Shown here piece after piece: positions 1 through 64,000 of a DNA stretch of 64,000 bases (position 1 is its first letter; every line of letters begins with the position of its first letter). Made by a program: the position numbers and the translations under genes. Where the stretch lies: NCBI RefSeq assembly GCF_913774235.1, contig NZ_CAJYDW010000019.1:62001-126000 (forward strand). The letters run 5' to 3'. This DNA is from an uncultured Pseudomonas sp. Lineage in GTDB: Bacteria > Pseudomonadota > Gammaproteobacteria > Pseudomonadales > Pseudomonadaceae. Under the pieces are notes generated by a model, which searched no databases, had not been told where the DNA came from, and saw only the letters and a list, made by a program, of their open reading frames with translations.

Positions 1-376
1 GGGCGAAGGCCTGCTTGATGGGCACCCCGAGTTGCGACTCGATGAGCGCTACGGCCTTCTCCGGCGGAAAGGGCGGGACCTTGTCCTGCAGGAACATAAG
101 CTCGTCGGCGATATCCTCGGGCATGAGGTCGCGGCGGGTAGAGAGGATCTGGCCGAACTTGATGAACACCGGCCCCAGGCCTTCCAGGGCCAGGCGCAGC
201 CGGGCTCCGCGCGGCAGCGTCTTGCTCGGCCGCGGCAGCCAGCGCCAGGGCAGCGCATAGCGGGTAGCACGCAGGTACCAGGGCAGCGGCAGGGCGTAGA
301 CGATGTCGTCCAGCCGGTAGCGGATGACGACGAAGAAGATCCGCAACAGGCGGTTGAGAGCAGCGAACAGCTTCAT
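1..376 (-). CDS. ubiB: UbiB, ubiquinone biosynthesis atypical kinase (5' part, cut by window edge)
   Basis: Only the first 125 codons are in the window; the gene runs off the left edge. UbiB is a membrane-associated ABC1/ADCK-type kinase-like ATPase needed for coenzyme Q synthesis. The visible part has a basic, hydrophobic N-terminus and the family KxGQ motif (KFGQ followed by LSTRRDLMP), which marks UbiB/ADCK proteins. The ATG overlaps the TGA of ubiJ (ATGA), so ubiE, ubiJ and ubiB are probably translated as one coupled operon reading leftwards. Identification is firm from motif and context; nothing can be said of the kinase core, which lies outside. Confidence 0.93.
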
Positions 377-1008
377 TCGTCGGGGTTATCCCTGGCGGAG
401 CGGGCGGCGCCCAGGCGGGCGAGGCGAGCGTCGAGGCGATCCACGTCCAGGCGCAGGGCGTCGATCTCGGCGAAGCGAGCTTCGCCTTCGAGACGACCTA
501 CCAGGTGCCGGCTTTCCTCGTTAAGCCAGTTGGACAGCGTCAGCCGCAGGCTGTCACGGCTCTGCTCGCCGAAGGCCTGGCCGCGCCGAGCGAGATCGCC
601 CAGGGCCGCGGCTGGCAGCGGGCCCAGCCAGCGGCTGACCTCGTGTTGCCAGTCCAGCTCCAGGTTCTGCAGGATGTCGGCCAGTTCGATCAGCAGGGTG
701 CTGTCACCCTCCAGCCGCACGTCGGGCTGGTGCAGGACCTTCTGCTTGTCGCGGGCTAGCGCCAGCTCGGCCAGGCGCGTCGCCGGAGCACTCAGGGTGC
801 AGTCGATGTCGCCTTCGTGATGGGCGGCGAAATGCAGGCCGTCACCCGCCGGCAGTACATAGAGCCGCAAGGCGGGTTGCCGCGACTGCACGGCGATGAC
901 GCGACCGGTCAGACCCGCCAGCCGCGGCAGCGCTACCGGGTCGAGCGCCAGCAGCGGATTCAGGCCACGCTCCAGCGCAGCCAGCAAGGCCTGGGTGACG
1001 AGCGCCAT
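373..1008 (-). CDS. ubiJ: UbiJ, ubiquinone biosynthesis accessory factor (SCP2 lipid-binding domain)
   Basis: A 211-residue protein between ubiE and ubiB, the standard place for ubiJ. UbiJ is a soluble lipid-binding accessory protein that organises the Ubi hydroxylase/methylase complex. The N-terminal two thirds looks like an SCP2 sterol-carrier domain, and the last ~35 residues are charged and likely helical or coiled coil ([19 protein letters not shown]). Length matches the family. Start and stop both overlap neighbouring genes by ATGA (ubiE stop at 1008-1010, ubiB start at 374-376), indicating translational coupling. Confidence 0.93.
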
Positions 1009-1778
1009 CAGGGCTTGATACCGCGGTGCAGGGCGACCACGCCGCCGGTCATGTTGTGGTACGTGACGCGGGCGAAGCCGGTCTCTTCCATCATGGCCTT
1101 GAGGGTCTGCTGATCGGGGTGCATGCGGATGGATTCGGCCAGGTAGCGGTAGCTCTCGGCATCGCCGGCCACCAGCTTGCCCATCAGCGGCAGCAGGCCG
1201 AAGGAGTAGGCGTCATAGGCCTTGGACACCAGCGGATTGGTGGGCTTGGAAAATTCCAGCACCAGCAACCGGCCACCGGGCTTGAGCACGCGCAGCATGG
1301 ACGCCAGGGCCTGGTCCTTGTGGGTGACGTTACGCAGGCCGAAGGCGATGGTGATGCAGTCGAAGTGATTGTCGGGGAAGGGCAGCTTCTCGGCGTCGGC
1401 CTGGACGAAGCGCACATTGCTCGCCACGCCTTCGTCGAGCAGGCGGTCGCGACCGACCTTGAGCATGGAGTCGTTGATGTCGGCCAGGACCACCTCGCCG
1501 GTGGGGCCGACCAGGCGGGCGAACTGCTTGGTCAGATCGCCCGTGCCGCCGGCGATGTCCAGTACGCGATTGCCACGGCGCACGCCGGACAGTTCGATGG
1601 TGAATCTCTTCCACAGCCGGTGGATGCCCGCCGACATCAGGTCGTTCATCACATCGTACTTGGCCGCCACCGAATGGAAGACTTCCGCGACCTTGTAAGC
1701 CTTCTGGCTCTCCGGAACGCTCTGGTAGCCGAAGTGGGTCTGGGATTCGGCCTCGGGGCCTTTGCGCGGATCGCTCAT
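1008..1778 (-). CDS. ubiE: UbiE, demethylmenaquinone/2-methoxy-6-polyprenyl-1,4-benzoquinol C-methyltransferase
   Basis: A 256-residue class I SAM-dependent methyltransferase catalysing the C-methylation step of ubiquinone (and menaquinone) synthesis. The SAM-binding motif [10 protein letters not shown] is at about residues 73-82, and the UbiE signature following it (TKQFARLVG, then [12 protein letters not shown]) is present. The ATG at 1778 is chosen because it begins [11 protein letters not shown] and gives the usual length; an in-frame start 33 bases upstream adds only a Cys/Pro-rich run unlike the family. It is the first gene of the ubiE-ubiJ-ubiB run and is divergent from the PHA-system gene at 1930. 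Confidence 0.96.
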
Positions 1779-1874
1779 GGGGCTACACCTGGGACAGGGA
1801 CAAGAGGGCATTCTAGCAGGGGGATCGCCCGGCTTGCCTGGCTAAAACCTGCGCTGACCGCTCGGTTCTCGCGA

Positions 1875-1903
1875 TTGGCGAGGTGACGGGCCCTCGCTAT
1901 AGT
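1875..1903 (+). promoter_or_regulatory. Sigma70-type promoter for the PHA-system gene
   Basis: TTGGCG at 1875-1880 and TATAGT at 1898-1903 with a 17-bp spacer. This is a good match to the sigma70 consensus and lies about 26 bp upstream of the ATG at 1930, giving a very short leader. Not tested; inferred from sequence alone. Confidence 0.5.
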
Positions 1904-1929
1904 CAGGGCCCCTCAACCGGAGTTCCCCG

Positions 1930-2208
1930 ATGTCCCAGATCACCATCGAACGCAGCCACTCCCTAGGCCTGGAGGGCGTTCGCCAGAAGGCCGATCAACT
2001 GGCCGAAAAACTCACGCGCGACTATGGAGTGGCCTGCACCTGGGAAGGCGATACCCTGAAGTTCGCGCGCAGTGGTGTGGATGGGCGGATCGAGGTGGCG
2101 GAAGACCGCGTGCGGGTATTGGCGACCCTGGGCATGATGTTCTCGATGCTCAGCGGCCAGATCGAGAAAGAGATCGAGCGGAAGCTGGACAAGGCGCTGG
2201 CGGCCTGA
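1930..2208 (+). CDS. Polyhydroxyalkanoic acid system family protein (PHA_gran_rgn)
   Basis: A 92-residue protein of the small family annotated as polyhydroxyalkanoic acid system protein (the PA5062-like gene of P. aeruginosa). It has a beta-rich core (ACTWEGDTLKFARSGVDG) and ends in a charged helix (SGQIEKEIERKLDKAL). The family is named for its place beside pha genes; its biochemical role is unclear. Here no phasin, PHA synthase or depolymerase gene follows: it runs tail to tail into the DUF971 gene with only 7 bases between stops. It may now serve another role, or be a leftover of a lost PHA locus. Confidence 0.85.
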   Translation: MSQITIERSHSLGLEGVRQKADQLAEKLTRDYGVACTWEGDTLKFARSGVDGRIEVAEDRVRVLATLGMMFSMLSGQIEKEIERKLDKALAA

Positions 2209-2215
2209 GACCAGG

Positions 2216-2587
2216 CTAGAGCATCAGCTTGACCGCGCTGACGTGCGGATCCCGCGTCTTGCCGGCGCGGGCCAGTTTTTCCAGGTAATCGGCCCAGAGC
2301 TGGTCGCGGCGGGTGCCGAGTTCGTAGAGATAGTCCCAACTGAACAGGCCGCTGTCGTGGCCGTCGTCGAAGGTCAACTTGATGGCGTAGCGCCCGGCCG
2401 GTTCCACCGCGGTGATGCCGACGTGCTGCTTGCCGAATTGCAGCACCGGGTTGCCATGCCCCTGGACCTCGGCCGAGGGCGAATGCACCCGCAGGAATTC
2501 GGCGGGCAGGTCGAAAGTTTCCGCGCCATAGCTGACGCTGAGGGTCTTCGAGGCCTTGTGCAGCTGGATGGCGATGGGGGTGCGCAT
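2216..2587 (-). CDS. DUF971 (gamma-butyrobetaine hydroxylase-like N-terminal domain) protein
   Basis: A 123-residue single-domain DUF971 protein. The domain is also found as the N-terminal zinc-binding part of gamma-butyrobetaine hydroxylases and is linked to Fe-S metabolism in some proteins. Visible family features are the strands around LSVSYGAETFDLPAEFLRVHSP and the end GHDSGLFSWDYLYELG. In Pseudomonas it is normally the gene just downstream of hslU, as here, separated by the REP pair at 2639-2706. Function in the cell is not established. Confidence 0.85.
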   Translation of the reverse strand: MRTPIAIQLHKASKTLSVSYGAETFDLPAEFLRVHSPSAEVQGHGNPVLQFGKQHVGITAVEPAGRYAIKLTFDDGHDSGLFSWDYLYELGTRRDQLWADYLEKLARAGKTRDPHVSAVKLML

Positions 2588-2638
2588 GTTGAGATTCTCT
2601 GGCGGAGCCTGTGGCCTAGCTCAAGGTGGCGAGCAGAT

Positions 2639-2706
2639 TTATCGCGGCCATGGGCCGCTCCTACAGAATATCCGGCTGCTGTAGGAGCGGCCCATGGCCG
2701 CGATAA
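2639..2706. repeat. REP pair (REPIN-type inverted repeat)
   Basis: Two perfect 28-nt inverted arms, 2639-2666 and 2679-2706, around a 12-nt loop. The core, read from the right arm, is GTAGGAGCGGCCCATGGCCG. The same core recurs at 49044-49107 and 49325-49348, and a longer variant at 29394-29481. Length, palindromic pairing and intergenic position fit Pseudomonas REP/REPIN elements mobilised by a RAYT transposase encoded elsewhere. It lies between hslU and the DUF971 gene and may also block readthrough or protect mRNA ends. No duplicated gene end was found in its flanks. Confidence 0.88.
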
Positions 2707-2756
2707 GGCGGGACGAGGGTGGGCGCAGTGACGTTACCTAGGCACCAAACCTACCA

Positions 2757-4106
<1,350 letters not shown>

Positions 4107-4125
4107 GGGCAGTCTCTAAGCCGGA

Positions 4126-4659
4126 TCACGCCTCGGGCGCGTCCAGCTCCTCGATGGTCAGGTTGCGGTTGGTGAACACGCAGATGTCACCGGCGATGTT
4201 GAGCGCGGTCTCGGCGATCTCGCGGGCACTGAGGTCGGTGTGCATCAGCAGGGCGCGGGCGGCGGCCTGGGCATAGGCGCCACCGGAACCCATGGCGATC
4301 AGGCCTTCCTCGGGCTCCACCACGTCGCCATTGCCGGTGATGATCAGGGAGGCGTCCTTGTTGGCGACCGCCAGCATGGCTTCCAGGCGACGCAGGGCAC
4401 GATCGGTACGCCAGTCCTTGGCCAGCTCGACAGCGGCGCGGACCAGATGGCCCTGGTGTTTCTCCAGTTGCGCCTCGAAGCGCTCGAAGAGGGTGAAGGC
4501 GTCGGCGGTACCGCCGGCGAAACCGGCCAGCACCTCGCCCCGGTACAGCCGCCGGACTTTCTTGGCGTTGCCTTTCATGACGGTATTGCCCAGGGAAACC
4601 TGGCCGTCGCCGCCGATCACGACCTTGCCGTTGCGGCGTACAGAAACGATGGTGGTCAA
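4126..4659 (-). CDS. hslV: HslV, peptidase subunit of the HslUV protease
   Basis: A 177-residue proteasome-beta-like Thr peptidase. The protein begins [14 protein letters not shown]; after Met removal the N-terminal Thr is the nucleophile, so the start must be this codon even though it is TTG. The GGDGQVSLG loop and Lys of [10 protein letters not shown] (active-site Lys33 region) are present, as is the [14 protein letters not shown] helix. Forms a 12-mer with HslU hexamers. First gene of hslVU and 102 bases downstream of the SPOR gene. Confidence 0.97.
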
Positions 4660-4761
4660 GGGAATCTCTCCGCGTTGCTTGGGGCAGTCAGCCCCGGTTA
4701 CGCGGAGATATGGGGATGGCCGCGACGCCCTTCAAGCGTCGCGGCGAGGGGATTCGCCTAA

Positions 4762-5493
4762 TCAGTGACCGCGGCGCTGTTGCAGCAACAGATTCTTGAA
4801 GCCACTGCCGGCGAGCTGCTTCTGCGCCTGGGTCAGTTGGTCGCGATCGCTGTAGGGGCCGACCAGCACCCGGTACCAGGTGTCGTCCTTGACCTTGCCC
4901 GATTCCACCCGCACGTCCTGGCCGAGCATGATGATCTGGGCGCGCACCCGGTCGGCATCGGCCTGGGTGCGGAAAGAGCCGGCCTGGAGGAAGAATAGCG
5001 TCACTGGCGGCTGGGGCTTGGTGGTGGCTTCCTTGGGCGGCGTGGCGGCGGTCTGGCCAGGCGTGGTCGCGGTCGTAGCCGGCGCCGTGGTGCTGGCGGG
5101 CTGCGCCGGAGTCGCCGTGGCATCCGGCTTGGTCGGGGTGGTCGGCTTGGCCGCCGGATTACGCGGCACGGCGTCCGGCGGCACGATCACTTCAGATTCG
5201 GGCAGCAGGGTGTAGAAGTCGTACTTGGGCTTGATCGGGGTGGGCGGGGTGGCCTCGGTCTTGGCTGCCGCGGCCGGTGCCTTGCCATTGCCCGCCGTGG
5301 CCGCCGGCCGACCCTCGTCCGGCTTGGTGCGCTGCACTGCCTTGTTGCCCGGTTCGAGCTTCATCAGGAAGACCACGAAGGCACCGATGGCCAGACCCGA
5401 GGCGAGCCAGACCCAGCCTGGCAGCGGCTGTTTCTTGGGGGCCGAGGTATTGCGACTGGCGCCGCGCTTGGGTGGGGCTTTCTTGGTGGCCAT
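4762..5493 (-). CDS. FtsN-like SPOR-domain membrane protein
   Basis: A 243-residue bitopic inner-membrane protein: basic cytoplasmic N-terminus (residues 1-25), one membrane span at about 26-44, a Pro/Ala/Thr-rich periplasmic linker (45-160), and a C-terminal SPOR domain (about 165-240, FLQAGSFRTQADADRVR to YRVLVGPYSDRDQ). This layout is that of FtsN, which binds denuded septal glycan and activates division. The argS-SPOR-hslV order is the normal Pseudomonas context. Whether it is the functional FtsN or a paralogue cannot be told from the window, so no symbol is given. Confidence 0.88.
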   Translation of the reverse strand: MATKKAPPKRGASRNTSAPKKQPLPGWVWLASGLAIGAFVVFLMKLEPGNKAVQRTKPDEGRPAATAGNGKAPAAAAKTEATPPTPIKPKYDFYTLLPESEVIVPPDAVPRNPAAKPTTPTKPDATATPAQPASTTAPATTATTPGQTAATPPKEATTKPQPPVTLFFLQAGSFRTQADADRVRAQIIMLGQDVRVESGKVKDDTWYRVLVGPYSDRDQLTQAQKQLAGSGFKNLLLQQRRGH

Positions 5494-5511
5494 CAGGCGG
5501 GGATCCGTCTC

Positions 5512-7269
5512 TTACATGCGTTCCAGGGTGTGCAGACCAAGCAGTTCCAGACCCTGCTTGAGGGTGCGCCCGGTGAGGGCGGCCAGGCGCAGGCGGCTCT
5601 GGCGCAGTTCGGGGTCCTCGGCAGTCAGGATCGGGCAATTCTCGTAGAAGCTGGAGAACAGGCCGGCCAGGTCATAGAGGTAGCTACACAGCAGGTGCGG
5701 GGTGCCCTTGTCGCCGACGCTGGCGAGGATCTCGCCGAATTGCGCCAGACGCCCGCCCAGGTCCTGCTCCTGCGGCGCGTCCAGGCGGATGCTGCCGGCG
5801 GGTTCGCTCTGCTCGGCCTTGCGCAGCACGCTGGCGACGCGGGTGTAGGCGTACAGCAGATAGGGCGCGGTGTTGCCCTCGAAGCTGAGCATCTGCTCGA
5901 AGTTGAAGCTGTAGTCGCTGGTCCGGTGCTTGGACAGATCGGCGTACTTGACCGAGGCGATGCCCACCACGCGGCCGATGTGGCGCAACTCTTCTTCGCT
6001 GAACGGCGCTTCGCCGCGCTCGGCGCGACCGGCATTGCGCTCCTTGACCAGTTGGTAGGCGCGCTCTTCGGCTTCGTCGAGCAGATCGACCAGCTTCACG
6101 GTGCCGCCATCGCGGGTCTTGAACGGCCTGCCATCGGCACCGTTCATGGTGCCGAAGCCCATGTGCTCCAGGTCCATGGCTGGGTCGACGAAGCCGGCGC
6201 GGCGCGCCACCTCGAAGGCCATCTGGAAGTGCAGGGCCTGGCGCTGGTCAACGAAGTAGAGCGCGCGGTCGGCATGCAGCTGGCGGCTGCGATAGCGCAT
6301 GGCGGCGAGGTCGGTGGTGGAATAGAGGTAGCCGCCACCGGCCTTCTGCACGATCACCGGCAGGGGATTGCCTTCGACGTTCTTGAATTCTTCGAGGAAG
6401 ACGCAGCGGGCGCCATCGCTCTCGGTGAGCAGGCCGGCGGCGTCCAGATCGGCCACCACCTGGGCCAGGTCGTCGTTGTAGGCGCTCTCGCCCTTGACGT
6501 CGGCCGGGGTCAGCTTGACGTTGAGGCGGTCGTAGACCTCCTGGCAGTGGGACAGGGAGACGGCGTTGAAGCGCTCCCACAGGCGCAGGCAGTGGGCATC
6601 GCCCGCCTGCAGCGCTACCACCAGTTCGCGGGCGCGGGCGGCAAATTCCGGCGAGGCATCGAAGCGGCCCTTGGCGGCGCGGTAGAACACCTCCAGATCG
6701 GCCAACTCACCCTCGGCGGCCTGGGGCTGCTCTTCCATGTAGGCCAGCAGCATGCCGAACTGGGTACCCCAGTCGCCCACGTGGTTCTGGCGGATCACCT
6801 CGTCGCCGAGGAATTCCAGCACCCGCGCCACGGCGTCGCCGATGATGGTAGAACGCAGGTGGCCGACGTGCATCTCCTTGGCCAGGTTCGGCGAGGAGAG
6901 GTCCACCACCACGCGCTGCCGCGGCTCGTGCTGGGGCACGCCCAGGTGCGGATCGGCGAAGGCCGCATCCAGCCGCGCGGCCAGTTGCGCGTGATTCTGG
7001 AAGAAGTTGAGGAAGCCGGGGCCGGCGATCTCCACCTTGCTCACCGCCGGGTCGGCGGGTAGGGCGGCCAGCAGTTTCTCGGCCAGGTCGCGCGGCTTGG
7101 CCCGGGCCGGCTTGGCCAGCAGCAGGGCGACGTTGCTGGCGAAGTCGCCGTGGCTCTTGTCCTTGGTGTTCTCGACCTGGATGGCCGGGGCCACGTCGGC
7201 CGGCAGGGTGCCGTCGGCGATCAGGCGGTCGAGGGCGTGCTGGATGAGCTGGCGGATGCTGTCTTTCAT
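5512..7269 (-). CDS. argS: Arginyl-tRNA synthetase
   Basis: A 585-residue class Ia aminoacyl-tRNA synthetase that charges tRNA-Arg. The HIGH signature appears as HVGH at residues 134-137 in [16 protein letters not shown], and the N-terminal arginyl-specific domain (residues 1-110) and C-terminal DALR anticodon-binding domain (from about 460) are present. As in many ArgRS the KMSKS motif is not canonical. ATG start; 18 bases precede the SPOR gene, so the two are probably co-transcribed. Confidence 0.98.
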
Positions 7270-7365
7270 GGTCGTTGGCCTTCGGCGTGCGCCGAGCGCG
7301 CACTGCGATGAAAACCCGGCATTATCCGTGGCTGGCCCGGCCTTGCCAATGGTAAGCCGGTGCCA

Positions 7366-9579
7366 CTAGAAGAGATCGATGGGATCGACGTCCAGCGACC
7401 AGCGCACCTGGCGGGCTTCAGGCAGGCTTTCCAGCTGGACAACCCAGATGCCCAGCAGGCGATGCAGGGGCGCACGGCTGCTGCTCTGCAGCAGCAACTG
7501 GGCGCGATGGCGACCGGCGCGTCTTTCCATCGGCGCCGGTACCGGACCGAGCAGTTCCACCTGGGGCAGGGCGAGATTCACCGCCAGGCCCTCGGCCACG
7601 TGATAGGCCGCTTCGAGGAAATTCTCCACCTGGTCCTGGCGATGGGCGTCGGCACGCAGCAGCGCCAGATAGGCGAATGGCGGCAGTCCGGCGGATCGTC
7701 GCTCCTGCAGGGCCTGGCGGGCAAAGGCCGGATAGCCTTCCTCGGCCAGTTGCACCATCAGCGGATGGTCGGCCAGGTGGGTCTGGATCAGCACCTGCCC
7801 GGGTTCTTCAGCGCGACCGGCGCGACCGGCCACCTGGACGATCTGCTGCGCCATGCGTTCGCTGGCGCGGAAATCGGCGGAAAACAGCCCGCTGTCGGCA
7901 TCCAGCACGGCGACCAGGGTCACCTTGGGGAAATGGTGACCCTTGGCGAGCATCTGGGTGCCGACCAGGATGCAGGGTGCGCCGCTGTGGATGGTCCTCA
8001 GCAGCTTGCCCAGAGCGTCCTTGCGCGCCGTGGTGTCACGGTCGATGCGCAGTACCGGGATGTCCGGGAACAACAGCTGCAGGCGTTCCTCGGCTCTTTC
8101 GGTCCCGGCGCCCACCGGACGTAGATCGAGCTTGCCGCAGGACGGGCAGTGGCGTGGCGGCCGCTCGCGTTGATCGCAATGATGGCAGCGCAACTCACCG
8201 GAGCCGCGGTGATAGGTCATGCGCGCATCGCAACGCGGGCACTGGGCCAGCCAGCCGCAGTCGTGGCAGAGCAGGGTGGGGGCGAAGCCGCGACGATTGA
8301 GGAACACCAGCACCTGCTGGCCACGCTCCAGGGTCGCGCCCATGGCTTTGAGCAGTGGCTGCGACAGGCCGCTGTCCAGTGGGCGACTGCGCACGTCTAG
8401 CCGCTCGAAGCGCGGTGGCTGGGCCCCACCGGCACGCAGCGACAGGCGCAGATGGGCGTAACGCCCCTGCTCGGCGTTGTGCAGGCTTTCCAATGACGGC
8501 GTGGCCGAGCCCAGCACCACCGGCAAATTCTCCAGGCGGGCGCGCACCACTGCCAGGTCGCGGGCGTGATACCTCAGGCCTTCCTGCTGTTTATAGGAGG
8601 CGTCGTGTTCTTCGTCGACAATCAGCAGGCCGGGATGCTTGAGTGGGGTGAACAGCGCCGAGCGGGTACCCACTACTATGTCCACCTCGCCGTCGCGGGC
8701 GGCCAGCCAGATGTCCATGCGTTCGCGATCGGTCAGTGCCGAATGCAGCAGGGCGATACGGGCATTGAAGCGTTGCTCGAAGCGTCCCAGGGTCTGGGGG
8801 CCCAGATTGATCTCCGGAATCAGCAACAGCGCCTGGCGCCCCGCTTCCAGGGTGGCACGGATCAGTTGTAGATAGACCTCGGTCTTGCCGCTGCCGGTCA
8901 CCCCCTCCAATAGATAGCAATGAAAGCCGCTGCCGGCGCGGACCGCTTCATAGGCCAGGCGCTGCTCGCCGTTGAGCGGCAACTCGGCCTGGGCGAGCCA
9001 GGAACCCTGGTGCCGGGTCGGCTGGTGATAGCGGGTCTCCACCTTGACCAGCCCCTTGGCCAGCAGCAGATCGAGACTGTCCTTGACCAGGCCGAGCTGG
9101 CCGAGCAATTCGTGCAGCACGCCATGGGGGTGCTGGCGCAGGGTCTTGAGCGCTTCGCGCTGCCGCGGAGCCCGGGCCAGGCGCGGGTCTTCCGGGTGGG
9201 CATCGGGCTGGGCGATCCAGAAGCGCTGCAGCCGGCGTTCCGCGGGTTCTCCCTGACGCAAAAGGGCAGGAAGTGCCCAGCTCAAGGTGTCGCCGAGGCT
9301 GTGCTGGTAGTACTGAGCAGACCACTGACAGAGTTCGAAGAGGGCGCTCGGCAGCGGTGGACGCTCGTCGAGCAGTTGTAGAGCCTGGCGCAGCTTGTCC
9401 GCGGGGACCTCGCTGTCCTGGGCGATCTCGATCAACACTCCCACCATTTCACGCCGACCGAAGGGTACGCGCAGGCGCACGCCCGGGCGCAACTGTTCCG
9501 CTGCCACGCCCTTGGGCGGCAGGTAGTCGAATAGGCGGCGCAGCGGGGAAGGCAGGGCCAGGCGCAGGATCGGAGGCAC
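7366..9579 (-). CDS. priA: PriA, primosomal replication-restart helicase
   Basis: A 737-residue superfamily 2 3'-5' helicase that reloads DnaB at stalled forks. It shows Walker [12 protein letters not shown], the DEEHD box (motif II) followed by SYKQQEG, and a zinc-binding insert with paired CxxC motifs ([13 protein letters not shown], then [17 protein letters not shown]). The GTG at 9579 is chosen because it starts directly before the conserved [18 protein letters not shown] and gives the family length; the frame stays open 252 bases further but reads over the rpmE promoter and gene and has no family likeness. Divergent from rpmE. Confidence 0.96.
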
Positions 9580-9635
9580 GGCAGGGCTCGCGGGCGGAAA
9601 GCCCGATGGTAGCAGACGGGTGGCGCGAGGGTCGC

Positions 9636-9663
9636 TTGCGCCTCCCTGCTGCTCTGGTATGAT
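9636..9663 (+). promoter_or_regulatory. Sigma70-type promoter of rpmE
   Basis: TTGCGC at 9636-9641 and TATGAT at 9658-9663, spacer 16 bp, with a TGG extended -10 just before. It faces rpmE and leaves a leader of about 65 bases. The leader carries the sequence 9670-9736, in which I see no clear L31 autoregulatory structure by eye. Confidence 0.55.
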
Positions 9664-9736
9664 TTGCAGCCCAAATCTGTGCGGTATCCGGCAATGGCGC
9701 CGGGTGGCGGCACAGCTAGACCCCGAGGATAGCCCC

Positions 9737-9952
9737 ATGAAAGCTGACATCCATCCGCAGTACGAAGCCATCGAAGCTACCTGCAGCTGCGGTAACGTCA
9801 TCAAGACCCGCTCTACCCTGAGCAAGAACATTCACCTGGACGTCTGCTCCGAATGCCACCCGTTCTACACCGGCAAGCAGAAGGTCCTGGACGCTGGCGG
9901 CCGTATCGACCGCTTCAAGCAGCGCTTCGGCGTGTTCGGCAGCAGCAAGTAA
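9737..9952 (+). CDS. rpmE: 50S ribosomal protein L31 (zinc-binding type)
   Basis: A 71-residue L31. The four zinc ligands are present: Cys16, Cys18, Cys37 and Cys40, so this is the C+ form rather than the zinc-free paralogue. The ATG at 9737 starts [12 protein letters not shown], the family N-terminus. Its TAA shares one base with the ATG of the nuclease gene (TAATG), yet a strong terminator hairpin lies 38 bases beyond the stop, inside that next gene. Confidence 0.97.
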
Positions 9953-10779
9953 TGGGCTGTCGTCGACCATCTGCGTATGGTTCGACACTGAAAAAGGCGT
10001 CCCTCTGGGGCGCCTTTTTCGTTTGGGCCCTGGTTACGGCGCCGCAGGTTCTAGCCGCGGCGTGTCCCTTGCTGCCGAATGGCCAGGAGGTGACGGTCCG
10101 GCAGGTGGTGGATGGCGATACCCTGCGCCTGGTCGACGGCCGCTCCGTGCGGCTGATCGGCGTCAATGCTCCCGAGCTGGGCAAGTCCGGCGGTACGGCC
10201 CAGCCCTACGCCGAAGCCGCCCGGCGGCGTCTGCAGGCGCTGGTCGAGGCCAGCGACGAGCGCCTCACGCTGGTCCCCGGTGTCGAGGAAGCCGACCGCT
10301 TCGGCCGGACCCTGGCGCACCTCTATGACCGCCGGGGACAAAATCTCGAAGCCCAACTGATCGCCGAAGGTCTCGGCTATGCGGTGGCCATCGCCCCCAA
10401 TACCCGGCTGGCTGACTGCCAGGCCGCGGCGGAAGGCGCGGCGCGCAAGGCTCGCCTTGGGGTGTGGAAAAAGGATCCGACCCTCGCGGCCACCAATATC
10501 GTGGAAGGTGGTTTCGCCGTGGTGCAGGGTCGCCTGCAGGATGTCGAGCGCAATCGCGGTGGCCTCTGGCTGCAGTTCGACGGCGACCTGGTGATCAATG
10601 TCCCGAATCGATTCGTCGATGCATTCGACGGCGTGCCGCTGCGGCAATGGATCGGCCGCAACCTCGAGGCACGGGGTTGGATTTCCGATCGTAGCCGCCG
10701 CCAGGAAGCCGGTCGGGCGCGTTGGCAGATGACGGTAAGCGACCCGCACATGCTGGGGCTGCGGGTTGAATCGTTTTAG
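9952..10779 (+). CDS. Exported staphylococcal-nuclease-like (TNase) protein
   Basis: A 275-residue protein with a hydrophobic N-terminal signal (about residues 13-36, ending QVLAA) followed by an SNase/thermonuclease domain (about 45-180). Residues matching the catalytic Arg, Glu and Arg of staphylococcal nuclease are visible in VRLIGVNAPE and DRFGRTLAHLY. A C-terminal region of about 90 residues (NIVEGGFAVVQGRLQDV onward) resembles an OB-like extension found in Pseudomonas homologues. The ATG overlaps the rpmE stop. No later in-frame ATG, GTG or TTG precedes the signal sequence, so this start is the best choice although the rpmE terminator lies within it. Confidence 0.85.
   Translation: MGCRRPSAYGSTLKKASLWGAFFVWALVTAPQVLAAACPLLPNGQEVTVRQVVDGDTLRLVDGRSVRLIGVNAPELGKSGGTAQPYAEAARRRLQALVEASDERLTLVPGVEEADRFGRTLAHLYDRRGQNLEAQLIAEGLGYAVAIAPNTRLADCQAAAEGAARKARLGVWKKDPTLAATNIVEGGFAVVQGRLQDVERNRGGLWLQFDGDLVINVPNRFVDAFDGVPLRQWIGRNLEARGWISDRSRRQEAGRARWQMTVSDPHMLGLRVESF
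9991..10019 (+). terminator. Rho-independent terminator of rpmE, inside the nuclease coding sequence
   Basis: Stem 9991-10003 (AAAAAGGCGTCCC) pairs with 10007-10019 (GGGGCGCCTTTTT) around a 3-base loop; 13 pairs with one G-T. The right arm provides the T-run. It is 38 bases after the rpmE stop but covers codons 14-23 of the nuclease gene. Also symmetrical enough to act on both strands. Confidence 0.8.
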
Positions 10780-10823
10780 CCGAAAGTCGTATTGCGATTG
10801 ATTTCAGGCATATGGCCGATTGC

Positions 10824-10852
10824 TTGTGGCACCTTGAGTCTTTGCGTATTCT
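10824..10852 (+). promoter_or_regulatory. Possible sigma70 promoter of the malic enzyme gene
   Basis: TTGTGG at 10824-10829 and TATTCT at 10847-10852 with a 17-bp spacer, 39 bases before the ATG at 10892. Moderate match; a weaker alternative could start further upstream. Confidence 0.35.
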
Positions 10853-10891
10853 CGCCCGACCCAAGACCCACACCACGCGGATATACCAATA

Positions 10892-12160
10892 ATGTCTGAT
10901 CTCAAAACCGCCGCCCTCGAATACCATGCCCAGCCGCGTCCCGGCAAACTCAGCGTCGAGCTGACCAAGCCCACCGCGACCGCTCGTGACCTGTCCCTGG
11001 CCTACAGTCCCGGCGTCGCCGAACCGGTCCGCGAAATCGGCCGTGACCCGGAACTGGCCTATCGCTACACCGGCAAGGGCAACCTGGTCGCCGTGATCTC
11101 CGACGGCACCGCCATCCTCGGCCTGGGCAACCTTGGCCCGCTGGCCTCCAAGCCGGTGATGGAAGGCAAGGGCGTGCTGTTCAAGCGCTTCGCCGGCGTG
11201 GACGTCTTCGACATCGAGGTCGACGCCGAGAGCCCTCAGGCCTTCATCGATACCGTCAAGCGCATCTCCATCACCTTCGGCGGCATCAACCTGGAAGACA
11301 TCAAGGCACCCGAGTGCTTCGAGATCGAGCGCGCCCTGATCGAGCAATGCGATATCCCGGTCTTCCATGATGACCAGCACGGCACCGCCATCGTCACCGC
11401 CGCCGGCATGCTCAACGCCCTGGAAATCGCCGGCAAACGCCTGGAAGACGCCAAGATCGTCTGCCTGGGCGCCGGTGCCGCCGCCATCTCCTGCATGCGC
11501 CTGCTGGCGAGCATGGGTGCCAAGGTCGAGAACATCTACATGGTCGACCGTCAGGGCGTGGTCCACAGCGGTCGTAACGACCTGAACCAGTACAAGGCGA
11601 CCTTCGCCACCGAGACCAGCAAGCGCACCCTGGACGACGCCCTCGAGGGTGCCGACGTCTTCGTCGGTCTGTCCGGCCCGAACCTGCTGTCGGCCGAAGG
11701 CCTCAAGCGCATGGCGGCTAACCCCATCGTCTTCGCCTGCTCCAACCCGGACCCGGAAATCACCCCCGAGCTGGCCCACGCCACCCGCGACGACGTGATC
11801 ATGGCCACCGGCCGTTCCGACTATCCGAACCAGGTCAACAACGTCCTGGGCTTCCCCTTCATCTTCCGTGGCGCCCTGGACGTGCGTGCCCGGGTCATCA
11901 ACGAAGAGATGAAGATCGCCGCTGCCCTGGCCCTGCGTGACCTGGCCAAGCTGCCGGTACCCAAGGAAGTCTGCGAGGCCTACAAGGTCGACAGCCTGAG
12001 CTTCGGCCGCGAGTACATCATTCCCAAGCCGATGGACGCGCGCCTGATCACCCTGGTATCCGATGCCGTGGCCAAGGCCGCCATCGAGACCGGCGTAGCC
12101 ACGCTGCCCTACCCGGCGAACTATCCGCTGAAGTCGGTGGACGACGTCTTCGCCAAGTAA
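10892..12160 (+). CDS. maeB: NAD(P)-dependent malic enzyme (oxaloacetate-decarboxylating), short form
   Basis: A 422-residue malic enzyme that converts malate to pyruvate and CO2. It carries YSPGVAEP near residue 38, the substrate/metal region [17 protein letters not shown], the DDQHGTAIV motif binding divalent metal, and the dinucleotide-binding [13 protein letters not shown]. It lacks the C-terminal phosphotransacetylase-like domain of the ~750-residue MaeB, so it is the short form seen in Pseudomonas (PA5046-like). Coenzyme preference cannot be read from sequence with certainty. Single-gene unit ending in a strong terminator. Confidence 0.9.
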
Positions 12161-12173
12161 GTCTTGGTGCAAT

Positions 12174-12201
12174 AAAAAACCCCGCCTTGGCGGGGTTTTT
12201 T
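12174..12201. terminator. Bidirectional rho-independent terminator between malic enzyme and PBP1A genes
   Basis: CCCCGCC at 12180-12186 pairs with GGCGGGG at 12189-12195, flanked by six A on the left and six T on the right. The symmetry fits termination of both converging genes (stop codons at 12160 and 12214). Confidence 0.85.
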
Positions 12202-12213
12202 ATTGGCCTGAGA

Positions 12214-14634
12214 TCAGAAGATGTCCATGGGCACGGTTTCGCTGGAGGGCAGCGGCGTGCCGGGCGCCACGCCAGGCGGCAGTTCGTCCAGGCTGGGCGG
12301 AGTGTCCTCACTCTTGAACAGCTCGAAGTAGGCGTTGGGTGTGCCAGGCGGCGCCGCCCGGCCGGTGGTGGGATCGACCCGGATGGACACGATGCCGTCC
12401 GGCTCCTTGAGCTGATGCGGCGGCTTGTCCTTGAGCGCGGCGCCCATGTAGCTCATCCAGATCGGTAGCGCCACGGTACCACCGAATTCCTGACGGCCCA
12501 GGGTGTCGGGCTGGTCGAAGCCCGCCCACACCGTGGTCACGTAGTCGCCGTTGTAGCCGGAGAACCAGGTGTCCTTGGATTCGTTGGTGGTCCCGGTCTT
12601 GCCAGCCAGGTCGTTGCGTCCCAGCTCCAGCGCCTTACGACCGGTACCACGCTTGATCACGTCCTGCAGCATGCTGTTCATGATGTAGGCATTGCGCGGG
12701 TCGATCACCTGGGGGGCGAACACCGGGGCTGGATTGGCGGGATCCGCCGCTGCGGTATCCGTCGCTGGCGTGACCTGGACGCCCGCTGCCGCCTGCGCCT
12801 GGGGCTGTTGGGGGACACGCGGCGGCGCGGCACGATAGACCACCTTGCCGTCACGGTCGGCCACATGGTCGACCACGTAGGGCGTCACCTTGTAGCCCTC
12901 GTTGGCGAATACCGACCAACCGGTCGCCACTTCCAGTGGCGTCAGGCCTGGGGTGCCGAGAGCCAGGGACAGGTTGCGCGGCAACTGGTCCCGCTCGAAG
13001 CCGAAGCGGCTGACGTAGTCCAGGGCGTAGTCGATGCCGATGGCCTGCAGGACGCGGATGGACACCAGGTTACGCGAGCGATAGAGGGCCTCGCGCAGCC
13101 GGATCGGGCCGAGGAAGGTATTGTTGTCGTTCTTCGGACGCCAGGCTTCGTCGGGATTCTCGTCCATGAAGACGATGGGCGCATCGTTGACCAGGCTGGC
13201 CGCAGTGAAGCCCTTTTCCAGCGCCGCGCTGTAGATGAACGGCTTGAAGCTGGAGCCAGGCTGGCGCCGCGCCTGGGTCGCGCGGTTGTAGTTGCTCTGC
13301 TCGAAGGAGAAGCCGCCGATCAGGGCGCGAATGGCGCCATCCTGCGGGTCGAGGGACACCAGGGCGCTCTGCGCCTTGGGGATCTGCGAGAACTTCAGGC
13401 TGCCGTCATCCTGACGCTGCACGCGAATCAGGTCGCCGACCTTGACCACGTCGCCAGGGCCATTCGGGCGCGGGCCCAGGCTGTTGGCGCTGAGATAGGG
13501 GCGGGCCCACTTCATGGACTCCCAGGATACGGCCTCTTCCTTGCCATCGCGGGTCATGACCAGGATGCCGCTCTTCTCCACCTGGGTGACCACGGCCGGG
13601 TCCTGGCCGCCGACGATGCGCTGCTTCTGGATCAGCGCGGCCCATTCGGCGCGACTCTGGTTCGGCCACTGGGCCTCGGGGCCGCGATAGCCGTGGCGGC
13701 GGTCGTATTCGGTCAGGCCGTCGCGCACGGCCTCGAAGGCGTCCGTCTGCAGCCGGCTGTCGATGGTGGTGTAGACCTGATAGCCATCGGTGTAGGCATC
13801 GCCACCATAGCGTCCGACCATCTCCGCCCGCGCCATCTCGGCGATGTAGGGGGCATTGAGTTCCGGCACGGCGACGTGGTGATAGGCCTCGAGCGGCTCG
13901 GCGATGCCGGCCTGGTAGGCCGCCTGGTCGATGTAACCGAGCTTGAACATGCGTTCGAGGATCCAGTTGCGTCTTTCCAGGCTACGCTCAGGATTAGCGA
14001 CCGGATTGTAACGGGACGGCGCCTTGGGCAGGCCGGCGATCATCGCCATCTGGGCGACGGTCAGGTCCTTGATGGACTTGCCGTAGTAGACCTGGGCGGC
14101 GGCCTCGATGCCGTAGGCGCGGTTGCCCAGGTAGATCTTGTTGACGTAGAGCTCGAGGATCTCGTCCTTGGTCAGTTGGCGCTCGATTTGCAGGGCCAAC
14201 AAAATCTCGGTGAATTTGCGCGAGAAGCTACGCTCGCTGGTAAGGAAGTAGTTCTTGGCGACCTGCATGGTGATGGTGCTGCCGCCGGTCTGGATGTGTC
14301 CCGTCTTGACCAGCTGGCTCACCGCGCGCATCAGGCTTTTCACATCGACGCCATAATGATTGGCGAAGTTGTCGTCTTCGGCGGAGAGCAGGGCATGGAT
14401 GAAATCGGGCGGAATTTCGCTGAAGCGCAGCGGCGAGCGGCGCATCTCACCGAATTCGGCGATGAGTTTGCCATCGGCGCTGTACACCCGCAGTGGTATC
14501 TGCAGCTGGACGTTACGCAGGGCGTCGATGGAGGGCAGGCTGGGGCTGAGGTAGAGGAAGGCGCCGCTCAGGCCCAGCAACAGGCTGCAGACCAGGGCGA
14601 CCAGCGACCACCAGAAAAACTTCAGAACACGCAT
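12214..14634 (-). CDS. mrcA: Penicillin-binding protein 1A (bifunctional class A PBP)
   Basis: An 806-residue peptidoglycan glycosyltransferase/transpeptidase, also called ponA in Pseudomonas. An N-terminal membrane anchor (about 5-30) is followed by a GT51 domain with catalytic Glu86 in SAEDDNFANHYGVD and GGSTITMQVAKN. The transpeptidase has SSFK (nucleophile Ser461), a SRN triad (YRSRNLVS) and KTGT. A PBP1A-type OB/ODP insert lies between them. The ATG at 14634 is used; a TTG just before it adds one residue only. It is divergent from pilM, the classic ponA-pilMNOPQ arrangement. Confidence 0.97.
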   Translation of the reverse strand: MRVLKFFWWSLVALVCSLLLGLSGAFLYLSPSLPSIDALRNVQLQIPLRVYSADGKLIAEFGEMRRSPLRFSEIPPDFIHALLSAEDDNFANHYGVDVKSLMRAVSQLVKTGHIQTGGSTITMQVAKNYFLTSERSFSRKFTEILLALQIERQLTKDEILELYVNKIYLGNRAYGIEAAAQVYYGKSIKDLTVAQMAMIAGLPKAPSRYNPVANPERSLERRNWILERMFKLGYIDQAAYQAGIAEPLEAYHHVAVPELNAPYIAEMARAEMVGRYGGDAYTDGYQVYTTIDSRLQTDAFEAVRDGLTEYDRRHGYRGPEAQWPNQSRAEWAALIQKQRIVGGQDPAVVTQVEKSGILVMTRDGKEEAVSWESMKWARPYLSANSLGPRPNGPGDVVKVGDLIRVQRQDDGSLKFSQIPKAQSALVSLDPQDGAIRALIGGFSFEQSNYNRATQARRQPGSSFKPFIYSAALEKGFTAASLVNDAPIVFMDENPDEAWRPKNDNNTFLGPIRLREALYRSRNLVSIRVLQAIGIDYALDYVSRFGFERDQLPRNLSLALGTPGLTPLEVATGWSVFANEGYKVTPYVVDHVADRDGKVVYRAAPPRVPQQPQAQAAAGVQVTPATDTAAADPANPAPVFAPQVIDPRNAYIMNSMLQDVIKRGTGRKALELGRNDLAGKTGTTNESKDTWFSGYNGDYVTTVWAGFDQPDTLGRQEFGGTVALPIWMSYMGAALKDKPPHQLKEPDGIVSIRVDPTTGRAAPPGTPNAYFELFKSEDTPPSLDELPPGVAPGTPLPSSETVPMDIF

Positions 14635-14731
14635 CAAGAGACTTTTCGAATGGAAAGAGGGAAAGGGCGACAGGTGACGGTCAGCCTACACGGCGTCGCC
14701 ATTATAGGCGCGTTTGGCGGTTGGCCGCTAT

Positions 14732-14760
14732 TTGCTCGGGTGTCAAGTCTGTTATCTAAT
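14732..14760 (+). promoter_or_regulatory. Possible sigma70 promoter of pilMNOPQ
   Basis: TTGCTC at 14732-14737 and TCTAAT at 14755-14760, spacer 17 bp, 41 bases before the pilM GTG. This lies in the 167-bp region between divergent mrcA and pilM, so it may also touch control of mrcA. Confidence 0.4.
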
Positions 14761-14792
14761 GCGCGTCCGCGGAACACCACCGTCGCTCATAG

Positions 14793-15866
<1,074 letters not shown>

Positions 15867-16460
15867 ATGGCCCGCATCAACCTCTTGCCCTGGCGGGAAC
15901 AGCTGCGCGAAGAAAGGCGCAAGCAGTTCCTGGTGATCCTGGGCGGCATCTTCGTGCTGTCGTGCGGCGCCGTGTTCCTCGCCGATCAGTACCTGTCCGG
16001 GGAAATCGCCCATCAGGAGGCGCGCAATGCTTTCCTCCAGCAGAACATTGCCCAGCTGGACGTCCGCATCAAGGAGATCAGCGAGCTCAAGACCCGTCGC
16101 CAGCAGTTGCTGGCGCGGATGAAGATCATCCAGGACCTGCAGGGCAACCGCCCGGTAATCGGCCATGTGTTCGATCAACTGGTGCGGACGCTGCCGGACG
16201 GCGTGTTTTTCCGCGAACTGAAGATGCAGGGTGACACCCTGTCCATCAGCGGCGAGGCGGAGTCCAACAACCGGGTATCCAACCTGATGCGTAACCTGGA
16301 TGCCTCGGACTGGTTCGCCTCGCCTACGCTGATCGAAGTGAAGGCGACCACCGCGGGTGCGGTGGACCAGGCCAACACCTTCCAGCTCACCGTCAAGCAG
16401 ACCCAGCCCGGTGGTCCTGCGCCCACGCCGGCACCGCTCGCCAAGGGAGGCAAACCATGA
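15867..16460 (+). CDS. pilN: PilN, type IV pilus inner-membrane alignment protein
   Basis: A 197-residue bitopic protein. The extreme N-terminus MARINLLPWRE is the conserved INLLPW motif that binds PilM. One membrane span at about 21-40 is followed by a coiled coil (about 45-95) and a periplasmic ferredoxin-like domain. The C-terminus is Pro/Ala rich. The ATG follows the pilM stop with no gap, and the TGA overlaps the pilO ATG. Confidence 0.96.
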   Translation: MARINLLPWREQLREERRKQFLVILGGIFVLSCGAVFLADQYLSGEIAHQEARNAFLQQNIAQLDVRIKEISELKTRRQQLLARMKIIQDLQGNRPVIGHVFDQLVRTLPDGVFFRELKMQGDTLSISGEAESNNRVSNLMRNLDASDWFASPTLIEVKATTAGAVDQANTFQLTVKQTQPGGPAPTPAPLAKGGKP

Positions 16461-17110
16461 GTCTCGCCGATTCCCTGGCCAGTCTGCGCAAGATCGACAT
16501 CAATGACCTGGACTTCGAGAACCTTGGTTCCTGGCCCAAGCCGATCAAGGTCATCGCCTGTCTTCTGATCGTGCTGGTGGTGCTGCTGCTCGGCTATCAG
16601 TTCCACCTCAGCGACATGGAAGCGCAGTTGGAAAGCCAGAGGGCCCAGGAAGAAGCCCTCAAGCAGCAATATGCCAGCAAGGCCTTCCAAGCCGCCAACC
16701 TCGACGCCTACAAGCAGCAGATGGTGGAGATGGAGGAGTCCTTCGGTGCCTTGCTACGCCAATTGCCGGGCGACACCGAGGTGCCGGCACTGCTGGAGGA
16801 CATCACCCGTACCGGGCTCGGCAGTGGTCTCGAGTTCGAGCAGATCAAGCTGCTGCCGGAGGTGACGCAGCAGTTCTATGTCGAATTGCCGATCCAGATC
16901 ACCGTCGTCGGCAGCTATCATGACCTGGCGACCTTCGTCAGCAGCGTGTCCAGCCTGCCGCGCATCGTCACCCTGCACGACTTCGATCTCAAGCCCGTGG
17001 GCGACAAGAACGGGGTCGGTGGCGGCACTGTTTCCGGAGGTGGCGGCAAGTTGCGCATGAACGTCCTGGCCAAGACCTATCGCTACAACGACAAGGGGCT
17101 CGGCAAATGA
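16457..17110 (+). CDS. pilO: PilO, type IV pilus inner-membrane alignment protein
   Basis: A 217-residue bitopic partner of PilN. A cytoplasmic N-terminus of about 30 residues (DINDLDFENLGSWPKP) precedes one membrane span (about 32-50), a coiled coil (about 55-100) and a periplasmic domain (TEVPALLEDITRTGLGSGLEF). PilNO heterodimers bridge PilM to PilP. It overlaps pilN and pilP by ATGA at both ends. Confidence 0.96.
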   Translation: MSLADSLASLRKIDINDLDFENLGSWPKPIKVIACLLIVLVVLLLGYQFHLSDMEAQLESQRAQEEALKQQYASKAFQAANLDAYKQQMVEMEESFGALLRQLPGDTEVPALLEDITRTGLGSGLEFEQIKLLPEVTQQFYVELPIQITVVGSYHDLATFVSSVSSLPRIVTLHDFDLKPVGDKNGVGGGTVSGGGGKLRMNVLAKTYRYNDKGLGK

Positions 17111-17625
17111 GAACGCCCCTGTTGCTCTGCTTGCTGACCACCGTGCTGGTGGGCTGCGGTTCCAGCGATACCAGCGATCTGCAGGCGTTCATGGACGAGA
17201 CCCGCGCCAAGCCGCGCGGCTCCATCGAACCGCTGCCGCAGTTTCGCGCCTACGAGCCTTTCACCTATTCCGCGTCGGCCTTGCGCAGTCCCTTTCAGGC
17301 GCCGATACGTATAGATCCCACGGTGCGTCAGCGGGGTACCGGCAACATCAAGCCGGACCCGAATCGACCCAAGCAGTTTCTCGAAGGCTTCAATATCGAC
17401 ACCTTCAGCATGGTGGGCATCCTGGCCAATGCCAGTGGCCGCTATGCGCTGGTCAGCGGTGCTGGCGGCGTGCATCGCGTCAAGGTAGGGGATTACCTGG
17501 GGCGTAACGACGGACGCATCACCAAGATTACCGACGGTGAGATCGACGTGATCGAAATCGTCCCGGATGGCGAGGGTGGCTGGCTGGAACGGCCGCTCAC
17601 CATCACCTTGAAGGAAAAGACTTAA
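17107..17625 (+). CDS. pilP: PilP, type IV pilus lipoprotein
   Basis: A 172-residue lipoprotein with a lipobox LVGC; the lipidated residue would be Cys17. It links the inner-membrane PilNO complex to the PilQ secretin. The homology-region domain with FSMVGILANASGRYALV and VHRVKVGDYLGRNDGRI is characteristic. The preceding unstructured stretch (about 20-75) binds PilNO in relatives. The TAA is immediately followed by the pilQ ATG. Confidence 0.96.
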   Translation: MRTPLLLCLLTTVLVGCGSSDTSDLQAFMDETRAKPRGSIEPLPQFRAYEPFTYSASALRSPFQAPIRIDPTVRQRGTGNIKPDPNRPKQFLEGFNIDTFSMVGILANASGRYALVSGAGGVHRVKVGDYLGRNDGRITKITDGEIDVIEIVPDGEGGWLERPLTITLKEKT

Positions 17626-19863
17626 ATGGGCAGGGCGAGCACTGTGAACACTACTATCGCGGGACGACTGGGGCTGGGCCTGGCCCTGCTGCTGAGCAGC
17701 CTGGCCGGCCAAGTGCTGGCGGCGGATCTGCAGGCCTTGAACGTCGCCTCCCTGCCCGGGGATCGCGTCGAGCTCAAGCTGACCTTCGACCAGCCGGTCG
17801 CCGCGCCCAAGGGCTATACCATCGAGCAGCCAGCGCGCATCGCCCTGGACCTGCCCGGGGTATCCAACAAGCTGGGTACCAAGAGCCGCGACCTGGGTAA
17901 TGGCAATGCCCGCAGCGTGACGGTGGTGGAGGCCGGCAACCGCACCCGGCTGATCATCAACCTCACCAACCTGGCCAGTTACGATACCCGCGTCGACGGG
18001 CGTAATCTCTTCGTCACCATCGGTGGCACGGCGGGCCGGCAGACGGCCGCCGCCCAGGGTGGCCTGACCCCCAATCTGCCGCGCGCGGTAGCCCCCGCCA
18101 CCGTGACCGCCCCGGCGACGGGTGGCGTGGCACGGACGGTCTCGCCAGCCACCCCGGCTACGTCCAGCGTGGCGGCCATGACCACCGCCCGACCGCAACT
18201 GCGTGGCAAGGCGATCCGCCATATCGATTTCCAGCGCGGTCCCCAGGGTGAGGGCAACGTGGTCATCGACCTGAGCGAGACCGGCATCAATCCGGATATC
18301 CAGGAGCAGGGCGGCAAGATTCGCCTGACCTTTGCCGGTACCCAGCTGCCCGAAGAGCTGCGGGTACGGTTGGACGTCAAGGATTTCGCCACCCCGGTGC
18401 AGTTCGTCAACGCCTCGGCTGACAGTAGCGGTGCCTCCATCGTCATCGAGCCGACCGGTACCTACGACTACCTGGCCTACCAGACCAACAACCGCCTGAC
18501 CCTGAGCGTCAAGCCGCTCACCACCGAGGAGAAGGAAAAGCGCGCCGCCGATCGCTTCACCTACACCGGTGAGAAGCTGTCGCTCAACTTCCAGGATATC
18601 GACGTGCGCTCGGTGCTGCAGTTGATCGCCGACTTCACCAACCTCAACCTGGTGGCGAGCGACACCGTGCAGGGCAACATCACCCTGCGCCTGCAGAACG
18701 TGCCCTGGGACCAGGCCCTGGATCTGATCCTCAAGACCAAGGGGCTCGACAAGCGCCAGATCGGCAACGTGCTGCTGGTGGCGCCAGCCGACGAGATCGC
18801 CGCCCGCGAGCGCCAGGAGCTGGAATCCCAGAAGCAGATCCAGCAACTGGCCCCGCTGCGCCGTGACCTCATCCAGGTCAACTACGCCAAGGCGGCCGAC
18901 ATCGCCAAGCTGTTCCAGTCGGTGACCAGCGCCGACAAGACCGCCGACGAGCGTGGCTCCATCTCGGTGGACGAGCGCACCAACAGCATCATCGCCTACC
19001 AGACCCAGAACCGCCTGGACGAGCTGCGGCGGATCGTTTCCCAGCTGGACATCCCGGTGCGCCAGGTAATGATCGAGGCGCGGCTGGTGGAAGCCAACGT
19101 CGACTACAGCAAGCAGTTGGGCGTGCGCTGGGGGGGCAATGCCACTTCGGGTAACTTCGCGGTCTACGGCAAGGACGGCGCTACCACGGTCAACCAGACG
19201 ACAGGGCAGGTCTACCTTCCCGGCACGACCACCATCGGCAACTACACCGCGACTAGTGGTGTGGCCCCTACGCCCTTCGTCGACATGGGTGTCAGCGGCA
19301 GCACCTCGGGTATCGGTATCGGCTTCATGGTCGGCGGCAAGATGCTCGACCTGCAGCTGTCCGCTCTCCAGGCCAGCGGTAATGGTGAAATCATCTCCCA
19401 GCCCAAGGTGGTGACCTCGGACAAGGAGACCGCCAAGATCCTGCGCGGTACCGAGATTCCCTACCAGGAAGCCAGTTCCAGTGGCGCCACCAGCACCAGC
19501 TTCAAGCAGGCCGCTCTGTCGCTGGAGGTGACCCCGCAGATCACGCCGGACAATCGCATCATCATGGAGGTCAAGGTCAACAAGGATGCGCCGGACTACC
19601 AGAATGCCCTGAATGGCGTACCGCCGATCAGCAAGAACGAGGTCAATGCCAAGGTGCTGGTGAGCGATGGCGAGACCATCGTGCTCGGTGGGGTGTTCTC
19701 CAATACCCAGACCCGATCCACCATCAAGGTGCCTATGTTGGGCGACATTCCCTATGTAGGGCGGCTGTTCCGCCGGGATGCGGTCACCGACAGCAAAGTG
19801 GAGCTGCTGATTTTCCTCACGCCGCGTATCATGAACAACCAGGCGATAGCGGTTGGTCGATGA
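17626..19863 (+). CDS. pilQ: PilQ, type IV pilus outer-membrane secretin
   Basis: A 745-residue secretin. Signal peptide to about residue 33 (QVLA-AD), two peptidoglycan-binding AMIN domains (about 40-125 and 185-280) separated by a Thr/Ala/Pro linker, an N0 STN domain (about 305-370, LSLNFQDIDVRSVLQLIAD), an N1/KH domain, and the secretin core from about 480 with ISQPKVVTSDKE and VPMLGDIPYVGRLFR. It forms the outer-membrane gate through which the pilus passes. The chosen ATG leaves two further in-frame starts, including GTG, within the first 7 codons. Confidence 0.97.
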   Translation: MGRASTVNTTIAGRLGLGLALLLSSLAGQVLAADLQALNVASLPGDRVELKLTFDQPVAAPKGYTIEQPARIALDLPGVSNKLGTKSRDLGNGNARSVTVVEAGNRTRLIINLTNLASYDTRVDGRNLFVTIGGTAGRQTAAAQGGLTPNLPRAVAPATVTAPATGGVARTVSPATPATSSVAAMTTARPQLRGKAIRHIDFQRGPQGEGNVVIDLSETGINPDIQEQGGKIRLTFAGTQLPEELRVRLDVKDFATPVQFVNASADSSGASIVIEPTGTYDYLAYQTNNRLTLSVKPLTTEEKEKRAADRFTYTGEKLSLNFQDIDVRSVLQLIADFTNLNLVASDTVQGNITLRLQNVPWDQALDLILKTKGLDKRQIGNVLLVAPADEIAARERQELESQKQIQQLAPLRRDLIQVNYAKAADIAKLFQSVTSADKTADERGSISVDERTNSIIAYQTQNRLDELRRIVSQLDIPVRQVMIEARLVEANVDYSKQLGVRWGGNATSGNFAVYGKDGATTVNQTTGQVYLPGTTTIGNYTATSGVAPTPFVDMGVSGSTSGIGIGFMVGGKMLDLQLSALQASGNGEIISQPKVVTSDKETAKILRGTEIPYQEASSSGATSTSFKQAALSLEVTPQITPDNRIIMEVKVNKDAPDYQNALNGVPPISKNEVNAKVLVSDGETIVLGGVFSNTQTRSTIKVPMLGDIPYVGRLFRRDAVTDSKVELLIFLTPRIMNNQAIAVGR

Positions 19864-19868
19864 CATAA

Positions 19869-20387
19869 GTGCGTAATCTGTTTCTGGTAGGGCCGATGGG
19901 CTCGGGCAAGAGCACCATCGGTCGGCTTCTGGCGAAGGAGTTGCGGTTGCCGTTCAAGGATTCCGACAAGGTAATCGAAGAACGCACCGGTGCCGACATT
20001 CCCTGGATCTTCGATGTGGAAGGCGAGCAAGGCTTTCGCGAGCGCGAGAGAGCCGCGATCGCCGACCTGTGCGCCGAAAACGGCCTGGTCATGGCGACCG
20101 GAGGCGGCGCGGTGCTGCGCGAGGATAATCGCCAGGCGCTCAAGCGCGGTGGCCGGGTGATCTATCTGCATGCCTCCATCGAGCAGCAGATCGAGCGCAC
20201 CGCCCGCGATCGCAACCGCCCGCTGCTGCAGACGGCCGATCCGGCGGCGGTCCTGCGCAACCTGATGGCCATGCGCGATCCGCTCTATCGCGAGATCGCC
20301 GACATCGTCATCGAAACCGATGAGCGGCCGCCGCGGCTGGTGGTGTTGCAGATACTCGACCGTCTGAAAGCCCTGGCGCCGCATTAA
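19869..20387 (+). CDS. aroK: Shikimate kinase
   Basis: A 172-residue P-loop kinase phosphorylating shikimate in aromatic amino-acid synthesis. Walker A is GPMGSGKST (residues 9-17), the shikimate-binding Asp is in DSD, the GGG motif is in [10 protein letters not shown], and the lid contains RNRPLL. Starts with GTG five bases after the pilQ stop. The pilQ-aroK-aroB order is conserved in the genus and implies joint transcription. Confidence 0.97.
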
Positions 20388-20439
20388 AGCCGCAGGCGTT
20401 CTGCGCTATGCTAGGCGCCCTTTGAATCAAGGTGACGGC

Positions 20440-21534
20440 ATGCGGACTCTTCACGTCGAGCTCGGTGAGCGCAGCTACCCGATCTACATCGGCCAGGGCC
20501 TTCTGGATCGGCCGGAATGCTTCCTGCCGCATCTCGCCGGGCGCAAGGTGGCCATCGTCACCAACGACACCATCGCGCCGCTCTATCTGGAGCGTCTGAT
20601 GCGGACGCTGGGTGATCGACCGATCAGCTCGATCGTGCTGCCCGATGGCGAGGCGCACAAGAATTGGGAAACCCTGCAGCTGATCTTCGACGGTCTGCTG
20701 CAGGACCGCCACGACCGCAAGACCACTCTCATCGCCCTGGGGGGCGGGGTGATCGGCGACATGGGCGGCTTCGCCGCCGCCTGCTACCAGCGCGGTGTGG
20801 ACTTCATCCAGGTGCCGACCACCCTACTGTCCCAGGTGGATTCCTCGGTGGGTGGCAAGACCGGCATCAACCACCCGCTCGGCAAGAACATGATCGGTGC
20901 CTTCTACCAGCCCAAGGCGGTGGTCATCGACACCGACAGCCTGTCCAGCCTGCCGGCGCGTGAGCTGTCGGCCGGGCTGGCCGAAGTCATCAAGTACGGC
21001 CTGATCTGCGACGAGCCCTTCCTCGGCTGGCTCGAAGAGCACGCCGAGGCTCTGCTGTCCCTCGACCAGGCGGCGCTCACCGAGGCCATCGAGCGTTCCT
21101 GTGCCGCCAAGGCCGCCGTGGTGGGTACCGATGAGCGGGAGTCGGGGCTGCGTGCCATCCTCAACCTCGGCCATACCTTCGGTCATGCCATCGAGACCCA
21201 CCAGGGCTATGGTGTCTGGCTGCACGGCGAAGCCGTCTCGGCCGGGATGGTGATGGCGTTGCAGATGTCCCTGTTGCTGGGCTGGTTGAGTGCCGAGCAG
21301 CGCGACCGCGCCATTCGCCTGCTGGTGCGGGTAGGGCTTCCCGTGGTGCCGCCGGCGGACATGCAGCCGGCCGATTTCGAACGCCTCATGGCGGTGGACA
21401 AGAAGGTCCTGGATGGACAACTCCGGCTGGTGCTGCTCAGTGACCTGGGCCAGGCCGTGGTGACCGCCGACTTCGCCCGCGACATTCTCGAGCAGACGCT
21501 GCGTACCGATTACCAAGCGCTGACCGCCCAGTAA
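20440..21534 (+). CDS. aroB: 3-dehydroquinate synthase
   Basis: A 364-residue NAD- and zinc-dependent enzyme making 3-dehydroquinate from DAHP. Seen are GDGEAHKN-like [10 protein letters not shown], the glycine-rich NAD site [13 protein letters not shown], and metal ligands in [12 protein letters not shown] and [10 protein letters not shown]. The ATG at 20440 with AAGGTG upstream matches the family N-terminus [15 protein letters not shown]; an upstream TTG at 20422 is discarded. Lies 52 bases after aroK. Confidence 0.97.
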
Positions 21535-21552
21535 GGAGAACAAGAGAGTCCC

Positions 21553-23151
21553 ATGTCCAATCTGCACGCCGACGAAGCCTTCCTCGGTCACTATCAGTTC
21601 ACTCACGATCCCTTCGCCGCTCGGGTACCCGGCTTCAAGTTCTTCCCGGCGCAACGCAAGCCGGTGCTGGGGCAACTGCACCACCTGGCACGTTACAGCC
21701 AGTTGCTGCTGGTGGTCAGCGGTCCGCAGGGCAGTGGCAAGACGCTGCTGCGCCAGGCGCTGGTGGCCAGCACCAAGAAGGAAGCCGTGCATTGCGTGGT
21801 GATCTCCGCACAGAACGGCGGCGACGCCCGTACCGTGCTGGGCCAGGTCGCCAAGGGGGTCGGGGCGAGCAGCCAGACTCCCGCGGCCATCCTCGAGCAG
21901 GCGGCGGAAGTGCGCCTGGCGGGGCAGGAGGTCTATATCCTGGTGGATGACGCCGAGGCGCTGGCCACTCCCGCGCTGGAAGCCCTGCTGGAACTGGCTG
22001 GTGGCGCCGAGAAGGAACGTCTGCACGTCTTCCTGTTCGGCGAGGCCGAGGTAGTGATGCGCCTCGAGGACATCGCCCAGGGTGAAGAGCGCTACCACGC
22101 CATCGAATTGCTGCCCTACAGCGAGAGCGAGGCCGAAGAATATCTGGCCCAACGCCTGGAAGGTGCCGGCCAAGGCCTGGAGATCTTCACCGACGAGCAA
22201 CTCGCGACCATTCACGAACGCTCCGGCGGCTGGCCGGGACGGCTCAACGAGGAAGCGCGGGACGTGCTGGTGGCTGGCATGAGCGCCCGCCGCAAGAAGG
22301 CCGCTGCGCCGGCCAAGAGCTCGCGCAACCTGCTGGCCGCCTTGCCGCGCAAGCATCTGGTCATCCTGGGCGTCGTGGTGCTGGCGGTGGGTGCCGCGGC
22401 GCTGTCGCTCAAGGGCGGCAAGAGCGAGGCGCCGGCCACTGCCGCGAGCGGCCAGGCGCTGCCGCTGGGTGGTCAGGGCTCGGCCTCGGCCAGCAAGGAC
22501 GCCCAGGTCGCGCCTATCCAGTTCGATGGCTCTTCCAAGCCGCTGCCCCTGCCGCTGGTAGGTGAATCGCAGCCGGTGATCCGCGAGCCCCTGGCGGAAG
22601 CGGCCGGGGGTCGCCAGGCTGGTACCGCAGCGGGCAATGACCTGGGGGCGGGCGGAGTACCGCCGACCGTGACCACGGACGCGCCGCCGATCAGCGATGA
22701 AGATGAGCTGCCCAGCCGCACGCCCGCGCGCACGCCGGCGCCCAGTGCCCCGGCGGTCGCCGCACCGGCGCCCAAGCACACGGCGTCCGCGCCGACGGCT
22801 CCGACACCCGCCAAGCCGGCTCCTGCCGCTGCTCCGGCCCATGCTGCCGGAGGTGCCGCCGCTGGCTGGTACGGCAGCCAGTCCGGGAGCAAGTATGCCC
22901 TGCAGGTCGTGGGGACCAGCACCGAGAAGGCCGCCCAGGCGTTCATCGCCAGCCAGGCCGACAGTGGCAACTTCCGTTATTTCAAGAAGAGCTACCAGGG
23001 CAAGGCGCTCTATGTGGTGACCTACGGTAGCTTCGCCAATCGCGCGGCAGCCGAGGCGGCGGTCAAGCAGCTGCCGGCCAAGGTCCAGGCCAGTAAACCC
23101 TGGCCGCGCACCTTCGCCAGCATTCAGCAGGACATCGCTACCAGTCGTTGA
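21553..23151 (+). CDS. DamX-like AAA and SPOR-domain membrane protein
   Basis: A 532-residue protein with an N-terminal AAA/ATPase region (Walker A GPQGSGKT at about 57-64; Walker B-like VYILVDDAEAL), one membrane span at about 275-293, a long Ala/Pro-rich periplasmic linker and a C-terminal SPOR domain (about 455-528, YALQVVGTSTEKAAQ to VVTYGSFANR). The fusion resembles DamX, a septal-ring protein, but with an ExeA-like ATPase in front; Pseudomonas has this gene after aroB. It probably acts at division sites. No symbol is assigned since equivalence to E. coli damX is by layout only. Confidence 0.85.
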   Translation: MSNLHADEAFLGHYQFTHDPFAARVPGFKFFPAQRKPVLGQLHHLARYSQLLLVVSGPQGSGKTLLRQALVASTKKEAVHCVVISAQNGGDARTVLGQVAKGVGASSQTPAAILEQAAEVRLAGQEVYILVDDAEALATPALEALLELAGGAEKERLHVFLFGEAEVVMRLEDIAQGEERYHAIELLPYSESEAEEYLAQRLEGAGQGLEIFTDEQLATIHERSGGWPGRLNEEARDVLVAGMSARRKKAAAPAKSSRNLLAALPRKHLVILGVVVLAVGAAALSLKGGKSEAPATAASGQALPLGGQGSASASKDAQVAPIQFDGSSKPLPLPLVGESQPVIREPLAEAAGGRQAGTAAGNDLGAGGVPPTVTTDAPPISDEDELPSRTPARTPAPSAPAVAAPAPKHTASAPTAPTPAKPAPAAAPAHAAGGAAAGWYGSQSGSKYALQVVGTSTEKAAQAFIASQADSGNFRYFKKSYQGKALYVVTYGSFANRAAAEAAVKQLPAKVQASKPWPRTFASIQQDIATSR

Positions 23152-23170
23152 TTCTTGCTTGACACGAAAG

Positions 23171-23217
23171 GAAAGCCCCGGTGCTATCACGAGAGTGACG
23201 CCGGGGCTTTCTTTTTT
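23171..23217 (+). terminator. Rho-independent terminator after the DamX-like gene
   Basis: GAAAGCCCCGG at 23171-23181 pairs with CCGGGGCTTTC at 23201-23211, followed by a run of T to 23217. It ends the pil-aro-damX transcription unit and separates it from gltB. Confidence 0.85.
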
Positions 23218-23251
23218 GCGTCATTGAATTTTCATCAGGTGTCATCGGTGT

Positions 23252-23279
23252 TTGTCGAAGCCATTTTTTTCGCTACACT
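23252..23279 (+). promoter_or_regulatory. Possible sigma70 promoter of gltBD
   Basis: TTGTCG at 23252-23257 and TACACT at 23274-23279 with a 16-bp spacer; about 88 bases upstream of the gltB ATG. The leader between them is AT-rich compared with the rest of the window. Confidence 0.4.
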
Positions 23280-23367
23280 GGACGGCCTTTGACTGTCCGA
23301 AAAAAGTTCAAATAAACGGACCGTTTTGTGATGCCTTCGCAATAACCTGATTGCCGGTGAGAGCGCT

Positions 23368-27816
<4,449 letters not shown>

Positions 27817-27879
27817 CGACTTCGATGCCGGCTCCGCAGGGCGCCGGTTTCACCGTGCTAGCTCGTGACGCCCAGTTGA

Positions 27880-29325
<1,446 letters not shown>

Positions 29326-29345
29326 CGTCCGACGGCTGTACAGCA

Positions 29346-29376
29346 GCCGACCGGTGCCGAGCCGGTCGGCTTTTTT
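29346..29376 (+). terminator. Rho-independent terminator of gltBD
   Basis: GCCGACCGG at 29346-29354 pairs with CCGGTCGGC at 29362-29370 around a 7-base loop, followed by six T. A decayed copy of this hairpin belongs to the gltD ghost (to 29571). Confidence 0.88.
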
Positions 29377-29393
29377 GTGGCTGAAAGATTATC

Positions 29394-29481
29394 GCGGCCA
29401 TGCCGGTGCGCCGTAGCGACCGCTCCTACGGGAAGTGATGCCTCTGTAGGAGCGATCGCTAAGGCGCAATGGCATGGCCGC
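29394..29481. repeat. REP pair, long-arm variant, between gltD and its ghost copy
   Basis: Two 38-nt inverted arms, 29394-29431 and 29444-29481, differ at only five paired positions by hand count; the loop is 12 nt. The arms carry the same ends as the other REP elements of the window (GCGGCCATG and CGCTCCTAC) but with about 14 extra bases in the middle, so they are a second subtype. The last six bases of the right arm, GGCCGC, are also the first six of the gltD ghost. Confidence 0.8.
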
Positions 29482-29571
29482 AACGCCGCCGCGGGAATCC
29501 TCGACCACCTAGGCGGCTAAGTCGCCATGGGTGGACAAGAGTTGAGCGGTGCCGGGCCGATCGGCTTTTTC
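29476..29571 (+). pseudogene. Decayed copy of the gltD 3' end with its terminator
   Basis: Gap-free alignment with 29281-29376, the last 15 codons of gltD including the stop plus its terminator: 75 of 96 bases identical by hand count, 40 of 45 within the coding part. It reads GRNAAAGILDHLGG-stop against [14 protein letters not shown]-stop in gltD. There is no gltD likeness upstream of 29476, where the REP arm begins. Four of the five coding differences change or could change codons, so this is either an old duplicate or the end of a foreign gltD. It is not translated as a gene. Confidence 0.82.
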
Positions 29572-29711
29572 TTGGGCGCTATTCGGGGGCGGGGCTGCGT
29601 TCTGGTGCAGCGAGAGGCGGGGGAGGGTGTTGGGGAGGCCGTGCCAGAGCGCTCGCCGCGCCCTGGCACAGGGTCTGCAAAGATCCCGGTTCTCTCTTCC
29701 GAGGTACTGCC
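29572..29711. other. Intergenic stretch before cynS, G-rich
   Basis: Together with the REP pair and gltD ghost this completes the 386-bp gap between gltD and cynS. It has G-runs at 29585-29589, 29591-29594, 29619-29623, 29625-29627 and 29632-29635 on the plus strand, able in principle to form a G-quadruplex in the leader of cynS. No clear sigma70 promoter was found and no CynR-type operator could be recognised. Confidence 0.4.
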
Positions 29712-30152
29712 ATGAACAAGCCTGAAATGACCGCTGCCATTCTCGCTGCCAAGCAGCGCCTGGGCCTGAGCTGGGCCGCGATCGCCGCCAGCCTGGAAAT
29801 GTCGCCGGTCTGGACTACTTCAGCCTGCCTGGGCATGAACAGCATGGCGCCCGAGGTAGCGGAGCGCCTGTGCCAGGTCCTGGAGTTGCCGGCCGAGGTA
29901 TCCCTGGCCCTGCAAGCCTTTCCGCATAAGCATTGGGACAAGGCCGTGCCGACCGATCCGCTGATCTATCGCTTCTACGAGATGATCAACGTCTACGGCG
30001 ATACCATCAAAACCCTGATCCACGAAGAATTTGGCGACGGCATCATGAGCGCCATCGACTTCAGCATGGACATCTCGCGGGTGGCCGATCCCAAGGGCGA
30101 CCGGGTGCAGATCGTCCTCAACGGCAAGTTCCTGCCCTACAAGAGCTGGTGA
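29712..30152 (+). CDS. cynS: Cyanate hydratase (cyanase)
   Basis: A 146-residue cyanase that converts cyanate and bicarbonate to CO2 and carbamate, which yields ammonia. The N-terminal helical HTH-like domain (to about 75) precedes the catalytic domain; the catalytic Arg, Glu and Ser are Arg87, Glu90 (YRFYEM) and Ser113 (GIMSAIDF). It is some 10 residues shorter at the N-terminus than the E. coli enzyme, but the fold appears whole. It stands alone, without cynT carbonic anhydrase, cynR or a cyanate transporter, just after the gltD ghost, so it was likely gained here. The same reading frame stays open upstream to 29469, but that part runs through the ghost and is not coding. Confidence 0.93.
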   Translation: MNKPEMTAAILAAKQRLGLSWAAIAASLEMSPVWTTSACLGMNSMAPEVAERLCQVLELPAEVSLALQAFPHKHWDKAVPTDPLIYRFYEMINVYGDTIKTLIHEEFGDGIMSAIDFSMDISRVADPKGDRVQIVLNGKFLPYKSW

Positions 30153-30170
30153 ACCGATCACCGCGATAGA

Positions 30171-30201
30171 CAAAAGGCACGCCCCGGCGCCGTGCCTTTT
30201 G
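30171..30201 (+). terminator. Probable terminator of cynS
   Basis: CAAAAGGCACG at 30171-30181 pairs with CGTGCCTTTTG at 30191-30201 around a 9-base loop. The T-run is only four bases, so termination may be partial. Confidence 0.6.
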
Positions 30202-30248
30202 CCAGCCGCTTTGCGACAATGCCGGCACTTTTGCTGCCGGATGTCGCC

Positions 30249-31316
30249 ATGACCGCCCTGAAGAACGACCGTTTCCTGCGTGCCCTGCTCAAGCAGCCGG
30301 TGGATGTCACCCCGGTGTGGATGATGCGCCAGGCCGGGCGTTACCTGCCCGAGTACCGCGCCAGCCGGGCCCGCGCCGGGGACTTCATGAGTCTGTGCAA
30401 GAACCCGCAGTTCGCCTGCGAGGTGACCCTGCAGCCGCTGGAACGCTATCCGCTGGATGCGGCCATCCTCTTCTCCGACATCCTCACCATCCCCGATGCC
30501 ATGGGTCAGGGCCTGTACTTCGAGACCGGCGAGGGCCCGCGCTTTCGTAAGGTGATCGATACTCCGGCGGACATCGAGGCGCTGCCGATTCCCGATGCCG
30601 AAAAGGATCTGGGCTACGTGATGGACGCGGTGCGCACCATCCGCGCCGCCCTGGATGGCCGGGTACCCTTGATCGGCTTTTCCGGCAGCCCCTGGACCCT
30701 GGCGACCTACATGATCGAAGGCGGCTCCAGCAAGGATTTCCGCAAGGCCAAGGCCATGCTCTACGACACCCCCGAAGCCCTGCACCTGTTGCTGGACAAG
30801 CTGGCCCAGGCGGTCACCGCCTACCTCAACGGCCAGATTCGCGCCGGCGCCCAGGCGGTGCAGATCTTCGATACCTGGGGCGGCAACCTGTCGGCGGCGG
30901 CCTACCAGGAATTTTCCCTGGCCTATATGCGCAAGATCGTCGCCGGGCTGATCCGCGAACATGAAGGACGCCGGGTGCCGGTGATCCTCTTCACCAAGAA
31001 CGGCGGTCTCTGGCTGGAAAGTCTGGCGGACAGCGGCGCCGAGGCCCTGGGCCTGGACTGGACCTGCGACCTCGGCGAAGCGCGCCGCCGCGTTGGCAGC
31101 AAGGTCGCCCTGCAGGGCAACATGGACCCCAGCGTGCTCTACGCCAAGCCGGCGGCCATTCGGGCCGAGGTAGGGCGCATCCTGGAAAGCTATGGCCAGG
31201 GCAGCGGCCACGTCTTCAACCTCGGCCACGGCATCACCCCCGAGGTGGACCCGACCCATGCCGGCGCCTTCATCGAGGCGGTGCACGAGTTGTCCGGGCG
31301 TTACCACCAGGGTTGA
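30249..31316 (+). CDS. hemE: Uroporphyrinogen decarboxylase
   Basis: A 355-residue heme-pathway enzyme that decarboxylates uroporphyrinogen III to coproporphyrinogen III. The [11 protein letters not shown] signature is at about 24-34 and the second signature [17 protein letters not shown] is present. The ATG at 30249 (MTALKNDRF) matches the family; the frame is open 57 bases upstream without likeness. In P. aeruginosa hemE follows gltD; here cynS and repeats lie between them. Confidence 0.97.
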
Positions 31317-31408
31317 CTGTGCCGGGATCGGCACCGCCGATCCCAGTTCGAGCGAGCGAGTCGCTGCCGGTTGCGGCATAGTCGGGGTTTTCCCGATGGA
31401 GCGCCGCC

Positions 31409-32422
31409 ATGGCCCAGATGACCCCGGAAGACTTGCAGCAACTGGCCGAGGACGTGCTCCAGGCCCATGGCTTCAGCCCGGCGCAGGGCGCGGCCATCGC
31501 CGCCATGATGGTGGCCGGCCAGCGCGACGACTGCGCCTCCCATGGCATCTATCGGCTGCTGGGCATCGTCAAGACGCTCAAGGCCGGCAAGGTGGTGCCC
31601 GATGCCGAGCCGACGGTAGAGGACCTGGCCCCGGCCATCGTCCGCGTCGATGCCGGTGGTGGTTTCTCACCGCTGGCCTTCGAGGCCGGCTTGTCCTTGC
31701 TGGAGGCCAAGGCCCGCGCCTGCGGCCTGGCGGCCCTGGCGATCAACCGCTGCGTACACTTCTCGGCGCTCTGGGTGGAAATGGAAGCCCTCACCGCCCG
31801 TGGCCTGGTCGCCCTGGCCTGCAATCCGACCCAGGCCTATGTCGCTCCGGCGGGTGGTCGTCGCCCCCTGTTCGGCACCAATCCCATCGCCTTCGGCTGG
31901 CCGCGGCCCGAAGGGAATCCCTTCGTCTTCGACTTCGCCACCAGCGCCGTTGCCCGTGGTGAGATCGAGCTGCATCGCCGTGCCGGCAAGGCTCTGCCGG
32001 AGGGTTGGGGCGTGGATGCCGACGGCGCGTCCAGCAGCGATGCCCGCACCGTGCTGGAGGAGGGCGCCATGCTCACCTTCGGTGGCCACAAGGGGTCCGC
32101 CCTGGCTGCGATGATCGAGTTGCTGGCCGGCCCGCTGATCGGTGATCTCACCAGCCCCGAGTCTTCCGACTTCGACGCCGGCGCCGGCGGGCTGCCCTAT
32201 CATGGCGAACTCATCCTGGCCTTCGACCCCCAGCGTTTTCTCGGCGCTGCGGTGGCCGACTATCAACAGCGCGCTGAAGCGCTGTTCGCCGGTATCGAGG
32301 CCCAGGGTGCCCGGCTGCCGTCGCAGCGGCGCTACCAGGCGCGGGAACGTAATACCGCCCGCGGCTGGCTGGAGGTACCGGACGAGTTGCTCGCCGACGT
32401 CCGGGCGTTGCTGCCGGGCTGA
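31409..32422 (+). CDS. Ldh-family NAD(P)-dependent reductase, DpkA-like
   Basis: A 337-residue member of the malate/L-sulfolactate/L-lactate dehydrogenase family. It is closer in motif to Pseudomonas DpkA, the delta1-piperideine-2-carboxylate/pyrroline-2-carboxylate reductase of D-lysine and D-proline catabolism, than to malate dehydrogenases: shared patterns are HFSALWVEMEAL, RPLFGTNPIAF, FDFATSAVARGE and FGGHKGSALAAMIELLAG. The catalytic His would be that in RDDCASHG or CVHFSALW. No D-amino-acid oxidase or racemase gene is adjacent. Substrate is therefore an inference. An MFS gene follows 93 bases on. Confidence 0.75.
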   Translation: MAQMTPEDLQQLAEDVLQAHGFSPAQGAAIAAMMVAGQRDDCASHGIYRLLGIVKTLKAGKVVPDAEPTVEDLAPAIVRVDAGGGFSPLAFEAGLSLLEAKARACGLAALAINRCVHFSALWVEMEALTARGLVALACNPTQAYVAPAGGRRPLFGTNPIAFGWPRPEGNPFVFDFATSAVARGEIELHRRAGKALPEGWGVDADGASSSDARTVLEEGAMLTFGGHKGSALAAMIELLAGPLIGDLTSPESSDFDAGAGGLPYHGELILAFDPQRFLGAAVADYQQRAEALFAGIEAQGARLPSQRRYQARERNTARGWLEVPDELLADVRALLPG

Positions 32423-32515
32423 TGCTCAGCGCGATCCGCGTCACCTGCAGAGGACTGCGACGCCCCGACCTCTGAACCCCGTCGCAGGCTCAAGGTCCAC
32501 GGCTGGCCCCTTTTC

Positions 32516-34057
32516 GTGCCAGCCTGGGTCTTCATGTACGCCGACGACACCGACCGCCCCCATCACCGAGGTCTGCTGCTGCTGAGCATCACCCTCATGG
32601 TGCTCGTGTACTTCCTCGACAATCTGTCCATCGCCCTGGCCAATCGCTACGTCTATGGCGGCCTGGGCATCGACCAGCGCAGCTACACCCTGGCCACCGC
32701 CTGCTACAGCGCCGCGGTCATCCTTACCAGCGCGCCGCACCAGTGGTTCGCCCAGCGCCTGGGCTATCGCAACCTGATCTTCGCCGCGGTCGGCATCCAC
32801 CTGGTCGGCCAGGTGTTCTGCCTGGTCGCCACCGATCTGCCGACCTTCATCGCCGGTCGCGTGCTGATGGGCGCCGGCGCCGCCACCTTCTTCGCCGGGG
32901 CGCGGGTGCTGGTGCAGATGTACTTCTCCGGGCCCCAATTGCCGACCGGCATCCGCGCCTTCGCCTCGGGCGTGCCCTTGGGTGGTGCGCTGGCCTCCTT
33001 CACCACCGCGGAGTTGCTGGAAGGTCACCAGTGGCGCGCCATCTTCATGGTGCCGGCGCTGGCCTGCCTGCTGGTGGCATTGTGCGTCTGGCTGTCGCTG
33101 CCCCGGCGCTCCCATCCGCTGGAGAACTCCGGCGCGCCCTCGCTGCTGTCCATGGTGCTGTTGGCCGGTGGCAGTCTGTTGCTCACCATCACCACCCAGC
33201 GGCTGGCCTTCGACTTCTTCAGCGATGGGCCGCGGCTGGCCCTGGAGTTGCTGGCTGGGGTGGTCATCCTCGGGCTCTACATCTATTACGAGCGGGGCCT
33301 GGCGCGGCCGACCCTGGACTTCAAGCACGCCATCACGCCGGGCTTCCTCGCCGGCATGCTGTTCATGATGCTCAACTACTTCCTGCTCGGCGCCTACAAC
33401 TTCATCATCCCCCAGTACGTGGTCAATGCCCTGCAGGCGCCGGTTTATACCGCGGGTGGGGTCATGGCGCTCGGCTGGCTGTGCGGCCTGGCGCCGCTGT
33501 TGATGATCACCTCGGTGCGGCTGCGCGAGCGCTTTCCCTGGGGCGGCTTTCGCAAGTACCTGGTGGGCGGCTATCTGCTGCTGGCCGGCTATGGTTTCTG
33601 GATGGTGCGCCAGCACGCCGACGTGCCTCTCTATCAGCAGTTGGTTCCGGGCTTGATGATGCACGGCACCTACCTGATCGGCACCTTCGCGGTGATCATC
33701 ATGTACACCTTCATGCGCGTCGAGCCGGCCTATTTCAGCCAGGCCTACCAGATCAAGAACATGACCCAGCAACTGGTCATGCCCCTGGGCATCGTGCTGT
33801 CCAACGTCTTTCTGCAGTGGCGCGATGCCTTCCATGCCACGGTGCTCAGCGCTGCGGTCACGCCCTATGCCCAGACCTACCAGGCCTATGGCGAGCGCTA
33901 TCGGCAGGCGACTGGGACGGACAGCGCCCTGGCCCAGATCTCCAGTCTGGTCACCCGCCAGAGCCAGGTGCTGGGCTATCTCGACTACTTCTGGCTGGTC
34001 GGTTGGATCGGCCTGGCGCTGGCCGTCTACATGGCCATCCAGCGCCATTTCCGCTAG
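32516..34057 (+). CDS. MFS transporter, DHA2/EmrB-like
   Basis: A 513-residue integral membrane protein with about 14 hydrophobic segments, the size and layout of DHA2 drug:H+ antiporters such as EmrB. A motif-C-like stretch is not sharp, but [21 protein letters not shown] resembles the TM4-5 region. Long C-terminal soluble loop near 455-480 before the last span also fits EmrB-type proteins. No EmrA-like membrane-fusion partner or regulator is adjacent. Start may be GTG at 32516 or ATG at 32534. The substrate is unknown. Confidence 0.75.
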
Positions 34058-34248
34058 CGCCGACCGATCGCCAGGCCTTAAGCCGACGTTCAGCGAGCAG
34101 CTACCATACTGCTGACCCTTGCCGGTCGTGCCAGTCGCCGGAAGACTGCGCCGGTCGGCCACGTTCCAGTCGGTCCGGAGCTTGCATTGCTGGGCTGTCG
34201 AGCTTTGTGGAACAATGCGGGCAACGACATTTTTCAAGGGTGGCAGCC

Positions 34249-34722
34249 GTGATCGACGCTGATGGTTTTCGCCCCAATGTCGGCATCATTCTCGCCAACG
34301 ATGCCGGCCAAGTACTGTGGGCCCGCCGGATCAACCAGGATGCCTGGCAGTTTCCCCAGGGTGGGATCGATGATCGGGAGACGCCCGAAGAGGCGCTGTA
34401 CCGGGAGCTGAACGAAGAGGTAGGGCTGAGCCCCGACGACGTCCGTATCCTGGCCTGTACCCGGGGCTGGCTGCGCTATCGTCTGCCGCAGCGCATGGTG
34501 CGCACGCACAGCCGGCCGCTGTGCATCGGCCAGAAGCAGAAGTGGTTCCTGCTGCGGCTGACGGCGGAAGAGCAGCGCGTGCGGATGGACGTGACGGGCA
34601 AGCCGGAATTCGATGGCTGGCGCTGGGTGAGCTACTGGTACCCCTTGGGCCAGGTGGTGACCTTCAAGCGAGAGGTCTATCGGCGGGCGCTCAAGGAGTT
34701 GGCACCCCGCTTGCTGGCCTGA
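34249..34722 (+). CDS. rppH: RNA pyrophosphohydrolase (Nudix)
   Basis: A 157-residue Nudix hydrolase that removes pyrophosphate from the 5' ends of mRNA and so starts decay. The Nudix box GX5EX7REUXEEXGU is complete ([23 protein letters not shown], about residues 38-60). GTG start followed by [14 protein letters not shown], the family N-terminus; the open frame far upstream overlaps the MFS gene and is not coding. Next to ptsP, as is common in gammaproteobacteria. Confidence 0.97.
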
Positions 34723-34833
34723 TTACCGGCTTGGCCGGTGCGAAAGAGGTGAGGAGAAGCTGTGGTCATGCAGGATGAACGACACGTGATGCACGCCGGC
34801 GGGCTCGCCGGGCGTCGACTGCGGAGGCGCTAG

Positions 34834-37113
34834 ATGCTTGCAGTTCTGCGCAAGATCGTCCAGGAGGTCAATGCCGCCAAGGATCTGGGGTCGGCATTGT
34901 CCATCATCGTACAGCGCGTCCGCGCGGCCATGCAGTCCCAGGTCTGCTCCGTCTATCTGCTGGACCCGGACACCAATCGTTTCGTGCTCATGGCCACCGA
35001 AGGCCTGAACAAGAAGTCCATCGGCCGGGTCAGCATGGCCCCCAACGAGGGCCTGGTGGGCCTGGTCGGCACCCGCGAAGAGCCGCTCAATCTCGAAGAC
35101 GCCGCCAGCCATCCCCGCTTCCGCTATTTCGCCGAGACCGGTGAGGAGCGCTATGCGTCTTTCCTCGGTGCCCCCATCATCCACCACCGGCGCGTCATGG
35201 GCGTGCTGGTGGTGCAGCAGAAGGAACGTCGTCAGTTCGACGAGGGCGAGGAAGCCTTCCTGGTCACCATGAGCGCCCAGCTCGCCGGGGTGATAGCCCA
35301 CGCCGAGGCCACCGGGACCATCCGTGGCCTGGATCGGCAGGGCAAGGGCATCCAGGAAGCCCGTTTCGTCGGCATTCCCGGTTCGCCCGGCGTTGGCGTC
35401 GGCAAGGCCGTGGTGGTCTTGCCGCCGGCCGATCTGGAAGTTGTGCCCGACAAGACCGTCACCGACATCGACGCCGAGCTGCAGCTGTTCCGCTCCGCCC
35501 TCGAGGGCGTGAGGGCGGACATGAAGGCGCTGTCCAAGCGGCTGTCGACCCAGTTGCGCAAGGAAGAGCGGGCGCTGTTCGACGTCTATCTGATGATGCT
35601 CGACGACGCTGCCCTCGGTAACGAGGTGACCACCATCATCAAGAGCGGCCAGTGGGCCCAGGGCGCCCTGCGCCAGGTGGTGATGGAGCACGTCCAGCGT
35701 TTCGAGCTGATGGACGACGCCTATCTGCGTGAGCGCGCCGCCGACGTGCGTGACCTCGGCCGCCGGCTGCTGGCCTATCTACAACAGGCCCACCAGGCCT
35801 GCCTGATCTATCCGGAAAATACCATCCTGGTCAGCGAGGAGCTCTCGCCGGCCATGCTCGGCGAGGTGCCCGAAGGCCGCCTGGTCGGCCTGATCTCGGT
35901 ACTCGGCTCGGGCAACTCCCACGTCGCCATCCTGGCGCGCGCCATGGGTATTCCCACGGTGATGGGCGCGGTGGACCTGCCGTACTCCAAGGTGGATGGC
36001 ATCGACCTCATCGTCGATGGCTACCACGGCGAGATCTTCACCAACCCCTCGCCGACGCTGATCAAGCAATACGGCGACGTGGTGGAAGAGGAGCGCCAGC
36101 TGACCCAGGGCCTGGATGCCCTGCGCAGCCTGCCCTGCGAGACCCTCGACGGCCACCGCATGCCGCTGTGGGTCAACACCGGCCTCATGGCCGACGTGGC
36201 GCGTGCCCAGCAAAGGGGCGCCGAAGGGGTGGGGCTGTACCGCACCGAAGTCCCCTTCATGGTCAACGAGCGCTTCCCCAGCGAGAAGGAACAGCTTTCC
36301 ATTTATCGCGAGCAGCTGGCGGCCTTCCACCCGGCACCGGTGACCATGAGAACGCTGGACGTCGGCGGCGACAAGGCGCTGTCCTATTTCCCGATCAAGG
36401 AAGACAACCCCTTCCTCGGCTGGCGCGGCATCCGCGTCACCCTGGACCATCCGGAAATCTTCCTGGTGCAGACCCGCGCCATGCTCAAGGCCAGCGAGGG
36501 GCTGAACAACCTGCGCATCATGCTGCCGATGATTTCCGGTGTGCACGAGGTGGAGGAATCCCAGCATCTACTGCATCGTGCCTGGTGCGAGGTGCGTGAC
36601 GAAGGCGTCGACATTCCCATGCCACCGGTGGGCGTCATGGTCGAGGTGCCCTCGGCGGTGTACCAGGCTCGCGACCTGGCGCGCCAGGTCGACTTCATCT
36701 CCGTGGGGTCCAACGACCTGACCCAGTACCTGCTGGCGGTGGATCGCAACAATCCGCGGGTGGCCGATCTCTACGACTACTTCCATCCGGCGGTGCTGCA
36801 GGCGCTGCAGCAGGTAGTGGACGGTGCCCATGCCGAAGGCGTACCGGTGAGCATCTGCGGCGAGATGGCCGGCGATCCGGCGGCGGCGGTGCTGCTCATG
36901 GGCATGGGCTTCGACACCCTGTCGATGAACGCCACCAACCTGCCCAAGGTGAAGTGGCTGCTGCGCCAGGTCACCCTGGAAAAGGCCCAGGAGCTGGTAC
37001 AGCAGATGCGCCAGATCGATAACCCCCAGGTGATCCACAGCGCCCTGCACCTGGCCCTGCGCAACCTCGGCCTGGGTCGGGTGATCAACCCGGCGGCCAG
37101 CGTCCAGAGCTGA
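34834..37113 (+). CDS. ptsP: PtsP, enzyme I of the nitrogen phosphotransferase system
   Basis: A 759-residue PEP-protein phosphotransferase (EI-Ntr) that phosphorylates NPr and then EIIA-Ntr, a regulatory chain. A GAF domain (about 1-160) precedes the EI core. The phospho-accepting His is about residue 363 in GSGNSHVAILARAMGIP; PEP-binding parts EGVGLYRTEVPFM and the catalytic Cys region SICGEMAG are complete. Lies 111 bases after rppH. Known in Pseudomonas to influence quorum sensing, PHA and stress control; only the family assignment is read from sequence. Confidence 0.97.
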   Translation: MLAVLRKIVQEVNAAKDLGSALSIIVQRVRAAMQSQVCSVYLLDPDTNRFVLMATEGLNKKSIGRVSMAPNEGLVGLVGTREEPLNLEDAASHPRFRYFAETGEERYASFLGAPIIHHRRVMGVLVVQQKERRQFDEGEEAFLVTMSAQLAGVIAHAEATGTIRGLDRQGKGIQEARFVGIPGSPGVGVGKAVVVLPPADLEVVPDKTVTDIDAELQLFRSALEGVRADMKALSKRLSTQLRKEERALFDVYLMMLDDAALGNEVTTIIKSGQWAQGALRQVVMEHVQRFELMDDAYLRERAADVRDLGRRLLAYLQQAHQACLIYPENTILVSEELSPAMLGEVPEGRLVGLISVLGSGNSHVAILARAMGIPTVMGAVDLPYSKVDGIDLIVDGYHGEIFTNPSPTLIKQYGDVVEEERQLTQGLDALRSLPCETLDGHRMPLWVNTGLMADVARAQQRGAEGVGLYRTEVPFMVNERFPSEKEQLSIYREQLAAFHPAPVTMRTLDVGGDKALSYFPIKEDNPFLGWRGIRVTLDHPEIFLVQTRAMLKASEGLNNLRIMLPMISGVHEVEESQHLLHRAWCEVRDEGVDIPMPPVGVMVEVPSAVYQARDLARQVDFISVGSNDLTQYLLAVDRNNPRVADLYDYFHPAVLQALQQVVDGAHAEGVPVSICGEMAGDPAAAVLLMGMGFDTLSMNATNLPKVKWLLRQVTLEKAQELVQQMRQIDNPQVIHSALHLALRNLGLGRVINPAASVQS

Positions 37114-37116
37114 GCG

Positions 37117-37148
37117 TGCCGGGCGGGGCCTTGGCTTCCCGCCCGGCA
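37117..37148. terminator. Hairpin after ptsP
   Basis: An 11-bp GC-rich stem, 37117-37127 with 37138-37148, directly after the ptsP stop. There is no T-run, so it could be an mRNA-stabilising or attenuating hairpin rather than a terminator. Confidence 0.45.
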
Positions 37149-37186
37149 AGTAGCGGCGTACCATGCCGCTTCTTGCGCCCGAGGTG

Positions 37187-37972
37187 ATGATGGATCTCTT
37201 GCTTTTCCTGGTGCTCGGCGCCTGCGCCGGGGTGCTGGCCGGACTGTTCGGGGTCGGTGGCGGCCTCATCATCGTGCCGGTGCTGGTCTACAGCTTCACC
37301 GCCAAGGGCCTCGATCCAGACATCCTCACCCACCTGGCGGTGGGCACCTCACTGGCCACCATCGTCTTCACCTCGCTCAACTCGGTCTGGGCCCACCACC
37401 GCCTGGGCGCGGTACGCTGGCGCCTGTTCGCCTGGATGGCGCTGGGCATCGTCGGCGGCAGCGCCCTGGGCGCCGTCACGGCGGCCGCCATCCACGGCCC
37501 GCTGCTGCAGAAGATCATCGGCACCTTCGCCATCCTGATCGCCATCCAGTTGGCCCTGGACCTGCGACCCAAGGCCCAGGCCAGCGAACCGGGCAAGCCG
37601 GCGCTGACAGTGGCGGGCGTGGTGATCGGCTGGGCATCGGCCATCTTCGGCATCGGCGGCGGCTCGCTCACCGTACCCTTCCTGGTCTGGCGCAGCCTGT
37701 CGATGCAGCAGGCGGTGGCCACCTCGGCGGCTTGTGGCCTGCCCATCGCCCTGTCCGGGGCGCTCTCGTTCATCCTCGTCGGCTGGCAGGAGCCGGGTCT
37801 GCCCGCCTGGAGCCTGGGCTATGTCTATCTGCCGGCGTTGCTGGGTATCGCCCTGACCAGCATGTTCTTCGCCCGCTTCGGTGCCCGGCTGGCTCATCGC
37901 CTGTCGCCGCGGCTGCTCAAACGGCTGTTCGCCCTGCTGCTGTTCGGCGTCGGGCTCAATTTCTTACTCTGA
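37187..37972 (+). CDS. TauE/SafE family permease
   Basis: About 261 residues with eight hydrophobic segments in two similar halves, each holding the family glycine motif ([17 protein letters not shown] near the N-terminus; [16 protein letters not shown] in the second half). TauE/SafE proteins export sulfite or organosulfonates in studied cases; substrate here unknown. ATG at 37187 follows GAGG; starts at 37163 or 37190 are also possible. It lies 19 bases before lgt with no obvious functional link, matching the order in P. aeruginosa. Confidence 0.87.
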
Positions 37973-37991
37973 TTCCCATCAAGGAGGCACC

Positions 37992-38804
37992 ATGCTGCCG
38001 TATCCGCAAATAGACCCGGTGGCCCTGTCACTGGGCCCGCTGAAGATCCACTGGTACGGCCTCATGTACCTGGTGGGCATCGGCGGCGCCTGGTGGCTGG
38101 CCAAGCGCCGGCTGAATCGTTTCGACCCGCGCTGGACCAGCGAAACCCTGTCTGACCTGGTGTTCTGGGTGGCGCTGGGGGTCATCGCCGGCGGACGCCT
38201 GGGTTACGTGCTGTTCTACAACCTGGCGGAATACATCGCCAATCCGACACTGATCTTCGAGGTCTGGAAGGGCGGCATGTCCTTCCATGGTGGCCTGCTC
38301 GGGGTGATCCTGGCGGTCTGGTGGTTCGGCAAGCGTCACAACAAGGGCTTCTTCGAGCTGATGGACTTCATCGCCCCGCTGGTGCCCATCGGCCTCGGCG
38401 CTGGGCGCATCGGCAACTTCATCAACGCCGAACTCTGGGGCAAGCCCACCGACGTGCCCTGGGCGATGATCTTCCCGCCCTATAGCGACCCGGCGCAGTT
38501 GCCGCGCCATCCCTCGCAGCTCTATCAGTTCGCCCTGGAAGGCGTGGCGCTGTTCGTCATCCTCTGGCTCTACTCGCGCAAGCCGCGGCCGACCATGGCC
38601 GTGTCCGGGCTGTTCGTGCTCTGCTACGGCATCTTCCGCTTCGTCGTCGAATTCGTCCGGGTGCCGGATGCCCAGCTCGGCTATCTGGCCTGGGGCTGGC
38701 TGACCATGGGCCAGGTGCTCTGCGTACCCATGGTGCTGGGCGGTATCGCCCTCATGGTCTATGCCTATCGCCGGGCGTCGCAGCCGGTCGTCCGCGCCGA
38801 ATGA
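37992..38804 (+). CDS. lgt: Prolipoprotein diacylglyceryl transferase
   Basis: A 270-residue, seven-span inner-membrane enzyme that adds diacylglycerol to the lipobox Cys of prolipoproteins. The HGGLLG motif (in [10 protein letters not shown]) and the Lgt signature [15 protein letters not shown], with the essential Arg, are present. Strong AAGGAGG ribosome binding site 5 bases before the ATG at 37992 decides the start. It would process lipoproteins such as PilP of this window. In P. aeruginosa thyA follows lgt; here it does not. Confidence 0.96.
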
Positions 38805-38811
38805 CGTCTGG

Positions 38812-38841
38812 GGCCCGCCCGCATGACAAGTGCGGGCGGCC
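38812..38841 (+). terminator. Hairpin after lgt
   Basis: GGCCCGCCCGCA (38812-38823) pairs with TGCGGGCGGCC (38831-38841) with one bulged base. The following bases TGTTATAG are not a T-run; the hairpin directly abuts the promoter-like element of the next gene. Confidence 0.45.
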
Positions 38842-38850
38842 TGTTATAGT
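38842..38850 (+). promoter_or_regulatory. Extended -10 promoter of the small exported protein gene
   Basis: TGTTATAGT at 38842-38850 is a TGn-type extended -10, 39 bases before the ATG at 38890. No good -35 is seen because the lgt hairpin occupies that place. Confidence 0.4.
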
Positions 38851-38889
38851 TCAGGAACCACCAATCTTTTCGCGCAAGGGATCAGCCGT

Positions 38890-39252
38890 ATGAATCCGTT
38901 CCGTAGCCTGGCTGCCGTGCTGGCCCTGGCCCTGACCTTCCAGGCCTTGCCGGTGCAGGCTCAGCAGGCTCAGGGTGAAATCACCGAGTACCAGACCGCG
39001 GACCAGGCCTTCGGTGAAGCCCGGGCGCCCGAGGCCTTCTCGATGATCGGCGATCTGCTGATCGCGCGGCCGTTGCTGATCGCCGCCACCGTGATCGGGG
39101 CCGGCGCCTTCGTGATCAGCCTGCCGTTCACCGCTGCGGGTGGCAATGTCGGCAAGGCCGGCAAGGCGCTGGTGGTCGAGCCGGGCAAGGCGGCCTTCGT
39201 CCGCTGCCTGGGATGCACCCAGAGCGGTTACGGCCGTACTAACGAGGAATAA
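38890..39252 (+). CDS. Small exported/membrane protein, conserved in Pseudomonas
   Basis: A 120-residue protein with a signal peptide (about 1-24, ending PVQAQ) and a second hydrophobic segment (about 58-80, [20 protein letters not shown]). The C-terminus has [15 protein letters not shown] with two cysteines three apart. Proteins of this shape are common in Pseudomonas and are often called multidrug transporter in error; the size rules that out. Function unknown. The ATG at 38890 is chosen since it starts the signal peptide. It converges on the ferredoxin gene with a palindromic element between. Confidence 0.7.
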
Positions 39253-39259
39253 CGGGGTC

Positions 39260-39339
39260 AGAGCCTGTTCAAAATCTGCTGCGCGTCGGCCAAACTGCGT
39301 TGAAAATGGCTCTAGCTCGCTAGATTATGAACAGGCTCT
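39260..39339. repeat. 80-bp element with terminal inverted repeats (MITE-like)
   Basis: Ends AGAGCCTGTTCA (39260-39271) and TGAACAGGCTCT (39328-39339) are perfect 12-nt inverted repeats. Inside is a smaller palindrome, TCTAGC-TC-GCTAGA, near 39311-39324. It sits between two converging genes. No target-site duplication was seen in the flanks. Only one copy is in the window. Confidence 0.55.
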
Positions 39340-39351
39340 CAGGGCCGGGCG

Positions 39352-41289
<1,938 letters not shown>

Positions 41290-41293
<4 letters not shown>

Positions 41294-41859
41294 GCCTGGC
41301 GATGCCAGAGGGCGTAGTGGACGTTCCCGGTCTTCTTCTCGCGGTGCAACTGCCAGGTGGTGGGCAGGCTCAGGCGCGAGGGTTGGGTTTCGCTCTCCGT
41401 ATACACCCAGGCATCCGCGGCCAGCCAGCCATTGGCTTCCAAAGCCTGGCAAGCCGGTTCCAGCAGATCCTTGCCGAAGGGCGGATCGAGGAAGGCCAGG
41501 TCGAAGGGCGTCTCCGCCGGTTTGGTCAGGGCCTGCAGGGCGTCGGTCTGGCGCACCTCGGCCTGGGTACAGCCAAGGGTCTGCAGGTGGCCGCGCAGGG
41601 CATTGGCCGCCTGGGCATTGAGGTCGAAGGCCAGCGCCTGGCTGGCGCCACGGGACAAGGCTTCCAGCAGCAAGGCACCACTGCCGGCGAAGGGGTCGAG
41701 CACCCGAGCGCCCGGGGTCACGGCGGCGAGCCAGTTGAACAGCGTCTCGCGGACCCGATCCGGCGTGGGCCTCAGGCCCAGGGCATCGGGAAAGACGAAG
41801 CGCCGGCTGCGCCAGTCGCCACCGATGATGCGCAGTTGGTTGGCGGTCTTCTGGGCCAT
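41290..41859 (-). CDS. rsmD: 16S rRNA (guanine966-N2)-methyltransferase
   Basis: A 189-residue SAM-dependent RNA methylase. SAM motif I is LDPFAGSGALLLEALSRGA, and the catalytic DPPF is in LAFLDPPFGKD. The N-terminal LRIIGGDWRSRRFVFPD with LRPTPDRVRETLFNWL is diagnostic of RsmD. The ATG at 41859 lies one base from the stop of the M16 gene, so the run M16-M16-rsmD-yheT is one tightly packed unit. Confidence 0.96.
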
Positions 41860-41860
41860 G

Positions 41861-43300
41861 TCAGTGCTCCGGGACGCCGCTGGGCGGCAGTGAGGTGAGG
41901 GGACGCGGTGGTGGCAGCGGCTGCTGGGCGACGGTGGGGCCGGCGGTGACCACGACGAACTGCGCCGGGTCCAGGTGCCGCTGCAGGGCAGCACGCACCT
42001 GCTCGACGGTGAGGGCGCGGATCTGCTGGAGGAAGTCGTCGAGGTAGCTGCTGGGCAGGTCGTAGAAACCGATGTTGCCCAATTGGGCGACGATGGCTCC
42101 ATTACTGGCGTTGGCCAGCGGGAAACTGCCTTCGATCTGGCGCTTGGCGCGGTCCAGCTCGGCCTGGGTGGGCCCCTGGGCGAGGTAGTCGCGCAGCAGC
42201 TCGCGGACTAGGGCGAGGGTGGCGTCGCCCAGTTCGGCGCGGGTCTGCAAGCTCAGGGTGAAGGGGCCTGGCTGGCGCATGGGGGTGAAGCCCGAATTGA
42301 CGCCATAGGTGAGCCCGCGGCGTTCGCGCAGTTCTGTCATCAGGCGACTGCCGAAGCCGCCACCCCCGAGGATCTGGTTGCCGACGAACAGTGCCGCGTA
42401 GTCCGGATCGTGGCGGGTGATGCCGAGTTGACCGAGCAGCAGGCGCGTTTGCTGGGCAGGAATCTCCAGGTGCACTACGGTCGGCGCGACGGGGCGCGGA
42501 GCGGGTAATGGCGGCAGCGCGGGGCCTGGGGGCAGGGCCCGGGACAGCTGGGCGGCGATACGCTCGGCGCGGGCGCGATCAAGGTCGCCGGTGATGGCGA
42601 TCACCGCGTTGCCGGCGGCATAGGCTCGGGCATGGAAGGCCCGCAGGGCGGCCCCGTCGAGGGGCGCCAGGCCCGCTGCGGTACCGCGGGGCGAGTGGGC
42701 ATAGGGATGGTTGCCGTAGAGCCGTTCCTGCAGGGCTTCGCTCGCCAGGCTGGCCGGTTCGCGGCGACTGGCGGCGATCAGGATCAGCGACTGGTTGCGG
42801 ATGCGCGCGATGGCCTCGGCAGGGAAGGTCGGCCGGCCGATGACCTCGGCGAGCAGGGCCAAGGCCGGTTCGCTATGGGCCGGATCGGCCAGGGTACGCA
42901 GACCCACCACCGCCTGGTCACGATAGGCGCCGTTGCTGAAGTCGGCGCCCAGGCGCTCGAAGCCGTCGGCGATGGCACCGGCATCGCGTCCCGGCGTGCC
43001 TTCGTTGAGCAGGCCGTTGGTCAGCATGGCCAGGCCCGGGGTGGCGCCGTCCTGGCTGCTGCCGGCCGCGAAGATCAGGCGCACGTCGAACATCGGCAAT
43101 TCCGGCGCCGGCACGAAGAGGACCTGGGCGCCCTCGGCGGTGCGCCAGCGCTGGATGTCCAGCTGGCGGCCCAGGGGAGGGGCGGCCTTGAGCGTCTTCA
43201 GGCTGTCCACGGTGGGATAGGCGCGGGCCAGGTCGCCGACCGGTGAAGGAGTCTGGCAACCGGCCAGCAGGCATAGCGAGAGGCAGAGCAGGCGTTTCAT
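41861..43300 (-). CDS. M16-family peptidase subunit lacking the zinc site (lipoprotein)
   Basis: A 479-residue M16 protein with a lipobox LLAGC (lipidated residue would be Cys15). The expected HxxEH zinc motif is absent: the corresponding region reads PGLAMLTNGLLNEG. The C-terminal M16 signature with RGLTYGVNSGF, which shapes the substrate site, is kept. It is thus likely the non-catalytic partner of the neighbouring M16 protease, as in two-gene bacterial pitrilysin-like pairs. Ends Pro/Ser rich. Start overlaps the partner's stop by ATGA. Confidence 0.88.
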   Translation of the reverse strand: MKRLLCLSLCLLAGCQTPSPVGDLARAYPTVDSLKTLKAAPPLGRQLDIQRWRTAEGAQVLFVPAPELPMFDVRLIFAAGSSQDGATPGLAMLTNGLLNEGTPGRDAGAIADGFERLGADFSNGAYRDQAVVGLRTLADPAHSEPALALLAEVIGRPTFPAEAIARIRNQSLILIAASRREPASLASEALQERLYGNHPYAHSPRGTAAGLAPLDGAALRAFHARAYAAGNAVIAITGDLDRARAERIAAQLSRALPPGPALPPLPAPRPVAPTVVHLEIPAQQTRLLLGQLGITRHDPDYAALFVGNQILGGGGFGSRLMTELRERRGLTYGVNSGFTPMRQPGPFTLSLQTRAELGDATLALVRELLRDYLAQGPTQAELDRAKRQIEGSFPLANASNGAIVAQLGNIGFYDLPSSYLDDFLQQIRALTVEQVRAALQRHLDPAQFVVVTAGPTVAQQPLPPPRPLTSLPPSGVPEH

Positions 43301-44655
43301 CGTTGGGTCTCCGCGGCGGCGGGGCGCAACTGGGCGAGGGTCAGCCGCTCGCGGGTGAAATAGGTGCGGGCTACGCGACGGAGGTCGTCGGGGGTGACCT
43401 GGTTCAGTTCGTCGAGCAGGAGATCACCCTGGCGCCAACCGAGGCCGACGCTTTCCAGCTGGCCGATGCTGCTGGCCTGGGCGGTGATGGAGTCGCGGCC
43501 ATAGACCAGACCGGCCACCAGCAGGGCGCGGACCCGGGCGAGCTCTTCCGTGCTGGGTGCTTCGCGCTTGAGCAGGTCCAACTGTTCCCAGAAGGTCGCT
43601 TCCAGCTGTTCGAGGGTCTTGCCACGTTGGGTGTTGGGGGTGCCGCTGAGCAGGAAGAGGCTATCACCGCGGGTGTAGGCGCCATAAGCCGCGCGTACGC
43701 TGCTGGCCACTTCCTGGCCGCGTTCGAGACGACTGGGCAGGCGCGCGCCCGAGCCGCCGCTGAGTAGAGCGGCCAGCAACTGCAGGGCATAGGCGTCGCG
43801 TGGCTGGGCAGCGGTGGCCAGGCTCGGCACGTTGAACCCCATCAGCAGACTGGGCACCTCGCGGGCCTGCAGGGCCAGGCGACGCTCACCCGGTGCCGGC
43901 AGTTCCAGCGGCCGCCGGGGCGCGGGCAGGTCGCTGCGCGGGATGGCGCCGAACCAGCGTTGCACCTCGGCACGGATCGCCTGGGGCTCGACATCGCCCA
44001 CCACCACCAGGGTGGCGTTGTTGGGCGCGTACCAGGTCTGGTACCAGCGGCGCAGGTCGTCCACGCCGAGGCGCTGCAGATCCTGGGGCCAACCGATGGT
44101 GGGGTTGCGATAGCCGCTGGCCGGATAGGCCGCCGCCTTGAATCTTTCGAAGGACAGCGCCTCCGGGCGGTCGTCGGTGCGCAGCCGGCGTTCTTCCTTG
44201 ATGACTTCCAGCTCGCGAGTGACCTCGTCCGGCGCCAGGCGCAGGTACTGCATGCGATCGGCTTCCAGCTCCAGGGCGATCGGCAAGCGATCGCGCGCCA
44301 GCAACTGGTAATAGACGGTGTAGTCGTCGGTGGTGAAGGCGTTTTCCTCGGCGCCCAGGTCGCGCAGCAGGTGCGAGGCCTCACCGGCACCGAGCTTGCG
44401 GCTGCCTTTGAACATCAGGTGTTCCAGGGCGTGGGAAAGACCGGTCGCGCCCGGCGCCTCGAGGCTCGAGCCCACGCGATACCAGAGTTGCACCACGGCG
44501 ACCGGCGCCCGGTGATCTTCGCGGACCACCAGCTTCAGGCCGTTGTCGAGGGTGAATTCCTGGGTGTTCTGCCGGCCGGCGTCGGCGAGGGCGACAGTGG
44601 GAAGCAGGCAGAGCAGACCGATCAGGGTGGCGTGCAGGAGGCGGTAGGCGGGCAT
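43297..44655 (-). CDS. M16-family zinc peptidase, catalytic subunit
   Basis: A 452-residue exported peptidase: signal peptide to about residue 24 (PTVALADA), then the inverted zinc motif HxxEH in LSHALEHLMFKG, with the distal Glu in the ELEADRMQYLRL region. It probably acts in the periplasm with the non-catalytic partner encoded next. The ATG at 44655 starts MPAYRLLHATLIG; the frame remains open for 1.4 kb upstream only as the antisense of ftsY. Divergent from ftsY. Confidence 0.92.
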   Translation of the reverse strand: MPAYRLLHATLIGLLCLLPTVALADAGRQNTQEFTLDNGLKLVVREDHRAPVAVVQLWYRVGSSLEAPGATGLSHALEHLMFKGSRKLGAGEASHLLRDLGAEENAFTTDDYTVYYQLLARDRLPIALELEADRMQYLRLAPDEVTRELEVIKEERRLRTDDRPEALSFERFKAAAYPASGYRNPTIGWPQDLQRLGVDDLRRWYQTWYAPNNATLVVVGDVEPQAIRAEVQRWFGAIPRSDLPAPRRPLELPAPGERRLALQAREVPSLLMGFNVPSLATAAQPRDAYALQLLAALLSGGSGARLPSRLERGQEVASSVRAAYGAYTRGDSLFLLSGTPNTQRGKTLEQLEATFWEQLDLLKREAPSTEELARVRALLVAGLVYGRDSITAQASSIGQLESVGLGWRQGDLLLDELNQVTPDDLRRVARTYFTRERLTLAQLRPAAAETQR

Positions 44656-44757
44656 CGCGAGAGCAGGCCTTGGGACGCGGTGGGAAACGAAGCGTGGTGT
44701 CCTGGGGACGGCCGCGCGTTTTTCGCCGACGGGGAGGTCTTCCGCACGGCAGGCTGC

Positions 44758-44763
44758 TAGGAT
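44758..44763 (+). promoter_or_regulatory. Possible extended -10 promoter of ftsYEX
   Basis: TGCTAGGAT ending at 44763 is a TGn-extended -10, about 93 bases before the ftsY ATG. No convincing -35. Low certainty. Confidence 0.3.
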
Positions 44764-44856
44764 ACGCATCCCTTTTCCCGACGGCCATGGCTGACGGTCG
44801 AGCGCCGCCTGGCGGAGCTCCCGCAGCCTGGTCGTCCGTTCGACACAGAGCCGCGC

Positions 44857-46254
44857 ATGTTTGGATCCGACGACAAGAAGTCTCCCCCCGCGGAGAAGAA
44901 AGGCCTGTTCGGCTGGTTCCGCAAGAAGACCGCCGAACCCGACGAGACCCCCGCCGCAGCGCCGGCGAACACCGCCGAGGAGCGCGCCGCCGAGCCGCCG
45001 ACCAGCGCGCCGATAGTGCACCCGGAGCCGGTGCCCGAACCGCCCGAGGCCATTCCCTCGGTCGCGCCTGCCCCGGTGGCCGAGGAGGAAGCCCCGTCGC
45101 CGGTCGCCCTCACGGCGCTGGTCGAGCCGCTGGTGGCCGATCCCATCGTGCCGCCGGTCGAGGTTCCGCCCGAGGTGGAGCCTGCTTCCGAGCCCGAGCC
45201 CGAGTCCGTCGCCGCGCCGGTCGTACCCGTTGCGCCCATCGTGCCGGCCCGACCGGAGCCGGTCGTTGCGCCTGAGCCGGAGCCTGCTCCGCAGCCGGTC
45301 GCGGCTGCCGCCGAACCGGCCAAGCTGGGCTTCTTCGCCCGCCTGCGCCAGGGGCTGTCCAAGACCAGCGCCAGCCTGGGCGAAGGCATGGCCAGCCTGT
45401 TCCTCGGCAAGAAGGCCATCGACGATGACCTGCTCGAAGAGCTGGAGACCCGCCTGCTGACCGCTGACGTCGGCGTCGAGGCCACCGGTGTCATCATGCG
45501 CAACCTGACCCAGAAGGTGGCGCGCAAGCAGTTGGCCGATAGCGAAGCGCTCTACCAGGCGCTGCAGCAGGAGCTCACCGAGATGCTGCTGCCGGTGGAG
45601 CGGCCGCTGGTGATCGATACCTCGCACAAGCCCTACGTCATCCTGGTGGTCGGCGTGAACGGCGCCGGCAAGACCACCACCATCGGCAAGCTGGCCAAGC
45701 GCCTGCAGAACGAGGGCAAGAAGGTCATGCTGGCGGCCGGCGACACCTTCCGCGCCGCCGCCGTGGAACAGCTGCAGGTCTGGGGCGAGCGTAACCGCAT
45801 CCCGGTGATCGCCCAGCACACCGGCGCCGATTCCGCCTCGGTGATCTTCGACGCCGTCCAGGCCGCCAAGGCCCGCGGCATCGATGTGCTGATCGCCGAT
45901 ACCGCCGGCCGGTTGCACACCAAGGACAATCTCATGGAAGAGCTGCGCAAGGTGCGCCGGGTGATCGGCAAGCTGGACGAGGCGGCGCCCCACGAGACCC
46001 TGCTGGTGCTGGACGCCGGCACCGGCCAGAACGCCCTCAATCAGGCCAAGCAATTCCACAATGCGGTGCCCCTGACCGGCCTGGCGCTGACCAAGCTCGA
46101 CGGTACCGCCAAGGGCGGGGTGATCTTCGCCCTGGCCAAGCAGAGTGCCCTGCCGATCCGCTACGTCGGCGTCGGCGAAAGCATCGACGACCTGCGTCCC
46201 TTCGAGGCGCGGCCCTTCGTCCAGGCCCTGTTCGCGGAGCGTGGCGTCTCATGA
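44857..46254 (+). CDS. ftsY: FtsY, signal recognition particle receptor
   Basis: A 465-residue SRP receptor GTPase that docks ribosome-SRP complexes at the inner membrane. A basic tip ([11 protein letters not shown]) and a long acidic Pro/Glu/Ala-rich A domain (to about 155) precede the N helical bundle and G domain. GTPase motifs are [10 protein letters not shown] at about 265, [16 protein letters not shown] and TKLDG. First gene of ftsY-ftsE-ftsX, overlapping ftsE by ATGA. Confidence 0.97.
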
Positions 46255-46925
46255 TCCAGTTCGACCGCGTCTCCAAGCGCTATCCCAACGGTCACGTCGG
46301 CCTGCAGGAACTGAGCTTCCGTGCCGAACGCGGCGAGATCCTTTTCGTCACCGGTCATTCCGGTGCCGGCAAGAGCACCCTGATGCGGCTGATCCTGGCC
46401 ATGGAAAGGCCCACCGGCGGCAAGCTGACCCTGGCCGGCCAGGACATCTCGCGCATCACCAATGCACAGATTCCCTTCCTGCGTCGGCAGATCGGGGTGG
46501 TCTTCCAGAACCACCAGCTGCTCTATGACCGCACCGTGTTCGACAACGTCGCCCTGCCGCTGCAGATCCTCGGCCTGTCCAAGCCCGAGATCGCCAAGCG
46601 GGTGGCCGCGGCGCTGGAGCGAGTCAGCCTCAAGGATAAGCTCGACGACTATCCGGCCGAGCTGTCCACCGGCCAGCAGCAGCGAGTCGGCATCGCCCGC
46701 GCCGTGGTCCATCGGCCAGCCCTGCTGCTCGCCGACGAACCCACAGGTAACCTCGACCCACGCCTGGCCTCGGAAATCATGGGCGTCTTCGAGGACATCA
46801 ACAGCCTCGGCACCACGGTGCTGATCGCCAGTCACGACCACGCCCTCATCGCCCGGCTGCGCCACCGCATGCTCACCCTGCAGCGCGGCCGCCTGATCGG
46901 CGACGAAGAGGAGAGCCAGCCATGA
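46251..46925 (+). CDS. ftsE: FtsE, cell-division ABC-type ATPase
   Basis: A 224-residue ABC ATPase. Walker A is GHSGAGKST, the signature is LSTGQQQR, and Walker B is [12 protein letters not shown]. With FtsX it forms the divisome complex that activates periplasmic amidases via EnvC. Overlaps both ftsY and ftsX by ATGA, implying coupled translation. Confidence 0.97.
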
Positions 46926-47932
46926 GCGCCACCGAACTGCCCCGTGGCCAGGAGCAGGGCGGCAAGCCCCAGCGTCCGCAACGCCAGGCACCCAAGCCGC
47001 CCAAGAGCGACTGGCGCGGCCCGCTGCACGCCTATCTCGAAGCCCATCGCACCGGCCTGAGGGACAGCCTCAGACGCATGGTGCAGCAACCCATAGGTAC
47101 CTTCCTCACCTGCCTGGTGATGGGCATCGCCCTGGCGCTGCCCATGGGGGTATCCCTGCTGCTGAAGAACGTCGAGCGCCTCGGCGGCTCGTGGCAGCGT
47201 GCCGCCCAGATCTCGGTGTTCCTCGACCTGCGCACCGGTCAGGACCAGGCCGAGGTGCTGATGAGCCAGATCAAGGTGCTGCCCGATGTCGCCGAGGCGC
47301 GCTGGATCAGTCCGGACGATGCCCTGAAGGAATTGCAGCAGGACGCCGGCCTGGGCGAAGCGCTGCGCGAGCTGCCGCAGAATCCCTTGCCCGGCGTCAT
47401 CGCCGTGACGCCCAAGGAAATCGACAAGAGCCGCCTCGACATGCTGCGCAGCCAGCTGGCCGAGCTGAACGGCGTGCAGCAGGTGCAACTGGACATGCAG
47501 TGGGTCGAACGCCTCACCGCCATCCTCAAGCTGGGCGAGCGTTTCGTTTTCGGCCTGACCGTGGTGCTGGTGATCGCCCTGCTGCTGGTGATCGGCAACA
47601 CCATCCGCCTGGCCATCGAGAATCGCCGTACCGAGATCGAGGTGGTCAAGCTGGTGGGTGGCACCGACGGCTACGTCCGCCGGCCCTTCCTCTACATGGG
47701 TGCGCTGTTCGGCCTGGGTGCCGGCATCGCCGCCTGGGCGCTGCTGGTGTTCGGCCTGAACTGGCTCAACGCCGCGGTGATGGAACTGGCCGGCCTCTAT
47801 GGCAGCGATTTCGCCCTGGGTAGCGTTGCGGTTGAAGATGGTCTGCAACTACTGATAGGTGCCGTGCTGCTGGGCTACATCGGTGCCTGGCTGGCCGTCG
47901 CCCGCCACCTGCGCGAACTCGCCCCGCGCTGA
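46922..47932 (+). CDS. ftsX: FtsX, cell-division ABC-type permease
   Basis: A 336-residue protein with four membrane spans: the first at about 55-80, then a periplasmic domain (about 85-205) and three spans near the C-terminus. The N-terminal cytoplasmic tail of about 50 residues is rich in Pro, Gln and Lys. The EVVKLVGGTDGYVRRPFLYMG region is the FtsX signature. Works with FtsE. Confidence 0.96.
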   Translation: MSATELPRGQEQGGKPQRPQRQAPKPPKSDWRGPLHAYLEAHRTGLRDSLRRMVQQPIGTFLTCLVMGIALALPMGVSLLLKNVERLGGSWQRAAQISVFLDLRTGQDQAEVLMSQIKVLPDVAEARWISPDDALKELQQDAGLGEALRELPQNPLPGVIAVTPKEIDKSRLDMLRSQLAELNGVQQVQLDMQWVERLTAILKLGERFVFGLTVVLVIALLLVIGNTIRLAIENRRTEIEVVKLVGGTDGYVRRPFLYMGALFGLGAGIAAWALLVFGLNWLNAAVMELAGLYGSDFALGSVAVEDGLQLLIGAVLLGYIGAWLAVARHLRELAPR

Positions 47933-48093
47933 CGGATGGCCGTTTCCGCAACGTCTGGAAACGGTCCAAACCCTTGCAGAATCAGGCTTTTCGCGGCCAT
48001 TTTCAGCTGGGGTTAAGGGAACCCGGGTTACTCTGGCGCTGTCCAAAAAAACAGTGCTAGACTGCCCAGTGCTTAGTGAATCGGAGGATTCGC
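47933..48093. other. ftsX-rpoH intergenic region
   Basis: This 161-bp gap should hold the rpoH promoters. I see an inverted repeat GTTTCC/GGAAAC near 47942-47962 just after ftsX, and a -10-like TAGACT near 48057-48062. No sigma-E/AlgU or sigma54 promoter could be placed with confidence. The rpoH ribosome binding site is CGGAGG at 48081-48086. Confidence 0.35.
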
Positions 48094-48948
48094 ATGACCA
48101 CTTCTTTGCAACCTGTTCCTACATTGGTTCCCGGCGCCAGCCTGGAAGCCTATGTGCATTCGGTGAACAGCATCCCGCTGCTCACTCCGGAGCGGGAGCG
48201 TGAACTGGCCGAGCGCCTCTTCTACAAGGAAGACGTCGAGGCCGCCCGGCAGTTGGTGCTCGCGCACCTGCGTTTCGTGGTGCATATCGCCAAGAGTTAT
48301 TCCGGCTATGGCTTGGCCCAGGCCGACCTGATCCAAGAAGGCAACGTCGGCCTGATGAAGGCCGTGAAGCGCTTCAACCCCGAGATGGGCGTACGCCTGG
48401 TGTCCTTTGCCGTGCATTGGATCAAGGCCGAGATCCATGAATTCATCCTGCGCAACTGGCGCATCGTTAAGGTGGCCACCACCAAGGCCCAGCGCAAGCT
48501 GTTCTTCAACCTGCGCAGCCAGAAGAAGCGGCTGGCCTGGCTTAACAACGACGAGGTCCATCGCGTGGCGGAAACCCTGGGCGTCGAGCCGCGGGAAGTC
48601 CGTGAGATGGAGAGCCGCCTGACCGGTCAGGACATGGCCTTCGACCCGGCCAGCGATGCCGACGACGATGCCGCCTATCAGTCGCCCGCGCAGTATCTGG
48701 AAGACAGCCGCTACGATCCGGCGCGCCAACTGGAGGAAGCCGACTGGAGCGATAGCTCCACGGCCAATCTGCACGAGGCTCTGGAGCGCCTGGATGACCG
48801 CAGCCGCGACATCCTCTACCAGCGTTGGTTGGCCGAGGAAAAGGCGACGCTGCACGAGCTGGCGGCCAAATACAACGTCTCGGCGGAGCGCATCCGTCAG
48901 TTGGAAAAGAACGCGATGAACAAGCTCAAGGGCAACATCGCTGCCTGA
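48094..48948 (+). CDS. rpoH: RNA polymerase sigma-32 (heat-shock) factor
   Basis: A 284-residue sigma factor of the RpoH type. Region 2 has [17 protein letters not shown]; the RpoH box QRKLFFNLR is intact at about residue 132, separating it from RpoS/RpoD. Region 4 ends with an HTH ([23 protein letters not shown]). It would drive hslVU of this window and other chaperone genes. ATG at 48094 after CGGAGG; 18 upstream bases in frame are dropped. Confidence 0.97.
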
Positions 48949-48967
48949 TCCGGGCCCTGCCCGAAGG

Positions 48968-48994
48968 ACCGCACCCTGGAGTGCGGTTTTTTTT
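48968..48994 (+). terminator. Rho-independent terminator of rpoH
   Basis: ACCGCAC (48968-48974) pairs with GTGCGGT (48981-48987), 6-base loop, followed by a run of eight T ending at 48994. A strong terminator 20 bases after the rpoH stop. Confidence 0.85.
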
Positions 48995-49043
48995 GCCTGC
49001 GAAGTCGCCTGTTGTGACCCAAAGTACGGGCCGGTCCAGCGCT

Positions 49044-49107
49044 ATCGCGGCCATGGGCCGCTCCTACGGAATATCCGGCCGCTGTAGGAGCGGCCCATGG
49101 CCGCGAT
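49044..49107. repeat. REP pair between rpoH and the mtgA ghost
   Basis: Perfect 24-nt inverted arms, 49044-49067 and 49084-49107, with a 16-nt loop. The arms are the same core as at 2639-2706, and even the loop (GGAATATCCGGCCGCT) is close to that copy's. Two near-identical pairs 46 kb apart show recent spread or conversion. Confidence 0.88.
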
Positions 49108-49119
49108 TGAGTCGGTAGG

Positions 49120-49145
49120 GTGGAAAACCGCGCAGTGTTTTCCAC
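49120..49145. repeat. Hairpin repeat h1 (GTGGAAAAC stem)
   Basis: GTGGAAAAC (49120-49128) pairs with GTTTTCCAC (49137-49145) around CGCGCAGT. It resembles hairpins h2 and h3 at 49183-49207 and 49358-49393; the loop GC-core is in the opposite orientation. Preceded by GGTAGG as in h3. Confidence 0.6.
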
Positions 49146-49182
49146 GCGTGAGCATTGCATGGTGGGACAACCTGCGCCTTCA

Positions 49183-49207
49183 GTGGAAAAGGCTGCGCCG
49201 TTTCCAC
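49183..49207 (-). repeat. Hairpin repeat h2, terminator of the mtgA ghost
   Basis: GTGGAAA (49183-49189) pairs with TTTCCAC (49201-49207). It directly follows the stop codon of the mtgA ghost on the minus strand, just as h3 follows the intact mtgA stop, so it was copied with the gene end. Confidence 0.65.
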
Positions 49208-49208
49208 G

Positions 49209-49289
49209 CTACTGCCCGGTCATCCGCTGCAGATAGTTGCTGCTGCCCAACTGGCGAACCCAGGCGGCACGTTCGGCGACATAGGCGCT
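49209..49289 (-). pseudogene. Decayed copy of the mtgA 3' end
   Basis: On the minus strand this reads SAYVAERAAWVRQ-LGSSNYLQRMTGQ-stop. It matches the last 31 codons (with stop) of mtgA at 49390-49482 with a 12-base (four-codon) deletion; 71 of 81 aligned bases agree by hand count. Likeness stops at 49289, where a degraded REP arm (49292-49309) begins. Several changes are synonymous, so it may come from a once-functional homologue. No start or upstream domain exists. Confidence 0.83.
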
Positions 49290-49291
49290 CT

Positions 49292-49348
49292 CCATGCGGC
49301 CGCTGCTAGAGGTGCCGGTAATCCGTAGGAGCGGCCCATGGCCGCGAT
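49292..49348. repeat. REP pair with one degraded arm, between mtgA and its ghost
   Basis: The right arm, 49325-49348, is a perfect 24-nt REP core. The left arm, 49292-49309 (CCATGCGGCCGCTGCTAG), is the inverse core with a few changes. It separates the intact mtgA end from the ghost. Confidence 0.7.
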
Positions 49349-49357
49349 CGAACGCGG

Positions 49358-49393
49358 GTAGGGTGGAAAATGCTGCGCCGTTTTTCACCCTAC
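49358..49393 (-). repeat. Hairpin repeat h3, over the mtgA stop codon
   Basis: GTAGGGTGGAAAA (49358-49370) pairs with TTTTTCACCCTAC (49381-49393), 13 pairs with one G-T. The mtgA TAG (49390-49392) lies inside the right arm. On the minus strand the arm carries only a four-T run inside it, so it may act as a weak terminator or an mRNA-end hairpin. Confidence 0.6.
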
Positions 49394-50091
49394 TGTCCGG
49401 TCATCCGCCGCAAATACTCGCTGCCGCCCAGCTGGCGTTCCTGCTGGCGAATCCAGGCGGCGCGTTCGGCGACGTAGGCGCTCGGGCGGTTCGGGCTCCA
49501 TTCGCGGGGATTGGGCAACACGGCGGCCAGCAGGCTGGCCTGGCGGTCGGACAGGTAAGGGGCGCCTATGCCGAAGTGATGACGGGCCGCGGCTTCGGCG
49601 CCGAACACCCCGTCGTCCCATTCCACGCTGTTGAGATAGACCTCGAGAATGCGCTGCTTGGACCAGAAGGTTTCCAGCAGCACGGTGAACCAGGCCTCGA
49701 AGGCCTTGCGCACATAGCTGCGCCCGCTCCAGAGAAAGAGATTCTTGGCGGTCTGCTGGCTGATGGTGCTGGCGCCGCGCAGGGAGCCGCCGGCTTCGTT
49801 GTGGCTGAAGGCCTGGCGGATCGCCGCCAGGTCGAAGCCCCAGTGCTCGGCGAAGTGCTGGTCTTCGCCGGCGATGACCGCCATCTTGAGATCGTCCGGC
49901 AGCTCCTTCCAGGGGCGCCAGTCGCGCTGCAGGTCGATGGGCTTGCCATCGATCCAGGATTCGACCTTGCGTTCGACCATCAGCATGCTGCCCGGCGGTG
50001 GTACCCAGCGCAGGACCAGCACCACGGCGGCGCTGAGGGCGGCGAACCAGAGGGCGACACGCAGGAGACGACGGAGGAGGGTACGCAGCAT
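49390..50091 (-). CDS. mtgA: Monofunctional biosynthetic peptidoglycan transglycosylase
   Basis: A 233-residue GT51 glycosyltransferase without a transpeptidase domain. One N-terminal membrane span (about 9-28), catalytic Glu in AGEDQHFAEHWGFD, and the motifs GGSLRGASTISQQTAKNLFLW and RILEVYLNSVEW are all present. It polymerises lipid II, helping PBP1A. The last 30 codons are duplicated in decayed form at 49209-49289. The stop codon is inside hairpin h3. Confidence 0.96.
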   Translation of the reverse strand: MLRTLLRRLLRVALWFAALSAAVVLVLRWVPPPGSMLMVERKVESWIDGKPIDLQRDWRPWKELPDDLKMAVIAGEDQHFAEHWGFDLAAIRQAFSHNEAGGSLRGASTISQQTAKNLFLWSGRSYVRKAFEAWFTVLLETFWSKQRILEVYLNSVEWDDGVFGAEAAARHHFGIGAPYLSDRQASLLAAVLPNPREWSPNRPSAYVAERAAWIRQQERQLGGSEYLRRMTGQ

Positions 50092-50159
50092 CGGCTTGGT
50101 CTTTGACGGTTAGCGGGCCATTATAACCAGCGCTCACCTTTCATCGCCCGGGAAAACCC

Positions 50160-50537
50160 ATGTTGCGTCTCTTCCTGCTCTTCGCGGCCCTGGCCGGTTT
50201 CACCGGTGTCGGCCTGGGTGCCTTCGCCGCCCATGGACTCAAGGGGCGGTTGTCCGCCGACTATTTGGCCGTGTTCCAGACCGGAGTGCTCTATCAGCTG
50301 ATCCATGCCCTGGCGCTGCTCGGCGTGGCGCTGCTGTCGCTGCATTTCCAGGGCCGCCTGGTGGCCTGGGCCGGTGGTTTCTTCATCGCCGGCATCCTGC
50401 TGTTTTCCGGCAGCCTCTATCTGCTGACGCTGACCGGTATCTCGCGGCTGGGCATCGTCACCCCCTTCGGCGGCCTGTGCTTTCTCGCCGGCTGGGGCTG
50501 CCTGGCGTTGCTCGCCTGGCGTCTGAGCAGCCTCTGA
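50160..50537 (+). CDS. DUF423 membrane protein
   Basis: A 125-residue protein with four hydrophobic segments. The N-terminal GVGLGAFAAHGLKGRL and YHLIHALALL-like YQLIHALALLGVALL are typical of DUF423 (YgdD family). Function unknown. Divergent from mtgA and upstream of thiS, as in other Pseudomonas. Confidence 0.88.
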   Translation: MLRLFLLFAALAGFTGVGLGAFAAHGLKGRLSADYLAVFQTGVLYQLIHALALLGVALLSLHFQGRLVAWAGGFFIAGILLFSGSLYLLTLTGISRLGIVTPFGGLCFLAGWGCLALLAWRLSSL

Positions 50538-50620
50538 GCGCGCCCTCCGGATCGGGCGTCGCTGCAATGAGCGCCCGACCGGCGTAGAATGCCGGTTCAC
50601 CCAGCGACGATGCTTTTTCC

Positions 50621-50821
50621 ATGCAGATCCTGTTGAACGGCGAATCCCTTGAGCTGCCGCACGGTACCACCGTCGCCGACCTGCTCGTGCGTCTCGAATT
50701 GACCGGGCGACGGGTCGCGGTGGAACGCAACCTCGACATCGTGCCGCGTAGCCAGCATGCCACCACCGCCCTGGCGGACGGCGACCGGCTGGAAGTGGTC
50801 CACGCCATCGGCGGCGGCTAG
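50621..50821 (+). CDS. thiS: ThiS, sulfur-carrier protein for thiamine synthesis
   Basis: A 66-residue ubiquitin-fold protein ending in the required C-terminal Gly-Gly (AIGGG), which is adenylated and thiocarboxylated by ThiF. It donates sulfur to ThiG. thiG begins 19 bases after its stop. No THI-box riboswitch was recognised in the 83 bases before it. Confidence 0.95.
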
Positions 50822-50840
50822 CCGCGAAAGAGGAATCCAG

Positions 50841-51623
50841 ATGAAAGACACTCCCTTGACCCTGGCCGGGCGCACCTATGAGTCGCGCCTACTGGTCGGT
50901 ACCGGCAAGTATCGCGATCTCGAAGAGACCCGCCTGGCCATCGAAGCCTCCGGCGCCGAGATCGTCACCGTCGCGGTGCGTCGCACCAACCTCGGCCAGA
51001 ATCCCGGCGAGCCCAATCTGCTCGACGTGATCTCGCCCGAGCGCTACACCATCCTGCCCAATACCGCTGGCTGCTATGACGCGGTGGAAGCGGTACGCAC
51101 CTGCCGCCTGGCCCGTGAACTGCTCGATGGCCACAACCTGGTCAAGCTGGAAGTCCTGGCCGACCAGAAGACCCTCTTCCCCAATGTCATCGAGACCCTC
51201 AAGGCCGCCGAGACGCTGGTGGCGGACGGCTTCGACGTCATGGTCTACACCAGTGACGACCCCATCGTCGCCCGTCAGCTGGAGGCTATCGGCTGCATCG
51301 CCGTCATGCCCCTGGCTGGCCTGATCGGCTCGGGCCTGGGTATCTGCAATCCCTACAACCTGCGCATCATCCTCGAAGAGGCCAAGGTGCCGGTGCTGGT
51401 CGACGCCGGGGTAGGCACTGCCTCCGACGCCACCATCGCCATGGAACTGGGCTGCGCGGCGGTGCTGATGAACAGTGCCATCGCCCATGCCCGCGAGCCG
51501 GTGTTGATGGCCGAGGCCATGAAGCACGCCATCGTCGCCGGGCGCCTGGCCTACCTGGCCGGACGGATGCCGCGCAAGCTCTACGCCACGGCGTCCTCGC
51601 CGTTGGACGGCCTGGTCACCTAA
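50841..51623 (+). CDS. thiG: Thiazole synthase
   Basis: A 260-residue TIM-barrel enzyme forming the thiazole phosphate ring from 1-deoxy-xylulose 5-phosphate, dehydroglycine and ThiS thiocarboxylate. The Schiff-base Lys is in [26 protein letters not shown] and [10 protein letters not shown] form the phosphate site. ATG at 50841 after AGAGGAA. Paired with thiS. Confidence 0.97.
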
Positions 51624-51644
51624 GACCCGGCGCCCTCTCTCACG

Positions 51645-51673
51645 CGCCCGGCTCTGCCGGGCGTCTCTTTTTC
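51645..51673 (+). terminator. Rho-independent terminator of thiSG
   Basis: CGCCCGGC (51645-51652) pairs with GCCGGGCG (51656-51663) around a 3-base loop, followed by TCTCTTTTTCT. It sits between thiG and trmB. Confidence 0.75.
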
Positions 51674-51690
51674 TCACTATCGATAACGCC

Positions 51691-52401
51691 ATGACCGATC
51701 ATCAAGACGACCAGACCCCTGACCGCCCCCTGCGCACCATCAAGAGCTTCGTGATGCGCGCCGGCCGTATGACCGAAGGCCAGCAGCGTGGTCTCGACCA
51801 GGGCTGGCCGCGCTTCGGACTGGAGCTGGCCGACGGCCCGCAGGATTTCGACCGGGTGTTCGGCCGTCAGGCGCCACGCACCTTCGAGATCGGTTTCGGC
51901 ATGGGCCATTCCACCCTGGAGATGGCCGCCGCGGCCCCGGGACAGGACTTCATCGGCGTCGAGGTGCATCGTCCGGGCGTTGGCGCACTGCTCAACGGCG
52001 CCATGACCCAGGGACTGACCAACCTGCGGGTCTACAGCTGCGATGCCCTGGAGGTGCTGCGCCAGTGCGTGGCCGATGCCAGCCTGGACCGGGTGCTGCT
52101 GTTTTTCCCCGACCCCTGGCACAAGAGTCGTCACCACAAGCGGCGTATCGTCCAGCCGGCCTTCGCCGAACTGGTCCGGCAGAAGCTCAAGGTCGGTGGC
52201 GTGCTGCACATGGCCACCGACTGGGAGGCCTATGCCGAGCACATGCTCGAGGTCATGAGCGCCGCACCGGGCTATCGCAATCTGGGCGATGCCTCCGGCT
52301 ATGTGCCGCGGCCCGAGGAGCGGCCCATCACCAAGTTCGAGCGCCGCGGCGAGCGCCTGGGGCATGGCGTCTGGGATCTGAAATTCGAGCGCAATGCCTG
52401 A
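51691..52401 (+). CDS. trmB: tRNA (guanine46-N7)-methyltransferase
   Basis: A 236-residue SAM-dependent tRNA methylase. SAM site is [14 protein letters not shown], and the TrmB signature [16 protein letters not shown] is complete; the end has [18 protein letters not shown], the usual TxFExR motif. Lies shortly after the thiSG terminator. Confidence 0.97.
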
Positions 52402-52425
52402 CCGTACGTCGCGGATGAGGTGGGG

Positions 52426-52455
52426 TTGAGCCAGCGGTAGCCTGTTTGGCATGAT
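52426..52455 (+). promoter_or_regulatory. Possible promoter of the GGDEF-EAL gene
   Basis: TTGAGC at 52426-52431 and CATGAT at 52450-52455, spacer 18 bp, with TGG directly before the -10 (extended type). About 105 bases upstream of the GTG start. Confidence 0.3.
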
Positions 52456-52559
52456 GGCGTTTTGCCGCGATGGGGCTAGCCATCGATCAGTCTAGGGACA
52501 TGCGAGATGCCTGCCTATCACAACCGTGAACCAAGGCGCCGTTCGCCTGGGATCGTACG

Positions 52560-54284
52560 GTGATCCTGGAGCCTGAAGAGGCGCTTGATGCCTTGCGTCA
52601 GCTGCAAGTCGAGCGAAGTGCCCGCCAGCGCACCGAACGCTCCCTGCATCTGATGGCCTCGGCCTTCGCCCTTTGCCGTGACGCCATGGCCGTGCTCAGC
52701 GAGAACGGCCAGATCATCGAGGCCAACGAGGCGCTGTGCAAGCTCATGCTCAGCGCCGGCAAGAGCGTGGCTGGCCAATACCTGTCCCACTACATCAAGT
52801 TGCCCGAGTCCGCCATTCAGGAATTCGAGCGACATGGCTATGCCCTGTCCGAGGCGAGTTTCCACGTCTCGGCCAAGCGCGTGACTCCGATGGAGATCAG
52901 TCTCAGCCGTTTTGCCGGCGAAGGCGGCGCCGAGGGCTACGTCATCGCCAGCCTGCGCGACATCACCGATCGCAAGCGCGCCGAGCAGGCCTTGGAGCGC
53001 CTGGCGCTGAGCGACGGCCTCACCCATTTGCCCAATCGCGGCGGCTTCTATCGCCGCTTCGACGACTGCCTGCGCGCTCTCGCCCCGGGTCGCAGTCTGG
53101 CCGTGCTGTTCATCGACGTGGATGGCTTCAAGGAGGTCAACGACTCCCTTGGCCATGAGGCGGGCGACGAATTGCTGCGTGTCCTGGCCGCCGGGTTGCA
53201 GGACAGCCTGGGCCATGACGAGTTGCTGGCTCGCTGGGGCGGTGATGAATTCGTCGCCGCCATCGCGGTGGACGGGCGCAGCCAGGCCCGGCAGATCGCC
53301 GAGCGGCTGCTGCAGGTGGTGGGTCGGCCGCAGCGCATCGCCGAACACGATATCCGCGTGTCCGCCAGCATCGGTCTGAGCCTGAGCCCCGAAGACGGCC
53401 AAAGCGCCGAGGCCCTGCTCAGCAACGCCGATGCCGCCATGTACGCGGCCAAGAGCGCAGGCAAGAGTCGGGCGCGTTTTTACGATCCGGAGTTCACCGC
53501 CGAGGCGCTGCGCAAGGTCACCCTGCTGGCCCACCTGCATGCCGCTATCGAGGCGGAGGACATCAGTTTCGTCCTGCAGCCCAAGTTCGATGCCCAGCGG
53601 CAGCTGGTCAGTGCCGAGCTGCTGGCGCGCTGGGACTGCCCCGGCGTGGGCTCGGTGCTGCCCTGCGTCTTCGTCGCCCTAGCCGAGCAGAATGGCATGG
53701 CTTCGTCCCTCGGCCGCCTGGCGATCCGGCGCGCGGCGGCCTATGCCCGCGAATTGCAGCGCGCCGGGGTGGGTATCCCGGTAGCGGTGAACATCTCGGC
53801 CCGCCAGGTGGCGGACGATGAGCTGGGCGTGGTGCTGGAGCGCGCCTGCGCCGAATTCGGCGTACGGCCGCGTGCGCTGGAGCTGGAGGTGACCGAGTCG
53901 GTGTTCCTGCAGCGCGGGACCCCGGAGCGGCGTCTCAGCCGCCTGCGGGACCAGGGCTTCCGGGTGGCCATGGATGACTTCGGTACCGGCTACTCGTCCC
54001 TGAGCTATCTGCATCGCCTGTCCTTCGACACCATCAAGATCGACCGCAGCTTCCTGCTGTCGGTGGATCGCGATGCCCGCTCGCGGCAGCTGCTGGCGGG
54101 CATCGTCAGCCTATGCCGGGCGCTGAACATGCAGATCGTCGCCGAAGGGGTGGAAACCCAGGCGCAATTCGACCTGCTCAAGAGCCTAGGGGTGGACTGC
54201 TTCCAGGGTTTCCTGCTCGGCCGGCCACAGTCGCTGGAAAGCCTGCTGTTGCTGGCCGGCGTGGTGGACTACGCCCAGCTTTGA
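52560..54284 (+). CDS. PAS-GGDEF-EAL cyclic-di-GMP signalling protein
   Basis: A 574-residue soluble protein: short N-terminal helix (1-30), PAS domain (about 32-140), GGDEF domain (about 150-310) with RWGGDEFVA, and EAL domain (about 318-570). GGDEF is canonical, so synthesis is possible. In the EAL domain the motif reads ELL (SAELLARW), but other catalytic positions are kept: NISARQ, ELEVTES, MDDFGTGYSS, IKIDRSF, AEGVET and FQGFLLG. It may be bifunctional or use one domain for regulation. No membrane segment. The GTG start follows an in-frame stop 30 bases earlier. Confidence 0.9.
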   Translation: MILEPEEALDALRQLQVERSARQRTERSLHLMASAFALCRDAMAVLSENGQIIEANEALCKLMLSAGKSVAGQYLSHYIKLPESAIQEFERHGYALSEASFHVSAKRVTPMEISLSRFAGEGGAEGYVIASLRDITDRKRAEQALERLALSDGLTHLPNRGGFYRRFDDCLRALAPGRSLAVLFIDVDGFKEVNDSLGHEAGDELLRVLAAGLQDSLGHDELLARWGGDEFVAAIAVDGRSQARQIAERLLQVVGRPQRIAEHDIRVSASIGLSLSPEDGQSAEALLSNADAAMYAAKSAGKSRARFYDPEFTAEALRKVTLLAHLHAAIEAEDISFVLQPKFDAQRQLVSAELLARWDCPGVGSVLPCVFVALAEQNGMASSLGRLAIRRAAAYARELQRAGVGIPVAVNISARQVADDELGVVLERACAEFGVRPRALELEVTESVFLQRGTPERRLSRLRDQGFRVAMDDFGTGYSSLSYLHRLSFDTIKIDRSFLLSVDRDARSRQLLAGIVSLCRALNMQIVAEGVETQAQFDLLKSLGVDCFQGFLLGRPQSLESLLLLAGVVDYAQL

Positions 54285-54345
54285 GCCGCGGTGACGTAGC
54301 GGCGGTCCGCAGCAGGGTGCTGTCGCCACCAACGGAAGTGCCGTT

Positions 54346-54672
54346 CTAGCTACGGCGCTCGGCCAGCACGCCCAGCAGGCAAACGCCGATCAGCAATACC
54401 GGGGCCAGGGCATAGTTGTTGAACTGGGCCAGTCCCTTGACCACCCAGGGCGTGAGGAAAATCATGGCGGCGCCGTAGACGGCCAGGCAGGCCAGGGCGA
54501 AGGCCGGTACGCGAATGGCGGTCGGCAGACTGCCCAGGCGTGCCTGGATGAAGGCGTTGACCTGGCTGCCGAACAGCACCAGCAGGGTGGCGGTGACCGC
54601 CAGGGCCACCTCGTCCAGGTGGCTACGGCTCCAGCGGGAGAGGTCGGCGATGTGGGCGAGCACGAAGTCCAA
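54346..54672 (-). CDS. DUF3392 membrane protein
   Basis: A 108-residue protein with three hydrophobic segments, ending LLIGVCLLGVLAERRS. It matches my memory of the DUF3392 family of Pseudomonas found next to hemW. Begins with TTG; the protein MDFVLAHIADLSRWSRSHLDE fits the family start. Function unknown. It lies 14 bases downstream of hemW. Confidence 0.78.
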   Translation of the reverse strand: MDFVLAHIADLSRWSRSHLDEVALAVTATLLVLFGSQVNAFIQARLGSLPTAIRVPAFALACLAVYGAAMIFLTPWVVKGLAQFNNYALAPVLLIGVCLLGVLAERRS

Positions 54673-54686
54673 GGCAGAGCTCCTCG

Positions 54687-55838
54687 TCAGTCAGGCAGGA
54701 AGGATTGCAAGAGATCGTTCAGGAACAGTTGGCCGCGCGCGGTCGGCTGTAGGCGCTGCGGATCGTCCACCAGCAGGCCGTCGCGGCGTGCCGCGGCCAG
54801 CGCGGGCGCCAGGCTATCCAGCGGCTGGCCGGTGCGCTGCGGATACCAGGCAGCCGGCACGCCGTCCACCAGGCGCAGGGCGTTCATCATGAATTCGAAG
54901 GGTAGATCGGCGGGTTCCAGGTGCTTCTCGCCGGCCTGGAAGGGCTTGGTCGGATCGAGATAATCCTTGGGCAGACGAGTCTTCCAGGTACGCAGCAGGC
55001 GGCCGTCCGGCGCGCTCAGCTTGGCGTGGGCACCGGCGCCGATGCCGAGGAAGTCGCCGAAGCCCCAGTAGTTGAGATTGTGTCGCGCCTGGCGCCCGGG
55101 TTGGGCGTAGGCGGAGGTCTCGTACTGGCGATAGCCGGCGGCGGCCAGCCGGGCCTGGCCGGCTTCCTGGATATCCCAGAGGGTATCGTCCTCGGGCAAC
55201 TCCGGCGGCTGGCTCCAGAATACCGTATTGGGCTCCATGGTCAGCTGGTACCAGGACAGGTGCGTGGGCGCCAGGGCGATGGCCTGCTCCAGGTCACCGA
55301 GGGCGTCGGCCAGGCTCTGGCCGGGCAGGCCGTGCATGAGGTCCAGGTTGAAGTTGTCGAAGCCGGCGGCGCGGGCCCGGTCGGCGGCGCGGATGGCTTC
55401 GTCGCGGTCGTGGATGCGCCCCAGGGCCTTGAGCTTCGCGTCCTGGAAGCTCTGGATGCCGATGGACAGCCGATTGATGCCCAGACCGCGATAGGCGACG
55501 AACTTGGCCTGCTCGAAGGTTCCGGGATTGGCTTCCAGGGTGATCTCGATGTCCGGAGCGAAGTCCAGGCGCTGCGCTACGCCCTCCAGCAGCCGGCCCA
55601 GGGCGGCCGCGGAGAACAGACTAGGCGTACCGCCGCCGAAGAAGATGGAGGTCAGCGTCCGGCCATGGACATGGGCCAGGTCGTTGTCCAGGTCCGCCAG
55701 CAGGGCGTCGACGTACTCCGCTTCCGGCAGCGTCGGACCGGCGGCGTGGGAATTGAAGTCGCAGTAGGGGCACTTGCGTACGCACCAGGGGATATGGACG
55801 TAGAGCGCCAGCGGCGGCAGGGTGAAGGCGTGAGTCAC
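54687..55838 (-). CDS. hemW: HemW, radical SAM heme chaperone
   Basis: A 383-residue radical SAM protein, often called coproporphyrinogen III oxidase-like. The cluster cysteines are Cys19, Cys23 and Cys26 (CVRKCPYC), with the extra family Phe-Asn after them (DFNSH). [10 protein letters not shown] and EANPGTFE are typical. Members lack HemN activity and pass heme to respiratory enzymes. Starts with GTG, overlapping the rdgB stop (GTGA). Confidence 0.93.
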
Positions 55839-56428
55839 AGCTGGAGTCTTTGCTTGAGCAGGGCCATGGCGCGGGCGCGATGGCTGCGCTGGTTCTTTTC
55901 CGTCGGCGCCAGTTCGGCGGCGGAGACCGTCTCGCCGTCGGGCTGGAACAGCGGATCGTAGCCGAAGCCGTGCTCGCCCTGGGCGGCATGCAGGATGTGC
56001 CCAGGCCAGATCCCTTCGCAGAGGATCGGCAACGGATCGTCGGCGTGGCGTACCAGGGCCAGCACGCAGACGAACTGGGCGGTGCGCTGGGCGTCGGGGA
56101 CGTCCTTCAAGGCGTCGAGCAGCTTGGCGTTGTTGGCCGCATCGCCCTGACCATCGGCGTAGCGTGCGGAATAGATGCCAGGCGCGCCGCCGAGGGCGTC
56201 CACCGCCAGGCCCGAATCGTCGGCCAGGGCCGGCAGGCCGGACAGGCGCGCGGCGTTGCGCGCCTTGAGGATGGCGTTCTCGACGAAGGATAGCCCGGTC
56301 TCCTCGGGCTCGACCTGGCTGAATTCGCCCACTGAGCGTATCCGTACCTGGCCGCCGAGCATGGCCTGGAGTTCCTTGAGCTTGCCGGCGTTGTGGCTGG
56401 CGAGGACCAGTTCGGTTAGGTCGGACAT
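55835..56428 (-). CDS. rdgB: RdgB/HAM1 non-canonical purine NTP pyrophosphatase
   Basis: A 197-residue enzyme that hydrolyses ITP, dITP and XTP to keep them from DNA and RNA. The N-terminal [10 protein letters not shown] and central [24 protein letters not shown] motifs are diagnostic, and [13 protein letters not shown] follows. The ATG at 56428 is chosen by family start. It lies 73 bases downstream of metW. Confidence 0.96.
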
Positions 56429-56501
56429 AGGGACACCGCGTCGCGTTGAGGATGGCGGCGTATTGTACGCGAAGCCAGGCCCAGGCTGGCCGCGCCGCCG
56501 A

Positions 56502-57122
56502 TCACACGGCGACGCGATGCTCCTGCAGGCGTGGGGCGCTGACCCGGTAGATGCCGATCTCGCCAAGCAGGTTGGGCCATAGCTTGCTGGCCCAGCCGTG
56601 GCGGTGCTGGCGATCCACGGCGAGGCGATCCAGCACCTGGGCGCGCTGCTCGCGGCACAGGCGCTCGAAGTCCTCGAAGGTGCAGAAGTGGATGTTCGGG
56701 GTGTTGTACCAGGTGTAGGGCAGGAAGTCCGAGACCGGCATGCGGCCCTTGGTGCCCAGGTACAGGCGGCAGCGCCAGTGGCCGAAGTTGGGGAAGGTGA
56801 TGATGCACTGGCGCCCGACCCTGAGCATCTCCTGGAGGATGCGATCGGGGTACTGCAGGGCTTGCAGCGACTGGGTCATGACCACCACGTCGAAGCTGTC
56901 GCTGGCGAAGTTGGCCAGGCCACCGTCGAGGTCCTGCTCGATGACGTTGACGTCCTTGAGCAGGCATTCGGCGATCTTGTCCGGGTCGATCTCCAGGCCG
57001 TAGCCGGTGACCTGCTTGTGGTCGCGCAGCCAGGCGAGCAGCTCGCCGGTGCCGCAGCCGAGGTCGAGCACCCGGCTGCCGGCGGGGATCCATTCCTGAA
57101 TGATGTCCAGATCGGCGCGCAC
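56502..57122 (-). CDS. metW: MetW, methionine biosynthesis methyltransferase-like protein
   Basis: A 206-residue class I SAM-binding protein with [15 protein letters not shown] near residue 18. MetW is the partner of MetX; it is needed for full homoserine acyltransferase activity in several proteobacteria. Begins with GTG, only 5 bases after the metX stop. Confidence 0.95.
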
Positions 57123-57127
57123 GACAG

Positions 57128-58267
57128 CTATACCTCGATACGGGTCATGTAGTGGGAGAAGGCCTGCAGGTAGCGCGGGATGGGGATGAGGAAGGCATCG
57201 TGGCCCTGGGGGGCGTCCACCTCCAGGTAGCTGACGTCCTTGCGCGCCGCCATCAGGGCGTTGACGATCTCCTTGGAGCGGGCCGGCGAGAAGCGCCAGT
57301 CGGTGGTGAAGGAGACGATCAAAAAGCGCGCCTGCACCCCGGCCAGGGTCTTGGCCAGGTCGCCGCCCTGGGCATGGGCCGGATCGAAGTAGTCCAGCGC
57401 CTTGGTCATCAGCAGGTAGGTGTTGGCGTCGAAGCGGCCGGAGAATTCCTCACCCTGGTAGCGCAGATAGCTCTCCACTTGGAATTCGACGCTGTGGAAA
57501 TCGTAGTTGAGCTGGTCTGTCTTGAGTTCGCGACCGAATTTCTCGCCCATGGCCTCATCGGAGAGGTAGGTGATATGGCCGACCATGCGCGCCAGCATCA
57601 GGCCGCGCTTGGGGATCACGCCCTTTTCCTGGAAGTGGCCGGCGTGAAAATCCGGGTCCGAGAGGATGGCCTGGCGCGCCACCTCGTTGAAGGCGATGTT
57701 CTCCGCCGACAGCTTGGGCGCCGAGGCGATGGCCAGGCAGTGGCGGATGCGCTCCGGGTAGCTGATGGTCCATTGCAGCGCCTGCATGCCGCCCAGGCTG
57801 CCGCCGATCACCGCTGCCCACTGCTGGATGCCCAGGCGATCTGCCAGCCGCGCCTGGCTGTGGACCCAGTCTTCCACGGTCAGCACCGGGAAGTCCGCGC
57901 CGTAGGGGCGACCGGTGTCCGGATTCGGGCTGCTCGGCCCGGTGGAGCCGTTGCAGCCGCCCAGGTTGTTCAGGGCGACGACGAAGAACTTGCGGGTGTC
58001 GATGGGCTTGCCGGGGCCGATGCAGCTGTCCCACCAGCCGGGCTTGCGGTCGTCCAGGCTGTGGTAGCCGGCCGCGTGGTGATGGCCGGAGAGCGCGTGG
58101 CAGATCAGCACGGCGTTGCTGGCCGTGGCGTTGAGCTCGCCGTAGGTCTCGACCATCAGGTCGTAGGCCGGCAGGGTGCGACCACAGGCCAGGGCCAGGG
58201 GCTCGCTGAAATGCAGCAGCTCGGGGGTGACCAGGCCGACGGAATCTTCGGGGATGACGCTGGGCAT
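57128..58267 (-). CDS. metX: Homoserine O-succinyltransferase (MetX-type)
   Basis: A 379-residue alpha/beta-hydrolase-fold acyltransferase for the first committed methionine step. The nucleophile Ser is in [12 protein letters not shown] and the His in [10 protein letters not shown]. By fold it is MetX; MetX of Pseudomonas is reported to use succinyl-CoA, so that name is preferred over acetyltransferase, which residue inspection alone cannot prove. ATG at 58267 ([12 protein letters not shown]) fits the family; the longer frame is dropped. Confidence 0.93.
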
Positions 58268-58378
58268 TGACGGCTCGTCCGGGGCGGGGCTCGCCAGTCT
58301 AAAGAGCACCGCGGGGAGCGGCAAGGGCAGGCGTGGCGCCTTCGCCGAGCCACCGCGAGGGCGGCGCGGCCAGGGGCC

Positions 58379-60337
58379 CTAGACGACGCGGGCCAGGGGC
58401 AGGACGACCACGTTGTCGTGACGCTGGGAAGGCGCCGGGCGGGCGATCTGCTTGAGCATGTCGCTGACCTCGGTGAGCTGCTTGTGCAGCACGTCTTCGT
58501 GTACCTGCAGCCGGCGTACCTGTTCCTGGCTGTTGAGGTTCTGCTGGGTGAGCTGCTTGAGGGCCAGCATGCTGGTCTCCAGCAACTGCTTCTGCTCGCG
58601 GGTGTGCTGCACCAGCGGCGTCAGGGCGCCATCGTTCCAGCGCAGCACCTGAGCATGGGCGCCTTCCTGCAGGGCCTGGACTTCCTGGGCCACGGTAGCG
58701 AAGAAGCGGCGCGCCAGGGCGCTCTGTTCGGTGAGCAGGGTCTTCACCTGGCGCTGGATTTCCTCGGTCTTGAGCTGCAGCTGACGCAGTTCGCGGACGT
58801 AGGGACGGATGCGCAGCCGCGGCGCTTCCAGGGGATGCAGGGGATTTTCCAGGTTGTGCCGCTGATAGACCGCGCCGAGCACCTTGTTGGCGCGATCGGC
58901 TTCGTTGTCCAGCGCCAGCAGGTCGTGCTCGACCATGCGGAAGAACCGCTCGATGGACTGGTTGATCCCCACGGTGGTCAGGCTGCTGCGAAATTCGCGG
59001 CGAGCGGTGTCCAGGTGGGTGTCCAGGCGCTCCGGAGCGACCAGGTCGATGAGTAGCTTGCGCTGGCCAGCCAGCATGTTCTGGGTGGTGCGCAGATCCA
59101 GCAGGCGACGGTGGTACTGGTCGTACTCCTGGCGGGTGCGGGCGGTCTGCAATTCGAGCCCGGCACCCGGCAGCTCTTCGTCGGCCAGTTGCGCATACTG
59201 CGCCCGGATGGCCTCCAGACGTTGTTCGATGAGCGTACGACTGGCACCCAGCAGGCCACTGGCCTGTTGCACGATGCGTTGCTGCAGCAGCCGCTCGCGG
59301 GCACCGACGATACGATCGGCGAGCAGTTGTTCGAGGCCGTCCAGCTGGCTGCGGGCGAGCAGTTCCAGGTCGCCACGCACCTTGCCCAGCAGCGCCTGCT
59401 TGGCCGACAGCGGCAGGATGTGCTCGGCGGGCAGGGCCAGTTGCCGGGCGCTGGCCTGGCGGACGTTCTCCAGCGAATGGGCGACATGGGCAGCACCGCC
59501 GAGGTCGTCCCAGAGACTGTCGATCTTGTTCATCACCGCGAACAGTCGCTCGGGACTGTCGCCCAGGGCCGGCTTGACGCATTGTTCCCAGAGCGCCAGG
59601 TCCGAGGCGGTGACGCCGGTGTCGGCGCCGATCAGGAAGAGCACCGCCTGGGCGTGGGGCAGCAGCGAGAGGGTCAGCTCGGGTTCGGCACCCAGGGCGT
59701 TGAGGCCGGGCGTGTCGAGGATGCGCAGGCCCTGGCGCAGCAGCGGATGATCGATGCTGATCAGCGCATGGCGCCAGGCCGGGACGCTGACCAGGCCGGC
59801 ATCGCCGAGCTGTTCCAGCTGTTCGGGATCGAAGCCCAGTTGCGCTGCCGTTTCCGCCGTCACTTCGCGGGTCTCGGTGACCTTGGCCAGCAGGGCGGCC
59901 ATGGCATCCGGATGGCGATCATCCAGCGGAAAGCGCTGCCAGGCCTCGGGTGCCTTGCGCCAGGCGCCCAGGCTGCGGTCGTCCAGCCGGCTGTCGATGG
60001 GCAGCAACTGCAGGTAGGGCCCGTCGGCGCCGGCATCGAAGAAGATTTCGGTAGGGCACATGGTGGTGCGCCCAGCCTGGGACGGCAGCATGCGCTGGCC
60101 GTAGTCGGCGAAGAAAAGGGCGTTGATCAGCTCGGTCTTGCCGCGGGAGAACTCGCCGGCGAAGGCCAGGGTGATGCCATCGGCCTGGAGTTCGTTCTGG
60201 CAACTGGCCAGGGCGGCGTCCAGGGCGGGGGAGGCGAGGCGATTACGCTGCAACCAGTCGCGGTAGCGGCCCAATTGGGTATCGAGTTCGGCTTTCCACG
60301 TGGCATAGGCATCGACGTGGCGGAACAGACGTTCCAT
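58379..60337 (-). CDS. Dynamin-like large GTPase
   Basis: A 652-residue protein with a dynamin-type G domain: P-loop GEFSRGKT (residues 61-68), a switch-I Thr in GRTTMCPTE, DTPGLN (G3) and NKID (G4). The rest is helical with long predicted coiled coils (about 330-640) and the C-terminus is hydrophobic but has no clear membrane span or paddle. Bacterial dynamin-like proteins remodel or guard membranes, some against phage. Here it lies among core genes between metX and yggT, and I recall relatives in that place in Pseudomonas. ATG at 60337 begins MERLFRHVDAY. Role unknown. Confidence 0.83.
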   Translation of the reverse strand: MERLFRHVDAYATWKAELDTQLGRYRDWLQRNRLASPALDAALASCQNELQADGITLAFAGEFSRGKTELINALFFADYGQRMLPSQAGRTTMCPTEIFFDAGADGPYLQLLPIDSRLDDRSLGAWRKAPEAWQRFPLDDRHPDAMAALLAKVTETREVTAETAAQLGFDPEQLEQLGDAGLVSVPAWRHALISIDHPLLRQGLRILDTPGLNALGAEPELTLSLLPHAQAVLFLIGADTGVTASDLALWEQCVKPALGDSPERLFAVMNKIDSLWDDLGGAAHVAHSLENVRQASARQLALPAEHILPLSAKQALLGKVRGDLELLARSQLDGLEQLLADRIVGARERLLQQRIVQQASGLLGASRTLIEQRLEAIRAQYAQLADEELPGAGLELQTARTRQEYDQYHRRLLDLRTTQNMLAGQRKLLIDLVAPERLDTHLDTARREFRSSLTTVGINQSIERFFRMVEHDLLALDNEADRANKVLGAVYQRHNLENPLHPLEAPRLRIRPYVRELRQLQLKTEEIQRQVKTLLTEQSALARRFFATVAQEVQALQEGAHAQVLRWNDGALTPLVQHTREQKQLLETSMLALKQLTQQNLNSQEQVRRLQVHEDVLHKQLTEVSDMLKQIARPAPSQRHDNVVVLPLARVV

Positions 60338-60466
60338 GGGGACTTCCTTGACCTGGACAGCTAAAGCCTGGACGGTGCCCCAGCCTCCAGGCCGCGTCAA
60401 TGCCGGCTCCGTCACGACGCGGCGGGCGGTCGTGACGGAGGGGCGAGCGGTGGCGGACGTCGTACG

Positions 60467-61060
60467 TTAGAGGAAGGGCGCGAGGATCTGCGGCATGCCG
60501 CTGGCGGCGGCCAGTTGGCCGATGACGAAGCGATCCAGCAGGTTGATCACGATGAAGGCGAAGATCGGCGACAGATCCAGGCCACCCAGGTTGGGCAGGA
60601 TACGGCGGAAGGGCGCCAGCAGTGGCTCGCAGATCTGGTTGACCAATTCGGCGGCGGGGTTGTGGGTCTGGGGCGCGACCCAGGAGAGGATGACGCTGAC
60701 GATCAGGGCGAAGAAGAACACCTTGAGGAACAGCGAGGCCACGCCGAGCAGGGCCCAGATCAGCAGAGCCGGGAACAGACCGCCGATGCTGGCGCCGAGC
60801 AGTACCACCACGACCATCATCAGGGCCAGCTGGACCAGGATGGCCAGTACCAGGGCCGCCAGATCGACGCCGCCGAAGCCGGGAATGACCCGACGCAGGG
60901 GTTTGAGCAGAGGCTGGGTGGCGCGAACGGTGAATTGCGACAGCGGATTGTAGAAGTCGGCGCGGACCAGCTGCAGGATGAAGCGCAGCAGGATGATCAG
61001 CAGGTAGAGACTGCCGAGGGTCTGGATGACGTAGACGAGAGCTTGCGCGAGAGCGGACAT
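60467..61060 (-). CDS. YggT-family membrane protein
   Basis: A 197-residue integral membrane protein made of two repeats of the YGGT domain (about 1-95 and 100-190), each with the NPxxxxV and PLL.P.RR.IP pattern (QPLLKPLRRVIPGFGG; EPLLAPFRRILPNLGG). The family is linked to cell division and osmotic tolerance in some bacteria. The next gene after proC, 9 bases apart; yggS-proC-yggT is a widely kept operon. Confidence 0.93.
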   Translation of the reverse strand: MSALAQALVYVIQTLGSLYLLIILLRFILQLVRADFYNPLSQFTVRATQPLLKPLRRVIPGFGGVDLAALVLAILVQLALMMVVVVLLGASIGGLFPALLIWALLGVASLFLKVFFFALIVSVILSWVAPQTHNPAAELVNQICEPLLAPFRRILPNLGGLDLSPIFAFIVINLLDRFVIGQLAAASGMPQILAPFL

Positions 61061-61069
61061 GGATACTCC

Positions 61070-61888
61070 TTATCGATCCGGCAACTGGGCCAGTTCCGCA
61101 GCCCGGTCGGCCGCGGCGGTGAGGGCTTCTTCCACCAGGTCCGCGAAGGCCCCGGCTTGGAAGGTTTCGATGGCGCGCTCGGTGGTGCCCTTGGGGGACA
61201 TCACCGAACGACGCAATTGTTCGGGGCTGCGGTCGCCCTGGCAGGCCATGGCGGCGGCGCCGCGGGCGGTGTGTAGGGTCAGTTGCTCGGCCACCGCGGC
61301 CGGCAGGCCGAGCTTGGTGCCGGCCTCGGTCATGGCTTCCATCAGCAGGAAGAAGTAGGCCGGACCGCTGCCGGAGACGGCGGTGACCGCATCCAGTTGC
61401 TGCTCTTCCTCGACCCAGAGAGCCAGGCCGACCGCGGCGAGGATTTCCTGGGCACGGGCGCGCTGTTCCGGGCTGACCTGCACGTTGGCGAACAGGCCGC
61501 TGGCACCGAGGCGCAGCTGCGAGGGCACGTTGGGCATGCAGCGTACTAGCGGACGTTCGCCCAGCCAGCGCGTCAGGCTGGCGCAGGTGATGCCGGCGGC
61601 GACCGAGACGATCAGCTGCTCCGGACGCAGGTGCGGCGCTAGTTCGGCGCAGACCTCGCCCATCACCTGGGGCTTCACGCCCAGGACCACCACGTCGGCG
61701 TCGTCCAGGACCGCGGTGTTGCTGGCTTCGACGCGGATGCCGTACGCCTGGGCCAGCGCCTCGCGCTTGGCCGGATTGCGATTGCTGGCACTGAGCTGGC
61801 GGGCCGGCACGCCCTGGGCGAGCAGCCCGCCGATGATGGCGCCGGCCATGTTGCCAGCGCCGATGAAGGCGATGCGGGTGTCGTTCAT
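61070..61888 (-). CDS. proC: Pyrroline-5-carboxylate reductase
   Basis: A 272-residue NAD(P)H enzyme for the last step of proline synthesis. The N-terminal Rossmann site is FIGAGNMAGAIIGGL, and the C-terminal ProC signature (VSPKGTTERAIETF region near MSPKGTTERAIE) is intact. ATG start. Lies 9 bases downstream of yggS. Confidence 0.97.
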   Translation of the reverse strand: MNDTRIAFIGAGNMAGAIIGGLLAQGVPARQLSASNRNPAKREALAQAYGIRVEASNTAVLDDADVVVLGVKPQVMGEVCAELAPHLRPEQLIVSVAAGITCASLTRWLGERPLVRCMPNVPSQLRLGASGLFANVQVSPEQRARAQEILAAVGLALWVEEEQQLDAVTAVSGSGPAYFFLLMEAMTEAGTKLGLPAAVAEQLTLHTARGAAAMACQGDRSPEQLRRSVMSPKGTTERAIETFQAGAFADLVEEALTAAADRAAELAQLPDR

Positions 61889-61897
61889 CGAGACTTC

Positions 61898-62596
61898 CTA
61901 GGTTGAAGAGGCGGTGGCGCCGTAGTCGCGGGCGCCGAACAGGGCGGTACCGATGCGGACCCAGGTGGCGCCCTCGGCGATGGCGGCTTCCAGGTCCTGG
62001 CTCATGCCCATGGACAGGGTGTCCAGGTCCAGGTTCAGCGCTTCGCTCAAGGCACGCAGCCGGGCGAAGGCGGCGCGCTGGCTGGCTGGGTCGTCGGTGG
62101 GTTCGGGAATGGCCATCAGGCCGCGCAGGCGCAGGTTGGGCAGTTGGCTCACGGCGGCAGCCAGGGCCGGCAACTCATCGGGGTGGCAGCCGGACTTGCT
62201 GGCTTCGCCGCTGACGTTGACCTGCAGGCAGACATTCAGCGGTCCACGTTCAGCGGGGCGCTGTTCGGCCAGGCGCTGGGCGATCTTGAGCCGATCCACC
62301 GAGTGCACCCAGTCGAAATGGCTGGCGATGGCGCGGGTCTTGTTGGACTGGATGGGGCCGATGAAATGCCATACCAGGGGCAGATCGACGAGTTCGGCCT
62401 GCTTGTCCAGCGCCTCCTGCAGATAGTTCTCGCCGAAGTCGCGCAGGCCTGCAGCCCAGGCTTCGCGCAGGGCGGCGGCGGGTTTGGTCTTGCTCACCGC
62501 CAGCAGGCCGACGGTCGCGGGATCGCGGCCTGCCGTCCGGCTGGCCGCGGCGATGCGTTCGAGTACGGTTGCGCTATTCTCGGCTATCGTGGACAT
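61898..62596 (-). CDS. yggS: YggS-type PLP homeostasis protein
   Basis: A 232-residue fold-III PLP-binding protein. The PLP Lys is in LLAVSKTKPAAAL, and HFIGPIQSNK and MGMSQDLEAAI are the family motifs. Controls cellular PLP supply and has no known catalytic action. First gene of yggS-proC-yggT, divergent from pilT. Confidence 0.95.
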   Translation of the reverse strand: MSTIAENSATVLERIAAASRTAGRDPATVGLLAVSKTKPAAALREAWAAGLRDFGENYLQEALDKQAELVDLPLVWHFIGPIQSNKTRAIASHFDWVHSVDRLKIAQRLAEQRPAERGPLNVCLQVNVSGEASKSGCHPDELPALAAAVSQLPNLRLRGLMAIPEPTDDPASQRAAFARLRALSEALNLDLDTLSMGMSQDLEAAIAEGATWVRIGTALFGARDYGATASST

Positions 62597-62722
62597 TCAG
62601 CCCCTGCTTGCGTCGGCGCATCCGGCAGGCCTCGGCGTACCGGATGAATGAGTGGCGGTGACCAGGTCAGACCGCCAGTGCTGCGCGGCATTCTACCTGC
62701 TTGCTCGACATCTGGGAGTCCC

Positions 62723-63757
62723 ATGGATATCACCGAATTGCTGGCCTTTTCCGCGCGGCAAGGCGCCTCCGACCTGCACCTGTCCGCCGGCCTGCCGCCG
62801 ATGATCCGCGTCGACGGCGACGTGCGCCGCATCAACCTGCCGGCTTTCGAGCACAAGCAGGTGCACGGGCTGATCTACGACATCATGAACGACAAGCAGC
62901 GCAAGGACTTCGAGGAGTTCCTGGAGACCGACTTCTCCTTCGAGGTGCCGGGCGTGGCGCGCTTCCGGGTCAACGCCTTCAACCAGAATCGCGGTGCCGG
63001 CGCGGTGTTCCGGACCATTCCCTCCAAGGTGCTGAGCATGGAGGAGCTGGGCATGGGCGAGGTGTTCAGGAAGATCACCGACGTGCCGCGTGGACTGGTG
63101 CTGGTAACCGGGCCGACCGGTTCGGGCAAGTCCACCACCCTGGCAGCCATGCTCGACTATCTCAACAACCATAAGTACCACCACATCCTCACCATCGAGG
63201 ACCCCATCGAGTTCGTCCACGAATCCAAGAAGTGCCTGGTCAACCAGCGCGAGGTGCACCGCGATACCCTGGGGTTTTCCGAAGCTCTGCGCTCGGCCCT
63301 GCGTGAAGACCCGGACGTCATCCTGGTGGGCGAGCTGCGCGACCTGGAGACCATTCGTCTGGCGTTGACCGCGGCCGAGACCGGCCACTTGGTGTTCGGC
63401 ACCCTGCACACCACCTCGGCGGCCAAGACCATCGATCGGGTGGTGGACGTCTTCCCGGCGGAAGAGAAAGCCATGGTGCGCTCCATGCTGTCCGAATCCC
63501 TGCAGGCAGTGGTCTCCCAGACCCTGCTCAAGAAGGTCGGCGGCGGCCGGGTGGCGGCCCACGAGATCATGATCGGCACCCCGGCCATCCGTAACCTGAT
63601 CCGTGAGGACAAGGTGGCGCAGATGTATTCGGCAATCCAGACCGGTGGCGGACTGGGCATGCAGACCCTGGACATGTGCCTCAAGGCGCTGCTGTCCAAG
63701 GGGCTGATCAGCCGCGACGCGGCGCGCGAGAAGGCCAAGACGCCGGAGAACTTCTGA
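62723..63757 (+). CDS. pilT: PilT, type IV pilus retraction ATPase
   Basis: A 344-residue hexameric ATPase driving pilus retraction and twitching. It has the N-terminal PAS-like domain, Walker A GPTGSGKST (130-138), the Asp box (LTIEDPIEFVH), Walker B (VILVGELRDLETIRLALTAAETGH) and the AIRNLIRE motif needed for retraction. ATG at 62723; the upstream frame of 25 codons is dropped. Overlaps pilU by one base (TGATG). Confidence 0.97.
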   Translation: MDITELLAFSARQGASDLHLSAGLPPMIRVDGDVRRINLPAFEHKQVHGLIYDIMNDKQRKDFEEFLETDFSFEVPGVARFRVNAFNQNRGAGAVFRTIPSKVLSMEELGMGEVFRKITDVPRGLVLVTGPTGSGKSTTLAAMLDYLNNHKYHHILTIEDPIEFVHESKKCLVNQREVHRDTLGFSEALRSALREDPDVILVGELRDLETIRLALTAAETGHLVFGTLHTTSAAKTIDRVVDVFPAEEKAMVRSMLSESLQAVVSQTLLKKVGGGRVAAHEIMIGTPAIRNLIREDKVAQMYSAIQTGGGLGMQTLDMCLKALLSKGLISRDAAREKAKTPENF

Positions 63758-64000
63758 TGGAATTCGACAAGTTCCTGCAACTGATGGTGGACAAGGGGGC
63801 CTCGGACCTCTTCATCACCACGGGCGTACCGCCGTCGATGAAGATCAACGGCCGCATGACGCCGGTCACCAAGGATTCACTCTCGCCGGATCAATGCCGG
63901 GCCATCGTGCTGGGCGTGATGAACGAGGAGCAGCGCCAGGAATTCCAGCAGAAGCGCGAGTGCAATTTCGCCATCAGTGCCCGCGGCATCGGTCGCTTCC
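63757..64000 (+). CDS. pilU: PilU, PilT-dependent retraction ATPase (5' part, cut by window edge)
   Basis: The first 81 codons are visible: MEFDKFLQLMVDKGASDLFITTG and the continuing PAS-like domain, similar to PilT's N-terminus but distinct. It directly follows pilT, as in Pseudomonas. PilU needs PilT to power retraction. The nucleotide site lies outside the window. Confidence 0.95.
   Translation, partial: MEFDKFLQLMVDKGASDLFITTGVPPSMKINGRMTPVTKDSLSPDQCRAIVLGVMNEEQRQEFQQKRECNFAISARGIGRF

Follow-up and report, generated by a model that had tools for sequence, protein, structure and literature searches.

A decayed mtgA tail among REP palindromes in a Pseudomonas genome: a candidate scar of joined spacer haplotypes

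The rpoH-mtgA spacer holds a second, decayed mtgA end

In the window (the 64 kb stretch of DNA from an uncultured Pseudomonas sp. that was analysed here), the convergent genes rpoH and mtgA are separated by a spacer that reads, from rpoH to mtgA, as the rpoH terminator, an intact REPIN, the hairpin pair h1/h2, a ghost of the mtgA end, a REPIN with a truncated arm, hairpin h3 and mtgA itself. The features are as follows (G000 is the window's own genome, G006 is P. oryzihabitans NBRC 102199, which is also locus L076, and the other G numbers are relatives):

48076-48948, plus strand: rpoH, the convergent neighbour (sigma-70 regions 1.2, 2 and 4)
49044-49107, no strand: REPIN_A1, on the outer flank, made of GTAGGAGCGGCC-type REPs as an intact inverted pair, with 24-nt arms that are 100% complementary
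49115-49212, no strand: REPIN_B1, in which a 37-nt spacer separates h1 from h2, with h2 running into the ghost's stop
49209-49289, minus strand: mtgA ghost, from the last 30 codons, with 26 left, a 12-nt in-frame deletion and the stop kept
49292-49348, no strand: REPIN_A2, separating the two copies, with a left arm that is cut short at CCATG; its loop is orthologous to the mtgA-side REPINs of G007 and G010 (inverted)
49358-49393, no strand: REPIN_B2, a single hairpin (h3) in G000 and a full pair in G006
49390-50091, minus strand: mtgA, intact (Transgly, PF00912)

Self-BLAST of the window (plus strand) returned three local direct repeats, counting those of 35 nt or more whose copies lie no further than 2.5 kb apart. 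One pairs 49183-49290 with 49363-49483 over 121 columns (78.5% identity, E 1.9e-22), another consists of REP arms (49084-49140 vs 49325-49385), and the third lies at the end of gltD (29281-29375 vs 29476-29570, 81%, E 5e-17). The first bears out the original prediction that h3 and the mtgA tail had been copied downstream and had decayed: 49183-49290 is a degraded copy of h3 and of the 30 terminal mtgA codons, and h2 is 95% identical to the start of h3 over 21 nt. Read on the minus strand, the ghost ends in a stop at 49209-49211, and its 26 codons align to mtgA's final 30 across an in-frame gap of 12 nt, in agreement with the predicted 12-base deletion and retained stop. A REP pair had also been placed between the copies, with the ghost at its edge. 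The ghost does adjoin REPIN_A2, with two amendments: REPIN_A2 has an intact right arm (49325-49348) and a truncated left arm starting near 49292, folding at -29.5 compared with -57.1 for the intact REPIN at 49044-49107 (RNA parameters), and h1, h2 and h3 are themselves GTAG-type REPs (family REP_B). Since the intact REPIN and h1 precede the ghost, both mtgA ends are preceded by a REP_A and a REP_B of their own.

REP_A is GTAG-tagged too, and each family forms a short hairpin with a terminal GTAG, paired in opposite orientation, as GTAG-tagged REPs and REPINs are. Both occur in high copy number in the genome (212 hits for REP_A and 60 for the REP_B, or h, core at up to 2 mismatches, and 0 for reversed-pattern controls). 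The RAYT search with Y1_Tnp (PF01797), a family that also includes other IS200-type transposases, matched 9/13 genomes of the genus, with two matches in G000 and none in the REPIN-bearing G010.

Compared with the consensus of ten functional mtgA ends (three distant congeners left out; small numbers), the ghost carries 4 non-synonymous and 4 synonymous substitutions and the G006 ghost 6 and 4, whereas the functional genes carry 0-2 and 1-4 (n=10); approximately 71% would be expected to be non-synonymous without constraint. These substitutions show relaxed constraint. Over its 81 bases, the ghost differs from its own mtgA at 10 and from the mtgA of other species at 8-14, and it nests with no single species' mtgA. 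It is probably non-functional, with no sign of a role in the cell, and is most likely a scar.

The ghost is specific to mtgA and was found in two genomes

We compared the spacer across a genus sample of 13 genomes, and searched a family sample of 398 genomes with the ghost DNA as query. Some match was found in 34/398 family genomes, and a second copy beside mtgA in 2/398 (G000 and G006); in G257, two stretches of 32-33 nt matched, each on its own contig. This search is blind to distant mtgA ends, with short or no matches beyond the close group, and hence says little about distant genomes. Among the best 80 of 267 relatives, a comparison of named Pseudomonas loci with their own mtgA tails gave one strong case, that of G006 (E 1.6e-15), while five other loci had matches of 13-24 nt (E 0.001-0.005). 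With a second copy beside mtgA in 2/398 family genomes and in one of the best 80 of 267 named loci, we rejected a shared dispersed repeat, and the prediction that the copy is specific to mtgA stands. Ghost-free strains exist, as the proposed comparison of rpoH-mtgA regions was to establish: of the 13 genus genomes only G000 and G006 have the ghost, and it is absent from 8/10 close genomes.

The G006 ghost has the same 12-nt deletion and differs from that of G000 at 2/81 bases. The mtgA protein nearest to that of G000 is found in G011 (98%), yet G011 lacks the ghost and has a different intergenic layout. This distribution could reflect either transfer as a block or loss elsewhere. From the rpoH stop to REPIN_A2, G000 and G006 agree at 310/338 aligned columns, which is not above gene identity and so does not demonstrate recent block transfer between them. 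A scan of rpoH site patterns for the edge of a transferred block found few sites, one of them unique to G006 in 48800-48990, which is too weak a signal to place such an edge.

The two REPIN units differ in their relationships

REPIN_A1, REPIN_B1 and the ghost form unit 1, and REPIN_A2, REPIN_B2 and the end of mtgA form unit 2. In G000, the REPIN_A2 loop matches that of G007 (z 6.3) and, inverted, that of G010 (z 7.2); the G006 loop matches G007 poorly (p 0.064). The REPIN_B2 spacer, for which the G006 sequence was used, matches G010 (z 8.0), G007 (6.6) and G011 (5.9), and the 9-nt flank of REPIN_B2 agrees at 6/9 positions with G007 and likewise with G008. No match was seen between the spacers of REPIN_B1 and REPIN_B2 (p 0.39), and that of REPIN_B1 weakly matches another REP_B of G010 (p 0.022); these spacer p values rest on shuffles, and a genome-wide null set gave 0 further pairs by script and one elsewhere. 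The A1 and A2 loops show borderline similarity (p 0.02-0.07 in the best orientation). The outer flank of unit 1 (49 nt) matches G006, itself a carrier of the ghost (z 23.1), and none of the eight other genomes (z -1.1 to 2.7), among them G007 (z -1.1), G010 (2.5) and G011 (1.0), whose REPIN_A flanks differ from it. By these matches, the REPINs of unit 2 are orthologous to those of ghost-free relatives, and those of unit 1 are not.

At mtgA, a right parent for a join of haplotypes was found and a left parent was not, as no single-copy parent of unit 1 turned up in the genome collection. The 9-nt flank ahead of the unit 1 REP_B agrees with G001 at 8/9 positions (0/20,000 random 9-mers did so; 10 flanks of other genomes were compared). 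We considered G001 as the full left parent and dropped it, since its outer flank does not match significantly (z 1.8). The motif CCAT is common to mtgA (CTCCATTCGCGG) and the REP arm (GCGGCCATGG).

REPIN loops are also found inverted between unchanged flanks: the A1 loop (window 49068-49083) between G000 and G006 (reverse z 8-10, forward 0.1-0.3), and the A2 loop (window 49308-49324) between G000 and G010 (reverse z 7.2, forward 2.1). The G011 spacer (L002/L075) is without REPIN_A2 at CACGAT/AAACCACAGG, where G010 (L010/L080) has it; by eye, the G011 site looks like a precise empty or excised REPIN_A2 site.

At gltD, two intergenic haplotypes lie side by side

The same layout had been predicted at gltD, which served as a comparison locus:

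27901-29325, plus strand: gltD, intact
29390-29483, no strand: REP-like palindrome with a gltD end on either side, not close enough to the REP_A pattern to be matched at 4 mismatches
29476-29570, plus strand: ghost of the gltD 3' end and terminator, continuing as the cyanase-bearing haplotype
29712-30152, plus strand: cynS, cyanase (PF02560, PF21291)

The cyanase gene occurs in 6/13 genus genomes, in all six beside gltD. In G003, G006, G008 and G010, gltD and its terminator are followed directly by cynS; G001, G007, G011 and G012 have gltD and terminator without cynS (G012 also without the REPIN); and G000 (29476-30152) and G009 (L163) have gltD, terminator, REPIN, a gltD tail, a second terminator and then cynS. 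In the three distant congeners, gltD adjoins hemE and cynS is absent. The 90 nt past the first terminator of G000 match the cyanase-lacking G001 (z 21.6), G007 (9.2) and, weakly, G011 (4.0). They match neither G012 (z -0.1), which lacks both cyanase and REPIN, nor any of the four cyanase-bearing genomes (z -1.9 to 1.6). The 90 nt past the second terminator match 4/4 cyanase-bearing (z 14.0 to 20.7) and 0/4 cyanase-lacking genomes (z -1.0 to 1.1), and G009 repeats the pattern of both flanks. Each copy's flank thus matches a different single-copy haplotype, the pattern of a haplotype join. As the two gltD ends continue like cyanase-lacking and cyanase-bearing relatives, respectively, we read this locus as a join of two spacer versions, which apparently brought cynS with it and left both parents visible. 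It is also possible that the joined form is ancestral and that deletions gave rise to the single forms.

The cynS of G000 is nearest to that of G008/G010 (96.6%), while its gltD and hemE are 92.9-93.9% identical to theirs; the G009 cynS is likewise nearest to G008/G010, and the cynS genes of G000 and G009 are 92.7% identical to each other. In its coding part, the ghost is identical to its own gltD at 45/45 positions in G009 and at 40/45 in G000, and it starts at the same GGCCGC in both. G009 has approximately 44 extra nt between the REP end and the ghost, so the neat GGCCGC edge of the REP in G000 may be the result of a later deletion. A longer ghost in G009 was considered and dropped, as the 41 nt ahead of it do not match upstream gltD (p 0.66).

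Similar repeats arise elsewhere by tandem duplication

A scan of 1,107,807 bases for gene-tail repeats returned gltD, mtgA, the G006 mtgA, a tandem on contig C19 and the locus L217. The scanned stretches partly overlap, the ORF filter was crude, and rows with the same first 26 bases were removed, possibly hiding the G009 gltD. At L217:1625-2047 (contig C11 of G000), a unit of 209-212 bp with one REP_A occurs twice at 95-98% identity and carries the 13 terminal codons of an ORF of 284 aa. Nine relatives conserve this ORF at 82-85%, and among the matches listed its second end copy is in G000 alone of the 13 genomes. L217, with its near-identical units, is a plain, recent tandem duplication of a REP unit and a gene end. 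In a set of 60 REP-centred, partly overlapping loci of G000, nine have tandem-like repeats that span REPs: L217 and L208, L210, L213, L216, L218, L231, L244 and L252, the last eight having units of approximately 0.1-0.3 kb. The C19 tandem (G000:C19:319279-319531, L176:13279-13531) repeats a gene tail over 130 bp with a palindromic CTCTCCC/GGGAGAG repeat and no REP; by eye, it has expanded to arrays of five hairpins in G010 and four in G009.

With a haplotype join at gltD and a tandem duplication at L217, the same layout has at least two origins. The predicted likeness of mtgA and gltD hence holds for their layout; a single duplication process behind both is not supported, the gltD copies being two haplotypes and L217 a clean tandem.

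Origin of the mtgA ghost

We prefer, with confidence about midway between doubt and belief, to see the mtgA ghost as a junction scar between two spacer haplotypes. Two versions of the rpoH-mtgA spacer, each ending in REP_A, REP_B and an mtgA 3' end, would have been joined. The left version (rpoH, REPIN_A1, REPIN_B1 and mtgA end), presumably from another strain, would have been cut within its mtgA and joined to the right version inside the outer arm of REPIN_A2, so that the recipient's complete mtgA was retained. The shared CCAT may have guided this join, and the donor DNA may have recombined normally through rpoH on the opposite side. The copy and its decay, the truncated REPIN arm, the differing REPINs of the two units and the orthology of unit 2 to ghost-free relatives are the observed basis of this reading. 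The main rival, which we hold to be a real though somewhat doubtful possibility, is an old tandem duplication in which slippage or unequal exchange inside a single genome copied the REPIN_A-REPIN_B-mtgA-end unit; decay would have followed, and the outer unit would have undergone replacement or a REP-to-REP deletion. REP-spanning duplications are common in G000, where L217 is a clean model, REPIN tandems with their flanks are already published (PMC3116915; PMC3733652, as far as the parts consulted go), the unit order is identical in both mtgA copies, and the borderline similarity of the A1 and A2 loops is what a tandem origin would predict. However, one tandem duplication copies one set of REPINs, and the two sets here suggest two parents, or duplication with later exchange. 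Because the REP_B spacers and flanks differ and unit 2 matches ghost-free relatives, the tandem route needs at least one extra recombination. The outer flank of unit 1 is also unlike the REPIN_A flank of G007, G010 and G011, and tandem duplication leaves the gltD case unexplained.

Insertion of a REPIN with a long target-site duplication of approximately 100 bp would account for the direct repeats of about that length that flank a REP pair at each of the two loci, mtgA and gltD. It is nevertheless highly improbable: G007 and G010 have orthologues of REPIN_A2 yet a single mtgA end, the gltD copies are of different haplotypes, and the REPIN-empty G011 site shows, by eye, no long duplication relative to G010. 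The REP pair may have driven the mtgA event, though REPIN_A2 is present in these two genomes (by loop orthology) next to one mtgA end. Preservation of the ghost for some role, whether through a small protein encoded by the minus-strand open frame 49209-49388 or through an RNA hairpin, would fit the kept stop and frame and the in-frame deletion, but is hardly credible given the substitutions of both ghosts, set against those of the ten functional genes, and the ghost's absence from most close genomes.

If the junction reading is true, a decayed gene tail reveals the source of each version of a spacer, and the scar shows how a gene such as cyanase entered the core locus at gltD. That gene-tail ghosts at REP palindromes constitute a class of scars that can be read, marking haplotype joins with a preference for REP arms and serving to date and locate gains such as that of cyanase, is a speculative extension that we think unlikely to hold. 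Tandem duplication produces the same layout, and the mechanism cannot be read from layout alone. Either way, the ghost is a small record of genome rearrangement.

Comparison with known systems

In enterics, REPs mediate large tandem chromosomal duplications with a REP at the join point; a REP also lies at the join here, on a scale of approximately 0.1-0.3 kb. Homology-facilitated illegitimate recombination, reportedly described in Acinetobacter, anchors donor DNA by homology at one end and joins the other end where homology is slight or lacking, whereas a donor at mtgA would be conjectural. Short homology is visible at the joins, namely CCAT at mtgA and GGCCGC at gltD, where the G000 edge may stem from a later deletion. 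In the consulted parts of a study of donor integration in E. coli, 56/60 clones gave a PCR product of a partial lacZ duplication, and the 14 sequenced duplications (109-950 bp) were attributed to one crossover with a donor circle that had been shortened; the true clones of homology-facilitated illegitimate recombination (n=4) had deletions (PMC3240628).

P. fluorescens SBW25 has, according to the parts consulted, 16 tandem clusters in which a REPIN and its flank recur in one direction (Bertels and Rainey 2011, PMC3116915), and GTAG families include REP clusters reiterated together with flanking DNA (PMC3733652, likewise in part). L217 fits such clusters fully; the mtgA units, which are not near-identical, do not: their gene ends agree at 78.5%, and their REP_B spacers are unrelated. 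Among titles and the beginnings of abstracts, we found no paper on gene-tail copies at REPs, a weak basis for calling them unpublished. Switched intergenic regions and horizontal regulatory transfer are known, according to the consulted parts of the Piggy paper (PMC5890482), and likewise involve alternative haplotypes at one locus that are incongruent with gene similarity. The difference here is that the two versions adjoin each other, and a gene tail is left as the scar of their joining. To these known processes, the mtgA ghost adds a case and the gltD join a clear two-parent example.
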